Part shown: in pieces, positions 1 through 64,000 of the stretch
Layout of the letters: the number at the start of each line of letters is the position of its first letter
How positions within the stretch are numbered: position 1 is the stretch's first letter
Source of the DNA: Antedon mediterranea
Taxonomy: Eukaryota > Echinodermata > Crinoidea > Comatulida > Antedonidae
NCBI RefSeq assembly: GCF_964355755.1
Contig: NC_092674.1
Span: 30,616,001-30,680,000, forward strand
Direction: 5' to 3'
Length of the DNA: 64,000 bases
Notes under the pieces: model-generated
What the model was told of the DNA's origin: nothing
The model's input: the letters and a program-made list of their open reading frames with translations, nothing else
The model's database searches: none
Made by a program: the position numbers and the translations under genes

Positions 1-244
1 CTTGCCGGTGTAAGATTGAATTGTGTCCAGCATTCAAAAGTGTCCGGGTGGACACTTTTCAGCATTGGATAGTGTCCAGTTGCATGTTTCAACGGGTTCG
101 TGGGCGTTTTTCAACAATTTAATGCTGTCCGGCCCGTTTAATAATGTCTGACCCATGGATTGAAATGCGTCCACTATTAAATACTGTATCATACGTTTTA
201 TGATAGGTGGTTGTTTTTATCACGCCTGTACTTGACTTGTCTTC

Positions 245-2440
245 TTTTAATAACCAATAATACTTAATGATGCCAAACAAATTTTTTTTTCTAATTAAAG
301 ATCGCTTTGCCTAAACACCTCCAATTAGGGACCATTATATTATTTGGTATGTGAAAAGACAAGAAGAATAAATAATTGTTAAGTATGTGACAAAAACAAG
401 TAAATGAAGTGGTCCTCTTCCAATTAAAAATCACTTTACCTAAAACACCTCCAATTAGCGACCATTTTATTATTTAGTATTAATAAAGCAAGAAGAATAT
501 ATAGTTATTAATTATGTGACAAAAAACAAGTAATTGTACTGGACCTCTTTCAATAAAGGACCACTTTACTTAAAACACCTCCAATTAGCGACCATTTTAT
601 TAATTGGTATGAGTAAAGACAATAATAATTAATAGTTTTAATTATGTGACAAAATTAAGTAACTGTCTGACTGGTCCGCTTCCAATTAAAGATCACTTTA
701 CTTTAAGACACCTCTAATTAGTGACCATTTTTATTAATTGGTATGAGTAAATACAAGAAGAATACATAGTTTTAATTATGTGACAAAATTAAGTAAATGT
801 ACTGGTCCGCTTCCAATTAAAGGTCACTTTACTTTAAGACACCTCTAATTAGCGACCATTTTATTAATTGGTAGGAGTAAATACAAGAAGAATACATAGT
901 TTTAATTATGATAGTGACAAAATTAAGTAACTGTACTAGTCCTCTTCCAGTTATAGATCACTTTACTTAATGAAACCTCCAATTAGCGACCATTATATTA
1001 TTTAGTATTAATAAAGCAAGAAGAATATGTAGTTATTAATTATGTGACAAAAAACAAGTAATTGTACTGGTCCTCTTTCAATAAAGGACCACTTTACTTA
1101 AAACACCTCCAATTAGCGACCATTTTATTAATTGGTATGAGTAAAGACAATAATAATTAATAGTTTTAATTATGTGACAAAATTAAGTAACTGTACTGAC
1201 TGGTCCGCTTCCAATTAAAGATCACTTTACTTTAAGACACCTCTAATTAGTGACCATTTTTATTAATTGGTATGAGTAAAGGCAAGAATAATTAATAGTT
1301 TAATTATGTGACAAAATTAAGTAAATGTACTGGTCCGCTTCCAATTAAAGGTCACTTTACTTTAAGACACCTCTAATTAGCGACCATTTTATTAATTGGT
1401 AGGAGTAAATACAAGAAGAATACATAGTTTTAATTATGATAGTGACAAAATTAAGTAACTGTACTAGTCCTCTTCCAGTTATAGATCACTTTACTTAAAG
1501 AAACCTCCAATTAGCGACCATTATATTATTTAGTATGAATAAAGACAAAAAGAATACATAGTTTTAATTTTGTGACAAAAACAAGTAATATTGTACTGGT
1601 CCTCTTCCATTAAAAACCACTTTACTTATAGACACCTCCAATTAGCGACCATTTTATCAATTGGTATGAGTAAAGACAATAATAATTAATAGTTTTAATT
1701 ATGTGACAAAATTAAGTAAATGTACTGGTCCGCTTCCAATTAAAGGTCACTTTACTTTAAGACACCTCTGATTAGTGACCATTTTTATTAATTGGTATGA
1801 GTAAAGACAATAATAATTAATAGTTTTAATTATGTGACAAAATTAAGTAACTGTACTGGTCCGCTTCCAATTAAAGATCACTTTACTTTAAGACACCTCT
1901 AATTAGTGACCATTTTTATTAATTGGTATGAGTAAAGGCAAGAATAATTAATAGTTTAATTATGTGACAAAATTAAGTAAATGTACTGGTCCTCTTCCAA
2001 TTAAAGATCACTTCAGTTTAAGACACTTCCAATTAGCGACCGTTATATTATTTTGTATGAATAAAGACAAGAAGAAGAAATAGTTTATAATCATGTGATA
2101 AAAAACAAGTAATTGTACTGGTCCTCTTCCAATTAAAGATCACTTCAATTTAAACACTTCCATTTAGCGACTGTTTTATTATTTTGTATGAGTACAGACA
2201 AGAGGAATAAATAGTTTATAATCATGTGATAAAAAACAAGTAATTGTACTGGTCCTCTTCCAATTAAAGATCACTTTACTTTAAGACACTTCCAATTAGC
2301 GACCGTTTTATTATGTTGTACGAGCACAGACAAGAGGAATAAATAGTTTATAATCATGTGATAAAAAACAAGTAATTGTACTGGTCCTCTTCCAATTAAA
2401 GATCACTTTACTGTAAGACAGACACGACTAAAAGGTGAAA
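245..2440. repeat. Tandem array, ~130 bp monomer with a 4-monomer higher-order unit
   Basis: About 17 copies of a ~130 bp monomer. Recurrent landmarks are GGTCCTCTTCCAATTAAAG, CACTTTACTTAA, CACCTCCAATTAGCGACC and TAATTATGTGACAAA. The copies beginning near 541, 671, 805 and 940 match those near 1069, 1201, 1330 and 1467 in the same order. A ~528 bp block of four monomers was therefore duplicated as a unit. The last four copies (from ~1986) form a distinct subgroup with AATCATGTGATAAAAAACAAG. The array lies entirely inside the 4.3 kb TIR element. Confidence 0.9.
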
Positions 2441-2450
2441 TAATAATAAC

Positions 2451-2560
2451 AGGATTTTTATAGCGCACATACCACAGAGTGCTCAAGGCGCATTAAAAAA
2501 AATAATAATAATAAAAACAAATCATACAACTCTCCCGGTCCCGAGAGCCGCTGTTTTGAG
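2451..2560. repeat. Short interspersed-repeat fragment (TATAGCGCAC...GTGCTCAAGGCGC)
   Basis: Sequence of the form TTTTATAGCGCACATACC, ACAGAGTGCTCAAGGCGC, then an A-rich run with AATAATAATA. From memory this resembles the tail of a repeat common in aquatic animals, but no second copy was found in the window. Treat it as a possible SINE fragment only. Confidence 0.35.
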
Positions 2561-2984
2561 GTTGACCTGACAATTGTGGCAATTACCAATTGGGACATTA
2601 CCCTTGCTGGACATCTGGTAAAAATAAATACTGATTATGCTGCCACTTTAGTACACAAAACGATAAATAAAAAAAAAATAATACAACTTGTAGCATTCCA
2701 TTTAAACTAATACAGTAGGCCCTGTTCAAAACTGCTAGTGTAGAAAAGTCAAATCCACCCATATAATAAAACCTAGAACTAGCTAATGATGTAGAAACAC
2801 CAACAGCTTATTTATTAAATAAAAATCAACATTATACTAATGTACAACTCAACAGGTAATGTAGTAACGAAAATTGCCTCACAGCTAATGTAGTTAATAT
2901 CGCCAGCTAATAAAATATTATATATTTTACAAACCTAAATGTCTAAATCATGTGCAAATGTATTTCTCTACTTGCCGTCAGTCT

Positions 2985-3292
2985 ATCCACCTCTCGTAAG
3001 TGATCGGCTTTCAAAACTTAGCACTCTGATCGTAAGCAACCACCCTTGTTAGCGACCACCTTTAATATTTAAAAGGGACTACCTCTGTTTCCGCTTCTCA
3101 CAATGGACAACCTCCTGAAGGGGTAACCACCTCTCATAACGGACTGCTTTCATAAACTACCACCGCTCGTAGACGACCACTTCTTTTACCGACTACACCT
3201 CCCGTAAGTGACCACCTCAATAGAGGTGGTAATTTGCGAAAGGTGGTCGTTACGGAATTATGAGAAGTGGTCCCTTAGGAGAGGTGGACGTT
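2985..3292. repeat. Degenerate GACCACCT-type subterminal repeats with a hairpin
   Basis: About ten loose, ~20 bp-spaced copies of a motif close to CGACCACCTC(T)xGTAA (e.g. GTTAGCGACCACCTTTAA, GTAACCACCTCTCATAACG, GTAAGTGACCACCTC). The right part (3215-3290) carries the motif inverted (GAGGTGGTAATTTGCG, AGGTGGTCGTTACGG), so the block can fold back. It shares the words TTAGCGACC and CACCTCC with the tandem array to its left. Clusters like this near transposon ends often serve as transposase binding sites, which is inference here. Confidence 0.5.
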
Positions 3293-3786
3293 TTTTTTTT
3301 TGAGATTATTCGAAAAAAACAAAAAACTGAAATACCCTTGAGTGAACGAATAATTATGATGCGCAATTAAGGTGTTTATTTTGCCATATAAAATATAAAA
3401 AAATAAATATTTTTTGGTAATATGCATCAACAATATTTTTCAAATGTATTTTAGATAAATAAATAAATAATGTAAAATCTCTAGAAACAAAAAAAAATAT
3501 TGTGACTAACCAATTCAATGTTTTATTAAATAAAACCAAAAATCAGGCATCTGTGAAAAAAAATATAATGAAAAAGAACTCACTTTAACAATGACGAACT
3601 TACTTGTTTAAAGCACTTTTGTTATCAGTTAATATTATTAAATTAGTAACAGTATTATGAATATTACAAAATAATATTTTGAGAACTGAAAAATATTTTG
3701 AGGGAACAAATATATTTAGGGAGAACAAAATAAGATTTCAAGAACTGAACAATATAAAAACGAATTACTACTTCGAGACAAGGAAT

Positions 3787-3836
3787 GATCGAGAGAACAA
3801 AATAATTTCGAGGGAAATTATTTCGTTCTCTCGCGA
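3787..3836. other. Hairpin with near-perfect 19-20 nt arms
   Basis: CGAGAGAACAAAATAATTT is followed by a six-base spacer and then AAATTATTTCGTTCTCTCG. The flanks keep partial symmetry (CGAATTACTA before, AATTAGTAATTCG after). It lies inside the 4.3 kb TIR element. Confidence 0.7.
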
Positions 3837-4760
3837 ATTAGTAATTCGAATTCCAATGAAATAATATTTCGAAAGAACGAAAATAGGTAGGCCCTATGCC
3901 TATATGATTTAGTGATATTCATTCCCTAGAAATAATAATACAGTACCGGTAGGCTATATATGTTTTCAAGTTGTCGATTTACTTCAAATTGACAACAGGT
4001 TGTATATACTCAATCAAAAACAAACAATTTAATTTGATTAGACTATATGTCTCCAGATATAATAATAGTAATATTTATTTCAATCGACTTGATATTTTGC
4101 GATTCAAGTTGGTATTCTAAGGAATTATAATTACCCTAACGGGAGTTGGTGACCGTCCAGTGCCCTAGTTTTTACGGGGTTAATATGATGTCGATGTCGA
4201 TGGTCCTACTTTCTTATCGATGAAAGCTGCCCGGGTGGTTGCAGCCATTTTCAACAGCTGGTATTACACTATTCAATGCTGAAAATTGTCCAGTGGACAC
4301 TTTCAAACACCGGACACATTTAAATCTTACACCGGCCATGCACTACATGCTTGCCGCACAGTTGTGAAACAAAAAATCCGGAATTCGCGAATACGCTAAA
4401 AAACTCTCGCGCAAAAGAACACGAACATTATATCGAGCAACAAGTAGTAAGGTCTAGGCTAATAATTTATCTACAGTAATTGATTAGGGATTAGGCCTAA
4501 ATAAGGAAGCGCCTGTTTTTGTGGAATTCAGATTTTGGGGCATCTATCTAAGCCTTGGCTAGGCCTAGTGGTCGTAGTGTCTACAAGGCTAGGCCTAAGC
4601 CTGACGCGATCTATTGCTATTCATTTCGTAAGCGTTTTTTTTTTGTTTTCGCAAATAATACAGACGACTCCCCGGTGGTACAAGGTTAGGCCTAGACCTG
4701 ACGCAATTTGTTGTTATTTATTTTCATAATTCTTTATGTTTCGCTAAAATAACGACAAAC

Positions 4761-4803
4761 CCCCGGGGGGGGATACCCCCCCCCCCCCCCCCCCCCCCCC
4801 GGG
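4761..4803. repeat. Oligo-G/oligo-C tract
   Basis: CCCCGGGGGGGGATA is followed by 25 consecutive C bases and then GGGAG. Such runs are prone to length error in assemblies and can form quadruplex or i-motif structures. The length should not be trusted. Confidence 0.9.
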
Positions 4804-4846
4804 AGAATTTTCCGACCGGCACTCCAAAAAGCTGGTGACATCCCTG

Positions 4847-5771
4847 GCCCGTATTCTTAAACCGGACTTTAGTCGTAGTTCGAGCTAAAACTAAAAAAAT
4901 GACGTCATTTTAATTCATAAACCGAACTTCAACTAAATCACCGACTAAATCAGGCCAACCTCGACTAAATCGAGACGGATTTTGATCGATTTTTTTAGTC
5001 CTGGAGGGGGCAGACTAAATGGTCGACTAAATGGTTTTTAAACGATGTTTATAAAAAACGTAACAGTCATTGAGTTGTTATATTGGCCAGATATTGAAGA
5101 ATGAAATATCTATATTTATATTAGTTTAATTAAATATACATTGGTATAAATTATAATAATGAAAATCATCTTTATTTACAACTGTATACAAATTACATTA
5201 TTTTCTTGGCGCAAGTCCGACTTGAGCTACGTCACGCCATAGCGACAATGGGAGATGCGGCAATTCACCACGCGATGGAATGTTTAGGGGGCCTAGCGCT
5301 TTCTTGTCACGCTATGAAGTGGGTGGTTCGTGGCAATCATACTTTGTTGGGGGCCTAGAAAATATAAAAGTTACCGTACCGCCATGGTTCCTAAATATAT
5401 TTTTAAGATTTTATTTGTTGTTAATCAAATATACTTCACTGTTAAATTAATACTGATATTGTTCTAATAATTAACGATTAAAATTATTTTTCATGTATAT
5501 AGTCCTGATGCATAAAAAGTGTTGTAAGAAATGGAAAGTGATATCAATGCGCAAAATTTCGTCTGCTCCTCAAATACTCTCTTGTCATTGGCCAATGTAT
5601 AGCCTTTGTTACCCAGACGTGTGCAACTCGACTAAAAGCTCGACTTCATTAAGTCGAACTGCAAACTTCGACTACTTCGTTTTTTAATCGAATTTTAAGT
5701 AATAGCTCGAACTACGACTTTTCCAAGTCGAACTTCAAACTACGACTAAAGTCCGGTTTAAGAATACGGGC
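4847..5771. mobile_element. ~0.92 kb TIR element beginning GCCCGTATTCTTAAACC
   Basis: The left end reads GCCCGTATTCTTAAACCGGA then CTTTAGTCGTAG. The right end is its perfect complement over ~32 bases (CTACGACTAAAG, TCCGGTTTAAGAATACGGGC). Subterminal symmetry continues with AGTTCGAGCT and TAGCTCGAACT. The interior has no open frame over 64 codons, so this is a non-autonomous element. No clear target-site duplication is seen. Confidence 0.85.
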
Positions 5772-5896
5772 GTAAGTAACGGGTATCCTGCTGTCGAATG
5801 TGATTGAAAATAAATAAATATAAGTAGTTTACTACAGTAGTTATCATATAGTTTATCCGTATACATAGAACTTGAGTTTTTTAAGTTTGCGCTTAC

Positions 5897-7307
5897 CCTT
5901 GGTTAGGATCATTCTCAACATTGTCCAGCCACACCCTCACATAAACTGAATTACCATCTCGTACCTGAGAAAAAATATCCTCCATCTCTGTACAATTTAA
6001 AATAACAAAATAAACTTATTAAAATAAATGTATTATTTTGTTAAAGATGTATTGTCCCTCAAAAACATGAAAAATGAAAATTAATTAAATCAGACTTTGA
6101 ATATGTTATTTTGTAGTTTTAATAAAGTTAAAAAAATAATGTTTTCACTTATAAAATGACAAAATAAATGGTTAAATTTAACCAAAAATCCATTGGCTGG
6201 TAGCCAATTTGACCATTTTTTGCTTTAATTAAAATTTTTCAGGTAAATACATTTTTTTTTTATCAAATTTTTGGTCAAAGTGGATAACTATTATGTTACA
6301 ACAATATGGAATATTCAACAAAAAATGTTTTAAGAATTATTTTTTCAGGGGGACAATACATCTTTAATTGTAATATTTGATTCATAATGTAGTTCTGTTA
6401 GAAGTACTGTAATCCTGAATAATTAATTCACAGCTAAGTTTACTTAAAAGAAAAGAGATTTATTAGAAGGCTACTGTAGGTTCAGTTGATTGAAATTGGA
6501 TTTTTTTTTATTTCGACAAATTTTTGAGGGTGGTCCATCCATCCGAAGCTGATCATTAGGGACCCTCACAGAAATACAATATCACACGACATAAACATAA
6601 TTAAATTAAATAGAATTTACAAAGATTAACAATTTATAGAACAATTAATTGAAATCCTAAAATGCGAGTAAAAAATAATACAGTATTTAATGCATTGTAC
6701 AGCGAAATATCCACAAGCCACATTCACACACAGTAAGTTTTTTATTTCTTTACTCCATGGTTTTACAGTATTATTATTTATTTACAAAAAATTATTGGAA
6801 AAGATACAAATACAAAAGATTTACACTTTCACACACATAAAAACAGTGCTTGAGAGAGAAGTGTAACTAAATACAGGAAGGAAGGTTGATTGGTTTACAA
6901 CATACTGTATCCGGAAAACCAATGCCTATTCCTGCTAGATGCTAGTACTAACTACACTTGTAGTCTCCTAACAATACGGAAGAAGACACAAGGGTGGTAC
7001 AGGAGAGGTTCCTGTAATATGATAGGTGTGAACAGTTAAATCGGTCAATGACATTTCAGAGGCGCGTCCTCTGATCTGTTTTTGTTTATCATCAAACTGA
7101 TCATATCATTCATATCAAGTCTAAAGCTGGTGCTATTCAACACAAATCAAAAAGTGAACAATAAACTATTACTACAGAAGATAAATAACACTATTTACGA
7201 AATCGAGTATCAAACTCCTTACATTTATTCATTAAAAAAAGAAACACAAAATTACTCACTTTTCCGCGGTTGATTGCACCTACTCTCCCTGGCTTTAGGG
7301 TCAACAT
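5897..7307 (-). CDS. Candidate two-exon piece of an unrecognised minus-strand gene
   Basis: Two minus-strand segments look like exons. One runs 7307-7260 and ends at donor AAAA|GTGAGT. The other runs 5964-5897, with acceptor TTTTTTCTCAG and donor AAGG|GTAAGC. Joined in phase they read [14 protein letters not shown] then [15 protein letters not shown] and on to ..PNQ. The Met at 7307 has an in-frame TAA just upstream. Alternatively the exon may begin at an AG near 7312, with coding sequence further upstream. Exons beyond 5897 are not found; a poly-C tract and a TIR element lie there. I do not recognise the protein. Support is two matched splice sites and an unbroken joined frame, so this is tentative. 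It would be divergent from RRP8. Confidence 0.35.
6041..6367. mobile_element. MITE with TTAA target and AGATGTATTGTCCC ends
   Basis: The left end is TTAAAGATGTATTGTCCC and the right end GGGACAATACATCTTTAA, giving 14 bp inverted ends between TTAA duplications. Length is ~327 bp. A diverged relative lies inverted at about 22780-23235, sharing CACTTATAAAATGACAAAAT and AGCCAAT..GACCATTTT. The TTAA preference suggests a piggyBac-like source, which is inference. Confidence 0.85.
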
Positions 7308-7338
7308 TGGCCTGCCATATAAGGTCAGAGAATGTTAC

Positions 7339-8178
7339 CTGTACACAGAAAAGATTATTTTTTAAAAAGATTGAAACATTATAAACTAATAAAATAATTC
7401 GATTTTTACATTTTATAAACTATTTTAATGTATACTAAATATTATTTTATCATTCTATATTGAATATATAAAATAATTTAAATCAAATTTTCGTGATAGA
7501 AATATAAACTTAAAAAGCCTAAAGTTTGACGTCATGCAAAACAATATGGCAGCGCCCGTAATACTAATAGCTTCGTCGTGTTTTAAAACTTGTTAATTTA
7601 GCGTAATTTAATACTACTAAAAAGCGTTTTAAACTATGAAAGTATCAATTTATTAAGTTCGATTAATTACATATACACTTTAAAACACCCTTTCGTATAA
7701 TTGTCAATGGTATGTATGCTTTATAATAGATAGAATAAATCCATCCTACTTACTGCTGCTGTGCTGGTGGTAGGCCCTCGCTACCTAGCTAGCTAGGCTA
7801 GAGGGCCTAGTACTGTAGTTGTTATTTATTTAGCTAAGTAGCCGGCCGACTACTAGAGTGACCATGTCACGTGTGTGCGGGCTGAGGGTATCCTATGCTT
7901 ATAAGTAGGCTAAGCCTGTACTAACAGGCAGGGAGGTGGAGTATGATGCAGTTCATGAGTAGATATTTGTAAATACTGCACATTGTCAATAATATTTAAT
8001 AATCAGCTTCTTATGAATGAAAATATCTTTCTTATAGTTGGAAACATCTGGATTATTTTGTTTTATTTTAATGAGTATAGTAATATATTAAAACTATTTT
8101 TTCAAACATTTCAATTTCCTATATAGATTATAAAGATGATATGTTTTCCTTTCAGATAGTATTTGAAGCATTCCAAAA
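7339..8178. promoter_or_regulatory. Intergenic region, probable 5' region of RRP8
   Basis: No coding frame is seen. Around 7543 the sequence AACAATATGGCAGCGCC resembles a YY1-type element often found at housekeeping gene starts. Just before the RRP8 ATG, GTTTTCCTTTCAG (8143-8155) is a good splice acceptor. The first RRP8 exon is therefore probably non-coding and lies in this interval. The GC-richer stretch 7740-7930 is a candidate for it. Confidence 0.35.
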
Positions 8179-10676
8179 ATGGCTGTAGATTTTGAGGTAA
8201 AAAGTTCCGGAGACTGGGGCGATAATGGAGTAAGCGATTTGCATGCTGTCTTGTTTAATAAGGTATGAAACAAGTTATACAATTCATGTTCAGTGTATTA
8301 AAACAACTGGTGAGGTGCACAATAATAATCAACTCAATATCTTTAAATAGTAATTAACATACGCGTCAAGACAATAAATGATAAATCGTGAATATTAAGA
8401 TTAAATTAAAAATAAAATCCGTCGTGTATGACACCCATATTGGAGGTTCTACTTGATTAGTTTTTTGTGTATAAATTTGTTTCTTTGTTTTGGTTCTTGC
8501 AGGAATCTAATATTGATGCTACTCAAAATATTAAACATAGAAAGAAGTCAAAAAAAGCAAAAACATGTAATACAAATGGCTGCAATGAAATTTCCAAATT
8601 AGAAATTCAGAGAAAAGGAAAAAAATCCAAGACGCAAGACACGACAAAGGATTCCAAAACATTAAAAAGGAAATTGGAAAATGATGATCAACCAGAAGTA
8701 TCGAAGAAGAAAAAGAGAACATTAAATAAAAAAGTAGAACAAAACATTGAAAATGAGGAAAATACAATATTACTAAATGAAGCAAAAAATACAGAGAAAA
8801 AAATTCAGAAGAAACAGATAAAACGAAAAAAGAATGAGGATGGAGATGGAAGGAAATTAAATGAAGGAGAAGAAAAACAAAAAATTGATGATGAAATAAA
8901 TAAGGCAACAGATCAATTGAAAAAGAAGAAAAAGAGAAAAAGGAAAGCAGTGAACAAATTCAAAACACAAGAGTTCTTGAATACAAAGAAGTTGTGTGGA
9001 AAATTTGTCGACCTTACAGCGCCCCCGTCAAAAGTACTGAAACAAAATCCAAAGGTAAAAAAGACTAAAGAAGTAGACAATGAAAAGTCAGTCAGTCAAA
9101 AAATGTCTGAAGATGAAAAACATTCTGAAAAGATGAATAAAAAGAAACAAAAGAAAAGAAAGCTTGAAACTGGAAATGAAAAACCTGTAAGTAAGTCACA
9201 ATTAGGTGATTCTAACTCTAAAGCAATGGAGTCAAGTAAGAAGAAACCAGTATTTGATGCTAACACAAAAGAAGTGGATACGATAAAAAAGAAACCAGTA
9301 TTTGATGCTAACACAAAAGAAGTGGATACGATAAAAAAGAAACCAGTATTTGATGCTAACTCCAAAGAAGTGGAGTCGAGCAAAAAGAAACCAGTATTTG
9401 ATGCTAACTCCAAAGAAGTGGAGTCGAGCAAAAAGAAACCAGTATTAGATCTGAGAACAAAAATGGAAAACAAGTTAAAAGGAGCAAGATTCAGATTCAT
9501 AAATGAGAAGCTATACACCTGTACCGGGGATTCGGCTTTGGAGCTATTTACGGAAGATACGGATGCTTTCCAAGTCTACCACGATGGGTTTGTTGAGCAG
9601 GTGAAATCCTGGCCTGTTAATCCTGTTGATAAAATGATTGAAGATCTTAAGAACATGTAAGTTCTAGGCTCAAAATTGTCATTTTATTTTGGCAGATATA
9701 AACAGCAATTGTCAAAATCTAGATCTCTCAATTTGATGTAGTAATATAACTTTTATTTTTTATTTTGTACTTTATTTAAAATCCAATTTCAAATTATATT
9801 TTATATTTTCAGGCCATCATCAAAGGTTGTTGGTGATTTTGGTTGTGGTGATGCCAAGATAGCTGAGAGTGTCAAACAAAGTGTGTACTCATTTGACTTG
9901 GTCTCAACTAAAGCCAACACCATTGCTTGCAATATGGCCAAAGTAAGTTGGATATTATAGATGTTATGAATGATGCTTTCTTCCATTCATTGAGTGGAAA
10001 ACTGTTATTTGTTTATGGTTATCGTGTTCTAAAACACAAGAAAAACTTAATACCATTTTCTATATTTTATTAGGTTCCTCTTTCTGATAATGCACTGGAT
10101 GTGGCTGTATTTTGTTTGTCGTTGATGGGTACAAATTGGATTGACTATCTCAAAGAAGCAAACAGAGTTCTAAAAATCAAGTAAGTCTTATTCTCACACA
10201 GCACTGTATATTCATACATTTTTATACAAAATGAAGTTTGTTACATTGATGTAACTAACTATTTTATGTAACTATAAAATCTAGTCAAATGGGGTTTTTC
10301 CTTATTTTTTTTCAATTTTAGAGGTATTCTAAAAATTGCTGAGGTATCAAGTCGATTTCAAAACTTAAAAGCATTCAACCTAGCCATGAAGAGACTTGGA
10401 TTTTCACAAATAAAAAAGGTAAATGGAAAAAAAAAAGAGAATTTATTTTTTATTTTATTATAAGATTTTGCTAAGTTATTAAACATATATTAAAGTATAC
10501 TGTATAATAATAATGTTGGTGGTCTTTACTAAAAATTATTTATTTACTATTATTTTTGATAGGATATTAGCAACAAGTTCTTCATCTCATTTGATTACAA
10601 AAAGCAAAGTTTGCCAAAAGAGATTTCAGAAGGTATGAACGAGATTCTCAAACCATGTCTGTATAAAAAAAGATAA
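8179..10676 (+). CDS. RRP8: Ribosomal RNA-processing protein 8 (RRP8), nucleolar SAM-dependent rRNA methyltransferase
   Basis: Six exons: 8179-8262, 8503-9656, 9813-9942, 10074-10180, 10322-10418, 10563-10676; 561 aa, all junctions in phase. RRP8 family proteins methylate N1 of a conserved adenine in 25S/28S rRNA in the nucleolus. Residues ~30-345 are a Lys-rich, low-complexity, nucleolar-type tail that includes a 48 bp coding repeat. The conserved part starts at [13 protein letters not shown] (end of exon 2). It continues with the family's HDGFxxQVxxWPxNPVD stretch, SAM-binding motif [11 protein letters not shown] (exon 3), VYSFDLV, then [11 protein letters not shown] and EANRVLK (exon 4). 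The protein ends ..LKPCLYKKR. The start is chosen at MAVDFEVK in exon 1, because the long frame through exon 2 has no better ATG upstream. The C-terminal coding bases are repeated downstream. Family identity is secure. Confidence 0.93.
9229..9450 (+). repeat. 48 bp in-frame coding minisatellite in RRP8
   Basis: Five units start AAACCAGTATTTGATGC near 9244, 9292, 9340, 9388 and (variant) 9436. They encode [16 protein letters not shown] or [16 protein letters not shown]. Two subtypes are arranged in adjacent pairs. The length is a multiple of three, so the frame is kept. The unit is Lys/Glu/Asp-rich and fits the disordered N-terminal region. Confidence 0.9.
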
Positions 10677-10768
10677 CAAGAGAAGGTATGAAGGGATTCT
10701 CAAACCATGTCTGTATAAGAAAATATAACAACAAGAGAAGGTATGAAGGGATTCTCAAACCATGTCTA
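10628..10768 (+). repeat. ~54 bp tandem copies of the RRP8 C-terminal coding end
   Basis: The last ~45 coding bases of RRP8 plus its stop (AGAAGGTATGAA..ATTCTCAAACCATGTCTG) recur from 10681 and again, truncated, from 10736. Only the first copy can be read in the gene frame; the others lie after the stop in the 3' untranslated region. Confidence 0.88.
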
Positions 10769-11611
10769 AAAACAACCACTTTACTATGTCTGCACTTGTT
10801 TTCAAGTACTGTATTATAGTTACAAGGACAGTATAAAGTGTACTACTTGGCCTCATTGGATCCGCCTGTTAGACAAATGTATTGATGTAATCAATCAGTT
10901 TTTTTTAATGCATTGTTTTGCTAACATATTTATTTTATGAAATTTGATTATTCTAAACATTAATTCATATGTTCATCTTTTGCACCATTTATTTTATCTA
11001 TTGATTTATGCCATTTTGACGAGTGGGAACCAGGCTTGCAGTTATTTTTTTTTATTTTCCATAAAATAAAATAAAAAATAACTGAAGGAGACACCTTTGG
11101 GAGCCAAAAACGTGTCCCATTAAGAGGGATTGACCGTAGTGTTAAACATGTACTTCCCTTCATACGTTTCAGATGTCCGTCTGAATAGTATTCTTTTTCA
11201 ATTATTTACTAGTGTGGACAGGTTGTTTGATCCAGCAATTAAAGCTACAAATAGGGTATGTTTTAATAAAAACCACTTTCAAACAACTCACTGTGTGTTT
11301 TGTTTTTAATGCACTATTCACCACGTTTGTGTTTAAATGCTATGTGTTGCTTTTTTAATTTGTTGCGTTTATTTGTTTCACAAATAATATAATGAACTTG
11401 TTGGCCTAATGGAAGACTTGGCATCCAATCTTCACGTTCATATGATACGAAGCATATTTTCAATACAGTTTGTTTCTTTTAATCTGAAAAAAATCCTCTA
11501 AATGAATTAATTTTTTTCGAAAAAAACCCGACGTAATGTGACCGTTGCAACGTAAGAAAATAAACTTCTATCAATTTCGCATAAGGCCATTACACAGACG
11601 AGGTAACGATA
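10769..11611. other. RRP8 3' region and intergenic DNA
   Basis: AT-rich with no convincing coding frame. A short palindrome lies at about 11038-11085 (CAGTTATTTTTTTTTA and TAAAAAATAACTG). AATAAA occurs near 11265 and could be a poly(A) signal for a long 3' untranslated region. Confidence 0.4.
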
Positions 11612-11772
11612 GAGCTTAGTTCCCACTAGGACGTTTATGCAAGGATGTAAGTACAATGCAAGCGAGCTGATAAATAACAAGCGAAAGTTCGAAAAATCCA
11701 TCGTGTGTCATTGGTCAAATTACTTGCGTTGCTCTTACGTCCTTGCGTTACGTTCTAGTGGGAACTAAGCTT
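11612..11772. mobile_element. Palindromic MITE, family with TCCCACTAGGACG ends
   Basis: The left end is AGCTTAGTTCCCACTAGGACG and the right end is CGTTCTAGTGGGAACTAAGCTT. The centre carries AATCCATCGTGTGTCATTGG. Relatives share the ends and the CATTGGTCAAAT core at 27370-27520, 37820-37973 and, truncated, 11940-12062 and 38910-38995. No coding capacity. Confidence 0.85.
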
Positions 11773-11939
11773 AAGCGGAAAACCGCGTAGCTTGTCCCAC
11801 GTACAATCTGTACTCGACTGAAACCGCCTGTCCGCTCCGCGCTTTGGTCATAAGGAATATAACAATGAGTCTGTATTCTTATTACTGTTACCGCTCGTTT
11901 GTGTAAATTGGACAAGTTGGATTACGTTTGCGAGGTACG

Positions 11940-12062
11940 CAAAGCAACAAAAAAAACGGTGTTCAGTTCCCACTTGTGACACGTAAGTTCTTACGGCACT
12001 TTTCGTCGATACGTTACGTCTGCGTCGTACTTCGTTGCGTCCTAGTGGGAACCAAGCTTTAC
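11940..12062. mobile_element. Partial or diverged copy of the TCCCACTAGGACG MITE family
   Basis: GTTCAGTTCCCACTTGTGAC near 11962 and GCGTCCTAGTGGGAACCAAGC near 12037 are imperfect inverted ends of the same family, with many CG dinucleotides between (TACGTTACGTCTGCG). Further scraps occur near 12860 (AAGCTTGGTTCCACACGC). Confidence 0.55.
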
Positions 12063-13615
12063 CCATTAATCCCTTCTCAATCTATCGTACACACTCGTCA
12101 ACATACTCGGGTAGGTGTAAATAATCTACTATATTAAAGTAGTGCGTGTGTACTTACACAATGGTAAAATTAAATATTCTATTAATATCGGAAACAATGG
12201 TGTAGGCTTATTGTGTGTATGTAAATGTAATGTGGTATGACCCTGGCAACCACACACGATGGGTTAAATGATGACAGATGGACAAAAAAGGGGGAATTTC
12301 CCTTTCTATTTTTATTTACAAACCCGGAAATCGCGGTTTTTGAAAATAATAAATCTTTTGTTATGACACTAGCATGGGAACATGTTAGTTCTACATCTCC
12401 CATCAAAATACAAGGAGGCATGGGGGACGCACATGAATCACCCCGTCGTAGAACGATTTCTTCGACCGCCTGGGTCGGTCGTCCAGGAAAAGCTTGTTTA
12501 TCTGTATGGTATCTGCTTACATAAACTTTAGTTTGAACTGTTCATGCTCCCACTCCTCTCCCCTCCTCCTCATTCCCCCTCTTTCCGTCCTTCCTCCCTC
12601 GTTGCGTATATACCAAGTGCAGATACTGTAGTGGATTGCGGATTCTTGATGGATTTGATTGACCAGAACTAAAAATATAATCATTATTGATATTACATAC
12701 ATGGTCTACATACACGTTAGTTATCATGATGACATTGTATGTAGGCCTAGTCAATGTTAGTACATTCACGTTCGTATTTTATAACATATTGATTGCATAT
12801 AGACCTTTTATTTTCCCGGGGACCAATCATTTCGATTCAGGATGCTTCCTTTTTGTAGAAGCTTGGTTCCACACGCAACGCAGGGACGCAGATGTGACGC
12901 AACGAAAGTAATTTGCAAAGGCTCACTGTTGCTTCATGGTGTAATTAGACCATTTGAATTGCGCGTAAGGCGTCCTGGCGTACATTTGTGCGTCCTCCTA
13001 AAAAATCATTTAGGGAATCGTATACTTTCAGTATCGTGGTAGACCTACTGTTATTTATTTTTATTTATTTTCTTTTGAGGCAAATTGCCAAGGATAACCA
13101 CAATTTAATTCATTCATTATCCTTCTCAAAGGTGGCAATCCCTTTAAAGTTGAAAAGAAATAACTCAATGTTAATGAACATTATAAAAACAAACATCTTT
13201 GCACTACAATAGATTTGTTTGGTTTGGTTTTATTATTTCAAGTACCCTGGTATAATGGAGGTTTAATTTCGTTATACAATTACTGCAACGTAATATCTCC
13301 TTTTGTTGTTTCCTCTTTGTCAAAAAGCCAAAAACATAAAATAGGCTTTTACCAAAATTCCCACTTGCTCGCTAGTGTCTGTTGCAAACAAGGAAGTAAA
13401 TACTTTCTTAGAACGTATATAAACAGCTTGTATAATAATAGTCTGTTAATAAGTGACTACAGTATTTATATATTTGACGTCATTTATTGCATACGTTTTC
13501 TGTTGTGATCCTCATAGAGATTTCAGTAGACCTACATACTATTTGATGTATTCAAACTACTGTGTCGTCCGCCGCGTCATATCATCGTATGATGCCTAGT
13601 ATGTTTTGATTCAAA
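12063..13615. other. Intergenic region upstream of the otopetrin pair
   Basis: No convincing coding frame; the few 60-97 codon frames overlap each other on both strands and have no recognisable motif. It holds a 56 nt pyrimidine-only-rich tract at 12546-12601 and scattered CG-rich MITE scraps at 12850-13000. Confidence 0.5.
12546..12601 (+). repeat. Polypyrimidine tract (potential triplex/H-DNA)
   Basis: CTCCCACTCCTCTCCCCTCC continues to CCTTCCTCCCTC. It is almost only C and T over 56 bases, with isolated A and G interruptions. No repeat unit is obvious. Confidence 0.7.
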
Positions 13616-13664
13616 TTGGTATCTCCTGTCAACAATAGGAAAAAAGACATTTTTACTGATCCGC

Positions 13665-13792
13665 TCTGTTGCTGCTTCGTTCTGTTGCTGCTCAGTTCTA
13701 TTGCTGCTCTGTTCCGTTGCTGCTTCGTTCTGTTGCTGCTCCGTCCTGTTGCTGCTTCGTTCTGTTGCTGCTCCGCTCTGTACAGTGTTGTA
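13665..13792 (+). repeat. ~15-16 bp tandem repeat in the 5' leader of the first otopetrin gene
   Basis: About eight units of the form CTGTTGCTGCTTCGTT / CTGTTGCTGCTCCGTC end just before the ATG at 13796. The stretch is open in the gene frame and would encode Cys/Leu-rich peptide, but it has no in-frame ATG. It is therefore placed in the leader. Confidence 0.85.
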
Positions 13793-13795
13793 AAA

Positions 13796-15643
13796 ATGTC
13801 TTCTGTTACAAGCCCACTGATCGTCAACACTTCACGACGTCCGAAAACTCTATCATTTGGACAGGTTTTGGTGCAGTTACTGCGAACAGGACTAAGAAGT
13901 AACGAAAATAATCCACCACCAGAAAGCGAGGATGGATGCTATGCTTCTCTTCTCTTTTTCATCGCCTTATGTTCCTTCGGATCTGTCATGATCTTTTCCA
14001 GCATGATGTGTCGTGACCTTTTATCTTATGGCACAATGTCAATTTTTTTGATTATATTAATAGTATTTGATTTGACAGTCATGTTTTACTTCATGAAATC
14101 AAAACAAAGGTGGATTGATAAGTCAATTGTGCTGTTGAATTCTTCCTCCTCGGAGCGACGTGTACATAACAACGCCACTGAGATGACACCAATCAATGGT
14201 GGTCCACGTGACCTCCCTTCAGAAAACAGTATCCCGAATGAATCGCGTGTAAGGCACCAGAAATCCAGTCTTTCTTTGCTTGGCATATACATATTTGGCA
14301 GTATTACACTTGTCATGTTTTCAATTGATATGGTTCAAGTCGGAACATGCATTCCTTTTTTCCTCAACGACTTCAATACGATGAGATACTTCAATGAAGA
14401 TATTTTGTACGTCATCTTCCGTGGCACATGCAATGTTTTCTTCTGCGGGCAGATTGCTTTCTTCGTCTGTTTCAAAAACACTAGATTCGTGAGCAGTCCG
14501 TGGTTCTGTTATTCCATCCTCATGTTCGTAAGTCTCAACTTCTTTGCTCTGCTTGAGGGATTGGTGTATATCGCATCTGATCGAATTAATGTTGAACTGC
14601 CATGGCAGCGCCGTGAAGGATTCAAACACATATCTGATTACGATATTCAATGTTATAACAGCACTCGGCTGTTTGATCAGAGTGTGTTTATCATGCACGA
14701 CATATGCTACCCGTTTGCTATTGAATTCTTTATTCTCTCCATTGGAATATTTCTTCATCATTGGTTTAGCCTCGTGCAAAATCCAAGCAGAGCTACTACG
14801 CGTGCGCCGAATAATAGTGAACTGCCGCCGCGTACGCGTTATTGCGACGAACAAGATAGCGTGTCTACTGCTGATCACCATCATCATCAAGAAAGACATT
14901 GCTCATTCGTTCTGCTGTTTGCCATCTTCATGGCATTACTTCTCATTGTGTCTGCTGCTATGCTTATATTTCAAGGTACCCTGCGTCAAATCGTTTACAT
15001 TTATCACACAGTCAGGCTGCTTTATCAGGCCTTGTTAATCGTACCTGTCATGCTCGGCGTTCGATACCTGTCGTATTTCCGATACGACAGAAAACAGGCT
15101 CTTGACGGAAGCGAGATGCTTCTTGTCAGTACTGTTACGGGTACATTTTTGGTCACCGCATTTACTGCTATAACATCGTCAACACTGCTGTATGAATTTA
15201 ATAATTATATTCCGGAGAATATCACTGGCAAAAGTGTTGTTGACGGTTTTGACGTTACGGGCACGGATTCTGCTCTTTGTTTGACGTACTCAATCGTAAA
15301 CTACTTTCAGATTTTTATTCAGACATGTTTCTTTATTGCCGCTCGTCGTCGAATACCGTCACGTCATGCTTCAGTAACTTCTTACAAGCTCTGTGAATGC
15401 TTCCTGTATCTTGCTGTCTGCAACGCGTTCATTTTGGCAACGGACACGTTTATCGCGCTCAAAAACTTCCACGTCGAATCACCAACAAACGTCTGGTTTT
15501 TTGGCGCACGTGATTGGAACATCATTGTAAGCGTGCTCTTTCCAGTAGCAGAGTTGTATCATTTCCACTCTGTCTTGCTGTGCAGTGAACTTTACTTGGA
15601 TTTTAGAGTTGATTATAGACTTCTTTCTTTTGAATTAAATTAA
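13796..15643 (+). CDS. OTOP: Otopetrin-family proton channel, intronless copy A
   Basis: 615 aa in one exon. Otopetrins are proton-selective plasma-membrane channels with 12 transmembrane segments in two homologous halves. Twelve hydrophobic segments can be counted here, beginning YASLLFFIALCSFGSVMIF and ending in the last helix. Family signatures are visible: SSPWFCYSILMF, the end of the first half (CYPFAIEFFILSIGIFLHHW), and the final FPVAELYHFHSVLLCSELYL, matching the usual FP..xxYRFHS..C.FE close. Extracellular-type N-glycosylation motifs occur between helices (NNS, NIT). The start is the first in-frame ATG; it aligns with the start of copy B (MS..GQVLV.LLRTGLRSNE). Lack of introns over 1.8 kb contrasts with every other gene nearby and suggests descent from a retrocopy, since duplicated. 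Confidence 0.88.
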   Translation: MSSVTSPLIVNTSRRPKTLSFGQVLVQLLRTGLRSNENNPPPESEDGCYASLLFFIALCSFGSVMIFSSMMCRDLLSYGTMSIFLIILIVFDLTVMFYFMKSKQRWIDKSIVLLNSSSSERRVHNNATEMTPINGGPRDLPSENSIPNESRVRHQKSSLSLLGIYIFGSITLVMFSIDMVQVGTCIPFFLNDFNTMRYFNEDILYVIFRGTCNVFFCGQIAFFVCFKNTRFVSSPWFCYSILMFVSLNFFALLEGLVYIASDRINVELPWQRREGFKHISDYDIQCYNSTRLFDQSVFIMHDICYPFAIEFFILSIGIFLHHWFSLVQNPSRATTRAPNNSELPPRTRYCDEQDSVSTADHHHHQERHCSFVLLFAIFMALLLIVSAAMLIFQGTLRQIVYIYHTVRLLYQALLIVPVMLGVRYLSYFRYDRKQALDGSEMLLVSTVTGTFLVTAFTAITSSTLLYEFNNYIPENITGKSVVDGFDVTGTDSALCLTYSIVNYFQIFIQTCFFIAARRRIPSRHASVTSYKLCECFLYLAVCNAFILATDTFIALKNFHVESPTNVWFFGARDWNIIVSVLFPVAELYHFHSVLLCSELYLDFRVDYRLLSFELN

Positions 15644-16851
15644 GTTTTGAAATGCAGACTTCGTCAAAAATAATTGTGTAGTTTTAATGAACTTTCACCC
15701 AAATGTAATTTCTAAAAACAATTTTGTGAAAAACAAAAGTAATTTATGTTTGAATTAGGTTTCAGACGCGTGATCACTAACACATTAATCTCCACTTGTT
15801 TCATAAATAATTGTTTAACTTCTTCATAAAACAAGTTTCAATACAAATATTATGATACAATGTTGATGATATAATTATTCGATCATCATGCTATTAATAT
15901 GCTATATTACTGTATTTAGGAAAATACATCTGCATTGCCTTATAGTAAATTTATCTGTTCGAATAAATTTGTTTTGGGTTTTTTTTTCTAATTCGATATG
16001 TACTTATTTATTTATTTTATGTCTTTAGGCTATGTATATTTTTTTACGCAGAAAGATATAAAACTGGCGGTTGAATAAAAGAACACAATTCTGTGAATAC
16101 TGTACATTTTGGATAAACATTGTACACAAAGGAATGTTGATAAAATGCATTGTCATGCATTACTGTATATAATAATAACAACCTCTCTAGTTTTACAGTT
16201 ATTGAGAGCCTAACAGTCTTTATGCGCATGCTCGTAATATGTTTCTAAACATGCGCAGAATGACTTGTTAGGCCTACTCGACTCATAGGTGCGTAGTTTT
16301 GTTGCGCGTGTCGTTTGAAAACATAGTAATCTAATTCTTAACTTAAATTTAATGCTTACAGAACATTTCTCAATTCTTTATATTAAAGTATTTTGTATTC
16401 AGTTTTCGGCGTTGAGATCACCAATGTATATTGCTATGTTTATTTTATAACAATCTAAATATAGATTAAAATAGATGAAAATTGGAAAATCTCTTCTACA
16501 AAATATAGATTAAATATTATACATGAAAATTAGAAGAAGCTTCTAGAAAATATATTTATAATGTATTCTATACCTGTAAATTGTTTATACGACTTATATA
16601 TTATACAAACTATGCTTAGATGAAACAGGAAGATTGCTTCGGCAAATATAGACTGGTTATTATTAAATATTGTCATTGATCATTATCATTTTCAATTTAA
16701 TAATGAGAAACCGAAACTATGATAGTTTTCTATTAACTTTCTATTGCACAAATAAATGATATAACTGATAACACATTATCACGAGTTAGTTTCTTATCAG
16801 AACCAAGCAGACAAAGTATGAAACATTTCATTACATTTTTATGTTTTAAAC
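15644..16851. other. Spacer between the otopetrin copies
   Basis: AT-rich with no coding frame. AATAAA near 15962 is a plausible poly(A) signal for copy A. Diverged ~60 bp direct repeats (AAATATAGATTAAA..GATGAAAATT.GAA) lie at 16455-16650. Confidence 0.5.
16455..16650. repeat. Diverged ~60 bp direct repeats
   Basis: TAGATTAAAATAGATGAAAA..GGAAAATCTCTTCTACAAAATA is followed by TAGATTAAATATTATACATG..AAATTAGAAGAAGCTTCTAG. A weaker third copy follows with GATGAAACAGGAAGATTGCTTCGGCAAATATAGA. Confidence 0.6.
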
Positions 16852-18645
16852 ATGTCTGCCATTAATTTTGCATTGATATCACCCGACACACCAAGAAGCC
16901 GGACACGTATTTCAATTGGACAAGTGTTGGTGCACTTACTGCGAACAGGACTAAGGAGTAACGAAGATAATCCACCACGAGAAAGCGAGGATGGATGCTA
17001 TGCTTCTCTCCTCCTTTTTATTTGGCTCTCTTCTTTGTCTTTTGCAATGAGTTTTTCCTCATTGACGACAGGTTTCAATTTATCGGTCAGTACGGGACAG
17101 CTTTTATCGCTCGTTCTACTAATGTTTAATTCCATCAACATTTTATATTTTATCAAAACTAAAAGCAAGTGGACGGAACCCGGTGCCGCATTGCATGAAA
17201 TGCATGACAACACTACGGAGCGTGACGTCATTGAACTACGTAATATGTCAGATGTTTCGGCGCCGTTTCAAGTGTCCACAACATGCGGCAACAAGAAACA
17301 CACAACGTCAAACCTGTCATTGTTCGGCGTTTTCATCTTTGCTAGTTTCTCTCTTATTATGTTCACAGCAGACATCATACAAGTTGCAACCTGTTTACCT
17401 TTCTTTCACAACGAATACAGTAATGATTTATATATACAACAGGACATAATCTACATCGTTGTTCGAACCTTTTCGAACATGTATATCTGTATTAAAATTG
17501 CCTTTATGATTTGCTTCAAAAATATTAAATTTGTAAGTAGTGTGTGGTTCTGCTATTCGATCTTGCTATATGTGGCTTTGGATTTTGTTTACATGATAGA
17601 AGGTTTAATGTATACTGCTTTTGTTCGTCTGAATATCACCGCTCCATGGGACTCACGTGACCAACCAGATACTCCGACATCGCGTTACGATTCGCTGTGC
17701 TATAACAAAACTCGAGCGTATGATGACGTTGTGTTCGCCATCCAGAACGTCTTCTACCCGTTTACGATAGAATTTTATATTCTGTCAATTGGAATATTTC
17801 TTCATTATTGGTTTAATGCAAGTTTGCCAACTAAACGGAGCAGAATCGTAAATGGGTATGGTGCTATCGTTAACGATGATGCAGTAACGAATCGTAGACC
17901 TACGGTTGCTGAGCAACAAGATGAAATGGTTCACTACTCATCCACTATTCCATTAGCTATTGTCATGTCTTTGCTTTTACTTGGATCATCTATATTTCTA
18001 CAATTTGACCAATTGTTAACAGTTGTTTACATATATCATACAATCAGGATTATCTACAAAGTGTTGATGATCATACCTGTGGTATTGGGTGTTGGATATT
18101 TGTCGTATTTATCATACGATCGAAAACCATCTCTCGACGGAAGCGAGAAGCTGCTCTTTGGCACAGTCACTGCGACGTTTTTGACTACTGCGTTCACAGC
18201 TCTGACGTCATCGTTGCTTCTGCATCAGTTCAGCATCAAACCAGCTGCCGATGTACCGGTATCCGGTAAAGATGGTCACGTGAACGTGACAGTTGAGGAT
18301 TCTGTTATCTGCTTGGTGTACTCTATCATTAATTACTTTCAAGTTGCAATGCAGACATGTTTCTTTATTTCTGCTCGTCGTCGTCAGCACCCACTTGCCT
18401 CACACGTCAGTACCGTAAGCCAGCGGCGGCTTCGCGAGTGCTTCTTATACCTTGCTATTTGCAATGCTTTTATTCTGCTTTCGGGTCCGTTTAAACTTAT
18501 AAGCGTCGAAGTAACGAACGTCTGGTATTTTGGTGAGCGTCAATGGAGTATCATTGAAAGCTTGCTCTTTCCAATCGAAGAGTTGTACTACTTCCATTCC
18601 GTTTTACTTTGTAGTGAACTGTACCTGTTCTTTAAGGTTGAATAG
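16852..18645 (+). CDS. OTOP: Otopetrin-family proton channel, intronless copy B
   Basis: 597 aa in one exon, same strand and ~1.2 kb downstream of copy A. Identity to A is highest at the N-terminus (GQVLVHLLRTGLRSNEDNPP, ESEDGCYASLL), in FKNIKFVSSVWFCYSIL, in YPFTIEFYILSIGIFLHYWF, in YLSYDRKPSLDGSE and at the end (FPIEELYYFHSVLLCSELYL). The loops (residues ~95-150 and ~325-365) are diverged. Twelve hydrophobic segments are again present. The tandem arrangement and identical lack of introns indicate local duplication of an intronless ancestor. Nothing is obviously broken. Ion selectivity is inferred from family membership only. Confidence 0.88.
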   Translation: MSAINFALISPDTPRSRTRISIGQVLVHLLRTGLRSNEDNPPRESEDGCYASLLLFIWLSSLSFAMSFSSLTTGFNLSVSTGQLLSLVLLMFNSINILYFIKTKSKWTEPGAALHEMHDNTTERDVIELRNMSDVSAPFQVSTTCGNKKHTTSNLSLFGVFIFASFSLIMFTADIIQVATCLPFFHNEYSNDLYIQQDIIYIVVRTFSNMYICIKIAFMICFKNIKFVSSVWFCYSILLYVALDFVYMIEGLMYTAFVRLNITAPWDSRDQPDTPTSRYDSLCYNKTRAYDDVVFAIQNVFYPFTIEFYILSIGIFLHYWFNASLPTKRSRIVNGYGAIVNDDAVTNRRPTVAEQQDEMVHYSSTIPLAIVMSLLLLGSSIFLQFDQLLTVVYIYHTIRIIYKVLMIIPVVLGVGYLSYLSYDRKPSLDGSEKLLFGTVTATFLTTAFTALTSSLLLHQFSIKPAADVPVSGKDGHVNVTVEDSVICLVYSIINYFQVAMQTCFFISARRRQHPLASHVSTVSQRRLRECFLYLAICNAFILLSGPFKLISVEVTNVWYFGERQWSIIESLLFPIEELYYFHSVLLCSELYLFFKVE

Positions 18646-19003
18646 ACTGTTTGTGTACAGTAGACAATAAGTGTTATGTGATGGTATAAATACAGAAAAG
18701 CAAACAAAACTTGTTTGAATTAGTACTGTACCTCACCATTGTTGTTGAATCAACTTGTTATGATGTAGATAATGTGGTTTTATATTGTGTAGTCTATACA
18801 ATCCAATTAAATTCTTTATTAATACATCAAAACAAATTTGATACAATTATTTAACACTGCAAGAAGGTAGGCAACAAAACAAACAAATAAACAACATCGA
18901 AACTTTCAAAAACAATTAATTATGTCTCCTAAACAGGCGGAGTTAACATACTGTACGGTAATTGATAACAGGCAAAATAATATCCAAATCATGCGCGCCC
19001 CTA
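18646..19003. other. 3' region of otopetrin copy B
   Basis: AT-rich with no gene. AATAAA within CAAACAAATAAACAAC near 18885 could be a poly(A) signal. Confidence 0.4.
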
Positions 19004-19306
19004 TTAGTCCAGATCCCAATGTATTTTCGTGTGCAGATCATGGGGAAAGTGTAAACATTGTGTTTTATGAATATTTGAATTATGCTGGTTATAAAACCCC
19101 ATGTTGTCAAATTTCTAAAATTCATCTTTGACCTCAATTTGATTGTTTTGACCCATTGAAAACTAAATGATCATATCTTTGCAACGCTTAAATTAAATGA
19201 AATAATGTTAGTGTCAAATTATTTGGGAGATGCATATTAATATTCTAATGGAAAAGTTTGTCCAAAAATGGCTGGAAGTATGATTTTTGGCATATTTGAC
19301 CTTTGA

Positions 19307-19319
19307 CCTACATATCATA
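19307..19319 (-). promoter_or_regulatory. Perfect DR1 nuclear-receptor-type motif (copy 1)
   Basis: TGACCTTTGACCT is the complement of AGGTCAAAGGTCA, two AGGTCA half-sites spaced by one base. This is the consensus bound by RXR/HNF4/COUP-TF-type receptors. Binding here is not shown. Confidence 0.4.
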
Positions 19320-19456
19320 TAACTCCGTAACTATAATAGTTGGACAAACTTTAAATAGGGCTCAAATTAATCTGAAGGTATATGTTTCTATTCAGTCAGT
19401 ATTTAAAAAATAAATAATAAGAACTTTTTCAAGAAAATGACCCAAAATATTTTTAT

Positions 19457-19469
19457 TGACCTTTGACCT
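19457..19469 (-). promoter_or_regulatory. Perfect DR1 nuclear-receptor-type motif (copy 2)
   Basis: Second exact TGACCTTTGACCT, 150 bases after the first and in the same orientation, within the same TIR element. The flanks differ (ATTTTTATTGACC against GGCATATTTGACC). Confidence 0.4.
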
Positions 19470-20088
19470 GTACTGGTAGTACATATTTCTATAATCTCAA
19501 AAACTATTGGCCGTAAAATGGTTGTTTTTGTGAAATGGTTCGAAAAATTTACATTTATATGTTGTATAATAACAACATTTTATAGAAATTTAAAAGAATT
19601 CTATTTATGATCACTAACTTTGTAATTTATTAACATCACTAGCATTTGTTATAATATTAAAATGTGTCATATTTGCTGATTTTAAGCACTTCACATGAAT
19701 TTATCAGAAAATATGTGTATTTAATATAAAATTCTTTTTTTTTTATATAAAGAAAATTTAATTGTCTATCAAATAAGACTATTTTCAAATTATTATGGCT
19801 AAAACTTAATTAGATACAGGCAAAAAAGTGTATTTTTACTTATGTGAACAGCGCCCTCAATCTTCATTTTTTCATGTTTACACTTTCCCCATGATCTGCA
19901 CACGAAGGCACTTTTTTGACATAGGGATCTGGACTATATAAAAAGAATGAAGTTGTCATTGTCATTTCAATAATCAAAATAAATTGCTCCCTTTCTAACA
20001 TGTCTCAAAATTGTACATACAAATAAAAGAAAGACATTTAGAACAGATTATGGGAGCTTCATAAAAGTCAGGTCTGATGATCACTAAT

Positions 20089-20260
20089 AAGGTTTATCGC
20101 AGTGTGCTCGACGCATGGTGGGAGAGTTTGAGAGAAAACGTCACGACGCGTACGTACAAACAACAAATCACGTACGTACGTGACGTTTGCTCTCAAACCC
20201 TTCCCACCATGCATTGTGCAATGACGTTCCTCGCGAATTCAAGCTATTTGCGATAAACAT
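20089..20260. mobile_element. ~170 bp palindromic element (fold-back MITE)
   Basis: The outer ends are GTTTATCGCA and TGCGATAAAC. Inner arms are GCATGGTGGGA..TTTGAGAG..AAACGTCACG and GTGACGTTTGCTCTCAAACCC..TCCCACCATGC. The loop carries CGTACGTAC repeats on both sides. It would extrude as a hairpin of ~80 bp. No coding sequence. Confidence 0.8.
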
Positions 20261-20817
20261 TATCATATTGAAATGGTACGGACTAATTTTGAGTTTTCTT
20301 TGTTTATAAGCAAGCCCAGCAAACCCTGTTTACAATTTAGTGTTTAGATTCTCCTGTAGAGTCCTCTTAAACGTGTACCACATTTAGCTCTGATTTTACG
20401 CAATTGTTCCCTTCGCAAAAAGTAGTAATTTCGCTGAAACAAAAAACTAAAAGAACTAGAATCAGAAATGATTTTCAGAAGAAATTGTAATTATGCATTA
20501 TAAAATTATTTAAATATACCCTATAAAGTGTATAAGTATATTAGTTAATAAATCATAATATTATACTACAATCATATTTTATAAAATACGTTTTTTTTAT
20601 CTAGACTTAAATGTGGGTGAAATCCCTACTAAAGAGAAAACAATGAACTATAATCATGAATAAATAACCTGTAAAGTTGTCAGTGTGTATTTTAAAGTTA
20701 AATTTCTAAACTTAGTGGTTTACTGAAACACTTTCGATACTTGATTTAACCGGTTTCCCATTTATACACCCGGGCTGAGAGAAGCAAACGTAAGTAAAGT
20801 ATAAAGGATACAAGCAA

Positions 20818-20886
20818 TGCGACGAGAGTTGGATTCGAACCTCGATCAGTAGTCGAACGTTCAACACACTGCGCCACATACCCCTA
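20818..20886 (-). repeat. tRNA-derived sequence (SINE head or pseudo-tRNA)
   Basis: On the minus strand, an A-box-like TGGCGCAGTGTG is followed ~40 bases later by a perfect B box GGTTCGAATCC. The acceptor ends (GGGGTAT and TCTCGTC) do not pair, so this is not a functional tRNA. It is more likely the promoter part of a SINE. Confidence 0.6.
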
Positions 20887-21040
20887 TTTAATCACACTCT
20901 TGTTTACAAGACCAGCCAATTCTGGATTATGAGTGAACAAATATATAATATAGCAATTAAAAACAAGCACAGATAAAAGAAATCCAAAAAATAACAAGTT
21001 TTAACAGTCTTACAACACCAAAGTAGAGTAGAAAGGGAAT
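20887..21040. other. Short AT-rich spacer
   Basis: No gene or repeat of note; possibly the body of the tRNA-derived repeat to its left. Confidence 0.3.
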
Positions 21041-22672
21041 AGTTTGTCTTATCCTGATATGGTTGGGTTGCTAACGAAACGTGACTCTTCGGTTACTATC
21101 GCCGTATCATCTGGGGTGTCACGAAACCTAAGACCACGAAAGCTAAGACCCCCTAAGACCTAAGATCACGAAAGCTAAGACCCAAGACCTAAGATTACAA
21201 ATTCTAAGATATACTACAGCTTAAAAACAATACTTGTTTATCCATACATAATTTTAAACACAGTAGGTTTCATTTATTACCATAAATATAATTTAATACC
21301 ACCGCAAAACATAGATAAACTCACATTATTTTCGCCTGTTGAGTAAATGTATATTTTTTCTTTACAACAAACAAACTTGACGGGGTGTTTGTTTGTATAT
21401 ATTTACTCCATTGTGTTGGTTCAGAGGATGTTTTTCTTACGCACCTGCCTTTCTTGTATTTTGACAAATTTGTTGACTAACTTTATCCTGAACACCACAC
21501 TTTAAAATTAGGACTTATAAGTACTTTCAGAAGGAGAAACACATAATAACAAATAAATAAATCCTTTAAATTTATGATTTTACAGATGTGTTTCTTTGTA
21601 TACTCAGGGAAGAGTTAAATTAGTTAACTCTTCCCTGGTATACTGTAATGTAACTCCTCGAGCTCCCCATGCTCAATGTTTTTGTTTCTATGGAGCGCCA
21701 AAAGAGCAACAATAATAGTACAAGTATAAAAACAGAAAGAAAACGAAACAAAAAAACTTATCATGAATTTTTAATTAAAATTTATTTGCCAGTATTTATT
21801 TCCTCGTACTTGCATGATTATACTATTAACATTACAATTTTAATTTTACATTGTTCCATCCACACTGTAGATGGACTCCACAGAGTTTTCAGCCCTCTAT
21901 ATAATTTTTGCTCTTTTGACGTTCCATAGAAACAAAAACATTGAACATGGGGTAGGCCTACTGAACTGTACTGTGTTGGCTAGTCATTTTGTGTGCGAGA
22001 AAAACGTCTGTAAAATCATCAAATCATCATTTAAAAATGCATTTGTTACTTTTTATGTGATTCTTTTTCATGAAAGTGCCAATTCTAAGGTGTGGTATTC
22101 AGAATAAATGTTGGGAGTTAAAATACAAGGCAGGTGCGAAAGATAAATATTTGTAATCTTAGGTCTTGGGTCTTAGCTTTCGTGATCTTAGGTCTTAGGG
22201 GGTCTTAGGTTTCGTGGTCTTAGGTTTCGTGACACCCGTATCAGGGGTGTAGTCTTGTTGCCTAGGTCTACTGTAGTTTGTCTTATCCTGATATGGTTGG
22301 GTTGCTAACGAAACGTGACTCTTCGGTTACTATCGCCGTATCATCTGTGTAGTCTTGTTGCCTAGGTCTACTGTAGTTTGTCTTATCCTGATATGGTTGG
22401 GTTGCTAACGAAACGTGACTCTTCGGTTACTATCGCCGTATCATCTGTGTAGTCTTGTTGCCTAGGTCTACTGTAGTTTGTCTTATCCTGATATGGTTGG
22501 GTTGCTAACGAAACGTGACTCTTCGGTTACTATCGCCGTATCATCTGTGTAGTCTTGTTGCCTAGGTCTACTGTAGTTTGTTTTATCCTGATATGGTTGG
22601 GTTGCTAACGAAACGTGACTCTTCGGTTACTATCGCCGTATCATCTGTGTAGTCTTGTCGCCTAGGTCTACC
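21041..22672 (-). repeat. 100 bp tandem array derived from the tail exon of the larger TSP1/EGF gene, split by an insertion
   Basis: The landmark CCTAGGTCTACTG recurs at 22261, 22361, 22461 and 22561, exactly 100 bases apart. A fifth copy is split: 21041-21115 lies left of a palindromic TIR element and 22241-22260 to its right. The gene-proximal copy (about 22573-22672) is the 3' half of the terminal coding exon of the TSP1/EGF gene, including its stop codon. The others are near-identical and lie downstream of that stop. 100 is not a multiple of three, so the copies cannot extend the protein as repeats. Confidence 0.9.
21114..22235. mobile_element. ~1.1 kb long-palindrome TIR element inserted in the 100 bp array
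   Basis: The left ~85 bases (GGGTGTCACGAAACCTAAG through repeats of GACCTAAGA, CACGAAAGCTAAGA) are the complement of the right end (..TCTTAGGTTTCGTGACACCC). Symmetry continues inward: ACGCACCTGCCTTTCTTGTA with TACAAGGCAGGTGCG, and CCCCATGCTCAATGTTTTTG with CAAAAACATTGAACATGGGG. A small palindrome AGGGAAGAGTTAA/TTAACTCTTCCCT lies at 21606-21637. The flanks share GTATCA(TCTG/GGGG), a possible eroded 8-10 bp target duplication. No transposase. Confidence 0.85.
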
Positions 22673-25600
22673 ATGGCGGTATACCTCCATAGGCGTACTG
22701 TAGTTTTGCACAGAAGGTCTACTATTTTTTAAAGTAGACTTACGTTTCTTTCTTCTATAGATGTAGATCAAACTGTAACATTAAAAAAATAGTTATCCAC
22801 TTTGACCAAAAATTGGATCGAAAAAAGTGTATTTACCTGAAAAAAACTGTAATTTAAAGCATAAAATGGTCAAATTAGCTGCCAGCCAATGGGGTTTTTG
22901 GTTCAAATTAGTTTATTTTGTCATTTTATAAGTGAAAACATTATTTTTTTTTTTTTTGCTTTTCTATGGAAGAGATTAACTTTATTAAAACTACATAATA
23001 ACATATTCAAAGTTTGATTTAATTAATCATTTTATTCAGTTTTTTATCTTTAACAAACATATAGATGAAAAAATGTTAAAACTACAAAATAACATATTCA
23101 AAGTCTGATTTAATTAATCATTTTTCATGTTTTTTCATCTTTAACAAACATAATACTGTATGTTACATTAAAATAGCATATTCATCAAAAGTTTGTTAAG
23201 AATTAATTTTTCAGTGGGACAATACATCTTAAGTGTATTTTTGTGTTTGATTGAGTATCCTGTATTTGCCTGGTAAGACTGGAACATGTGTTCTTACCTG
23301 ATTGTGATCCCAAGCAAGACGGTAACCAGCAAAGCATAAGAAATCAAAGTTCCAAATCCTGCCTTTTGAACCAACTTTTGTGATTTTAACGTTTCTTGGC
23401 AAGATTTCTCTTCTGTCAACGGCCCTTCGCATGTTCTTCCGGAACACGATGCGTATGTAGCGAAGTCTCGTGATCTTAATTGACGGGTTGCATTTTTACA
23501 CGAGGACCAATCGCTCCATTCCATGAAGCTGCAATCGACATCTTCGCACCCACAGCACACTCCACTATATCCATCTCTACAGTCACATTCGTTCTCATGT
23601 GGTTTGAGGACTCCGTTGTTGTAACAGTACTGGTTGCATTCTTTCTGTTCAACAAGGTCTATAGGACAGACAGCACCACCACAAGCTGAATCTTTCATAA
23701 TACTACGTGTACGGAACTGCTTTCCTAAAGGTCCACAATTTTTAGAACACGCTGACCATTTGCTCCAACCACTAATAATGCAATCTTGTATTTTACAGTC
23801 GCAACAAGAACCACTGTATCCATCTTTACAGTCACATCTCTGCTTGATGTCATTAAGTGTCCCGCCATTGTAACAAACCCGATTACAAGATTGCTCCCCA
23901 GATAACATCGAAGGAAGCATAGTTTCACCACAGAGAGACGATCTGTCAATGTCACGTGTTCTGAATCGTTTTCCTAGCGCAACACATGTATGAGAACATG
24001 ACGACCATTGACTCCAAGGAATCATAGCACAGTCCTGTAATTTCACACCACAACACTGTGGACCACTGAACCCATCTGGACATCTGCAAACGTCCTCTGA
24101 CCGAGCCAGAGTACCTTTGTTGTAACAAACGCGGTTACACGATTGCTGCTGAGAATAGACAGATGGACATTCACTTCCATCACACTCTGGTGGCTGTTGG
24201 ATATCTCGTGTTCGAAATCGAGTTCCTAAAGGACCACACTCGTGAGAACATGGTGACCAATCACTCCAATCTGTCATTTCACAATGTTTTATTTCACAAT
24301 CACAACATTTTCCACTATATCTAGAGGAACATCTACAATCAGTTCTGTATTTTACAGTCGCAACAAGCACCACTGTATCCATCTTTACAGTCACATCTCT
24401 GCTTGATGTCATTAGGTGTCCCGCCATTGTAACAAACTCGATTACACGATTGCTCCTCAGATAAAGGAAAAGAGCATGATCCACCACATTCTGCGGGTTG
24501 GTTGACGTCACGAACTTTAAACTGAGTTCCTAAAGCTCCACATGTTTTGGAACAAACTGACCAATCACTCCAAGATGATAGAGAACAACTTTTTACCTTA
24601 CAATCACAACAATCACCAGTGTATTCAGTTGTGCAGACACATTTACCGTCTATGAGTGTTCCTTCATTATAACAAATCCGATTACAAGATTGCTCTTCAG
24701 ATAATGTCGACGGAAGCATGGTTTCACCACAAACAGCCGATCTGTCAATGTCACGTGTTCTGAATCGTTTTCCTAGCGCACCACATGTATGTGAACATGA
24801 CGACCATTGGCTCCAAGGAATCATAGAACAGTTCTGTAATTTTTTCTCACAACACTGACCATCGAACCTATCTGGACATTTGCAAACATCCTCCAGATCA
24901 CCTTTGTTGTAACAAATGCGGTTACACGATTGCTGTTGTGAAAAGACAGATGGACATTCACTTCCACCACACTCTGGTGGCTGTTGGATATCTCGTGTTC
25001 GAAATCGAGTTCCTAAAGGACCACACTCGTGAGAACATGGTGACCAATCACTCCAAGACGATAGTAAGCAGTTTTTTACCGTACAGTTACAACATTCACC
25101 AGTGTATCCAGTTGTGCAGACACATTTACCGTCTATGAGTGTTCCTTCATTATAACAAACACGATTACAAGATTGCTCCTCAGATAATTTCGACGGAAGC
25201 ATGGTTTCACCACAAACATACGATCTGTCAATGTCACGTGTTCTGAATCGTTTTCCTAGCGCACCACATAAATGTGAACATGACGACCATTGGTTCCAAG
25301 GAACCATAGCACAGCGACAACACTGCCCACTGAACCCATCTGGACATCTGCAAACATCCTCCGAGGGAACCAGAGTACCTTTGTTGTGACAAATTAGGTT
25401 GCATTGTTCCTGTTGGGAAAAGACAGCTGGGCATTCACTTCCACCACACTCTGATGACCGCTGGATATCTCGTGTTCGAAATCGAGTTCCTAAAGGACCA
25501 GACTCGTGAGAACATGGTGACCAATCACTCCAATCTGTCATTTCACAATGCGTGATTTCACAATCACAACATTTTCCACTATATCCAGAGGAACATCTAC

Positions 25601-26644
25601 AACCATTGTTGTTTAATAATCCACCATTATAACAGACCCGATTACACGGTTGGTTTTCTAATAAAGAAGAAGAACACAGTCCTCCACATTCCGCTGGTTG
25701 GTAGACGTCACGAATTCTCAACTGAGTTCCTAGAGGACCGCATGTTTCGGAACAAACTGACCAATCACTCCAAGACGATAGTAAGCAGTTTTTTACCGTA
25801 CAGTTACAACATTCACCAGTGTATCCATTTCGGCAATAACATTGGTCGTTTGCAAGTGTTCCGTTATTGTAGCAAAACTGATTACATGGTTGGCTATCTG
25901 CTAAAGAAAAAGAACACGATCCACCACATTTTGCCGGTTCATTGACGTCACGAATTCTAAACTGAGTTCCTAGGGGACCACATGTTTCGGAACAAACTGA
26001 CCAATCACTCCAAGAAGATAGTAAGCAGTTTTTTACCGTACAGTTACAACATTCACCAGTGTATCCATTTCGGCAATAACATTGATCGTTTCCAAGTGTT
26101 CCTTTATTGTAGCAAAACTGATTACATTTCTGGTTTTCTGATAAAGAAAAAGGGCATGATCCACCACGTTCTGCCGGTTGGTGACGTCACGAATTCTAAA
26201 CTGAGTTCCTAAAGCTCCACATGTTTTGGAACAAACTGACCAATCACTCCAAGATGATAGAGAACAACCTTTTACCTTGAAATCACAACAATTACCAGTG
26301 TATTCAGTTGTGCAGACACATTTACCGTCTATGAGTGTTCCTTCATTATAACAAATCCGATTACACCTTTTTTTTTCATAAGATGGTCCTGTACAGGTCG
26401 CACCACCGCACGTTGATTCTTTGTGTATTTTTCTATACCTGTGTTGCATACCCTGTGTCCCGCACTCATGTGAACAGTTGCTCCATGGACTCCACCCTTC
26501 CCATTGACATGCGAATGGAGAGCATTTGTAACTTTTTTTTCCTATAAAAAATCCTGCAAGTAGGCCTAGGCCTATGCCTAAACATAATGCTACTACTACT
26601 GCTACTATAGCTTTGCAACTCCACTTCTTTTTGTTTTCTGCCAT
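22583..26644 (-). CDS. Large TSP1/EGF-repeat membrane protein (gene A), reading frame broken twice
   Basis: Exon 1 runs 26644-23298 and the tail exon 22772-22583, with donor ATCAG|GTAAGA and acceptor TAATGTTACAG, in phase. Residues ~1-35 hold KKK then a hydrophobic segment (AIVAVVVALCLGIGLGLLAG). About 13 TSP1 modules follow (CxxSxWSDWSxCSxxCGxLG, then RxRDV), most joined to an EGF-like unit ending in a CC pair (YSGKCCDC). Module period is ~240 bp. The last TSP1 lacks the CG step, and a second membrane segment follows (LISYALLVTVLLGITI). Exon 2 adds a basic stop-transfer (YRRKKRK) and a tail with several Tyr. Break 1 is near 26181, one base missing against sister modules. Break 2 is near 24340, where an EGF unit runs into the middle of another and part of a module is lost. 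It may be a decaying gene, a polymorphic allele or an assembly error. I infer a cell-surface role; no named orthologue. Confidence 0.72.
22780..23235 (-). mobile_element. Diverged copy of the AGATGTATTGTCCC MITE, in the last intron of gene A
   Basis: On the minus strand it resembles the element at 6041-6367, including TTAAGATGTATTGTCCCACTG at its end and the complement of AGTTATCCACTTTGACCAAA. An internal ~110 bp segment is duplicated (two ACATATTCAAAGT[TC]TGATTTAATTAATC blocks). The other inverted end is not recognisable. Confidence 0.7.
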
Positions 26645-27369
26645 AGTCTAGACAGGTCCTTCCACAATGATACGGTTCACAACTACATTTGAACTTCCGT
26701 GATTGTAATAGTTCTGATAATAAAACTTGGTCAAATATTTACCATGTAATGTTAAATGAAGATCGTTGTTTACACAGTCACCACTCAAGTAGGTGGTATT
26801 AATATTTTGATGCTTTTTAATTTCAACTCTAGAATGAGACCTTATTAACGTCTCTGCGCTCTTTTTCCTCAAGTTTTTTGGTGCCTGGTCTTGTTGGAAT
26901 TTGTGTTTTATTTTTCTTCGTCTGTTTAAGTCCGATTTTACGATAATATAGCTTGCAAGTTGAAATGAAACTGTTTCATATCCATGCAATTATACTATAC
27001 GTCAACAATAATACAACAATATTTGACAAATTACTTTTATTACTGTTCTGCTTTGTAGACAATTATATTATAAAATCAATAAATCAAGATGTATAGTAAA
27101 AGAACCCCCTTTTTTGCACTCTTTTTCAATATTACAGTCGAAGTACTTGATGATACAAGCTTTGGCAAATACAGTATAACATTTTAATAAGTAACATTTA
27201 TAAAAAAGTCAATAATTATTTTTGTTCGAATTAAGTTGAGTACATGAGTATGTACAAGATAACAATCGTGAAGTATGTACAATAATTCCCTGCTATCATT
27301 TATATATTTGCTTTGTGGGCTTCAAATAGGTCTCTGAAAGGCTAAAGTACAGTACCGTAGACTATATAC

Positions 27370-27520
27370 AAAACCAGACCAGACAACGCAACAACGCAGA
27401 CGCAACGCAAGCAAGTTGACCAATGACAAGAGAAAGTTTGAATAATCCATCGCTTGTGATTGGTCAAATCACTTTCTTTGTTACGTACTTAGTGTGTTGC
27501 GTCTCTAGTTGGAATCAAGC
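27370..27520. mobile_element. MITE, TCCCACTAGGACG family (diverged copy)
   Basis: The left part is CAACGCAGACGCAACGCAAGC with TTGACCAATGACAAG. The right part is GATTGGTCAAATCACTTTCT with GTTGCGTCTCTAGTTGGAATC. It is internally palindromic and shares its core with the copy at 11612-11772. Confidence 0.7.
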
Positions 27521-27652
27521 ATTTGTAAAATATATTGCTGCAGTGCTATAGGCATCTTAAGCACATCAAAACATACCTTAATCTAAAGTCAAATTTTCAA
27601 TTTTTTATAACAATAAATATAATACTAATATAATAATAATTTAAGTAAATTG

Positions 27653-27822
27653 AAGTTAAGTATACCGACCTAACAACGTACTCTCAAGTTAAGTATACCG
27701 ACCTAACAACGTACTCTCAAGTTAAGTATACCGACCTAACAACGTACTCTCAAGTTAAGTATACCGACCTAACAACGTACTCTCAAGTTAAGTATACCGA
27801 CCTAACAACGTACTCTCAAGTT
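27653..27822. repeat. 33 bp tandem repeat, 5 copies
   Basis: Five virtually identical units AAGTTAAGTATACCGACC..TAACAACGTACTCTC. The near-absence of differences implies recent amplification. Confidence 0.95.
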
Positions 27823-28090
27823 ATACAGTACTAATTAATAGATTTTGTAAAATACAATATTTAAAGTTGTAGCGTTTATATTCTCAATATTGCCTCATTA
27901 AATGCTTTCTCTAAGCTGATTCAGCCTCGAGTCATTTCGTTTCACAGCTCAGTTCATTGTCAATTTTATACAATAAATATTTGTTTCTCACGATTTATTT
28001 ATTTTTTAAGTGTTTAACTTTTACATAATTATAGTGTTATCAATCCTTCTCCATCGTACGCACGTCACACGTTCTTAAAAACATGCCCAT

Positions 28091-28236
28091 AAAGGTCTCT
28101 CTACACTATCAAACTATTTATTTATTTATTTATTTTATGGTAGTGATATGACATCATGATGTCCATATATGGGCACAACACATTTTTTTTGTCACATAAC
28201 GTTTGATAGTGTATGATAGTGATGATAGTGCTTAAT
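28091..28236. mobile_element. MITE, GCTCTGTCTACACTATC family
   Basis: The left end (GGTCTCTCTACACTATCAAA) and right end (GTTTGATAGTGTATGATAG..GCTTAA) are imperfect inverted repeats. The core ATGTCCATATATGGGCAC is shared with copies at 35850, 41746, 43050 and 59134. It lies just past the last exon of the smaller TSP1/EGF gene, perhaps in its 3' untranslated region. Confidence 0.75.
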
Positions 28237-28272
28237 GCCAACGAACATGCGCAGAGTGATTTTTGAAGGTCG

Positions 28273-31200
28273 CTATCCTTTAATAGCAGACTTTTCGTCC
28301 TCAATACTGCTATAGTTGACATACGTAGCAGCACCACCAACATTTCTGAAAAAAAACAAAGTTTTTATAACATTATAAATATTTTTAAAGTAGTTTATAT
28401 CAGCTGCTTAGTGGCGGATCCAGGGGGGGGGGCGTACCCTCCGCACGCCCCCTATAAATCTGGATAACAAAAATTGTCCTACCATAAGGGAAAAAAAAGG
28501 GGGGAAAAAGCGTAAAAAAGAGTAAAGTATTTCACTTTTGATTAAAACACATTGTTTTAGCGCCGTGCTAATTTACTTTTTATTAGAGGTCACCATTGCC
28601 GTTGCGGTCCGTAATGTGTTGCGAAATGAATTGCCTATTTTCACCTGAAACGCATTTTGGTCCCTGGATGTAACATGATATTGACGCGTGTATCGTACCC
28701 ATACTCGAGGCACGAACGATTCGTACAAAGGACACCGCCATACAACCGCTTAGGCCTACCTATTGTTTAGTGTATATACCTAAAAAATGGAACGCCGTGG
28801 TTTACCTAGATCATCAACTATAGAGGATTTAATAATAATATAGAACACTAACTGTGGTAACTGTACTGTAGTAGCAACCGATTTTTTTTTCTAGGCCACC
28901 CACCCAACTGTATCAATACCTATTTATATCTATGTATTTAATTTCTTCAACAAATTGATGTAAATAGGCCTAAATATTGAGCTATAAGCATTAAATTTGC
29001 TTCCCCGAGATGTACATTCGCATTGAACTTTTTGAACGCAACGCAATCAAAACTAACTGAGTGAATGAAATCGGCAACAAAATTTTATATCGTTCTGTAA
29101 TTAGTCACGTGTGTTTATTGGAGGGAAAAAGTATGATCGTTTTGCTCATTGGTAGAATGCTACATATGAGGGTGTCTTATCCTGCAAATTAAAGGTGCCA
29201 TTTATCATGAATTTTATGTGCGAGAGTACCATTTCTTCCGGCCATCTGGGGCGTCATTTAACAAAGTTCGCTTCGCCACAGGTCCTGTCGACGGCCCTGG
29301 ACAAGCACCTTTTTCCGCCATGTACGTGCAATTCAAACGCTGACTTGCGCGAAACGTCCTGTTGTGACGCTTTTACTCAAAATAGGCCTATAGGGAAACT
29401 GTCACCCTTTAATAGGCTAGTACCTCAGTTTTCATATTTAAAAAATCAATTTCTATTACATTTATTTAACGTGAGAGTGCCATTTCCGACCATCTAGAGG
29501 TGTTACATTTATCTAACGTGAGAGTGCCATTTCCGACCATCTAGAGGTGTTACATTTATTTAACGTGAGAGTGCCATTTCCGACCATCTAGAGGTGTTAC
29601 ATTTATTTAACGTGAGAGTGCCATTTCCGACCATCTAGGGGTGTTACATTTATTTAACGTGAGAGTGCCATTTCCGACCATCTAGAGGTGTTACATTTAA
29701 CATGAGAGTGCCATTTCCGACCATCTAGAGGTGTTACATTTATTTAACGTGAGAGTGCCATTTCCGACCATCTAGAGGTGTTACATTTAACATGAGAGTG
29801 CCATTTCCGACCATCTAGAGGTGTTACGTTTATTTAATGTGAGAGTGCCATTTCCGACCATCTAGAGGTGTTACATTTATTTAACGTGAGAGTGCCATTT
29901 CCGACCATCTAGAGGTGTTACATTTATTTAACGTGAGAGTGCCATTTCCGACCATCTAGAGGTGTTACATTTAACGTGAGAGTGCCATTTCCGACCATCT
30001 AGAGGTATTACATTTATCTAACGTGAGAGTGCCATTTCCGACCATCTAGAGGTGTTACATTTAACGTGAGAGTGCCATTTCCGACCATCTAGAGGTGTTA
30101 CATTTATTTAACGTGAGAGTGCCATTTCCGACCATCTAGAGGTGTTACATTTAACGTGAGAGTGCCATTTCCGACCATCTAGAGGTGTTACATTTAACGT
30201 GAGAGTGCCATTTCCGACCATCTAGAGGTGTTACATTTATTTAACGTGAGAGTGCCATTTCCGACCATCTAGAGGTGTTACATTTATTTAACGTGAGAGT
30301 GCCATTTCCGACCATCTAGAGGTGTTACATTTAACGTGAGAGTGCCATTTCCGACCATCTAGAGGTGTTACATTTAACGTGAGAGTGCCATTTCCGACCA
30401 TCTAGAGGTATTACATTTATTTAACGCGAGAGTGCCATTTCCGACCATCTAGAGGTGTTACATTTTCAAAATTGCCTCAACTGTGTGGACTCTCTTTCAC
30501 AAAATCCTGGATCTGTCCCTGCTGCTGCTTTTAACAAATTGTAAAACGTTCGGCGTATTTCCAAAATCTAAAACAATTTTTTATGACCATTTTCAGGGTA
30601 TTATTTGATAGTGTATGATAGACCTTAAACGGTTAAGATTACGGTGAATTACAATGATTAGGTTGATTAATCATGATGAACGATTATATTATATTCAAAG
30701 GTTTTCTGATGATGATATGCTAATGACCTCTGGTGCTGATAATTTAGAAAGAAAGTGAGCACCAATTGACAGTGAAATCTTAAATTATAAATGGTTTTAC
30801 CTTTTATGTCTAGTATAAAATAATAGTGCCATATAAATGAAGCTAATTGTCAACACCACTGCAGTAATAACGTTTAAGGCGATGAATCCTGGCTTTGACA
30901 CCAACACTTTTCCCTTCAAAGCGATACCGCAATTTTGTTCTTCTGTATAAGGTCCTTTACATTTTGTACCTGCGCATTCGGACTCCCGTACAACATCACG
31001 TGACCGTACGCGATTCGTTGCGTTCTCGCACGATGACCATGCAGTCCAGCTACTCAGTTCACAATCTATGTTTTTGCAATCACAGCACTGACCACTGTAT
31101 GTGGTCTTCAGACAATCACAACCTTTTGTTGTCAGTATACCTCCGTTGTAACAAACACGATTGCACGACTGTTCTTCAGTAGTTGGTTTGGAGCATTGTC

Positions 31201-31744
31201 CACATACCTCTAGAACATTTCGAACTCTAAATTGGATTCCACTGGCGCCGCATTCCTGTGTACATTCAGACCAGTTACTCCAATTACTGTATTGACACTC
31301 ACTACATCCTTCCTTACACTCTTGTTTTTGAGTGGTTGGTTCTGAGCATGTTCCGCATACTTTAAGTACGTCCCGAACTCTAAATTGAGTACCAGACTTA
31401 CCGCATTCTGGTGAGTAACACTCCGACCAAACACCCCAATCACTGTACTCACATCCACTACATGGTACATTACATGATTGTTCTTCAGTTGTAGGTTCAG
31501 GGCACACATGCGGTCCACATACATCCATCTGGAGTACGTTCCTAACCCTAAATTGAGTTCCTGAAGTCTTACCGCATTCTGACGAGTAGCACGCAGACCA
31601 TGGACCCCAATCACTGTACGTACATCCACTTTTGTGTTCAGACTTTGTCTTACGTATTTTCTCGTAACCCACTCCTCCGAAAAAAAGTCCCAAACCAGCT
31701 ACTACTACGAACAGGAATATTATTGCAATTGCTTTACCGCCCAT
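28273..31744 (-). CDS. Small TSP1/EGF membrane protein (gene B) with tyrosine-rich cytoplasmic tail
   Basis: Exon 1 runs 31744-30801 and exon 2 runs 28345-28273, with donor AAAAG|GTAAAA and acceptor TTTTTTTTCAG, in phase; ~338 aa. After MGGK comes a hydrophobic stretch (AIAIIFLFVVVAGLGLFFGG), a signal peptide or signal anchor. Three short TSP1 modules follow (CxYSxWGxWSxCxSxECG, then GTQFRVRxV). Next come a CNRVCYNGG EGF-like unit with the family's CC pair and a fourth TSP1 of the divergent type (SSCENATNRVRSRDV) seen at the end of gene A. A membrane helix (VLTISFIYMALLFY) is followed by TRHKR. The second exon adds ~24 residues with TYVNYSSIEDEK; YVN fits a GRB2-type SH2 site and YSSI a Yxx-hydrophobic motif. 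The ATG at 31744 is the first real ATG; the codon two upstream is TTG. A hAT-like element fills the intron. Confidence 0.75.
28412..30517. mobile_element. hAT-like non-autonomous element with internal minisatellite, in the gene B intron
   Basis: The left end AGTGGCGGATCCAGGGGG and right end AAAATCCTGGATCTGTCCCTG are imperfect complements of the CAGxGGCGGATCCAGGA type common in hAT elements. No transposase frame. Between them lies a ~1 kb minisatellite. Assignment rests on the terminal motif only. Confidence 0.6.
29462..30466. repeat. 43/47 bp minisatellite (GAGAGTGCCATTTCCGACC)
   Basis: About 22 copies of (TTAT)TTAACGTGAGAGTGCC..ATTTCCGACCATCTAGAGG..TGTTACA. Two length classes differ by a TTAT insertion. 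A diverged single unit at about 29216-29262 (GTGCGAGAGTACCATTTC, CGGCCATCTGGGGCGTCATTTAAC) looks like the ancestral sequence inside the element. Confidence 0.93.
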
Positions 31745-32138
31745 CTTCAATCTAGTATGTGACTACTGCAGAACGTCGACGTCGATCGAATGATTAGAAA
31801 TAAATAGGAATTTCCAAAATCGATAACAATCATTTTCTTTGAGTAGTCTTTTGTACAGACGTACTGTGGTTGAATATTCGACCGTGCTCGACCTACCAAT
31901 TTGGTATATTTCATATACAGAGGGGTTTTAATAACGAGAGAACGAACGAGCACAAGCGAGCAAGATGAAAGCCTGAACAAAAAGACAAGGCCTACAAAAT
32001 AAAACACCACAAATATGTATTTAATATTATATAGCTTCGAATTTACAAGTTTAAGAAACTATCAGGGTGTTAAAAATATAACGATATCTTTACTCCATGG
32101 ATATAGGTACTGTAATAATGATTTGTAATGTATTCACT
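31640..32138. repeat. 499 bp tandem duplication, copy 1 (includes 5' end of gene B)
   Basis: Bases from AGACTTTGTCTTACG at 31640 to ~32138 recur immediately at 32139 with an exact offset of 499. Copy 1 holds the first ~35 codons of gene B and ~390 bp upstream of its ATG. Differences are few (e.g. CTTCAATC against CTTCTATC). Confidence 0.93.
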
Positions 32139-32243
32139 AGACTTTGTCTTACGTATTTTCTCGTAACCCACTCCTCCGAAAAAAAGTCCCAAACCAGCTA
32201 CTACTACGAACAGAAATATTATTGCAATTGCTTTACCGCCCAT
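32139..32243 (-). pseudogene. Orphan 5' fragment of gene B
   Basis: From an ATG at 32243 the minus strand reads the gene B start (MGGKAIAII..GLGLFFGGVGY..KIRKTKS) and then leaves homology at the duplication boundary, before any TSP1 module. With its own copied upstream region it could be transcribed, but it encodes only the hydrophobic leader. A few further non-homologous codons may follow. Confidence 0.8.
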
Positions 32244-32612
32244 CTTCTATCTAGTATGTGACTACTGCGCAGAACGTCGACGTCGATCGAATGATTAGAA
32301 ATAAATAGGAATTTCCAAAATCGATAACAATCATTTTCTTTGAGTAGTCTTTTGTACAGACGTACTGTGGTTGAATATTCGACCGTGCTCGACCTACCAA
32401 TTTGGTATATTTCATATACAGAGGGGTTTTAATAACGAGAGAACGAACGAGCACAAAAGCGAGCAAGATGAAAGCCTGAACAAAAAGACAAGGCCTACAA
32501 AATAAAACACCACAAATATGTATTTAATATTATATAGCTTCGAATTTACAAGTTTAAGAAACTATCAGGGTGTTAAAAATATAACGATATAGGTACTGTA
32601 ATGATTTGTATT
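32139..32612. repeat. 499 bp tandem duplication, copy 2
   Basis: Second copy, slightly shortened near its right end (the CTTTACTCCATGGATAT segment is missing). Its right edge abuts the 5' region of the RING ligase gene. It therefore duplicates gene B's presumed promoter between two divergent genes. Confidence 0.93.
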
Positions 32613-32780
32613 CGTTCCAAGATGGTAAGAAGCGTTCAGAATGTTGTGATGATACTTCTCTGTGTTCTTTGGCCGCCGCAGCCGAAACGACCATCAACAA
32701 CAAGGTCTAGGCCTAGTAGTAGTAGGCCTAGTCGTGTGGGCATTGTCAGTGGTAAAATACCACTTTTATTAACTGAGCAA

Positions 32781-35700
32781 ATGAGAAGATCAGGATTGAG
32801 TTGGGCTTTAATTTTACTAATTTTACTTGGATTTGCTTTTCCGTCAGTCTCATGTACATATGACTCGTACGCAAGTAATCGGAATAATGAGAAAAATGTT
32901 AATGTAACATATATTGAGGAAGTTCAAAAAGTGAACAAAACTCATATTATTCAATCTGCTAAATATCTTATACCACCAAATCTTCCAAAGCATGTGTTTG
33001 GTATTCTTATACAACCGAGTGAAAAAAAAGGTTGTAAAAATGAAGATTATTACAAAAATGGAAAGTTAAAATTACCACCAAATAATGAACAGTGGATTGC
33101 TTTAGTTACGGACGAAAAATGTCCTAACTCCCAGAATAGTAACAACATCAAAAACTTTGAAATAAAAAGTGCGGTAGCGCAAGCGCTGAACGCATCCGCT
33201 TTGTTAGTATACGGTTCTCAAAGCTTCCACAACAATCGTCAAACTCAAAGCATCAGTAAGTTTTAACTTTTTTTGTTCATGACACTTTTTAAACCATTCA
33301 TCATTCACTAATCAATTGTCATCTTACATCATCAAGTCTATCAACATCATCTTACATCATCAAGTCTATCAACATCATCTTACATCATCAAGTCTATCAA
33401 CATCTTACATCATCAAGTCTATCAACATCATCTTACATCATCAAGTCTATCAACATCATCTTACATCATCAAGTCTATCAACATCATCTTACATCATCAA
33501 GTCTATCAACATCATCTTACATCATCAAGTCTATCAACATCATCTTACATCATCAAGTCTATCAACATCATCTTACATCATCAAGTCTATCAACATCATC
33601 TTACATCATCAAGTCTATCAACATCATCTTACATCATCAAGTCTATCAACATCATCTTACATCATCAAGTCTATCAACATCATCTTACATCATCAAGTCT
33701 ATCAACATCATCTTACATCATCAAGTCTATCAACATCATCTTACATCATCAAGTCTATCAACATCATCTTACATCATCAAGTCTATCAACATCATCTTAC
33801 ATCATCAAGTCTATCAACATCATCTTACATCATCAAGTCTATCAACATCATCTTACATCATCAAGTCTATCAACATCATCTTACATCATCAAGTCTATCA
33901 ACATCATCTTACATCATCAAGTCTATCAACATCATCTTACATCATCAAGTCTATCAACATCATCTTACATCATCAAGTCTATCAACATCATCTTACATCA
34001 TCAAGTCTATCAACATCATCTTACATCATCAAGTCTATCAACATCATCTTACATCATCAAGTCTATCAACATCATCTTACATCATCAGGTCTATCAACAT
34101 CATCTTACATCATCAAGTCTATCAACATCATCTTACATCATCAAGTCTATCAACATCATCTTACATCATCAAGTCTATCAACATCATCTTACATCATCAA
34201 GTCTATCAACATCATCTTACATCATCAAGTCTATCAACATCATCATACATCATCAAGTCTATCAACATCATCTTACATCATCAAGTCTATCAACATCATC
34301 TTACATCATCAAGTCTATCAACATCATCTTACATCATCAAGTCTATCAACATCATCTTACATCATCAAGTCTATCAACATCATCTTACATCATCAAGTCT
34401 CTCAACATCATCTTACATCATCAAGTCTATCAACATCATCAAGTCTATCAACATCATCTTACATCATCAAATCTATCAACATCATCTTACATCATCAAGT
34501 CTATCAACATCATCTTACATCATCAAGTCTATCAGCACCATCTTACATCATCAAGTCTATCAACATCATCATACATCATCAAGTCTATCAACATCATCTT
34601 AAATCATCAAGTCTATCAACATCATCTTACATCATCAAGTCTATCAACATCATCTTACATCATCAAGTCTATCAACATCATCTTACATCATCAAGTCTAT
34701 CAACATCATCTTACATCATCAAGTCTATCAACATCATCATACATCATCAAGTCTATCAACATCATCTTAAATCATCAAGTCTATCAACATCATCTTACAT
34801 CATCAAGTCTATCAACATCATCTTACATCATCAAGTCTATCAACATCATCTAACATCATCAAGTCTACAGTATCAACATCATCTTACATCATCAAGTCTA
34901 TCAACATCATCTAACATCATCAAGTCTATCAACATCATCTTACATCATCAAGTCTATCAACATCATCATACATCATCAAGTCTATCAACATCATCTTACA
35001 TCATCAAGTCTATCAACATCTTACATCATCAGGTCTATCAACATCATCCTGTCTATCAACATCATCCTGTCTATCAACATCATCCTGTCTATCAACATCA
35101 TCCTGTCTATCAACATCATCCTGTCTATCAACATCATCGTAAATAATCAAGTCTATTAACATCATCTTACTATACAGTACAAACCTCCAAATATTTAGGG
35201 ATAATATAATGATAGATCAATTCAGATCATAGAGACATGAGGTTTATTTAGAAACATAATTATCAACTTTAATTTCAGATTTGCAAATTCCAGTAATTCA
35301 ATTATCGAAAAGTGAGGGTGAGGATATTTCTAAAAAAATTTCTGGAGACGATAAGAGGATATGGGTTGATTTGCAGCCGTCATTGAATTCTAAAGTTGCA
35401 ACTCCAATACGAAAGTCTTCAGTATTATTTGTGTCTATTTCTTTTATTGTTTTGATGGTCATATCTTTAGCATGGCTGGTGTTTTATTATGTACAGAGAT
35501 TCCGATTTGCACAAGCTAGAGACAGGACACAGGTATGCAACTTTCATTTATGTTATTGATATAGATAAGGCATAACTAGATTTTTGTTGGAGGGCTATCA
35601 TTTATATGCATATTGCGATTCGCAAAAAAAGAGAGCATCTCTCAACAACATTTAAGTCTACTAGATCTTAAACCCGAGTAATAATTAATAAGTACATGAG

Positions 35701-38700
35701 ATCAACAAATACACACTAAAATATTAGATTTTAATTTAACTTCTTGACAAATGTCAATGGAAACCATCCTATGCTGTTCATCTAAGTGAAACCATCTCAA
35801 TACACCACAATCTATTAACTACTTCTTCAAATTTTTGAAAACACCAATGTTAAGCTCTGTCTACACTATCAAAGTGTGACAAAAATGTGATGTGCCCCTA
35901 TATGGACAATGATGATGTCATACAGTATCACTACAATATTTAAGCATATCACTACCATATATGGGTACATCACACTTTTTTGTTACATAAAGTTTAATAG
36001 TGTAGACAGAGCTCTTTTGATTCCATTGTCAATCTGCTGAATGCCCTTGAATAATCTATAGAGGGCAGCAGAGTTAGACTGGCTTTATCTTCTGTAATAA
36101 CCATTCCATTATTATGCCAGTAAAAATGTTACAAATAAGGGTATATTAAATTTATATTGAAAAGATTTTTATGATTAGATCATATTATTGAAATATTTAT
36201 CACTACCCTGATAATAGTATGTTCCAATCCAAGTCAAGGTTTAGTGTTTTAGACAATCAGTTGATTCAATGTTACACTGTTGAAAGGAAATATTGTCTAT
36301 TGATTATAGGATGTTCCAATTCTATTCCAATCCACTTCCTTTTGTGAGCTTACTTTGAGATTGTTTAAAACAGAATATATTTACAAGCTGTGTGTCTGCT
36401 GTTAGATACTGTACTATAGTCATCATTCACCAGAAAATCAAAAGAAAGTGTTGTTACAGATGATGAGTTTCTAAACATTAGAAACCACTATCAAAAGCAG
36501 ATAAAATGTGTCGGACTTGTGAATTGATTTATTCTGTGTTTTGGTTTTTTAAACAGAAACGTCTTGGAAGGGCAGCAAGGAAAGCGATTGCGAAGTTGCC
36601 GTCAAAGTCTGTCAAAGAATGTGACCTGGTAAGTTTGTTTTTGTTTTTTTTTTCTATTTATAGGACTAATTCACCCTAGAAAATTAGGAATGTGCTATAA
36701 AGTAGCATAACATTTACCATAGAGTAACATTTACTCGTTAAACATTTCAAAACTAATGTTTGCTTTTGAACTATAGTTAGTTTTTAGTTTAGCAAAGGTA
36801 GTCCCTACATACTGTACAATGCTTGAAGCGTGATCTGCTAAATCTGTTTAAACTCAAGTTTTTAATAATACCAATTTGCTTTCTTGATGGAAGTAGGTTA
36901 GTTACTCATTTTGCTTGTTTTTTAAATATAACTAACTAGCAAAGGTTTGCTAGTGCATAAAAAAGGAAAAATTGTAGTGGAGCTGTATCTTGGTGGTTAA
37001 CGTGCTTGCCTTCCAATCCCAAGGTCCGGGGTTCAATCCTGACCTAGTGCCAGGGTTTTAACTCACTGTTTCAACTCCACTCTCTAACTAATCCTCAAAT
37101 GAGACCTAGTTTATAAGCACGATATATTCTGAAATAGTTTATCCATCCTGTAATTGGCGAGTTTGTGCTTGCTGTTGGATGTGTATGAAATAACAAAATG
37201 TTTAACACTGTATTGCAAGTAATATAATAGGCAATTGTAGTGTATTACTATTATGTGTGTTTTTAGACATGTCATACTGTACATAGATTAGTTGTACAGT
37301 CCTTTGTTATTGAATACATATGCTGCTTTTGTGCTTATTAAATAAAAAACCGGGCTGTGTAATTATATAGATTGTATTTTTATTAAAAATTTAATCCAAA
37401 AACATTAATTTTAAATTGGAATATTTTTTAATTAGACTACCGTGCATATTGTTATGAATAACAATTTGCAAGGCGGTGTGTTCAACATTGCCTATTGTGT
37501 ATGGCCAACTTTTGACCTTGATGTCCTTATGTGCTTCCTAAACTGAATATTTGTTGTCTAGCTCAATTTTATTACTGCCTTTTTTAATGAAGGGTGCCTT
37601 CCTTCTAATTATAGATTAGATAAAGCATGGAGAATTTAAATCTTCATCTTGGATTGTTTAGGTATTCCTTGTACTGATTTTGTAATAGCCTAAAGTATCT
37701 TTAAAATAAAACCAATCTACCTTCCATTTTTCTCAACATGTTTCTCTGCATTCCATTTTTTCAATGCATTTCTGTTTTTTCTTTGCAATCCTTCTATTAC
37801 GAGATAGGCCTAAGCCTCTAAGGCTTGGTTTCCACTAGCACTAGAGGACGTACACACAAAGTAAAAGTTGACCAAAGACAAGCGACAGTTTGATTATAAT
37901 CCAGTGCTTTTGATTGGTCAAAACTCATGCGTTGTGTTTATGTCCTTGCATTGTGGGAACCAAGCTTGTATGTTATATCAGAAATGATATACTTTCTAGT
38001 TTAAGTCTTATTTATTTTAAAGGCCAGAACTCGATAGGCGACAGCTTGTTTTTTGTCTTAAAGACCCCTTCCCTGCAATTTTGGACGTTTTTTGGAAAAT
38101 AATACATATATATCACTTTAAAAACATTAAACCATGTCATTCCTTGTCTTAAATGTACGTTTTATGGTAAATTATGATAAAAAGTGAGAAACAATGCACT
38201 ACCTAAGTAGCTCGCGGCGATCAACCTCTCGTGGACGATCTTAGGCCTAGCCTAGCTAGGCTTAGTTTTGTAGGCCTAGCTGGTAAACATCGGTAACGTA
38301 CGAACATCGTACGCTAGCTATATACCTTGCCTGACGTTGTATAGTTGCTGCATTAATTGTCTTTCTATTTTTGCCAGACTCCATTGATACAAATTGGGGA
38401 AAACCCGGTATTTTCGCTGAAAAGTTAGGAGTCTTCCATTTGTTTTGGCCTCACGATCGATCGAAAAGTGGGCGAATTACAGGTGAAAAACAAAAATATC
38501 AATCCGCGCGCAATGCATTTTGGGATTTATAGCGGGCCGCTATAATTATTAGAATCGACTTATTTTTCACATTTTTTACCGTTTAAAGACGAAAAAAGTT
38601 ATCGCAATAGGACCATATAGTATTATTTTTACATTAAATATAGTTTGTGATCTTAAATTAGATCTAAAAAACGTAGGGAAGGGGGCTTTAAGTTATGATT

Positions 38701-41022
38701 TTTTATATTTGAGAAATAAAGAAAGCCGATAAAAGATTATTATAAAGACAACTGTGCATTAAAGTATGAAGATTAAATTTGTTATTCTTCAGGACTTTGA
38801 TTATGAGAATTGTCCAGTTTGCCTTGAGAGTTACAGGACAAATGACAATCTAAGGATTTTACCATGCAAGTAAGTGACATTATGATTGTGTTCATTACTA
38901 ATTTTCAAGGAGTTAAAATACTCCATCACTTGTGATTGGTCAAATCACATTGCATTACGTCGTTGTGTGTCGCATCTGTATTAATCAAGCGTTAACAAGA
39001 AACCAAATGTAGGCAAAGACTAAAAAAATGAGTACAAACTAAGTACTAAGTACTAACAAATGTACTCATTTCTTTTTGCATTCTTTGGATTAATAAACAA
39101 ACTGATGATATGCTCTTTGACAACCCTTTGCAATATACAATTATTAAAAAATAAGAATTATGTGCTGTATAGCACCCTCTTATTAAATCGGTGACAATTC
39201 TTTTGTTTGACCATAAAGTATCAAGAATTTTCCTTCCAATGTCTCAAGGTAACCAAAGCAAACCTTAAAAGCGGTTGACAAAATGAAGCTTGTTATCCAC
39301 CAATATGGTGTGATGATGAAGTTATGTTTGTTATTACTTAATACTTACTGAATCTTTTAATCACTTAGTCTAAGTATTAAATTACCTCTTTTTTTTTCAA
39401 TTTTGTCTAGACATTATTTCCATAAACATTGTGTTGATCAATGGCTTATAGAACACCGGACTTGTCCAATGTGTAAACTCAATATTTTAAAAGCATTAGG
39501 TTATCAGGTATGTACAGTACTATTCATTTTGAAATGTTTAAATGCATAATTATAGTGTAGTATGCCAACATTATTATTTTGTCAGCTAATTTGGCTGAGG
39601 TCATACTGCTATGCGCTGAACCATAAAGGTCATATTGTGCACTGAACTGTGAAGGTCATAATATTTATTTTATTTTTATTTTATGTCTTTAGGCAATGTG
39701 GCCAAGGATTACCAATAGTGAATTAATCACTGTCCTATCAGATAGGTGGTAATCCCCCTGAAACAGGGGCTATTTTGTGAACCAGTTCACCGGGGTAACC
39801 CCCTACTCTTTTCGAATAATGAACTGGGTTCTTTAAAGTGCACACAGGTTATAACTGTGTACACTGGACCTACGGTTTATAGTCCTTATCCGAGAAGACT
39901 TGTTCCACCACCAGAACTTGGAGCGAGTCGGCCTCGAACCCTTGCCGATGTTGTTGGCTCTTTAGGTACGGTAAATGGCGCCCCTGCCTTAACCGCTCGG
40001 CCATTTGACTAATGCTGTTCACTTAACCATGAATGTTTCTTTTATTAAAATTATCAAAGCAGGGAAGAGTGAATTCCCTGATCAAAAGTGGTATGAACCT
40101 ACTGTCTTTCAAATTGGATGTTAAGCTGTAGGTCCTATGTCTGCCATGCAAAGGAAAGATACTGTATTCTTCGAGTTAAAGATTGCCCCAAGAGTGTCAT
40201 CTGAGAGATATCTATACTCAATCCAATCTAACAACAGAAATAAAACACTTTTGGTTTTCCTTTTGTTTTCAGCCCGCTTCTAGGCCGAGTGAAGATACAT
40301 TTGCAATAGAGATTGCTGAGCAGGCCGTCATGCCCATGTCTGACAGTAGTGGTATTTTAGTTGTTCATTTAGAGAGTATTCAGTTTAACCCTATATATAG
40401 TAGACGTCTTAGTTCATCTAGCTGCTCACATCTGATGGGTCAAGGAGACAGCTCAACCAATAGTAGCAGTCAAGATAGGTCACAAGATGAACAAGGTAAT
40501 TGACATGGTTTACTGGTAGGCAGGAAGGGGGGCCTGCCCTGTATTTTTTTTTATTTATTTATTCGTACTGGGTAACCCTCTTCAGTCAAACACTAGTCTC
40601 CCAGAGGGCCCAGTTATGATCAGTGACTGTGTGTGTACTAGTACACTGGGGTAACCCCCCTACTTGTCTCAAAAGATGTACTAGGTTCTTTAAAGTGCAC
40701 ATGAGCTGGTTTATAGTCATGGGTCCGTTTAGGGCCTAATCCAAATTTCCTCTTATGGATGAATTAAGCACAGAATCCTGCTAAGCATATTGAGTCTGCC
40801 TGATAATAAAAATAAAAAAAATAATTAATTATTTCATCAAACACAATATTTTATATTATTATTTTGAATGGACATATTTAAATTGTGACATAATCATTTT
40901 AAATTAGCATATATTTTTAAACAGGTTTTCAAGAGGTAATGGCAGTTGCTGAAATGCATCATGACGTTGAACCGATGGTTGAGGGCGGTGTTGTTTTGCC
41001 ACCTGGGTCATCATTAGTATGA
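32781..41022 (+). CDS. RNF130: Goliath/GRAIL-family PA-TM-RING E3 ubiquitin ligase (RNF130/RNF150-like)
   Basis: Seven exons: 32781-33255, 35279-35532, 36557-36628, 38793-38869, 39411-39507, 40273-40495, 40925-41022; 431 aa, all in phase. Such proteins sit in endosomal and plasma membranes and transfer ubiquitin through a cytoplasmic RING-H2. A signal peptide ([20 protein letters not shown]) is followed by a luminal protease-associated-like region with N-glycosylation sites (NVT, NKT, NAS). Then come a membrane helix ([20 protein letters not shown]), [20 protein letters not shown], and a RING with CPVC, LPCKHYFHKHC and [14 protein letters not shown] is diagnostic for the RNF130/149/150/128 group. 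The ATG at 32781 gives the signal peptide; in-frame ATGs at 32601 and 32622 would add a Pro/Arg-rich leader and seem less likely. Exact orthology within the group is not resolved. Confidence 0.88.
33312..35165 (+). repeat. 28 bp minisatellite, ~65 copies, intron 1 of the RING ligase gene
   Basis: The unit is CATCAAGTCTATCAACATCATCTTACAT, written as CATCAAGTCTATCAAC plus ATCATCTTACAT. Nearly perfect copies run for 1.7 kb with rare single changes. The end (35030-35135) switches to an 18 bp variant CATCCTGTCTATCAACAT. Three units make 84 bases without a stop, which creates a spurious 428-codon open frame. Confidence 0.97.
35850..36013. mobile_element. MITE, GCTCTGTCTACACTATC family (intron 2 of the RING ligase gene)
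   Basis: TTAAGCTCTGTCTACACTAT.. on the left and ..ATAGTGTAGACAGAGCTC on the right, with the core TATATGGGTACATCACAC. About 164 bp. Confidence 0.88.
36977..37200 (+). repeat. tRNA-Gly-derived SINE (intron 3 of the RING ligase gene)
   Basis: The head reads GTATCTTGGTGGTTAACGTG then CTTGCCTTCCAATCCCAAGG and GGGGTTCAATCC. It resembles tRNA-Gly(TCC), with loop CTTCCAA and a B box. The body continues to TTATCCATCCTGTAATTGGC and GCTTGCTGTTGGATG. A fragment of the same body lies at 54480-54612. Confidence 0.7.
37820..37973. mobile_element. MITE, TCCCACTAGGACG family (intron 3 of the RING ligase gene)
   Basis: The left end is GGCTTGGTTTCCACTAG..GAGGACG and the right end GTCCTTGCATTGTGGGAACCAAGC. The core is TGATTGGTCAAAACTCATGC. 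Confidence 0.82.
38910..38995. mobile_element. Truncated MITE of the TCCCACTAGGACG family (intron 4 of the RING ligase gene)
   Basis: ACTCCATCACTTGTGATTGG, TCAAATCACATTGCATTACG and a degraded right end (TATTAATCAAGCG) match the core and right half of the family. Confidence 0.55.
39665..40015 (-). repeat. tRNA-Leu/Ser-like SINE (intron 5 of the RING ligase gene)
   Basis: On the minus strand from ~40012: GTCAAATGGCCGAGCGGTTA, AGGC, a class-II-like long arm, then GGGTTCGAGGCC as B box. The body contains the complements of GAACTGGGTTCTTTAAAGTG and CCGGGGTAACCCCCTAC, words shared with a head-less copy at 40530-40800. Confidence 0.7.
40530..40800. repeat. SINE body fragment related to 39665-40015 (intron 6 of the RING ligase gene)
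   Basis: Shares CTGGGGTAACCCCCCTAC and ACTAGGTTCTTTAAAGTGCA with the neighbouring SINE but lacks a clear tRNA-like head. Confidence 0.55.
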
Positions 41023-41745
41023 CACCGTCATTTGTAGCAGATGAGGGCAGTATTATTTTGCCGGTCAACGTCAATAATTCACTTACCACCAAACATTTTT
41101 ACTATAACATATATCAGACGCTATATATAATATGACATACTATAGTAATTGTAATGAAGTTTTGGAAAGATGGAGCATTGTTTAGCCACAGTCTCGTCAC
41201 TTGATTCTCAATAAGCTGTATCTCCACTATGACAGTATCATAGGCAAATTGAATAAAACAGCATCTCATGTGTATCACATGTGTTGCCCATATCATGGAA
41301 GGTTACTGCAAGTTAATAGTTAGGTTAGGGTCTATGATACAGGTGGCACATGTAAAACACATGAGGGCTGTATCATGCTTTCTCCCTTCTACAGCTCCCC
41401 ACCTCTCACCACCCCATCTCTGCCTATTCTTGTTTTACAAAGAAACATTCTTCTATATATAGTGTAGATTTAAAGTTAATTGACTGACATAATTTAACAC
41501 TAATAGCTCTATTGAGTAAATGAAATAAAGAATCTTACCATAGAACTCCTATCAAAGTGTGCTCCACTTGTAGTGTTACCTTGTTTGTTTCATAGGTAAT
41601 TATCCCTTAATAGAGATGTGCCCTGTTGGGTTGGCTGTGTTAAAATAACTCGTCCTCTTAATTTTTAAAAATGTTTCACAGGAGTGTTTCTACTACATTA
41701 CAATCTTTTCACACTCAAAATCATTCAAATCAAAGAGTAGTAATC

Positions 41746-41888
41746 TTAAGCTATGTCTACACTATCCAAATTTATGTGACCATAAATGTGATATGCCCAT
41801 ATATGGACATGATGATCATATCACTACAATATTTGGGCATATCACACTTTTTTGTCAAACTAGTTTTATAGTGTAGACAGCGCTTTAG
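41746..41888. mobile_element. MITE, GCTCTGTCTACACTATC family
   Basis: TTAAGCTATGTCTACACTAT.. and ..ATAGTGTAGACAGCGCTTTA with the core GCCCATATATGGACATG. Confidence 0.82.
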
Positions 41889-42754
41889 ATACTACACAAA
41901 TGTATGGTTTAAAATATGTATAATAATACAGATTTATTATTGATTTATGATATACACATATATTTGTATTATAATGTTATTAACTGGAAGTGACATTGTA
42001 TTATGACTACTTAATAAAAATCAAATTATCTTTAAGCCAAATGAATGAAGAAAACAAGCTGATGGTGCTATAGGTAATTTGCTATAGGTACTTTGCTATA
42101 GGAAAATGTGTGTGTACTTGGTGCGAATGGAATGTTTAAGTTAGGGTGGGGCAAGTTAGTGCTGGTACGGACTTGTTATAGGGTGGTAGAATGGTATTTG
42201 GGAAATATTTAGTTCCCAGGACAATCCAACAAAACATAGCTAATGTTATTGCCAGCTTGGGGTGAGTAGAGTGACCCAGGCTGGCAAGTGCTGTGTAAGG
42301 TTTCCACAGGTCAAGCCAGGTCAAACACCGGATGATGATTAAAATAAAAAGGGCATTGTAGCTTGTTATGGCCATTATACTTTAAAATGCATTTAGTGCT
42401 CATATCATGATGGTATTATACTGGTCAAGGGTCAAAGGTTCTATATTATATCATATCAGTAGAATAATGTAAAATTGTAGATCAAAACTGAGTGAGTAGG
42501 TTGCTGACATTAGAGACAGAATTTACGTTATGTATCATAGTTCGAAATTATTTTTATACCTTCCCTAACTAATGAATAATAATGAGCTAACTAATCAATA
42601 TTAATGAGTTTGGCCTATATGAGTGATTTTGACAATATTAACCCTACAACTGCTATTGAATTAGAGTAGGATATGTACTCCTATATTATATACAAAAAAA
42701 TCACTTTACTTTACACATATTACTTGCTTACCTCCTAAGGGATCGTATCAAAAT

Positions 42755-42905
42755 TAACCTACTGCAGTTACTGCAGTAACTATGTTTTTTCAATTATAGA
42801 GGTTTATGAGGAGTAAACAGTAAAACAATAATTGTATTATAAGGTTAAGAGTAAACAAAATATAGTCACTGTACTGCAGTAACTGCAGTAGAATAATATT
42901 GACAT
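42755..42905. mobile_element. Palindromic MITE with ACTGCAGTTACTGCAGTA ends
   Basis: The left end is CTACTGCAGTTACTGCAGTA and the right end TACTGCAGTAACTGCAGTAG. These are perfect inverted ends of ~20 bp around a ~100 bp AT-rich centre. Similar words recur at 63525-63625. Confidence 0.72.
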
Positions 42906-43049
42906 GATTGCTAACTATTTACAGTTTGCTAGGGTATGATACAAATAAACATCTGGTCTGTAGTTGCAAACCTCCCCTATTGTGTTTAATTTTAGTTGCA
43001 ATAATTATACTGAAAAAATGCAATCCCAGTTCACATACAATGAATTAGC

Positions 43050-43196
43050 TTAAGCTCTGTCTACACTATCAATATTTATTTTACAAAATATGTGTGATGT
43101 GCCCATATATGAACATGTGATGTCATATCACTACCATATTTGAGCATATCACTACCATATTTGGGCACACTTTTTGATAGTCATGTATACAAAGCT
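43050..43196. mobile_element. MITE, GCTCTGTCTACACTATC family (degraded right end)
   Basis: TTAAGCTCTGTCTACACTAT.. is clear. The right end has decayed to TTTTTGATAGTCATGTATAC and AAAGCT. The core is TGTGCCCATATATGAACATG. Confidence 0.75.
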
Positions 43197-43542
43197 GTAT
43201 ATGTTCACATTTCTTGTTCACAAACCCACACCCTAAATTGTATATGTTAACGCAACTGTTAAACAAAATTCAAGACTCCCCATTTATACCTCCCCAACTC
43301 GACCACACCCAACCCCTCCTACTCCATTCCAAAAGTTAAAATTGACAATCGTTTTAGGCCGAATTCAAAAACCTCTCTTGCCATGTTTATTGAAGGAATG
43401 CAAAATGTAATCATTAGATAGATGTAATTAGTTACTAATTTATACAGCCAATATGTTTATAGTTTTTAGATTGACTATATTTTAATTATTATTTAAGCTG
43501 TGGTATATACGACAATTCTTCCCAGGCCCGTATCGCTGCCCG

Positions 43543-43605
43543 TATGCGCCTGTTGCGTTTTACGGAAGACAGTGGCGCGTTCCGCGTGAAACGCAACAGG
43601 TGCGT
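43543..43605. other. GC-rich hairpin
   Basis: TGCGCCTGTTGCGTTT and GAAACGCAACAGGTGCG form near-perfect arms of ~15 bp around a 27-base CG-rich centre. It could be a small palindromic element or part of a promoter. Confidence 0.6.
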
Positions 43606-44296
43606 TTTTCGTCGGTGTGTGGTGGGCGCACGACGGAGAGTTAAAGCGTTACCAGCCGTCTACAAACATATGTTTTATACGACCGCGCGTTAATTTGTTG
43701 ACATAGTCTAAGGTCAGTGGTGGAATGATAGATAGGCTGTATATAAAATATTTTAGACAGTAAAGTTTTGTGTAATGCTTGCATATGAATATAATTTGAA
43801 AGTAGCTTACAGAGAAACTGCTATAATGTGAACTAAAAAGAGCGTGGTTAAGTTAGTGTAAACATATCATACCTCACTAGTACTAATTAGTTTGTTGTGG
43901 GGGATAAGATTCTAAAATATGGACAAGTTAAATATGGAACGTCGTCTCTCAAATATCAATCTTCCGTTATCATTACAATGAATAAATACAACAAAATAAT
44001 GCAAAGTAAACTTTGGTGTTTAGTAAATTTGTTTTCGTCTCCTTACTTGGTTTTTTAAAAGCATGCACAAAAGAAAGAATTTTTTTTCCGCGTGTATGCG
44101 TACCGTACGTACGCAGAAACGGAATGACGCGTCTCATTGGTTACTATTCCATGGTAACCTTGTACGCTGCGCCGTCGTCAACGAAGAGAGAGCGGACACG
44201 ACATATACAAAAAATAAGCTTCAAACTTAATATTTACTTCTCTTTTTGAATTTGTTATTTAAAATGTGATACTGTAATTAAAATAAAATCAGCTGG

Positions 44297-46244
44297 ATGC
44301 CAGGTTCGTCTTCGAATGAACATTTAAATCATAATGCTGCTGGTGGTGGTGGCAAACAAAAGACGGGGTTTAAAGGAGCAGCTAATTTGATCAAAGCCGC
44401 ACGTAAAGTTGCCTGGACAACGCCGAACTCATCGTGGCACGATATACAGCAGTGAGTAGTGTATAATAATAATAATATTTAATAACGTATCATATGGTAT
44501 CAGAAGCGGCGGGTTAGGTGGGGTTGAGCTCCAAATGAGTACCCAAGTATTAGTAAATCCTTTCCCCACAACATTGAAATAACAATTTGTTTGACACAGA
44601 TAAATGAAAGGCTAAAAGCTATTTTACGTAAAGGCCCATTTACACTAGGACGATAACGATGGACGATAAATATATAAAAATGCATTTTTTTTACATAAAA
44701 CAAAATAAATTAGGTTTTCGTTCTAGAACTATAGGATAATCATTTATGCTGTCTTTGATAGAAATAATATTTTTAAAATTCCAATCAAATGACGTCATGA
44801 TAAATAAAAACAATAAAATCGTTGTATTGTCACGATATTATTGCTCTTACTAATCATGACGTCATTTGATTGGACGTGTGAAAATATCATTTTCATCAAA
44901 GGAAGCATAGGTCATTCTATAGTTCTAGAATGAAAAGTTTTTAGGCCTATATTTGTTTTATGTATGAAAAATGCACATATTGTCTATTTATCGTCGATCG
45001 TTATATCGTCCTAGTGTAAATGGGCCTTAAGCCTAGTTTAATTCCTTGTTTTTGTTTATTTGATATTAAAATTTGAAATATTCACTAGGCCTAGGCTTAA
45101 TATACTGTAAAATTTTTTATAAATTTCAGGAACGGTTCAAACCAAGGATGGGCGTCAATTTGGTATCATAGACGGGCTAATCGCCGGTAAATACCTGGTT
45201 ATATTTAAAACAACAATCAAATATAATAAGGTTATATACATGATATAATAATTAGAATATTTAATATCCGTCTTTTTTGTTTTTATTTTTTTTAAACAGA
45301 CCTATTATAGTATACTAGGCCTACTATTGTATAGGCCTGTTTATTATTATTTCAATTGTCATTATGCCTAATATTACATTTAACAGTGTTATAATTGATC
45401 GATAATCAATAGAAATTACTTTAATTCAATCCAACTTAATACGCAGTAACTGTATTAATCGATACATAGTCCTACTCTCGTACTGTGGTGAGTTACTTAA
45501 GTTGTTACCATAGCAACATGATGCTAAGCCGTGACAAGTAAACAAATAGTTCGGTTGTAAATTACTTATTTCCTGTTATTTTCTACAAATAATTCAAAAT
45601 TTGTATTAATATGTTTTTTTGAATATTTTATTTGATTAATTTAATTATCATTCATAATTTATTTTAGCCGAATGAATTCGGCGGATTACTCTGCCCTGGG
45701 TAATCAGATTCTAAACCGAAGTAAATGGGGCGAAAGCACGGGTCGTGCTGACCGCGATAATCGCTTCAAGTTCAGCAGTGAGATAACATACGATGAACAA
45801 AAACTTTTGGACTTGGTAGGCCAGCAGCCTAAAGCAGCCAAAGGCATGCCACATGTTAAGAAGTCCGGACGTATTATTAGACCAACATCAGCTAATGCTA
45901 AACTTCAGTCTTATTATACTGTGCCTAACAACTTCGATGAAGTTCGTCCCGCTACAGCGGCAGGGGGTTTGGTATATAATGGGGACAGACCAGGCCACAA
46001 ACTTCAATCAACTAAGTCACGACAGGGGCTAACGTCGGCCTGTTGGACTACCAGACAAGAAGATGATTTTGGTAAGATTGATACTCAAGTTCGACGGCTA
46101 AGTATCAGTGGTGCAGACGGTATAGCAGATAGGCAAGAAGAGAATGCTTATACAACTAAACGTACTAGAATACAAACTGCTCAAATATTGACTGGTTCAA
46201 AGATAAAGGTAAATAATAATTGGGGGTATTTTGAGGCTAGGTAA
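44297..46244 (+). CDS. Unrecognised three-exon gene
   Basis: Exons: 44297-44451, 45130-45186, 45668 onward, all in phase. The ATG is preceded by an in-frame TAA at 44279. The protein is soluble, basic and low in hydrophobic segments: MPGSSSNEHLN, a GGGG run, NLIKAARKVAWTTP, WASIWYHRRANRR, YSALGNQILNRSKWGES, then KKSGRIIRPTSANAKL and VRPATAAGG. RPTSA and RPATA phrases of this kind occur in ciliary and flagellar proteins, a weak hint only. The third exon can end in two ways: an in-phase donor ATAAAG|GTAAAT at 46208, or read-through to TAA at 46242-46244 after 12 more codons (262 aa in total). No convincing downstream exon was found before the WDR49-like start. I do not recognise the family. Confidence 0.65.
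44630..45030. mobile_element. ~400 bp palindromic MITE with AAGGCCCATTTACACTAGGA ends (intron 1)
   Basis: The left end is AAGGCCCATTTACACTAGGA then CGATAACGATGGACGATAAA. The right end is the complement (TTTATCGTCGATCGTTATAT, CGTCCTAGTGTAAATGGGCC). Symmetry continues inward (GTTCTAGAACTATAG with CTATAGTTCTAGAA; TCAAATGACGTCATGAT with its complement). No coding capacity. Confidence 0.87.
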
Positions 46245-46403
46245 GTGGGTATTTTAAAGCTAGGTAAGGGGGTATTTTGAGGCTAGGTAAGGGGGTATTT
46301 TAAAGCTAGGTAAGGGGGTATTTAAAGCTAGGTAAGGGGGTATTTTAAAGCTAGGTAAGGGGTATTTTAAGCTAGGTAAGGGGATATTTTAAAGCTAGGT
46401 AAG

Positions 46404-47736
46404 GCAGGGGCGCAGCCAACAAAGAATTAAAGGGGGGGTCAACCAAATATGTGAGTATTTTGCGAGCGAAGCGAGCAACCATGGGCTGGGGGCCAGGGGG
46501 CCGCCAAGGGCCCCCGGTCGGGGTCCAGGGGGCTTCGCCCCCTGGAAGCTTTGGCGGTCTAGCGCAATCTAGATCATTTGAATCGGTTTACGCACACACA
46601 AATATGACAATGTTAACACTAATAAACTGAAACAAAGAAAACAAAAAACAACTCTCATTTTCATTACAGAACATTTTTATATTCCAGGCTGCCACAGACA
46701 AACACTTTTTTTCTTGCTTGTTTGTTGATTTGTGTAGAGAGGCTGTAAACTCAGGAGGAATTATTTGAATTCCTCCCTTTTCACCAATAAAAAAGTTGCA
46801 TGAAATGAACGTAGAGTTACAAAAGTTTGAAAAAAGAAATTAGAATGATAGCATGGAGTGATATTATTAAATGAGAACCGTAAGTTTAGAGTTCATACAC
46901 TGTGCAAGTCCAAGAAGCTATCTTGGCTCCGTGTGTATGTGAGACGCTTATCATACCCAGTACATACAATATTTTGTTAAAAAATACACCTATTTTGTTC
47001 GAATGTATAGTATACAGTAGGTGATAGCTTATACATAATTGTAATAACTAACTTCTAAATTATTATCATACATTTTACGTTAGTTACTATAACGGCGCTC
47101 TAGACATCGCGTGATGCATCTTTAAACACATAAGTTTGGAACATTCTTCTTGGCTTGGAGACAGAATTCGCGAATGACATTCTCTGTATTAATGTTCATG
47201 TTAAAGTGTATGTTCATGAGGCACAGTCCCGAAAGCTGCTCATAAGACATGTGATTTCGCAAACAGGTTTTCGTTCTCCACAACGTCGAAAAAACTCCGC
47301 TCAGCTTCAGCAGACGTTACGGGCATAGGCCTACGCGATTAGAAGAAGTGCACGCACATTCGGGAACACATCTGGATCCGCTAATTTTACACAGTCGCTT
47401 CCATCACTGAAGCTCGGAATGAAGATGTTCGTGTCTTGGCAGATCATCGTACCAAATTCAAGTTCCTTGAAGACTTCTTCAACATTACACTTCACGATAG
47501 ACTCGGGTGCTACGCCAAATATTTTAAAGCATGGCCTGTTATCGGCAGAAAAACGGGTTTTTAACTCGGTTTGTAAATGATCAAGAAGTTGATTTGGTAA
47601 TACTGCTCGGTAGTAATCTTCCACAGTATCTCCAGGATGATTTGATCTGTATTGTTGTCTCATGTTTTTATTTATTTTTTCTAAAAAAAAGGGGGGGTCA
47701 GGACCCCCGTGACCCCCCCACTGGCTGCGCCCCTGT
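46404..47736 (-). mobile_element. Decayed hAT-superfamily transposon
   Basis: The ends are CAGGGGCGCAGCCA and TGGCTGCGCCCCTG, the classic hAT terminal form. Subterminal G-rich tracts (GGGGGGGTCA and complement) add symmetry. It is inserted in the AGGTAAGG array; TAAGG occurs at both junctions, but repeats there hide the exact target duplication. It contains a minus-strand remnant of a hAT transposase C-terminus. At ~1.33 kb it is far shorter than an autonomous element. Confidence 0.88.
47122..47663 (-). pseudogene. hAT transposase C-terminal remnant (ZMYM/P52rIPK-like type), frame broken
   Basis: The minus frame from 47663 reads a segment typical of hAT proteins of the P52rIPK/ZMYM1 type (VEDYYRAVLPNQLLDHLQ, ELKTRF). 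It stops at 47331. Sequence after that, in shifted frames, gives SAEAERSF and, after one more shift, TLWRTKTCLRNHMSYEQLSG and NIHFN. This is the hAT dimerisation domain, ending at TAA (47122-47124). At least two frameshifts and the lack of the N-terminal zinc finger and catalytic core make it inactive. Confidence 0.85.
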
Positions 47737-47835
47737 AAGGGGTTATTTTAAAGCTAAGTAAGGGGGTATTTTTAAGCTAGGTAAGGGGGATACTTTTAGG
47801 CTAGGTAAGGGGGATACTTTTAGGCTAGGTAAGGG

Positions 47836-49618
47836 GGGGGGGGGGGTGATTGTGAATTAAAAGGAAGGGGAGTGGTTGAGGGGGTAGGATGTTGTTTCTT
47901 CATTGAATTATGTTGCAATTATAGTTTACATGTGTTTTGTGGTGAATACTGGAATACAGTATAACTTATAATTATTTTGTATTAAAAAATATATAATGTG
48001 TTGTTTAATATTGAACAATGATCGATTATCTACACCTAACAATTGTAAATTTGCGATAACAATATAATAAATAAACTTAATGTTTAGTCGCCAACCTGAC
48101 CATATACATAAGATTTGAAATATTCCAACATGTGTTTCATGATGCTATTCGGAAACTACTGTTAAAGTGTTATGTACTTTAAATTGTGTTATAAGCAATA
48201 AAAAAAAGTCTTCTCAGATAAGTGTACACATTTTTGTCGTGGACGACCTGCACTATGACTGCTGTGGGTCATCGTAGAGAAGCTAATTCAATTTTCCTCA
48301 ATTTGAGGATGAAGATATTATTAAATACAGTACACATGTGTCTATGTTTTGGTATGAACTGGTCAAGCATCGGTGAAAATGATTCGTGAGTTGACCACAT
48401 CATTTTATGTGTCAATGGTTTTGTGAACTTTCAATTAGTAATTACTTTGAAGGGTCTGTTGATCATTGTTTGTTAGCAGCTGCAACGTAACGACTCTTTT
48501 AATAGATTTCTGCTTAAATCTCTCCTAGTGCTTCATCGCCATAGCAACTACTCTATTGAATTTTCCTGTTAAGAGTCTGAATTTAGACTTCAAACCGGTT
48601 GAATTGATTTATCTCGTAGGGATGTGCGTACACATTTTTGAGAAATGATTTAATCATTTAATCCAATCTCATTATTTTGATATAGAAAAACATATAAATT
48701 ATGTTATAGATGTTTACACATTTTTTACATGTAAAGACAAAAGACAGTATGCGTATTCAATTAGCAGATTGTACGTGTGCCCTGTACAGAGGTTCCATCT
48801 ATCTTCGCTCTTAACCTTGCAATTTTAAAACTTGAAAGCAGCTGTATTCAATAAATGTCGTAGCATAATTTGATGAGATGCGAAGATTATTTTTTCCATT
48901 CATTACCATGGAAATTTTAAGATAAAATTTCTGTTTTGACAATTATGAAGCCGCTGAGAAAACAGTTGATGTTCCAGAGCAGTTTACAGACGGTATCTTT
49001 TTTTTCCTTTACTATTTCATTTCATTTGGTATATTTGTATTAAGCAGCAGTATTTAGGTATAGTGATGTTAAATGCATTGATTGATAGGTCTGTAGATGA
49101 TTATTTTGCTTCTGGTAAAGTTAAAGGTTGGGTAAGTATAAATTATGGCTCAGACTTATTTCATAATTCTATCAATATCAATATTTTTTCTCTTGTTTGC
49201 AATTATTTTTAAATTTGTTTTAGTTTGTCTACAATGCTGCAGAACTGTGTCCAAAGAGGATTGAACTTTTAGTGTTAGAGTGTTTTTCTTCTCGGTAGAA
49301 GTGTACTGAGTATTTCTTCTCACTGAAAAGAGACTTCAACATTATTTTCATATAATGTTTGGTTGCTACAGGGACAGCCTGATGCAGCTTGAATATATCC
49401 TAGTGTGAACCCAACCTTAGAATCTATCTTGGCTTGAATTTCCAGAAACCATTGCAACTAATTAATACTGTGTAATATAATAACTGTGAACAATATACCT
49501 TAGTAATTGCTTGGCAAGTGAACACCAAGTTAATTATTTAAACAATATCCCTGCAGAGCGTTGCAAACTAAGATTTCTACCAGGTTTTTGTTGATAAACT
49601 TCCTAACAATCGACATTT
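47836..49618. other. Intergenic or 5' region of the WDR49-like gene
   Basis: No confident coding exon. Segments near 48948-48991 (ending CAGACG|GTATCT) and 49090-49134 (ending AAGGTTGG|GTAAGT) look like small exons but cannot be joined in frame to the downstream start. They could be non-coding first exons. AATAAA near 48070 may end the upstream gene. Confidence 0.4.
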
Positions 49619-52600
49619 ATGGAAAATATAACAGAAGTTTTTGAAGCATTGGTAATGATATCCTTTTGGCTGTACTTTTATATTTCATTTTTTGTCTCTT
49701 GTTTCAATAATATCAGATGAATTGTCAAACTTGTATGTGACAGAATGTGTAGCTGCATATAGAAGAAAAAGACTATTTTGGTTGACAATTCTTCTTTGCA
49801 AAACTTTTACTTTTTGTTTAGCATATTTTGAACAAACAGAAGATATGCTTATGCAAACTTCCTTTCATTATTGTTTACATTTTTAGTTTAAAGTAAATTA
49901 AATAAGTAAATTTACTTTTTTTATTGTTATACAGATTGAAGAAAGAATCAGTCTTGAGCATTTACACAAGCTGAAGCAATCTTTTCTGGTAAATTAGATA
50001 TTTTTTGTGTGTGTTTTCTATCTTAAATGTCAAAATCATTTAATATTAACTATTTTTTTCAAATTATTGCTGGATCTGATTTGAAGTTGATGGTTGAATT
50101 CAATGTTTTTTCATTTAATCTTAATGTACTCTATAAATTTTAAATTTAGACTTTTTATGAATATATAGACAATATTAACAGTCAATGAGCACTTAAAATG
50201 ATTGTATGTGTAATATTCTTACTTAAATGGCTTACTTATGTAAATAGATTGATTGATTTTCAATGTGTTACTTATTTTTCTAGGAAGTGAACAAAAATGG
50301 AACATTATCATTGGAACAGTTCCAGGCAGTTATTAAGAACTCACTTGGGTTACGTGGTAAATTGGTAAGTTTCTCTTTCAAGAATCAAAGTGTTTAGTTC
50401 ATGTTACATGCTGTAAAGCAATACATGTTTATAGTTTATCTGTTGTTTATTCTGTAGATGTTTTTATGTTCTAATTTAATAATTATAAACATTTTTTCGT
50501 TTATTTTCAGAATGAAGACCAAGTGACAGCTTTGTTTATGAAGATTGATTCATCGTCTGAAGGCTTCATAGCCTGGGTAAGTACTGTCTTATTGATTTAC
50601 TATTTATTTTCAAAAAACAAAATAAAAGTTACAAAAAGAAAATGGAAAAAGGAATTACGACGAATAAATAAAAGTGGAGGTATTTTAGTTTAAAAAAGAG
50701 AAAAAAAACTGTTACCACTTTGAAGAAAAAATGAGAGTGAAGAGTAATTGTAATTAAGATTAACTAATATCCTTCTTTTTTAGGATAAATTTTGTACTTA
50801 CATGCAACTTGAATATGAGGAAAAGGAAGATTCATATCTACGTGAAAAAGAAGTAGTCTTCCAGCTTCCAGCCACATCTCATCCAATGCCGCATCGCGAA
50901 AATGTCCTGCGAGTTTGTAACATGTCAGATGGGACATTTGTCGTTGTTAGTCAGGTACATATAATGATTCTTCATGATGAGAATATTTTAATATATTAAT
51001 AGTGATTAAGATAATTATTGTAAGTGCTACTGTTTATGAATGTTATGATTGATTATTTTCAGGATGGTGCAATATCTTTTTGGAACGGAGCAATGGAATT
51101 GAAAAGAACTAGATCCGTTATGGTATGTTTGAAAAAAAAACTTGTTTTATGAAATTTAACGAACATTAAAAATACTTAAAATAAAGCTAAAAGTGTTCCT
51201 TTGTGTGAAGTGAGATTAACGTGTTGTACTACTGTAACATTTCAGGTTGACCAGAACACTAGTAGACAGAAACCAAAATGGATCACAGACTTCATACTGA
51301 TGCCACAATATAATAAGTTTATTCTTGGAACAGGGTAAGTTACATTCATTCTGCACTTCTTATCTTACAAGAAAGAAGAGACAATAGTTTAATTGATTTA
51401 CCAAAGGATTCTGTAAAAACTGTAAATAGTTTGTGTTATAATGTTTTATCTTTAACAATTGCTTGATTATTTGATAAATGATAAATTCATAGAAAATTCA
51501 AAATTATTATTATTATATATTTAATTTTGTTAAATTAGGGATCGAGAAATACAGTTTTACGAGTTAAGTACATTTGAGCCATACTGCCAGATATCAGGAT
51601 TAGAAACAACACCACTCAAATTGGCATATTGGTGAGTATTCTTTATTGTTTTGTTAAATTTAAAAAATTAAATATTACCTCTGTTTTTGAAGATTCAAGT
51701 TTTTATTAAAGTAACTTTACCTGTTAGAGTTAGAAATTGTTTATGTTCTTATTTCAGTGCTACTGGGTATGATGAGTGTCTGATAATATTTGGTGATAGT
51801 GAAGGCTGCATTAATATCATTATTATCAAAGGTGCAGGCGAAACTCTCAGGTATGAATGGCGCATCATCCTAGGAGTTTTTCCACAACAGAATTATTTTT
51901 TAATCTTTAGTTGCATAATTATTTAGTGATTCTTAGATTTCTGTAGGCCTATTAATCCACCTTCTGAACATCAATGTTTTATTTGTTGTAGAACTTGGAA
52001 AAAAATGCCAAAAACTGATGGAATAGCCAGTGTCACACTTGAGAAGGTAGCACATTCACCTCTCACTAAATTCCTTCGTTGGAAAGTTCACAATGATTGG
52101 GTAGCTGAAGTCCGCTATTATGATGAAATTAGAATGATTATATCATGTTCAAACAATGAGAACACTGCACTTGTCATTGGTAAGTATTTAATTTTTTTAT
52201 ACTTGGCAACCTCATCAGTACAAATTCTCCCAGAAGACCCAGTTCATTACCTGCACACCACTACTTATTTATAATATTCTACCAACTTTTTTATTGTGCA
52301 AATTTGACTTTTAATTTCATGAAGTTCTTATTCTTCTTACTCAATTAGTAATTAATCCATATGAAATGTTTTTCTTTTTTTGCTTTGGCAGGCAACACAG
52401 TAGGCAGCACCCATGTAGAGTCACAGCTTAGGGAAATTCGTGAAATGACCAAGTCACCTGACACGGCTGAACGAAAGGCAAAGATTGCGCAACAGAACTA
52501 TGCACAAGCACGAAGACATCTAGACAACGATCAGCTAGTGTTTAGAATTCATAAAGGAGTGAAAACATTTGACTTTTCCAAGAAAAAGAATGTGATTGTT

Positions 52601-55600
52601 ACTGGAGGAATGGATAGAATTGTTAGGATTTGGAATCCCTATGTCCCTGTGTAAGTAATATTGTGTATACCATCTGTTTCAAATAAATACAGGTGTATCT
52701 GCAATAATTTTTTTATGTGATAATTTATAAAAAGAAGTACATCTCTGTACAGAATCATAGGTAGAATTTAATGGTTTATTGGCATCTTGTTATTTTCTCC
52801 AAAATATTTTCTATCGGTTTTTTTTTACACAAAACAGGAAACCAACAGGAATGCTACGTGGACACAATGCTCCAATAACTGGTCTTTTCATAGCAACTGA
52901 TGAGGATAGGATTTTCAGCATATCACAGGATAAAACTGTCAAGGTATGGTATTCAAAATACTACTTAAATACTTGTCTATATTGATTAAGAAAGGCAAAA
53001 ACAACATTTCTTAGAAAAACATGGAAGAAGGAAAAAAATTGATCTATTTTTAGATACTGGCAAAAAAATGATTGCTATATTTATTTTTTACAAAAAGTGT
53101 TTGGTAAAATAAAAAACTAAAATTTGATTGTTCAATTTGAAAAGGTTTGGGACATCAAAGACCAAGCATGCATGCTAACTGTCAGACCCAAATCACACAA
53201 GATACGAGGCGACATCCAAGCCTGTCATTATAATTCTGTTGTCAAGTGCCTAGCTGTTGCCACAAGCACTGACCAGATGGCTTTCCTTGGCTTGAAAATT
53301 AAGTAAGTTCAAAAGACATACTTTATATTAGGCCTATAAGCAGATGACTTAATAATCTTAGGAACCATGAGTTTACCTAATAAGAAAAAATTAAAATAAA
53401 GGCATTCATTATTGAGAACTCAATTGGAAATAAATTCCTTTACTCCTAAAAATCTTGTTTTTTTCTGTATAGAGTACAGATGCATGCAGATATAGCAATT
53501 ACCCACAAGGAACCAGTGCTGTGTGCAAAGTACAACTCAAGCTTCCAACATATTGTCACATGCTCAGAAGGATCTGTAAGTACACACTTACTGTTTGTCA
53601 AAACTTAGTAATAAATAAATAAATTATGTAAGTAAATTTAAGATCATTATTTTCTGATGATTTTTTTAACCTAAATTTTATTTTTCAGGTCGTCAAATTA
53701 TGGGATTTTGAAACCGGAAATGCAGTTTTTGAATTTTCTCAAGCCCATGACGATCAAGCAATTACATGTATGACTTTTGATGTATCAGGAAGACGTCTTA
53801 TAACAGGAGGTCGAGATGGAAGACTTAAAGTATGGAATTACAATAATGGCCATTGTTTAAAAAGACTTGAAAGATTTGAAGGTTTTGAAGAAGTTTCAGA
53901 TGTTGTTTACGTAGAAATGAACAAGAATCGTTTTGTCTTATCCGTCGGTTGGGATCGAAGGATAAATATGTATTCTGATTCAATGGATGATTTTAGACAT
54001 GTACAGAACCCTTTACCAAAATGGACAGATGATGTGGTAAGATAATGGAACTGCTTTTAAATCTTGATCATAGTTGAAAAAATTAAGCTTTAACATAAAG
54101 ACCCGGCTTGGTCACAAATCTGGTATTAAATTAAGACCTGTTTTGATCTCTGCAGTAGTTATCTTTGACATTACTGAAAATGAAAAGCAATTTTATTGTT
54201 TATGTTACTTTGTATATATCAGAATTGAAATTCTAAAAAATAAAGATAATTCCAAATATTTTTCTCTTTTTTTGTAGAAAAATGGTCACAGAGAAGACAT
54301 CCTGTCTGTTGCTGCCTGTGCTCCTAGTCTTCTAGCAACATCAAGCTATGATGGAGAGGTCATAGTGTGGAATCTCGTATCTGGTCATATTTATTGCCAT
54401 TTGTTTTCTCCTCCTGACTCAGAGTATGATCATCAACAGTGTGAGTATATAATAGGAGTTTATAATAGGAGAATTTTTTTAGACTGTTTGTTTCCTTTAG
54501 CCTGAGTGTGATTGATTCCTAGTGTTTTTTCTCCACTCCATAAACCTTTATCTTTAAAGACCTTGTTTATCCATCTTGTAATTGCGTGTTGCTTGCTATA
54601 ACACAAATTAATTAAACACCTTGTCTTTTATGTTGATAGTGGATGGTGATAACAGCATCCGTAAGCTGGTCTTTCTATGTTCTAGAGTAAGTGATAAATT
54701 TTCAGCCCAGCTTGTAGCTAGTGGACCAAGAGGATGTATACATTTCTGGAATGTTTATAATGGCGGTATCCTCCACTCAAAGTTCCAAGTAGTATGTAAA
54801 ACTAATTTGTTTTTGTTGCTAAAACTGTTCCGTCTATATTTTAAAATTTCCATTATACAGAAATATTATTCATATAAGACTACCAGAAAAGATAGACTTA
54901 CTTCAAATTATCTTAGCTGTAAACTCTTCTACATCTGATGAGATGACCTTTACTGAAGCAGTCGTTGATATTATATTATTTTCTGAAATAGTACTGTATT
55001 AGCAAGAAAAGAACATTTTTAGCATTATTATTACTTTATAACTTTTTTTTTTCAGAATAAGAAGCAGTGTCCTTTAAGTTTCCTTGTGGTTAGTTCTGAT
55101 AATAAAAAGCTGTTAAGTGGTGACGCTCAAGGCTTTGTGAATACTTACAACATTGAAGGCTATTGTGACGGTGTAAAAGAGTCTGATCCTCCAGAAAGTA
55201 AGACACGTCTTCTGTTGGTCCTAATTTAGCTTTATATTTTGTATTTCTTTCAGTATGAGTTTACTTTATGTTTTCTATGTTTATTCTCAGCCCTGGCATC
55301 ATGGAGAGCACATGTTGAAAGCATAACTTGGTAAGTTTTTAGTACAATAATGTGAACATTCTTTTTCCATTTTTCTGCAAATATGCATTCTACTTGTGAA
55401 TTCATGTACTTTTGTTAAATCTTTTAATTGTTTTATTCTGTAAAGCATGGACTTAGTTGAGGGTAGTGATGTTGTCATAACAAGCTCAAATGACTGCACT
55501 GTTCGACTGTGGACTACAGGAGGACATTACATTGGTAAGGGTTTTTTTGTTGTAAATTGATACATTATAAATTGAAATGGAGCTCTTCAGTAATTTTAAA

Positions 55601-56704
55601 TAAAAGATTTGTTTTTCTTCTTCAAGGTACCCTTGGCCAAACTGAGACATGGGACATTTACAATCCGTCTACTTATATACACCCAATGGTTCCATATGAT
55701 GTCTTAGTTGATCCACTAAGTATGCCATCTCATCCTGTTCTTAATACAAAGTCCTCAACTGAAGATGTCATCCGTGCAGATTCGGAGGATGGTGACTCTT
55801 TGAATGGAACCAGCTCCACAGATGAGGTAACTTTGTCTTTTTTAATACAATGTGCAGTGGTGGCTCCAGGATTTTAAAATAGGAGGGAGACATGGCCTAA
55901 AAATGGTAAAAGTTCCAAACCTAATGTCCTATCTTTTGCATTGGAAATTTCTAAATTTAGAGGACCTGCCTTTATCGTGGAATTGTGATCTAACCCTAAC
56001 ATGCTTCAATAGAGTAGTTTCTTTGCATTGGTCCAGAGGAGGACAAAGATTCACTTTGATTTTAATTTGGTTGCTTTCTTTTGCAGGCGGAAGTGACAAG
56101 CATGAGTTTTAATAGCAGATTTACATTCCATTATGATGATACAATGATAGCAAATGAACTGAAAACAAAACCGTTTGATAACAGTTGTGGAAAAAGGTAA
56201 GGTATCATTTGTATCTGTATTTAGGTTGTGGGAAAGTTGAGCAAATTTAACATTTTGAAATAAATCCTAGTACTGTACTTGAATGTGCAGTCTCAATATT
56301 TTTGGATAAACATTCCAGGGTTTTAAAGGCAAACTTTCTCTTTTTGAACTTTAGTCATGATAATACAACGGTCTCATGGTATGATACCCACTTTTTAAGG
56401 GAGAGGTTGCTGGTTGTATTCCTGTCAGACTTTTTTACAAAATTGATCCATTCTTGAGCTTTTTTTATTAGTTTTTATAATGTCCTTTATTGTATAACAT
56501 ATTTCATAACATCTTTTACAAAATCATTTTCTACAAATGTTTTTCAGATTACGTCATGAGCGCTTAAAGGTCAACCCAAAAGACAGAGGAGGTCAGAATG
56601 CGTACCAACAGTTAAAATGTTTCAACCTGGATGACACGCCTCCAATAACTCATCCAATCAAAAACAAAGATAAGATGCAAGACCCACTCGGCTTTCCCTT
56701 CTAA
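49619..56704 (+). CDS. WDR49: WDR49-like EF-hand and WD40 repeat protein (WD repeat-containing protein on Y chromosome type)
   Basis: Twenty-three exons, all in phase, 984 aa: 49619-49651, 49935-49988, 50284-50364, 50511-50576, 50784-50954, 51063-51122, 51246-51334, 51539-51631, 51758-51850, 51992-52179, 52392-52650, 52838-52943, 53145-53302, 53473-53575, 53689-54036, 54278-54440, 54640-54791, 55056-55197, 55291-55330, 55446-55534, 55627-55826, 56087-56196, 56548-56704. The N-terminus is EF-hand-like (ISLEHLHKLKQSF, NKNGTLSLEQFQ, KIDSSSEGFIAW). About ten or more WD40 blades follow, with endings such as RIVRIWNP, KTVKVWDI, SVVKLWDF, RLKVWNY, EVIVWNL, CTVRLW. The end is RDRGGQNAYQQLKCFNLDD..PLGFPF. 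The start has an in-frame TAA five codons upstream, inside the same exon. Its role is poorly known; the family is often linked to motile-cilium tissues. Confidence 0.88.
54480..54612 (+). repeat. SINE body fragment (intron 16 of WDR49-like)
   Basis: TTTATCCATCTTGTAATTGC and GTTGCTTGCTATAAC match the body of the SINE at 36977-37200; CCACTCCATAAACC also corresponds. The head is missing. Confidence 0.5.
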
Positions 56705-58482
56705 ACTATTTTACCTATCAATACTAAAACATGTGCAATTATTTGTTACATATAAGAGGTGTACCTCATGCAAATATATTTTGCTACCAGATTTGTTTCG
56801 TTATTTTTTATATTGTTCTCTAAAGTATATAAATCATTGTGTGGTTGTTGTATTATATATTGTATGATAAAAATATATTAGTATGGTTTGACTCAGTGTT
56901 TTAAAAAGGACTTTTTGGTTCGGTTATGGCCTGGTGTATTTCTTTATAAAATTGTGAATTATAACAATATGGCTGTTGTAAATACTAAAAAGTGAAATGT
57001 TCTTTTTTGTGGGCTTTACCTGATATTCTTCCAATTACATCAAACATTATGTTTGATAATAATACTAATAGCAACAAATGATATACATTTCAAGCCTGAT
57101 CTACACCTAAAGAAATTGACATATATTTTATGAAATCATGAAAACAATTAATTTTTACCTTGCAATAATAATATATTATGTGATGTTTTTGTTATTAAAT
57201 ATCATAATTGCTTAAATATGTTGTGTTGACGGTTTTATTCAAACAAGTTTGGTAGTTGACGCGTTTTACAAAGCAATAACGTTATCGCGCCCCAGAACGC
57301 ACAGCACTGCACGACTCGTGTATTTTTTTTAGTTTACTGTTTTGTGTCTGTTGATTTTCATTCCTAAATTAATTTGATTAAGATTAAGACAAACGTAAGT
57401 GACGTATATGGATCCGAATTTTCTATTTTCTATTTTAATTTATCAAATATGTAATGTAATTAGACAAAAGGCGTGGCCCTAGGCCTATACAGTATTATGT
57501 CTAGCTAGCTAGCCTAGGCTACCTAGGCTAGGGACTGGCATATGTTTTTCAATTTATCTTTCTGCATTTGAATAGTGTTCAGTTTGAAAGAGTATATAAT
57601 CGTAAGCATTTTAAACTTTAAATCAACAAAATTGATTGAGTATTTCGAAAGTTATGAATAAAATAAGGTGTAAAAATTTGGCACCATCACTATCCTTTGT
57701 TTACATAGGAATCCCCACCCCGCGTTTGTGACCTTGTACACAAATAGTCACTGGGTGAAAATACTACTAAAACACATATAAATACATTTTATGAACATAT
57801 TTTTAATTAGAAAGTTGATGGTGATAAATATATATTTGCATAGTACCACATTTTGTTTGGAAATTGTGTCAAAATCACAAAAATAAGATAGAAAGTACTT
57901 ATTTTATGTTTACCCTCTCCCCGGACTGCGCGAATGTCCCGGAGGAATACCCCCACCTCAGCCAGGCTGTGTGATGACGTCATCAGGCACTTCGCGGCCT
58001 AGAATTGCTTACTCACCTAGCATCAGGTGATTAAAAACCTTTTGTGATCCAATATAGGTGATATTTATGTAAAACCAAAGGCGTACACTGTTAAAATATA
58101 AATATATCTAAAATATATAAGCAAAATCCCAAAATATTAGGCATGTTTTCGATTTTTTCTGATTTTACTAACATTTCGAGCCCAAAATAAAATGTCATCG
58201 CGAAGACATGTGGGCAAAGAAATTTCAAATTTTTCATCGGAATTTTCCGGAAAAGATCGTACAGTCATTCGTTTTTTCTGAATAGCCAATCAGAGTTCGT
58301 AAATTCATGCGCAAGTTGACCCCTTTTTAACAGGTTAAGGGTCACACTTGTCTATTCCCTAAAGATGTCTGCTGCCCTCTAGCGGTTTTGCTAGTCGCTA
58401 CCTAGGCCCTTAGGCCCAAAAAAGGCTAGCCTAGGCCTGGGCTAGGCTGTTCCGTTTTTAGTACAGTCTAGTAGGAAGGACC
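56705..58482. other. Intergenic region between WDR49-like and the ornithine carrier
   Basis: No coding exon seen. The first ~500 bp is AT-rich, probably the 3' untranslated region. A GC-richer block at 57280-57310 and another at 57925-58010 are unassigned. The AGGCCTA-rich stretch 58400-58450 lies just before the presumed first exon of the next gene. Confidence 0.4.
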
Positions 58483-58540
58483 ATGGCGCGGCGCAAAGCC
58501 AAAACGATCGGTCATTCTAATCTACACCCGGTATTTCCCG
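58483..58540 (+). promoter_or_regulatory. Presumed leader exon of SLC25A15-like gene with an upstream ATG
   Basis: ACCATGGCGCGGCGCAAAGC starts an open frame that reaches donor CCCG|GTAAGG at 58540. Spliced to the acceptor at 58951-58952, the frame continues out of phase with the main ATG (58960) and stops ~25 codons later. It would therefore be an overlapping upstream reading frame of ~44 codons in a strong initiation context. Confidence 0.5.
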
Positions 58541-58959
58541 GTAAGGTTTTATAATATAAAATTATGTCAATTACATGTTATTAACATTCTCTAGTTAGTG
58601 GTAAATGTAACTTATATATATTTTTTGTTCCAAAAACAAGTTAAAATCGGTAAAAAAATAATAAAAATAACTTTTCATTCGGCACATACAATACGTCAAT
58701 AAACAACCACAGAGACTGAGAGGGCAGTCTTTAGTTTTGAAATAAACCTAATCAATATTTTGACTTAAATTAACTAATTTTGATTTTTTTTTTAAATATA
58801 TAAAACATAATGAAAAATAAAGGCTGATAATTAAATTAGCTTAGTTTATTTTAGGCCTAGCTAGAGGACGTCAAAAGATTTAAATTGGTTTTCATGCCAT
58901 TGTATTTTATCAGTAAAATTACTACTATTAATAACTATTTTTATTTTTGTAGATTTGAA

Positions 58960-61028
58960 ATGGCTTCTGCACAACCAGAGCAACGTCGTAAGATTGTTGG
59001 TTTTTACCATGCATTTGCTGACTTAATGGCAGGAGCTGTAGGTCAGTTATTTTAACGCAATTTTAGTTCATTTTGAATTCATACAAATTCATTTTCAGCT
59101 CTTAATATAATTTAAGCATCGAGGAATTACTGCTTAAGCTCTGTCTACACTATAAAACCAGTTTAGAAAAACAAAATGTGATGCGCCTAAATATGGTAGT
59201 GATATGCCCAAATATAGTAGTGGTATGAAATCATCATGTCCATATATGGTCACATCACATTTTGTTGTCACATAAAGTTTGATAATGTAGACAGAGCTTA
59301 AAACATATCAATTAACTGATAAATCTTCAAGCAAGATATTTATTTAAATTGCATTCTATACAAAAAAAGCTTTTTGAAATTTGATTTAAATGAAACCTAA
59401 GTATAATTTTGTTATCCACAGGTGGTGTTGTGTGTGCATATGTAGGCCAGCCATTTGATACAATCAAAGTTAAAATGCAGACTTATCCACATCTGTACAA
59501 AAATAGTTTATTTTGTCTGAAACAGACTTTAAACAAAGAAGGTATACCAGGAATCTATAGAGGGAGTCTGCCAGCATGCGCTGCGGTCGTTGGCGAGACG
59601 TCTGTAGTCTTCATGTGCTATGGACTTTGTCAAAAAGCAATTTGTAGTCTTTTTCGTGTTGATAAACCGGAAAATTTAACCACTTTTCAAAATTCTTGTG
59701 CTGGTGGAACAGCGGCCTTTTTTTCTTCTATTGTTTTATGTCCGACAGAACTGGTTAAATGCCGGGTACAAGCTATGCAGGAAGCGTATGGAAATGAACT
59801 GGGATCTGTTAAAAAAGTGTAGGTCAAAGGTTAACATTGCATCATACTTTTGCTCTTCAGTCTTGCCTCATTTGTGCAGCACTTACTTTTTAGTTAATAT
59901 AGATTAAAAATGTACAGTATAGTAAATCATTCTCACTCCTGAGGACGATCAAAGCATATTGATCGAAACGTTGAGAAACTCAACAGTTCTTTTCAGAACT
60001 AATATATGTGATGTACCGCAAACTTTAAATCAACAGTAAATATTATTTAAATAAGTACTGTAACTTAATGATACTGGTATTCAAACATTGTTTTATTGTA
60101 GTGGTCCATGGCAAGTAACAAAAAATTTGATAAAAGCTGACGGTATAGGAGGACTGTTTCAAGGCCTGACAAGTACATGGCTGAGAGAAATGCCAGGCTT
60201 CTTTATCCTCTTTGGGGTTTATGAATTTTGTAGGCAACGAATAGCACCAGCTGGTGTAGCAAAAGAAGACATTGGTAGGTTTACTGGTAGCATTGTAAAT
60301 GATAAAAGTCTATCATCATCATTCATAATGTGACATATTTTTAAAATTTGAAATATTGCTCACGCTTTGTTTACCATCACTATGTGTTACAACCAATAAC
60401 TTATTGTGTGTGTATTTTGCAGGACCAGTACCTACATTGATATGTGGTGGTATAGCTGGTACAGCACTGTGGACTCTTATCTATCCAATTGATGTTATTA
60501 AATCTAGAATCCAAGTCCAATCAATGGTTGGCGCAATGCCAGGCTTTGGAGCTACGTTCATTAAAGTACTCAAAACTGAAGGTAAGTTGTGCAATACTTT
60601 TATTTTTAATTGAATCATATTCAACATTTGACATCCGTTCGATGTCCGTTCCATAAAAGTAAATAGAGAGAGCAGTATGGCATAATGGTAATGTGATATT
60701 GGACTCGTCTTTTGAGACATAAAGCCGGCCATAAGACATAAAGACATAAAGAACTTAATAAAGGTACATTGAGAAATCCTCATTGCCTCTTAACAAAAGA
60801 AGTTAGGACCATAAGAAATGCATTTTGCAGTCCATGTTAGAGTAGTGTATAATCTCAAAATAGTATTAATATTAAAATGAATGATCTATGTATTTGTTAA
60901 TTTCAGGTCTTCCAGCATTTACAAGCGGTTTGATTCCGTGTGTGTTGAGGGCCTTCCCTGCAAATGCTGCAATGTTTATCACGTTTGAATGGACCAAGAA
61001 TCATCTACGTGCCATTGGTCCTCAGTAA
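58960..61028 (+). CDS. SLC25A15: Mitochondrial ornithine transporter (SLC25A15/ORC-type carrier)
   Basis: Five coding exons: 58960-59041, 59422-59818, 60102-60274, 60423-60581, 60907-61028; 310 aa, all in phase. The protein exchanges cytosolic ornithine for matrix citrulline in the inner mitochondrial membrane, linking to arginine and urea metabolism. Three carrier repeats are visible. Repeat 1 has GQPFDTIKVKMQT with GIYRGSLPA. Repeat 2 has LCPTELVKCRVQAM with GLFQGLTSTWLREMPGF. Repeat 3 has IYPIDVIKSRIQVQSM with FTSGLIPCVLRAFPANAAMF. The PTELVKCR and RAFPANAA phrases, FMCYGLCQ and REMPG are characteristic of ornithine carriers. Length matches the family (~300 aa). The start follows acceptor TTTTTGTAG and gives MASAQPEQRRK; an upstream overlapping reading frame exists. 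AATAAA near 61417 may be the poly(A) signal. Confidence 0.93.
59134..59301. mobile_element. MITE, GCTCTGTCTACACTAT family (intron 1 of SLC25A15-like)
   Basis: TTAAGCTCTGTCTACACTAT.. and ..AATGTAGACAGAGCTTAA are bounded by TTAA on both sides. The core is GTCCATATATGGTCACATC. This is the most complete copy in the window, ~168 bp. Confidence 0.9.
60655..60745 (+). repeat. tRNA-like SINE head fragment (intron 4 of SLC25A15-like)
   Basis: AGCAGTATGGCATAATGGTA, ATGTGATATTGGACTCGTC resembles the left arm of a tRNA-derived SINE (A-box region). A B box is not recognisable, so the assignment is weak. Confidence 0.35.
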
Positions 61029-62204
61029 TTATCATTTTAACTCTCTAGTTACTAAGGAATCTTTTGGTTAGTGATGACATGTCAGGTCATGTTAATTCAT
61101 GCATTAAATTAGGACACCCTATTCCTAGACACAGTTTTGTTGATTTCTAGGTTTTAGGATGATTACCAAAGACACATTGCATATCTAAGCCCTAGGTCGT
61201 TGGCCATCTCAAATCAAACGCTCTTTCTGATTGTTGACACTTACAGTATATCTAAATTTAGGCTTCTTAGAACCATCAATACTGTATTTAATATTTATTT
61301 GGTTGATTGATATTAATTTTGCTGTTAGTAGAGGTTTGATTTAATTAATTTTTTTTTTACTTTATTTATATTTTTTATTTATTTATTTATTTATTTGTGC
61401 ACTGTAGTAATATTAATAAATTATGAAGTAATGTAAAAATATTTATATTACTATAGTAATCAAAGTTTTTAGGTATAAATAAATAATTGTAAAATATAAA
61501 TCTACAGGGTAAATCATGAAATGTAATTAATTTTAAAAAGAAATATACTGTACTACACATACTGTATATATATTACAAAATAATGTAAATATATTTATAT
61601 TACTATGGTAATCCCAGTTTATAGGTAAGAGATAAATCATTTTAAAATAAAAATTGCAAACCTACTTGGTGAATCATTGAAATGTAATGAGAAAAAAAAA
61701 GAAATATATTAGCCTATTGTTGGCTGTAAGATTTAGAAATAGCTGAGTGTGAATAGCTGAGTGTGAATAGCTGAGTGTGGAGGCGGAGGGAGAGAGGCAT
61801 CGCCTAAACATGGAAAAATAAACTGCTGAACTCATAATATTTTATCCTTTGCATTGTATAAGGTAAATTAAAGGATCTTTCACACAGGCTTCAGTTCTGG
61901 TTCGCGCATATCAAGAAGCATGATTGGTCCATAGCCGCGTGGAGCATCTTCACATTCGGATGCCATTATTTGCCAGAGTCGGACTCCAGAAGGAGGTTTG
62001 AAAGATGTTTTAATAAATAACATAAATAGTACTAAACTCTGTATCTTAACTTTTATCCTGTGATAATAGCAATTAAATATTTTTTCATAAACACTGTGTA
62101 TAGTATTTGTAATCTGTACTTTCAAATTATAAATAATGGTGATGATGATTTAAAAAAATGATGGTTACACCAGTGATAATAATGATGAGTGATGATGTTG
62201 TTTC
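61029..62204. other. Downstream intergenic DNA
   Basis: AT-rich, with TTTATTTATTTATTT and paired ~120 bp similar blocks near 61440 and 61570 (TGTAAATATATTTATATTAC, TATAGTAATC). A triple AATAGCTGAGTGTG lies at 61738-61782. A minus-strand open stretch 61880-62000 reads GVRLWQIMASECEDAPRGYG but has no usable splice site and is not called. Confidence 0.4.
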
Positions 62205-63535
62205 TGCTGACTTCACTATACAAGATTAATTCTGCCTATTTACCAACATTCTTGGAGTAGTTTCTAGTAACAAACCACGTCAACATTTCTACTGCTGTTT
62301 TACTGGATTAATCTGCCTATTTACCTACATTCTTGGAGTAGTTTCTAGTAACAAACCATGTCAACATTTCTACTGCTGTTTTACTGGATTAATTCTGCCT
62401 ATTTACCAACATTCTTGGAGTAGTTTCTAGTAACAAACCACGTCAACATTTCTACTGCTGTTTTACTGGATTAATCTGCCTATTTACCTACATTCTTGGA
62501 GTAGTTTCTAGTAACAAACCATGTCAACATTTCTACTGCTGTTTTACTGGATTAATTCTGCCTATTTACCAACATTCTTGGAGTAGTTTCTAGTAACAAA
62601 CCACGTCAACATTTCTACTGCTGTTTTACTGGATTAATTCTGCCTTTTTACCAACATTCTTGGAGTAGTTTCTAGTAACAAACCACGTCAACATTTCTAC
62701 TGCTGTTTTACTGGATTAATTCTGCCTATTTACCAACATTCTTGGAGTAGTTTCTAGTAACAAACCACGTCAACATTTCTACTGCTGTTTTACTGGATTA
62801 ATTCTGCCTATTTACCAACATTCTTGAAGTAGTTTCTAGTAACAAACCACGTCAACATTTCTACTGCTGTTTTACTGGATTAATTCTGCCTTTTTACCAA
62901 CATTCTTGGAGTAGTTTCTAGTAACAAACCACGTCAACATTTCTAATGCTGTTTTACTGGATTAATTCTGCCTATTTACCTACATTCTTGGAGTAGTTTC
63001 TAGTAACAAACCACGTCAACATTTCTACTGCTGTTTTACTGGATTAATTCTGCCTATTTACCAACATTCTTGGTAGTTTCTAGTAACAAACCACGTCAAC
63101 ATTTCTACTGCTGTTTTACTGGATTAATTCTGCCTATTTACCAACATTCTTGGAGTAGTTTCTAGTAACAAACCATGTAAACATTTCTACTGCTGTTTTA
63201 CTGGATTAATTCTGCCTTTTTACCAATATTCTTTGAGTAGTTTCTAGTAACAAACCATGTCAACATTTCTACTGCTGTTTTACTGGATTAATTCTGCCTA
63301 TTTACCAACATTCTTGGAGTAGTTTCTAGTAACAAACCACGTCAACATTTCTACTGCTCAGTTTTACTGGATTAATTCTGCCTATTTACCAACATTCTTG
63401 GAGTAGTTTCTAGTAACAAACCATCAACATTTCTACTGCTGTTTTACTGGACTAATTCTGCCTATTTACCAACATTCTTGGAGTAGTTTCTAGTAACAAA
63501 CCACGTCAACATTTCTACTGCTGTTTTACTGTAGT
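62205..63535 (+). repeat. ~82 bp minisatellite, 16 copies
   Basis: The unit is GATTAATTCTGCCTATTTAC, CAACATTCTTGGAGTAGTTT, CTAGTAACAAACCACGTCAAC, ATTTCTACTGCTGTTTTACTG. Alternation of early copies (ATTAATCTGCC/TTTACCTAC against ATTAATTCTGCC/TTTACCAAC) shows a two-unit higher-order step at the left end. Confidence 0.95.
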
Positions 63536-64000
63536 AACTACATTTCTTACTGCAGTAACATATGATTTTAATGAAAAATGCTTTCTTAATAAACATTTTG
63601 AAGCTCAACAACTGCAGTAGAATAATTGTAAACAGTGCCCCTAACAAAAATTCAAAATTAAAACAAAACGATCAGTGTTTATATGATTCTAAAGACCATG
63701 TTGCTAAAGATAGAATTATTGGTTTTTTTGTATTGCTTTACAATAATATGAGCTTTCAATGAAACTTTATGAACTTTGACCGTACATCATGATTACATGT
63801 GAACTTTGTTATTTAGTTTAAATATTAGACATGATAACCAGTTTACTTTACAACTACAGTACTTAGTCTTGAGTATGGTAACTCCAGGCACGGGACGTGC
63901 TTTATTTTAAGTACTTGCCTGCTTCCTGTTACTTATTTGTAAGGTAGATACTTAATTTTCTTGTGTACAATTGTTTTTTTAATTACAATCTATTATTCAT
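63536..64000. other. Right-hand end of window, AT-rich
   Basis: AACTACATTTCTTACTGCAG..GTAAC and CAACTGCAGTAGAATAATTG (63535-63630) resemble the ends of the MITE at 42755-42905. No gene is recognised in the remainder. Confidence 0.4.

Follow-up and report, generated by a model that had tools for sequence, protein, structure and literature searches.

A small and rapidly changing family of thrombospondin-repeat surface proteins with a possible membrane anchor at each end

Two genes of one plan on the minus strand

The window, that is, the whole stretch of 64,000 nucleotides that was analysed (C5:30616001-30680000), belongs to an assembly of 354 Mb in 18 contigs. Bindin is a protein known from echinoderms, and a bindin core domain is present elsewhere in the same genome (PF02084, E 2.3e-28) and in 0 of 14 control genomes, which identifies the host as an echinoderm. 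Within the window, two minus-strand genes, A and B, share the layout that the original prediction had given them, and the parts of this layout were found in both: an N-terminal hydrophobic segment, TSP1 modules, a divergent last TSP1 of the form SSC(E/K)NAT...RSRD, a second hydrophobic helix and, past the helix, a phase-2 donor joining in frame to a short candidate tail exon. The features are as follows, in window coordinates.

31744-28273, minus: gene A, one large exon plus tail exon, 338 aa, open throughout
30801-31744, minus: gene A exon 1, one uninterrupted frame of 314 complete codons, donor GT at 30800
31664-31732, minus: gene A N-terminal segment, hydrophobic, 23 uncharged residues; either a signal peptide or a signal anchor
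31070-31165, minus: gene A EGF-like unit with a CC pair, its cysteine pattern common to the gene B units
30929-31066, minus: gene A divergent last TSP1, SSCENATNRVRSRD, common to eight genes
30818-30883, minus: gene A C-terminal membrane helix, predicted from sequence; helix 288-314 in the AlphaFold model
28273-28345, minus: gene A candidate tail exon (R)NVGGAATYVNYSSIEDEKSAIKG, stop included; phase-2 match, acceptor, final G
32139-32590, minus: shortened tandem duplicate of the 5' end of gene A, matching 31640-32087 at 446 of 448 aligned bases
26644-22583, minus: gene B, plan as gene A, two frame breaks
23298-26644, minus: gene B exon 1, start ATG 26644, donor at 23297, broken twice
26540-26611, minus: gene B N-terminal segment, hydrophobic, with an 11-residue basic start before its 24 uncharged residues
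26165-26190, minus: gene B first frame break, a 1-bp deletion near 26170-26185 relative to sister modules
24325-24345, near 24340, minus: gene B second frame break, an out-of-frame junction of two modules with part of a module missing
23399-23542, minus: gene B divergent last TSP1, SSCKNATRQLRSRD
23300-23356, minus: gene B C-terminal membrane helix, extended by LIYIY of the tail exon
22583-22772, minus: gene B candidate tail exon (S)LIYIYRRKKRK...NPTISG, stop included; phase-2 match, final G

Exon 1 of gene A starts with the ATG at 31744, a few codons downstream of an in-frame stop, and contains the N-terminal segment, three TSP1 modules, one EGF-like unit, the divergent last TSP1 and the membrane helix. 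In the last TSP1 an N-x-T sequon replaces one cysteine region. The candidate tail exon has a strong acceptor, TTTTTTTTCAG, and the codon split by the proposed splice encodes Arg, as it does in paralogues. Exon 1 of gene B has the N-terminal segment, 13 TSP1 modules, about 12 EGF-like units and the membrane helix, which spans the splice into the tail exon (ITI/S LIYIY RRKKRK). A tandem array of 100 bp units (22236-22671, 4.4 copies, 98%) covers the 3' half of this tail exon, and every unit repeats the same tail end and stop; the view of the tail exon as a genome-wide repeat was rejected, its matches being confined to this locus. An open frame on the plus strand beside gene A (32577-33266) has a weak match to the PA domain, with 18.3 bits against a cut-off of 23.9.

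Domain content and fold

The TSP1 modules are recognized by Pfam above the cut-off of 41 bits, PF19028 scoring 82 bits in A and 200 bits in the middle frame of B, and in gene A they are the only Pfam domain above cut-off. The EGF-like units with a CC pair, also part of the original prediction, keep their cysteine pattern and are called EGF-like by that pattern alone, as no Pfam EGF model reached its cut-off (EGF_TEN, the best, 21.6 against 65; EGF_Tenascin, 15.7 against 25). The sole PDB sequence match was TSR1 of F-spondin. AlphaFold gave gene A a low-confidence model (pLDDT 60.7, pTM 0.25), compatible with four TSP1 strand sets and end helices, including helix 4-19 at the N-terminus, and too weak for the reading of disulfides or helix packing; with this model as the query, the best fold matches were the TSRs of properdin and thrombospondin-1.

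Distribution of the family in the genome

When the genome was searched with a consensus of family members, the divergent last TSP1 followed by the membrane helix was found in eight genes. Besides A and B these are a group of three on C9 (6.69-6.73 Mb) and another three on C3 (1.03-1.04 Mb); a remote relative lies at C5:27.2 Mb. In all eight genes a phase-2 donor lies directly 3' of the helix. These eight recurrences, the common donor phase and the recurrence of tail exons in paralogues place the layout beyond chance, and the family itself is real. The low substitution ratios of A against C9-5 (dN 0.195, dS 1.205, dN/dS about 0.16) and of C9-5 against C9-6 (dN 0.068, dS 0.312, dN/dS 0.22) indicate purifying selection on the protein. 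Both the shared last domain, helix and donor and the selection on A support the earlier proposal of a membrane family of receptor or adhesion type, most likely TSP1 surface receptors or adhesion proteins restricted to one lineage.

A and B had also been described as a neighbouring pair, which holds for their adjacency and common plan. They are not closest relatives, because the last domain of A is nearer to that of a C9 gene (77% identity) than to that of B (40%), so that an origin of the pair by recent tandem duplication was rejected. The last module has five cysteines in most members, and the total number of cysteines is odd in A, C9-5 and C3-2 but even in C9-6; thus, a disulfide dimer through an unpaired cysteine is only a guess.

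Module turnover and frame breaks

The repeat units of gene B share 49-91% DNA identity, a range that fits growth of the array by duplication within the exon. Upstream of gene A, the tandem copy of its 5' end stays in frame for only about 37 codons and could encode a short membrane peptide; it is another sign of recent turnover. As assembled, frame 0 of gene B ends at 203 codons because of its two breaks, a feature absent from the original description, so that the idea of an intact pair is not supported, and frame breaks or a stop are also found in C9-1, C9-6, C3-1 and C3-3, so that five of the eight copies are broken, while exon 1 is open throughout in A, C9-5 and C3-2.

It is therefore fairly probable that gene B and several relatives are pseudogenes of a birth-and-death family, in which only A, C9-5, C3-2 and the members with a GPI-type end (see below) would be intact. 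The second break of B, a module junction, and the stop of C3-1, a substitution, look real, as neither is a homopolymer error. Against this, assembly collapse and indel errors arise easily in repeat arrays, and the remainder of B retains well-formed modules, the donor and the tail. Such a decay would affect B and not the family, and thus also fits the reading of the family as surface recognition proteins.

Possible anchoring of the N-terminus

The original prediction had left two topologies side by side, type I with a cleaved signal peptide or anchorage at both ends. The latter is favoured, not proven, by the N-terminal sequences, whose uncharged runs comprise 18-28 residues in 11 family members, compared with 12-13 in four controls from the same genome, TSP1 proteins whose ordinary signal peptides are followed by Arg runs; the exact one-sided value of 0.0007 assumes an independence that paralogues do not have. 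In addition, B and C9-1 to C9-4 carry 10-19 hydrophilic residues ahead of the run. The longer runs and hydrophilic starts point to an uncleaved signal anchor, hence to membrane attachment at both ends. In 10 of the 11 N-termini the run has a Gly pair close to its end, which also speaks against cleavage.

The other topology, an ordinary type I receptor with the signal peptide cleaved, the C-terminal helix as the sole anchor, the N-terminus outside and the tail inside, is a less probable reading but a serious one. Signal peptides are well known from membrane TSP1 proteins, and other TSP1 proteins of this genome have them. Moreover, A, C9-5 and C3-2 have short starts of 4-6 residues before the hydrophobic run, small residues suited to cleavage lie within the run, and the charges after the first segment of A favour the other orientation; a cleaved signal peptide is thus possible, and the short n-regions of A and C9-5 count against the double anchor. 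A long TSP1 rod fixed at both ends would also have to bend or lie flat, which is a further point against it.

Two C9 relatives, L058 (G000:C9:6711636-6712559) and G000:C9:6719705-6720271, have the long N-terminal segment and TSP1 modules, lack the last TSP1 and carry a GPI-like signal where the eight genes have helix and tail: a Ser-rich spacer is followed by a hydrophobic stretch at the very C-terminus, in a sequence arrangement typical of GPI signals. Elsewhere in the genome, the TSP1 proteins L065 (C3:1356968-1359565), L068, L069 and L070 begin with an ordinary signal peptide, after which come 8-9 arginines in a row; in the first of these, TSP1 and CC EGF-like units alternate within one frame of 866 codons.

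Tail exons and the final glycine

The candidate tail exons of the paralogues fall into different grades of similarity, while the introns ahead of them mostly do not align. C9-5 and C9-6 share theirs at the DNA level (79% over 89 bases, E 1e-8), and the C3 tails are alike as protein, with alignment scores of 53 and 40 compared with at most 31 for the others under the same query.

C9-5 tail: VQKKIDDGASQEKESFNSPEYRLEEQCTIIG, DNA match to C9-6
C9-6 tail: TQEDTDGASQEEESVRCISDGRLEEPVLG, DNA match to C9-5
C3-1 tail: TYKKKKAYEYADEHADDDDNSDQLSYVFG, protein likeness among C3 genes
C3-3 tail: AAAAYKKKKKGYTRANDNDECEKDSFDMG, protein likeness among C3 genes
C3-2 tail: PAADKKKIKEETNKRDNDNELEKD, protein likeness among C3 genes
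C9-1 tail: DEIIEKK, placed by position only

By sequence, neither the A tail nor the B tail matches the other family tails; phase, position and the final glycine are what they have in common with them, and their assignment is supported by phase, acceptor and that glycine. Basic residues lie immediately 3' of the C-terminal helix. It is very improbable that exon 1 alone is the gene, its frame closing at the stop made by the donor (AGG TAA) with the tail exons unused: the unspliced frame does reach TAA right at the donor in seven of eight genes and the A and B tails match no others, but a phase-2 AG/GTAA donor creates such a stop automatically, the tail exons recur in C9-5/C9-6 and among the C3 genes, and that of B completes the helix and adds basic stop-transfer residues.

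A final glycine closes six of the eight tails, five of them as [I/V]-x-G, against a background of 3.6% in the window; among 152 distinct candidate tail ends, eight end in G and six of these are among the family tails, a check that is post hoc, since the glycine was noticed once the tails had been chosen. As a C-degron of the KLHDC type the C-terminal glycine is a lead only, and it offers a concrete, testable site. The tyrosine-bearing tail of the original prediction did not survive as a shared feature, the number of tyrosines per tail being 0-4, with none in three of eight and no shared motif. Tyrosine signalling was likewise rejected as the common role of the tail; YVN and an ITIM-like VNYSSI occur only in A and are weak.

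Proposed organization and function

Membrane proteins with TSP1 modules serve in the recognition of matrix and of other cells. A and B belong to one small multigene family, whose members would act in recognition or adhesion at the cell surface and whose ectodomain may form a rod of TSP1 and EGF-like modules encoded by a single exon and varying in length by module duplication within that exon, from four TSP1 in A to 13 in B. The rod would close with the last TSP1 and its N-glycan sequon, followed by the membrane helix, and the second exon would supply a short, charged cytoplasmic tail, usually ending in [I/V]-x-G. The N-terminal segment, which most probably stays in the membrane as a signal anchor, would place both termini in the cytosol; the rod may bind matrix, glycans or neighbouring cells, and the tail may relay this binding or bring about its turnover.

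Taken as a whole, this picture is judged somewhat better than even as the best explanation. It draws on the last TSP1, helix and donor shared by eight genes, the likeness of the tails, dN/dS, the run lengths, the basic residues and the glycine; the short starts, the geometry of a doubly fixed rod and the broken copies weigh on the other side. A wider reading, put forward tentatively at a little under even, is that of lineage-specific TSP1/EGF rods held by the membrane at both ends, ending in either an [I/V]-x-G tail or a GPI anchor and changing length within one exon. If this were true, TSP1 rods with two membrane segments, an exchange of tail for GPI and module turnover would make a case of fast evolution of surface receptors in echinoderms.

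Relation to known proteins

F-spondin, properdin and thrombospondin-1 (PF19028, PF00090) resemble A and B in their spondin-type TSP1 modules; however, these are secreted proteins in which the CC EGF-like units, the NAT last module, the helices and the tail exon are all missing. UNC5, semaphorin 5 and the "TSR + TM" group of sea slugs (PMC7663992) likewise carry TSP1 modules on a membrane protein, whereas Ig, Sema and death domains are absent from A and B. The consulted part of the sea-slug study reports lineage-specific new domain arrangements for sea-slug TSR proteins and does not describe alternating CC EGF-like units with a divergent last TSP1 (PMC7663992), and the layout of A and B is not described in the part consulted of a review of echinoderm matrix proteins (PMC10381214). 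The statement that no named family has this layout holds for Pfam, NCBIfam and PDB, and literature searches did not find a description of this TSP1/EGF two-helix family; animal protein databases lay outside the scope of the comparison.

Regarding the anchoring, tetherin (BST-2) is a precedent for an N-terminal helix combined with a GPI end (PMC3715405). The likeness is confined to the manner of anchoring, by an N-terminal membrane segment and a second C-terminal anchor, as in the two GPI-like C9 relatives; tetherin has a coiled-coil ectodomain without TSP1, while A and B have neither a coiled-coil ectodomain nor a C-terminal GPI signal and end in helix and tail. In CD36 and scavenger receptors of class B, the extracellular part is flanked by two membrane segments with both termini inside (PMC7663992, in the part consulted), the same arrangement as proposed for A and B, in which Pfam finds no CD36 domain.

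Other repeats in the window

An array with a period of 47 bases occupies 29456-30465, within the gene A intron. Long tandem arrays are also found at 33319-35170 (period 28), 62224-63531 (period 82) and 289-2420 (periods of 131/264 bases).
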